From NCBI GenBank assembly GCA_015064425.1, contig SVSF01000087.1, positions 1 through 7,375 on the forward strand: DNA of 7,375 bases. Reading direction: 5' to 3'. Below, piece after piece: positions 1-7,375 of this stretch. The stretch is from Oscillospiraceae bacterium (GTDB taxonomy: Bacteria > Bacillota_A > Clostridia > Oscillospirales > CAG-272). The notes under the pieces are model-generated. The model was given only the letters and a program-made list of their open reading frames with translations, searched no databases and was not told the origin of the DNA. Numbering within the stretch: the first letter of the stretch is position 1; every line of letters begins with the position of its first letter. A program made the position numbers and the translations under genes.

Positions 1-97
1 TGGTAAAGCCTTTTTCAGCATAAAATTCCTGCTCACCGGCAGTAAAAGTGAATTCTTGTCCGCAATCCTTGCAGACCAGGGTCTTGTCTTCGTACAT
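1..97 (-). CDS. Small zinc-ribbon domain protein, 5' part only
   Basis: The first 32 residues are visible and the gene runs off the left edge. It begins MYEDKTLVCKDCG, giving a CxxC knuckle at Cys9 and Cys12, followed by an EF..TAGEQEFYAEKGF stretch. This resembles, from memory, the short 'probable zinc-ribbon' family (zf-trcl type) common in Clostridia. Those proteins usually carry a second CxxC about 30 residues later, which would lie outside this window. The family has no well-established biochemical function that I know of. The ATG at 97 is chosen because AAGAGG (109-104) sits 6 nt upstream. The gene has its own promoter (188-160) and is separated from the arginine operon by a terminator, so it is a separate transcription unit. 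The family call is moderately sure; the function is unknown. Confidence 0.75.
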   Translation of the reverse strand, partial: MYEDKTLVCKDCGQEFTFTAGEQEFYAEKGFT

Positions 98-103
98 GAG
101 ATA

Positions 104-109
104 CCTCTT
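104..109 (-). promoter_or_regulatory. Ribosome binding site of the zinc-ribbon gene
   Basis: On the minus strand AAGAGG lies 6 nt before the ATG at 97. It directly follows the U-rich tract of the upstream hairpin, so termination or folding in the leader would determine whether this site is transcribed. Confidence 0.7.
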
Positions 110-148
110 AAAAATAAAAAATCGTGCGATGACTTGCGTTCATCGCAC
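110..148 (-). terminator. 5' leader hairpin with U-tract (terminator-like, possible attenuator)
   Basis: On the minus strand GTGCGATGA (148-140) pairs perfectly with TCATCGCAC (132-124) around a 7-nt loop, ACGCAAG. It is followed by GA, six T, A, five T (123-110), the form of a Rho-independent terminator. It lies downstream of the promoter at 188-160 and before the ribosome binding site at 109-104, so it sits in the 5' leader of the zinc-ribbon gene. The predicted transcript start near 153 puts the stem about 5 nt from the RNA 5' end. It could terminate early transcripts, protect the mRNA 5' end, or act as a backup terminator for read-through from the arginine operon. The structure is directly seen; its role is inferred. 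Confidence 0.65.
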
Positions 149-159
149 ATCTTGAGTTT

Positions 160-188
160 ATCATACTACCTATTTTGTAAAAAGTCAA
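160..188 (-). promoter_or_regulatory. Sigma-A type promoter for the zinc-ribbon gene
   Basis: On the minus strand the -35 box is TTGACT (188-183), the spacer is exactly 17 nt (182-166) and the -10 box is TATGAT (165-160). Each box differs from consensus at one base. The predicted start is an A near 153-152, giving a leader of about 55 nt. The DNA just upstream of the -35 is A/T-tract rich and could act as an UP element. Confidence 0.75.
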
Positions 189-201
189 TGAAAATTTTTC
201 A
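189..201. repeat. 13-bp AT-rich palindrome abutting the -35 box
   Basis: TGAAAA-T-TTTTCA is a perfect inverted repeat immediately upstream of the -35 hexamer. It could be an operator half-site pair or simply UP-element-like A/T tracts. In DNA this AT-rich, such a palindrome may be coincidental. Confidence 0.3.
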
Positions 202-261
202 AAAAAAGGCGAAAATATAGCAGAAATAATAAAAACATTTTTTCGCAATGTATTTTTTTAG

Positions 262-306
262 AATAAAAAGCATAAAAATGCCGACGTCTGTCGACGCCGG
301 CATTTT
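262..306 (-). terminator. Intrinsic terminator of the arg-car operon
   Basis: Minus-strand arms at 306-293 and 288-275 form a 14-bp stem with one G-U wobble (297 with 284), closed by the tetraloop GACA (292-289). The stem is followed by a T-rich tail, TATGCTTTTTATT. The same mismatch is A-C on the plus strand, and no T-tract follows on that side, so it works for leftward transcription. It starts one base after the TAG of the carB-dapF gene. Confidence 0.9.
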
Positions 307-307
307 C

Positions 308-3300
308 CTAAAATTCCGTTTCGCCCTCAAATACGAGCACGGTGTCTCCCATAAGGACTATTCCGTCATCGCTGTAATTGACGGTAAGATCTCCGCCTTT
401 AAGCTTTACGGTTATATCCTCGTCTTTGTTACAGTATCCGTTCAGCACGGCAGCAACAGCTGCTGCACAGGCACCCGTTCCGCAAGCAATGGTTTCTCCG
501 TTGCCCCTTTCATAAACACGCATTTTGAGAGTATTTTTATTTACCACACGGACAAATTCCGTGTTTACCCTTTCAGGGAATATATCGGCATTTTCAAAGC
601 AGGGACCGATACGCTCCATATCGATAGAATCTATCCTGTCCATGAATACCACGCAATGGGGATTTCCCACCGAAAGACAGTTTATGAAATAGCTTTCTCC
701 GCCTATTTCCACCTCTTTATTTATAACTCTTTCTCCTTCAAAAGAGACGGGAATAAGTTTGGGATCAAACACAGGGCATCCCATTTTAACGCTTACGTAA
801 TTTACCTTAGAATTTCCGGTATAGAGTTTAAGCTCCTTTATACCTCCTGCAGTCTCTATGCTTATCTCATCCTTTTTAACGATACCTTTATCGTAAAGAT
901 ATTTTCCAAGGGATCTTATGCAGTTGCCCGCCATAAAGCCCTCGCTTCCGTCGCGGTTGAATATTCGCATTTTTGCGTCTGCAACGTCAGAGGATTCCAT
1001 AAGAACTATTCCGTTTCCTCCAACTCCTCTGCTTCTGTCACAAAGGCTGATACATAAGGACTCAGGGCAAACTATGCTTCCATCGAAATTCTCAATAAAG
1101 ATATAGTCGTCTCCCGTAGCATGCATCTTGGCAAACCTGAGTTTTCTGCGTTCCGTTCTAAGATCCGTTATATCAACAAGCTCAGTGTTCTGTTCAGTAT
1201 AGCGGCTTGCTACTATATCAAGCAAAGCATTTGCCGTATCAAGTGTCGTAAGACAAGGGATAGAAAGTTGCAGCGCTCTTCTGTGAAGGGCTATGTAATC
1301 GTCGACGGTATCGTCCAAAAGCGCTCCCGTATAAACAATATAGCTTATCTTTCCGCTTTCAAGAAGTTCAAAAGCCTTGTCGCTTTCTTTTATGCCCCTT
1401 ACGGATTCAACGTCTATCCCGAGGCTTGATACAGTCTCTGCCGTTTCCTCTGTTGCGTATATTTTAAAATTAAGATCGGAAAGCTTCTTTGCGATTCCTA
1501 CTATCTCATGCTGGTCATGGGTATCTACGCTGAGAAGGAATCCAACATCCTTATTATGGATAGATGATTTGAGCATCATTCCCGCAGACGTTAGTCCTTT
1601 AAAGAGTGCCTCTCTGAGAGTCTTTCCTATGCCCAGTACCTCACCCGTGGATTTCATCTCGGGACCGAGATAGGAGTTTACGTCGGAAAGCTTTTCAAAC
1701 GAGAACACGGGAACCTTTACGGTATAATACGGGGGTATCTTTGCAAGACCCGTTCCGCATCCTATATCCGCAAGCTTTTCACCCGTCATAACGCGAGACG
1801 CGATATCAACCATAGGAACTCCCGTTACCTTGCTGATATAAGGTACGGTACGGGATGCTCTCGGGTTTACCTCTATAACGTAAAGCTCGTTATTATATAT
1901 CAGATACTGTATATTGACAAGGCCCTTCGTTCCCAAAGAGAGAGCAAGTTTCTTTGAAGAATCCACAAGGGTATCTATCATCTTATCGTTAAGATTATAG
2001 GGGGGATACACGGCTATGGAGTCACCGCTGTGTACTCCCGCTCTTTCAATATGTTCCATTATACCCGGTATCAGAACGTCGGTACCGTCGGATATAACGT
2101 CTACCTCAAGTTCCGTACCCGCCATATACTTATCCACAAGGACCGGATTTTCAATTCCTCCCTCAAGTATACGGGCCATATAAGCTCTTACCTCATGTTC
2201 ATCGTGAACGATACGCATATTCTGTCCGCCGATAACGTAAGAGGGTCGAAGCAAAACGGGATATCCCAAAGCCTCGGCAGCCTTCACCGCTTCTTCCTCG
2301 GTCTTGACTCCCATTCCTTTCGGTCTCTTGATAGAGAATCTTTCCAAAACTCCGTCAAAGCGTTCTCTGTCTTCTGCGATATCTATTCCCTCGGCTGAGG
2401 TACCGAGTATCGTCATTCCCGCCTCATCCAAGAATTTAGTTAGTCTTATTGCAGTCTGTCCGCCGAAAGCGACAACTACGCCCACGGGGTCCTCGGCACG
2501 GATAACGTTCATAACGTCCTCCGGTGAAAGAGGCTCAAAATACAGTCTGTCCGCCGTATCGTAGTCCGTAGAGACCGTTTCGGGATTGTTGTTTATAATA
2601 ACAACGTCATACCCGAGTTTTTTTAGTGTCCATACGCAGTGCACCGAAGAATAGTCGAATTCTATTCCCTGACCTATTCTTATAGGTCCGGATCCCAAAA
2701 CAAGGACCGTAGGCTTACCGCTTTTCTTAAGCCTTCTCGAGTCACAGTGGCTATCGTACGAGGAATAGAAATATGGGGTATTCGCGGGATATTCCCCTGC
2801 GCAGGTATCTACCATTTTATAGACACAGTCCTTATGGAAAATATCGGCATTACCGTTTGAAAGTCTGCTGAGAGCCTCATCGGTATATCCCAGGTCCTTT
2901 CCCCTCATATAGAGTTCTTCATCAAGGCCCTTTTCTATACTTTTTTCGTAATCTGCAATATTTTTCAGCTTATAGAGGAAGAACTCGTCTATTTTTGTTA
3001 TATTATGTATCTCTTCTATGGATATCCCCGTCTTTATTGCCTCAAATACGGTGAATATCCTTCTGTCGTCGGTTATCTTTAATCTTTCCTTGAGGGAAAT
3101 ATCGGAAATGGGACGCGCATTGAGAGTGTCTAGAGATATTTCGGCACCTCTTACCGCTTTCATAAGAGCAGCCTCAAAGCTATGCCCGATAGCCATGACC
3201 TCTCCCGTGGCCTTCATCTGTGTTCCAAGCACTCTGCTTGAGCCGTAGAACTTATCGAATGGCCATTTGGGGAATTTAACTACTGCGTAGTCCACGGAAG

Positions 3301-4342
3301 GTTCAAAGCAAAGGCAAGTTTCTCCCGTTACGTCATTCTTTATTTCATCAAGAGTATATCCCAAGGCTATCTTTGCAGTAACCTTTGCTATGGGATATCC
3401 GGTAGCTTTGGATGCCAGAGCAGACGATCTCGAAACTCTGGGGTTGACCTCTATTACCGCATATTCAAGGCTCTCGGGATCAAGAGCAAACTGACAGTTA
3501 CAGCCTCCGATTATATTTAGAGAGGATACTATCTTCAGAGCCGAATTGCGGAGCATAGAGTATTCAAGACTCGAAAGAGTAAGAGCAGGTGCAACGACGA
3601 TGCTGTCTCCCGTATGTACTCCGACGGGGTCGAAGTTCTCCATACTGCACACGGCAATAGCGTTTCCCGAGGAGTCACGCATAGTCTCGAACTCTATTTC
3701 TTTCCAGCCATATATATACTTTTCAACCAGCACCTGTGTTATGGGTGACATATCGAGACCGGTACGCGCAATTATACGAAGCTCCTCTTCATTATAAGCA
3801 ACTCCGCCTCCCGCCCCCCCAAGAGTGAATGCAGGTCTTATAATTACGGGATATCCTATTCTTTCCGCTATCTTCAGGGAAGTCTCCACGTCGTTGGCTA
3901 TTTCCGAAGGAATGGTAGGTTCTCCTATCGCCTCCATTGCATCTTTGAACAGCTTTCTATCCTCCGCCTTATCGATAGCCTCCGCATTTGTTCCGATAAG
4001 TCTTACACCGTTGGCGGAAAGAAATCCTTCCTTGTCAAGCTCCATAGCTATGGTAAGTCCCGTCTGTCCGCCCAGCCCCGCAAGGAGACTGTCAGGCTTT
4101 TCTTTTTTTATTATTCTTTTTACCGTCTCAGCGGTAAGGGGTTCAAGATATATCTCATCGGCGAGTGCCTTATCTGTCATTATTGTAGCGGGATTTGAAT
4201 TTACAAGAACTACGTTTATTCCTTCTGATTTAAGGACACGGCATGCCTGAGCACCCGCATAGTCAAATTCAGCAGCCTGACCGATAACTATAGGTCCCGA
4301 CCCTATTACGAGAACCTTTTTTATACTCTTATCGAGAGCCAT
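308..4342 (-). CDS. carB-dapF: Carbamoyl-phosphate synthetase large subunit fused to a diaminopimelate epimerase-like domain
   Basis: The 1344-residue product has a complete CarB part (about 1-1067; E. coli CarB is 1073) followed without a linker by a complete DapF-like domain (about 1068-1344; H. influenzae DapF is 274). The CarB part holds two ATP-grasp halves: the first begins near the GSGPIVIGQ motif, the second near GSGPIRIGQ at residue 550. Both keep the IRP/RPS, VHTGDS/VHSGDS and EVNPR motifs, so both phosphorylation steps look functional. An MGS-type allosteric domain covers about 930-1067. The product should make carbamoyl phosphate from bicarbonate, ammonia and two ATP. The ATG at 4342 overlaps the carA stop (TGATG) and has GGGAGGTGA ideally placed upstream, so it is preferred over an in-frame GTG at 4348 that touches that site. 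No internal ribosome binding site is evident for a separate DapF. The CarB identity is certain. The fusion is clear in this sequence, but the activity of the DapF part is doubtful. Confidence 0.95.
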   Translation of the reverse strand: MALDKSIKKVLVIGSGPIVIGQAAEFDYAGAQACRVLKSEGINVVLVNSNPATIMTDKALADEIYLEPLTAETVKRIIKKEKPDSLLAGLGGQTGLTIAMELDKEGFLSANGVRLIGTNAEAIDKAEDRKLFKDAMEAIGEPTIPSEIANDVETSLKIAERIGYPVIIRPAFTLGGAGGGVAYNEEELRIIARTGLDMSPITQVLVEKYIYGWKEIEFETMRDSSGNAIAVCSMENFDPVGVHTGDSIVVAPALTLSSLEYSMLRNSALKIVSSLNIIGGCNCQFALDPESLEYAVIEVNPRVSRSSALASKATGYPIAKVTAKIALGYTLDEIKNDVTGETCLCFEPSVDYAVVKFPKWPFDKFYGSSRVLGTQMKATGEVMAIGHSFEAALMKAVRGAEISLDTLNARPISDISLKERLKITDDRRIFTVFEAIKTGISIEEIHNITKIDEFFLYKLKNIADYEKSIEKGLDEELYMRGKDLGYTDEALSRLSNGNADIFHKDCVYKMVDTCAGEYPANTPYFYSSYDSHCDSRRLKKSGKPTVLVLGSGPIRIGQGIEFDYSSVHCVWTLKKLGYDVVIINNNPETVSTDYDTADRLYFEPLSPEDVMNVIRAEDPVGVVVAFGGQTAIRLTKFLDEAGMTILGTSAEGIDIAEDRERFDGVLERFSIKRPKGMGVKTEEEAVKAAEALGYPVLLRPSYVIGGQNMRIVHDEHEVRAYMARILEGGIENPVLVDKYMAGTELEVDVISDGTDVLIPGIMEHIERAGVHSGDSIAVYPPYNLNDKMIDTLVDSSKKLALSLGTKGLVNIQYLIYNNELYVIEVNPRASRTVPYISKVTGVPMVDIASRVMTGEKLADIGCGTGLAKIPPYYTVKVPVFSFEKLSDVNSYLGPEMKSTGEVLGIGKTLREALFKGLTSAGMMLKSSIHNKDVGFLLSVDTHDQHEIVGIAKKLSDLNFKIYATEETAETVSSLGIDVESVRGIKESDKAFELLESGKISYIVYTGALLDDTVDDYIALHRRALQLSIPCLTTLDTANALLDIVASRYTEQNTELVDITDLRTERRKLRFAKMHATGDDYIFIENFDGSIVCPESLCISLCDRSRGVGGNGIVLMESSDVADAKMRIFNRDGSEGFMAGNCIRSLGKYLYDKGIVKKDEISIETAGGIKELKLYTGNSKVNYVSVKMGCPVFDPKLIPVSFEGERVINKEVEIGGESYFINCLSVGNPHCVVFMDRIDSIDMERIGPCFENADIFPERVNTEFVRVVNKNTLKMRVYERGNGETIACGTGACAAAVAAVLNGYCNKDEDITVKLKGGDLTVNYSDDGIVLMGDTVLVFEGETEF
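311..1141 (-). other. DapF-like domain at the C-terminus of the CarB fusion
   Basis: This marks residues 1068-1344 of the fusion. DapF interconverts LL- and meso-diaminopimelate with a two-cysteine, cofactor-free mechanism. Using H. influenzae numbering, the second cysteine (Cys217) is kept as Cys1287 in ACGTGAC, and substrate residues Asn64, Asn157, Asn190, Glu208 and Arg209 are kept as Asn1129, Asn1227, Asn1260, Glu1278 and Arg1279. The first cysteine (Cys73, in CGNGARC) is Ala1138 in AGNCIRS, Asn11 is Asp1078, Asp43 is Asn1110 and Cys79 is Ser1144. A new Cys1141 lies three residues after the missing one. The domain is therefore full length but lacks the standard acid/base pair. It may be an atypical epimerase, a different racemase, or a ligand-binding pseudoenzyme. 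Confidence 0.85.
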
Positions 4343-5370
4343 CAGCACTCACCTCCCAACATAGAGACGAATCTGTCATAAAGAAATGCAAGTTCTTCTC
4401 CTTCGGGGTAAAACTGTATTCCAAAAGCCTTTTTATTGGGGTAATCGATTCCCTCAACGCTTCCGTCGTTTGTATTAACGTATCTCGTAATACCGCAGTA
4501 TCCGGAATCCTTTTCCACCGCATAACCGTGATTTTGGTTGACTATGTAGCTGCGCGTGCCGAGAAGATCTCTAACTCCGTGATTCGAGCCGCGGTGACCA
4601 ACCTTCATCTTGTTGATCTTTCCTCCCGCCGCCTCGGCAAGTATCTGATGTCCTCTGCCTATGGCAAATACGGGGATCTTCGATAAGAGTCCTGTAAGAG
4701 TCTTAAGAGGAATATCTCCGTCCTCAACAGCCTCAGGTCCGCCCGACACAACCAGTCCGTCGTATTTTATTATTTCCTCGGCATCAGTGTCAAATGGCAA
4801 TACCGTAACCTTACAGTTTCTTTTTATAAGCTCCTCGGAAACACTTTTTTTCATGCCGAGATCGAGAAGAGCAACGGAATATTTCCCATTTTCAGACAAC
4901 TCTTTTTTTACTTTAAAGGAGACTGCAGCGTGAGAAGGAGTTATCGCTCTAAGCTCTTCGGGAATAGAGGGCTCGTTTGAAATATATGCCTTCACACTTC
5001 CCTTTTCGCGGATTATTTTCACTACTTCTCTTGTATCTATTCCGTATATTCCGGGAATTCCCCTTGCTTTAAGGAAACTGTCAACATCAGTATCACATCT
5101 AAAGTTTGAAGGTTCTCTGCAATATTCTCTTACCACATATGCTAATGGACCGTATCCGCTCTCGCAATCGGAGATATTTACTCCGTAATTTCCAAAAAGA
5201 GGAAAGGTGCCCAAAAGTATCTGTCCGGTGTAAGCGGGATCTGTAAGAGATCCAACGTATCCGCAAACGTCCGTACTGAAGACGAGTTCTCCCGTCGTCT
5301 GCTTATCAGCCCCGAAGGAATATCCGCAAAAGACGTTTCCGTCTTCCAATATCAAATATCTTTTTTTCAT
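4342..5370 (-). CDS. carA: Carbamoyl-phosphate synthetase small subunit with a lost glutaminase active site
   Basis: The 342-residue protein, somewhat shorter than the 382 of E. coli, has the CarA N-terminal domain (about 1-140; LILEDG start, TDPAYTGQ, GIYGIDTRE) and a class I glutamine amidotransferase domain (about 165-342). CarA normally hydrolyses glutamine and feeds ammonia into CarB through a tunnel. The domain is recognisable from GHQ at 240-242, the GHRGSNHG stretch and QNHGYAV. In E. coli numbering, however, nucleophile Cys269 is Gly238 (AIGRGHQ instead of GICLGHQ), His353 is Tyr321 (FYPE instead of GHPE), Ser47 is Ala46 and Gly243 is Glu213. It should not hydrolyse glutamine and probably serves as a structural partner of CarB. 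The start at 5370 has AAGGATGG upstream. The stop overlaps the carB start by one base, suggesting translational coupling. Confidence 0.93.
   Translation of the reverse strand: MKKRYLILEDGNVFCGYSFGADKQTTGELVFSTDVCGYVGSLTDPAYTGQILLGTFPLFGNYGVNISDCESGYGPLAYVVREYCREPSNFRCDTDVDSFLKARGIPGIYGIDTREVVKIIREKGSVKAYISNEPSIPEELRAITPSHAAVSFKVKKELSENGKYSVALLDLGMKKSVSEELIKRNCKVTVLPFDTDAEEIIKYDGLVVSGGPEAVEDGDIPLKTLTGLLSKIPVFAIGRGHQILAEAAGGKINKMKVGHRGSNHGVRDLLGTRSYIVNQNHGYAVEKDSGYCGITRYVNTNDGSVEGIDYPNKKAFGIQFYPEGEELAFLYDRFVSMLGGEC
4349..4357 (-). promoter_or_regulatory. carB ribosome binding site inside the end of carA
   Basis: GGGAGGTGA is encoded within the last codons of carA (Leu-Gly-Gly-Glu-Cys-stop) and ends 6 nt before the carB ATG at 4342. 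It decides the carB start: the in-frame GTG at 4348 directly abuts it and could not use it. Confidence 0.8.
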
Positions 5371-5398
5371 AAGTTATCCATCCTTCCGCATAAGCGGA
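5371..5398 (-). promoter_or_regulatory. argF-carA spacer: small hairpin and carA ribosome binding site
   Basis: In the 41-nt gap, minus-strand TCCGC (5398-5394) and GCGGA (5389-5385) form a 5-bp stem with a TTAT loop. This runs directly into AAGGATGG, the likely carA ribosome binding site about 8-10 nt from the ATG. There is no U-tract, so it is not a terminator. The short stem could mildly modulate carA initiation or be incidental. Confidence 0.4.
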
Positions 5399-5411
5399 TC
5401 ACTTACACGAA

Positions 5412-6395
5412 TCAAAGAGTAGCTGCCATTACAGCCTTTATGGTATGCATTCTGTTTTCAGCTTCATCGAACACAAGAGAACGGTCACTTTCAAAAACTT
5501 CGTCCGTCACTTCCATTGCATCTCTTCCGAAGCGGTCGCACATCTGTGCTCCTATAGCGGTCTTTCTGTCATGGAAAGCAGGGAGGCAGTGCATAAACAC
5601 AGTTTTTTCTCCTGTAGCATCCATAAGCTTCTTGTTTACCTGATAAGCGGAAAGATCGTTTATTCTTTCCTCCCATACTTCAAAAGGTTCACCCATTGAT
5701 ACCCATACGTCCGTATAGATAACGTCAGCACCCTTTACGGCAGTTTCGGGATCATCATTAAGCTCAATACTTCCGCCTGTTTCTGCAGCGATCTTTCTGC
5801 ACTCTGCAACAAGAGCCTCATCCGGGAAATACTTTTTTGGAGCGCAGGCAACGAAATCAAGTCCCAGCTTTGCACAGCCTACCATAAGGGAATTGCCCAT
5901 ATTGAAACGGGCATCGCCCATATATACAAACTTTATACCTTTAAGCTTGCCGAAATGTTCTCTTATCGTAAGCATATCCGCAAGTATCTGTGTAGGATGA
6001 AATTCGTTTGTAAGTCCGTTCCATACGGGAACTCCGGCATACTTAGCAAGCTCCTCAACGATCTCCTGCCCAAAACCTCTGTACTCAATGCCGTCATAAA
6101 TACGGCCGAGAACACGTGCGGTATCAGCTATAGATTCTTTCTTGCCTATCTGGGATCCGGAAGGATCAAGGTAAGTGCAGTGCATTCCCAGATCATGTGC
6201 GGCAACTTCAAAGCTGCAGCGTGTTCGCGTGCTTGTCTTTTCAAATATCAGAGCAATATTTTTGCCCTTGTGTATCTCGTGTATCTCGCCGTTCTTTTTC
6301 TTTATCTTAAAATCAGCTGCCAAGTCTATAAGTCCGAGTATCTCCTCGGATGTAAAATCAAGAAGTTTTAAAAAGCTTTTACCTTTCAAATTCAT
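5412..6395 (-). CDS. argF: Ornithine carbamoyltransferase
   Basis: The 327-residue cytosolic enzyme transfers the carbamoyl group from carbamoyl phosphate to ornithine, giving citrulline. Family motifs are in order: STRTR at 55-59 (carbamoyl-phosphate binding), FHPTQ at 132-136, DARFNMGNS at 161-169 (ornithine side), DVWVSMGE at 229-236 and HCLP at 269-272 with the catalytic Cys270. The length and YRGFGQE...[11 protein letters not shown] style match the longer E. coli-type group. The biosynthetic direction is inferred from the neighbours argD and carAB; no arcA or arcC is visible. The frame opens earlier (6425), but the ATG at 6395 begins the usual MNLKGKSFL and has GAGAGGT (6407-6401) just upstream. 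It follows argD by 17 nt and supplies the sink for the carbamoyl phosphate made by the next two genes. Confidence 0.95.
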
Positions 6396-6400
6396 TTCAT

Positions 6401-6407
6401 ACCTCTC
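6401..6407 (-). promoter_or_regulatory. argF ribosome binding site
   Basis: GAGAGGT lies 5 nt before the ATG at 6395. The earlier in-frame ATG codons near 6413-6416 overlap the argD stop and have no comparable site, so this fixes the argF start. Confidence 0.7.
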
Positions 6408-6412
6408 ATTCA

Positions 6413-7375
6413 TCATTCTGCGCATACGGATATTATGATATCCACCGCTTTTTCCACAAGGTCAAAGGGAATGTTAAGGGGAGGAAGCAAACGCACCTTG
6501 GTCTTTGCTGTAAGTACGAGAAGTCCTTTTTCACGGCACACCGCAAGTATATCCGCAGCAGGCTTTTCAGTTTCTATACCAAGCATAAGTCCCATTCCGC
6601 TTACGCTCTTTATACCCTTTTTGCCCGTAAGGCTGTTTCTTATATATTCGGATCTCTTTTCTACACCTTCAAGAAGCTTTTCGTCTATTCTTCCGAGGAT
6701 GTTGACAGCTCCTGCACAGCATACGGGATTTCCCCCAAAGGTCGAGCCGTGGCTTCCGGGCCCATATACACCCTCTGTCTTCTCATTGAACATTGCCGCT
6801 CCCAAAGGGAGTCCTCCCGCAAGACCTTTTGCAGTAGTAACTATATCGGGAGATATTCCGTACTGCATAAATGCATAGAGCTTTCCGCTTCTTCCGTTGC
6901 CCGTCTGTACCTCATCAATTACAAGAAGCACATCATTTACCTTGCAGTAAGCCTCAACAGCTTTTACAAAATCTTTATCAAGGGCTCTTACTCCGCCCTC
7001 TCCCTGAATAAGCTCCATCATAATTGCCGCAGGCTTTACATCGTCCGCAAGCTTTATGAGTGCCTCGGTATCATCTGCATCGGCATAGACGAATCCTTCC
7101 GTAAGAGGCAAAAAATTTTTGTGGAACACATCTTGACCTGTTGCCGCAAGAGTCGTTACAGTTCTTCCGTGGAAACTGTTTTTAAGTGTTATTATCGTAC
7201 TTCTTCCGTCAGCCTTGTCCTCATGATACTTTCTTGCAGCCTTAATTGCGCACTCGTTTGCTTCAGCACCCGAATTTGCAAAAAACACCTTCTTCATTCC
7301 GGTCCTTTCGCAAAGCATCTCCGCAAGTCTTACACAAGGCTCTGTATAGAAAAGATTTGATGTATGCTGAAAGCT
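6413..7375 (-). CDS. argD: Acetylornithine aminotransferase, C-terminal part
   Basis: The open frame enters from the right edge, so the visible 320 residues lack roughly the first 70-80 of the usual length of about 390-400. This PLP enzyme of fold type I transfers an amino group from glutamate to N-acetylglutamate semialdehyde, giving N-acetylornithine. Visible marks are [33 protein letters not shown], the cofactor-binding [13 protein letters not shown], the PLP lysine in [13 protein letters not shown] (Lys183 of the visible part) and [14 protein letters not shown]. The internal Met at 7318 is not a start, because the family sequence continues upstream in frame. Some ArgD enzymes also act as succinyldiaminopimelate aminotransferase in lysine synthesis. 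Its position before argF and carAB supports an arginine role. Identification is firm, though closely related aminotransferases share these motifs. Confidence 0.92.

Follow-up and report, generated by a model that had tools for sequence, protein, structure and literature searches.

Background

In the DAP epimerase (DapF) of C. glutamicum, C83A and C221A each nearly abolish activity, and Asn15 is also needed (PMC5296763); in the related histidine racemase HisR, replacing Cys by Ser leaves activity greatly reduced (PMC11602996). A dead DapF can nevertheless act on another protein: the C73A/C217A variant still binds and stimulates RppH (PMC4227774). As for carbamoyl-phosphate synthesis, human CPS1 has a C-terminal domain whose ligand switches the enzyme (PMC4655335). 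A search judged by titles and the first parts of abstracts, with most subscription papers outside its coverage, turned up no paper on a fusion of CarB to DapF, and the passages of PMC9026213 that concern dapF, fused, fusion and carB make no mention of one.

The fusion gene and its operon

The window (the whole stretch of 7,375 nucleotides that was analysed, from a gut bacterium of the Oscillospiraceae) contains the following features, all on the minus strand:

6413..7375, minus strand: argD, acetylornithine aminotransferase, cut by the window edge
5412..6425, minus strand: argF, ornithine carbamoyltransferase
4342..5370, minus strand: carA, the partner small subunit, directly upstream of carB, its stop overlapping the carB start
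4657..4659, minus strand: CarA Gly238, at the site of the glutaminase nucleophile Cys (FAIGRGHQ)
308..4342, minus strand: carB::dapF fusion gene, 1344 aa from the ATG at 4342
1217..4333, minus strand: CarB part (TIGR01369), residues 6-1044 in the 1346 numbering
1247..1507, minus strand: MGS-like allosteric domain of CarB (Pfam)
1124..1189, minus strand: conserved junction, NTELVDI...FAKM, 22 residues, of low predicted confidence
317..1138, minus strand: DapF-like domain (TIGR00652), residues 1071-1344, with a predicted DapF fold
1109..1111, minus strand: codon of Asp1080, Asn in active DapF (Asn15 of C. glutamicum)
929..931, minus strand: codon of the lost first catalytic Cys, Ala1140 in the 1346 numbering (Cys83 of C. 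glutamicum, Cys73 of H. influenzae DapF)
482..484, minus strand: codon of the retained second catalytic Cys, Cys1289 (Cys221 of C. glutamicum DapF)
274..307, minus strand: terminator-like hairpin of 15 pairs with a T tail, directly 3' of the fusion gene (a pattern match only)

The CarB-DapF fusion is real and lies in one frame. A preliminary description of this DNA had reported a single frame running from CarB into DapF at 308 to 4342: frame and coordinates both hold, and the strand, which it did not give, is minus (translated on the plus strand, 308-4342 is interrupted by many stops). Counted from an in-frame GTG at 4348, the frame extends over 308-4348, or 1346 codons; the ATG at 4342, which overlaps the carA stop, is the likely start codon. 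The CarB part covers the whole of the NCBIfam model TIGR01369 with 1404 bits (cut-off 1027) and so belongs to CarB; the DapF part matches TIGR00652 over its full length with 261 bits (cut-off 114.65) and so belongs by descent to the DapF family. Pfam domain calls agree, placing the MGS domain at residues 948-1034. The TSxKGR loop of that domain is degenerate in the window protein (YTGALLDD) and kept in fusions that retain the first catalytic Cys of DapF ("Cys-intact" below).

The two enzymes had been described as joined with no linker. Instead, a conserved junction of some 20 residues, with a pLDDT of 57-58 in the predicted structure, separates them; its length, 22 residues from NTE to FxK, is fixed in 120 of 120 of the best listed proteins (P0001-P0120). 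The junction-length pattern matched 20 of the next 120 (P0121-P0240); ten sequences inspected by eye, seven of them from P0121-P0240, looked alike. In a fold search the best matches of the predicted DapF domain are DapFs, headed by ligand-bound DapF 9mro (TM 0.92 by target length); PhzF and trans-3-hydroxyproline dehydratase, which share the fold and perform other chemistry, are also returned.

CarA scores 327 bits on PRK12838 (cut-off 221), as befits the partner of a CarB, and 305.7 bits on TIGR01368, just below the cut-off of 307.35. Its glutaminase Cys and His are both replaced, as they are in 13 other loci, so that the synthase of these 14 loci probably uses free ammonia, to judge by these residues.

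Residues of the DapF half

At the first catalytic Cys the motif CGN reads AGN in the window; this residue of an active DAP epimerase is gone. It is also gone from 220 aligned "Cys-lost" rows, which have Ala (187), Gly (26) or Ser (7) in its place. These rows comprise 120 listed proteins (P0001 being the window's own), 99 loci from genomes and one row for the window, with some overlap possible between proteins and loci. The position is Cys in all 148 intact rows aligned, P0162 included, and in 55 of 55 standalone DapFs, these having been read in part of the genomes. Asn15 of an active enzyme is Asp in the window (D in 129 and N in 87 of the 220 rows). The second catalytic Cys (ACGTGA) is present in the window and in 218 of the 220 rows, its CGTG loop kept; the DAP recognition residues N74, N159, N194, E212 and R213 (C. 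glutamicum numbering) are all present in the window and are kept in 217-220 of the 220 rows (98.6-100%). The family has 46 invariant columns; in the Cys-lost rows 37 of them are still conserved at 95% or more, and four, the first Cys and Asn15 among them, drop under 80%. In Cys-lost fusions the domain remains full length, with a mean pairwise identity of 62% (400 random pairs). A catalytic residue lost and a binding site kept: this is the combination to be expected of a regulatory pseudoenzyme domain. The earlier claim of a complete DapF-like domain is thus right about length and fold and wrong about the active site, where the first catalytic Cys is Ala.

Could another residue stand in for the missing base? 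A Cys at +3 (AGNC) was considered and rejected, since that position varies among the 220 rows (C 88, A 54, S 49, N 14); at +6 from the lost Cys, the same rows have C 178 times and S 35 times. Because the catalytic Cys is absent, and because an Ala mutant of C. glutamicum DapF is almost inactive, the DapF half of the window protein is, on residue grounds, unlikely to function in DAP epimerisation.

Distribution of the fusion

The architecture had been thought not to be a standard one; in some Clostridia it is in fact common. The best 120 listed protein matches to the tail (the window's own and 119 others) are all annotated with CPSase and DAP_epimerase domains, so that the database search proposed at the outset has found the fusion many times over. 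In a genome scan all 80 kept loci, several of them cut by contig ends, have the DapF match in frame with an upstream stretch of 107 residues or more; the frameshift or stop at the junction that had been offered as a possible refutation finds no support. Carriers include Oscillospiraceae, Christensenellaceae, Borkfalkia and other Clostridia, and the same junction occurs in genomes titled Oscillibacter valericigenes, Oscillibacter ruminantium, Evtepia gabavorous and Gemmiger sp. An120. Class samples have the fusion in at least 52 of 391 genomes; searches widened to family and order level for G109 and G252 brought in 1 and 16 genomes only.

Other dapF genes and Ddh were counted in the genomes of relatives, 127 with the fusion: 52 from the class samples and 75 behind the 80 loci (L001-L080; L050, L054, L065, L076 and L078 were left out of the genome table), these 75 having been chosen by similarity to the window and being all Cys-lost. 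The first catalytic Cys is absent from 99 of the 127 and present in 28; the proposition that all fusions are dead is accordingly rejected. Of the 99 Cys-lost genomes 73 have another dapF match, of the 28 Cys-intact ones 3 (Fisher 1.7e-9, treating genomes as independent), leaving the fusion as the only dapF found in 25 of the 28. (In these counts the dapF fragments of G026, G049 and G052 are treated as standalone, including the one of G052, which scores under the cut-off of the family; the match in G404, of 19.6 bits, is excluded.) Ddh occurs in 22 further Cys-lost genomes, bringing those with a separate dapF match or Ddh to 95 of 99; neither was found in the other four, G016, G030, G174 and G206. 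Among genomes without Ddh, another dapF match is present in 46 of 50 Cys-lost and 0 of 5 Cys-intact (p 3.6e-5, genomes again as independent). Ddh is also found in 23 of the 28 Cys-intact genomes, so that even there DapF would often not be strictly needed; that the fused DapF is never needed is rejected by the five Cys-intact genomes in which neither a standalone dapF nor Ddh was found.

The Cys state must have changed at least 4 times on the DapF-domain tree and 7 times on the CarB tree. Once relatedness is allowed for, in a test of low power, Cys loss against standalone dapF yields 5 independent pairs, 2.9 differing the same way and 0.2 the opposite way (median p 0.25), and Cys loss against "standalone or Ddh" yields even fewer differences (0.8 the same way, 0.1 opposite, median p 1).

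The step that precedes DapF is encoded by dapL. Of 16 Cys-intact contexts, 8 have it at most two genes downstream of the fusion; of 4 Cys-lost contexts compared with them, none does, and BLAST did not find it in the 80 Cys-lost loci, many of them cut by contig ends. Among 25 Cys-lost genomes, 8 have a TIGR03542 dapL over its cut-off, adjacent to a standalone dapF in 5 of them.

Origin and function

The following history would accommodate these observations. In Clostridia the 3' end of carB acquired an in-frame dapF, and the first product would have been a working bifunctional protein, making carbamoyl phosphate and epimerising DAP, with dapL nearby in some lines. In several later lineages, the window's included, the DapF half would then have lost its first catalytic Cys, with DAP epimerisation supplied by a separate dapF or made unnecessary by Ddh, and the Cys-less domain would have been retained with its amino-acid-binding pocket. 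The window's domain is most likely a ligand-binding pseudoenzyme mounted on the C-terminal allosteric end of CarB, its putative ligand DAP or another basic amino acid, and it may tune or stabilise the synthase of the arginine operon. The sequences themselves show that the fusion exists and is conserved, that the Cys is lost and the pocket kept, and that relatives have a separate dapF or Ddh; we infer the order of events, the lack of epimerase activity, the ligand and the regulation. To the reading as a whole (once a bifunctional CarB-DapF, its DapF half now a ligand-binding pseudoenzyme that probably regulates or stabilises carbamoyl-phosphate synthesis) we assign a probability of roughly 0.55. 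The preliminary description preferred regulation or tethering to substrate channelling, and this appears compatible with the findings; the loss of the DapF Cys had escaped it.

The domain might instead be a structural tail that senses no ligand but that CarB of the window's lineage requires to fold, stay stable or make oligomer contacts. The fixed junction and the full-length domain of the Cys-lost fusions, with its 62% mean identity, would fit, and C. glutamicum DapF is a dimer (PMC5296763), so that a tail of this kind could drive contacts. We nevertheless consider this rather unlikely, since it leaves unexplained why the recognition residues persist almost without exception while the catalytic Cys and Asn15 erode. 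Less probable again is changed catalysis, the single thiol of Cys1289 serving some other amino-acid reaction (one-sided proton exchange, elimination or isomerisation, for example). The near-invariant Cys221 equivalent with its intact loop could indeed signify remaining chemistry rather than sensing, and PhzF and the dehydratase are precedents in the same fold, but no conserved second base is found near the lost site, where +3 and +6 vary, and the other genes of the operon, argD, argF and carA, give no reason to expect such a reaction. That the window protein retains both activities, DAP epimerisation included, is very improbable, for all that its TIGR00652 score is far over the cut-off, its Cys-intact sisters are mostly the sole dapF match of their genomes and four Cys-lost genomes show neither substitute: it combines the loss of a Cys whose replacement nearly inactivates C. 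glutamicum DapF with Asp for the needed Asn15. A chimera, frameshift or assembly error is refuted by the junction shared across 119 other listed proteins and 80 loci.

Under the pseudoenzyme reading, one can think, more tentatively, of a broad group of gut Clostridia in which a bifunctional CarB-DapF gave way to a synthase whose own epimerase domain, now disarmed, controls it as an amino-acid sensor; the sensor would link levels of a cell-wall or lysine precursor (or of basic amino acids) to arginine synthesis, and the older MGS effector loop, together with the glutaminase in some lines, would have decayed meanwhile. The fusion is widespread and joins two enzymes of unrelated pathways; its relatives display both states, an apparently working bifunctional enzyme and a disarmed domain, and these natural pairs make the step from enzyme to sensor testable. 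Loss of the Cys with retention of the pocket suggests an enzyme turned into a sensor or helper domain. There is a practical corollary: in many such genomes a TIGR00652 or PF01678 match inside carB does not signify an active DAP epimerase, a caution that bears on pathway calls in gut metagenomes.

Comparison with known systems

With CarB (TIGR01369; E. coli 1bxr) the window protein shares both ATP-grasp halves, the oligomerisation domain and the MGS domain; it differs in the DapF-like domain that follows the MGS domain and, in the window's lineage, in the degenerate TSxKGR loop. With DapF (TIGR00652; 2otn, 9mro) it shares the fold, the recognition residues and the second catalytic Cys, whereas its domain is fused to CarB, with Ala for the first Cys and Asp for the Asn15 equivalent. 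E. coli DapF with RppH (PMC4227774) offers a putative likeness, a DapF body acting on another enzyme without epimerase activity; there, however, DapF is a separate subunit, and here it is a covalent domain. Human CPS1 (PMC4655335) has lost its glutaminase Cys and uses ammonia, and the window's CarA likewise lacks that Cys (Ser replaces it in CPS1, Gly in the window). Switching by a ligand at the C-terminal end is a further, putative likeness; but the ligand of CPS1 binds the enzyme's own C-terminal domain, and no DapF is involved.

The fusion gene and its distribution

The preliminary description's single frame at 308-4342, joining CarB to a DapF-like domain, is borne out; it lies on the minus strand, in an arg operon:

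argD, minus strand, truncated at the edge of the window
argF, minus strand
4342-5370, minus strand: carA
4342-308, minus strand: carB::dapF (1344 aa), its start at 4342 lying inside the carA stop
1247-1507, minus strand: allosteric (MGS) domain of CarB, with a degenerate TSxKGR loop
307-274, minus strand: strong terminator-like hairpin, directly after the fusion gene

The protein runs from CarB through its MGS domain into the DapF-like domain, which extends to the C-terminal end. An AlphaFold2 model (alignment of 66; mean pLDDT 89.5, pTM 0.74) has two confident domains and a weak junction stretch; by Foldseek the tail matches DapF, best of all the DAP-analogue-bound structure 9mro (TM 0.92 by target length, rmsd 1.6).

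A literature search found no published account of this architecture, which is real and widespread. Searching a protein database with the tail gave 6175 matches at E 1e-3 among 7989 scored, and the CPSase and DAP_epimerase domains, a combination that the preliminary description had proposed to look for, are common to all 120 matches listed (the window's own protein is one of these). A scan of GTDB species genomes yielded at least 581 relatives; in each of the best 80, which were kept, the DapF match is in frame behind the upstream frame. An even sample of one class has the fusion in at least 52 of 391 genomes. Carriers, by record title, include Oscillibacter valericigenes, O. ruminantium, Evtepia gabavorous and Gemmiger sp. 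An120, and MAGs titled Borkfalkia, Pullichristensenella and Christensenella. The join itself is constant: NTEL is invariant at the junction across 117 full-length matches (the window's own included) and the NTE-to-FxK spacing is 22 residues in 120/120.

Loss of the catalytic cysteine

Active DapF uses two cysteines: PMC5296763 reports near-total loss of activity for C83A and C221A of the C. glutamicum enzyme, and activity almost lost as well for N15A, N74A, N85A, N159A, N194A, E212A, R213A and T223A. Alignments to PDB entries place Ala1140 of the window protein (1346 numbering) at the first cysteine. That position is Ala in 105, Gly in 9 and Ser in 3 of the 117 full-length matches; among the window and the 80 loci the first Cys is found in 0/81 and the second is kept in 80/81. 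All 55 standalone DapFs read (two of them relabelled from fused) have CGN. Judged from sequence, the DapF domain in the window is most likely no longer an epimerase.

"Cys-intact" (CGN) fusions also exist, having turned up by class sampling; a search from one of them (locus L148) listed 120 matches, 119 of them CGN by pattern and the remaining one outside the pattern, but with Cys in the alignment. Of 127 fused genomes, 28 are Cys-intact and 99 Cys-lost; the table gives the other dapF matches and Ddh in each group.

Table. Other dapF matches and Ddh in fused genomes

Feature: Cys-intact; Cys-lost
Other dapF match: 3/28; 73/99
Ddh (bypass of DAP epimerisation) over cut-off: 23/28; 49/99
Neither: 5/28; 4/99
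Separate dapF, Ddh-less genomes only: 0/5; 46/50

Of the four Cys-lost exceptions, G016 (L027) and G030 (L013) are MAGs by title; the fusion gene's contig measures 3.2 kb in G174 and 5.3 kb in G206. A gene may have been missed in these genomes. A relatedness-aware test of Cys loss against separate dapF goes in the same direction and is not significant (5 pairs). Ddh occurs without another dapF in 20 of the 28 Cys-intact genomes, so many of these, too, may be able to do without the fused epimerase.

Neighbouring genes were inspected from five upstream to three downstream. The product of dapL is the LL-DAP-making enzyme. Among the 16 contexts fetched for the Cys-intact fusion, eight have dapL at most two genes downstream (L281, L282, L283, L284, L286, L290, L291 and L294; NCBIfam names four of them, and each of the remaining four shares 63-67% identity with one of those), versus 0/4 Cys-lost (GGN) contexts fetched alongside. 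Nor did BLAST find dapL in any of the 80 Cys-lost loci; contig edges cut many of these short. TIGR03542 dapL is over cut-off in 8/25 Cys-lost genomes, and in five of those eight (G001, G007, G008, G021, G023) it adjoins the standalone dapF.

One fusion, repeated losses?

When 133 DapF domains are placed on a tree, the fused ones fall within the standalone clostridial DapFs; the tree has three changes between fused and alone, so that a single origin with some splits is possible. Cys state changes at least four times on the DapF-domain tree and seven times on the tree of the CarB part (five forced by well-supported branches); from these trees and the standalone DapFs we infer that Cys-intact is the older state. 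Repeated loss of the cysteine with the domain kept points to a relaxed need for catalysis and an unrelaxed need for the domain.

In genome G086 a Cys-intact fusion occurs together with a standalone DapF (L203, L227); the latter groups within the fused domains on the tree, possibly a split of the fusion. G053 (L048; 1097 and 1427 aa) and G074 (L079; 1381 and 1353 aa) each have a pair of long frames matching DapF, as well as a short one: apparently two fusion genes per genome, or a mixed MAG.

A pocket kept, its chemistry probably lost

What is the domain kept for? Among 220 Cys-lost rows the recognition residues persist (N74 in 220, N159 in 218, N194 in 218, E212 in 219, R213 in 217), as do the second Cys (218), T223 (209, with Ser in the other 11) and N85 (201); at the Asn15 position 87 rows have N and 129 have D. 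Intact and standalone DapFs share 46 invariant columns. In the Cys-lost rows conservation is still 95% or more at 37 of these and 80-95% at five; it falls below 80% at the other four, which are the first Cys, Asn15, an Asp (domain position 46) and a Val. This pattern, in which the pocket is retained and the chemistry given up, is consistent with a binding domain, and the favoured reading of these alignments is a putative ligand-binding pseudoenzyme at the C-terminal end of CarB.

Its support from elsewhere is indirect. The TSxKGR loop of the MGS domain, presumably nucleotide-binding as in E. coli CarB, is present in 28/28 Cys-intact versus 10/100 Cys-lost fusions (the window is in the 100, and the rows are related). 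With 90 of 100 lacking it, the old effector loop has decayed in the same large lineage, in what may be one event. The other line of support is E. coli DapF, which still binds and stimulates RppH without both cysteines (PMC4227774).

The glutaminase subunit

The CarA of the window has Gly for the glutaminase Cys (codon 4657-4659, minus strand; FAIGRGHQ) and Tyr for the catalytic His (QFYPEGE). Among 58 CarA reading frames (the window and 57 loci), 42 keep both residues and 14 (the window and 13 loci) have the nucleophile Cys changed to Gly and the His replaced; L012 has lost the His only. In the remaining frame, that of L004, the glutaminase domain is missing and the CarA N-domain continues straight into CarB-DapF as one fused gene (6362-10897, 1512 codons). 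In six further loci inspected (L051, L057, L061, L063, L067, L073) argF directly precedes carB::dapF, with no carA between. A CarA match is absent from three of four searched genomes of these carA-less loci (G058, G060, G065); G021, with such a locus, has an intact CarA elsewhere. No other CarA is over cut-off in 11 of the 13 genomes behind the dead-CarA loci, and G001 and G011 have a second one. Record titles name a ruminant gut sample for 17/20 loci with a defective or missing carA versus 4/42 intact ones (RUG-coded records and O. ruminantium not counted as ruminant; uncorrected for kinship).

The simple reading of the double loss of Cys and His is an ammonia-dependent synthase, probably working on free ammonia. 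There is a human parallel, with a difference: according to PMC4655335, CPS1 uses ammonia and has Ser at the glutaminase Cys position, where the CarA of the window has Gly.
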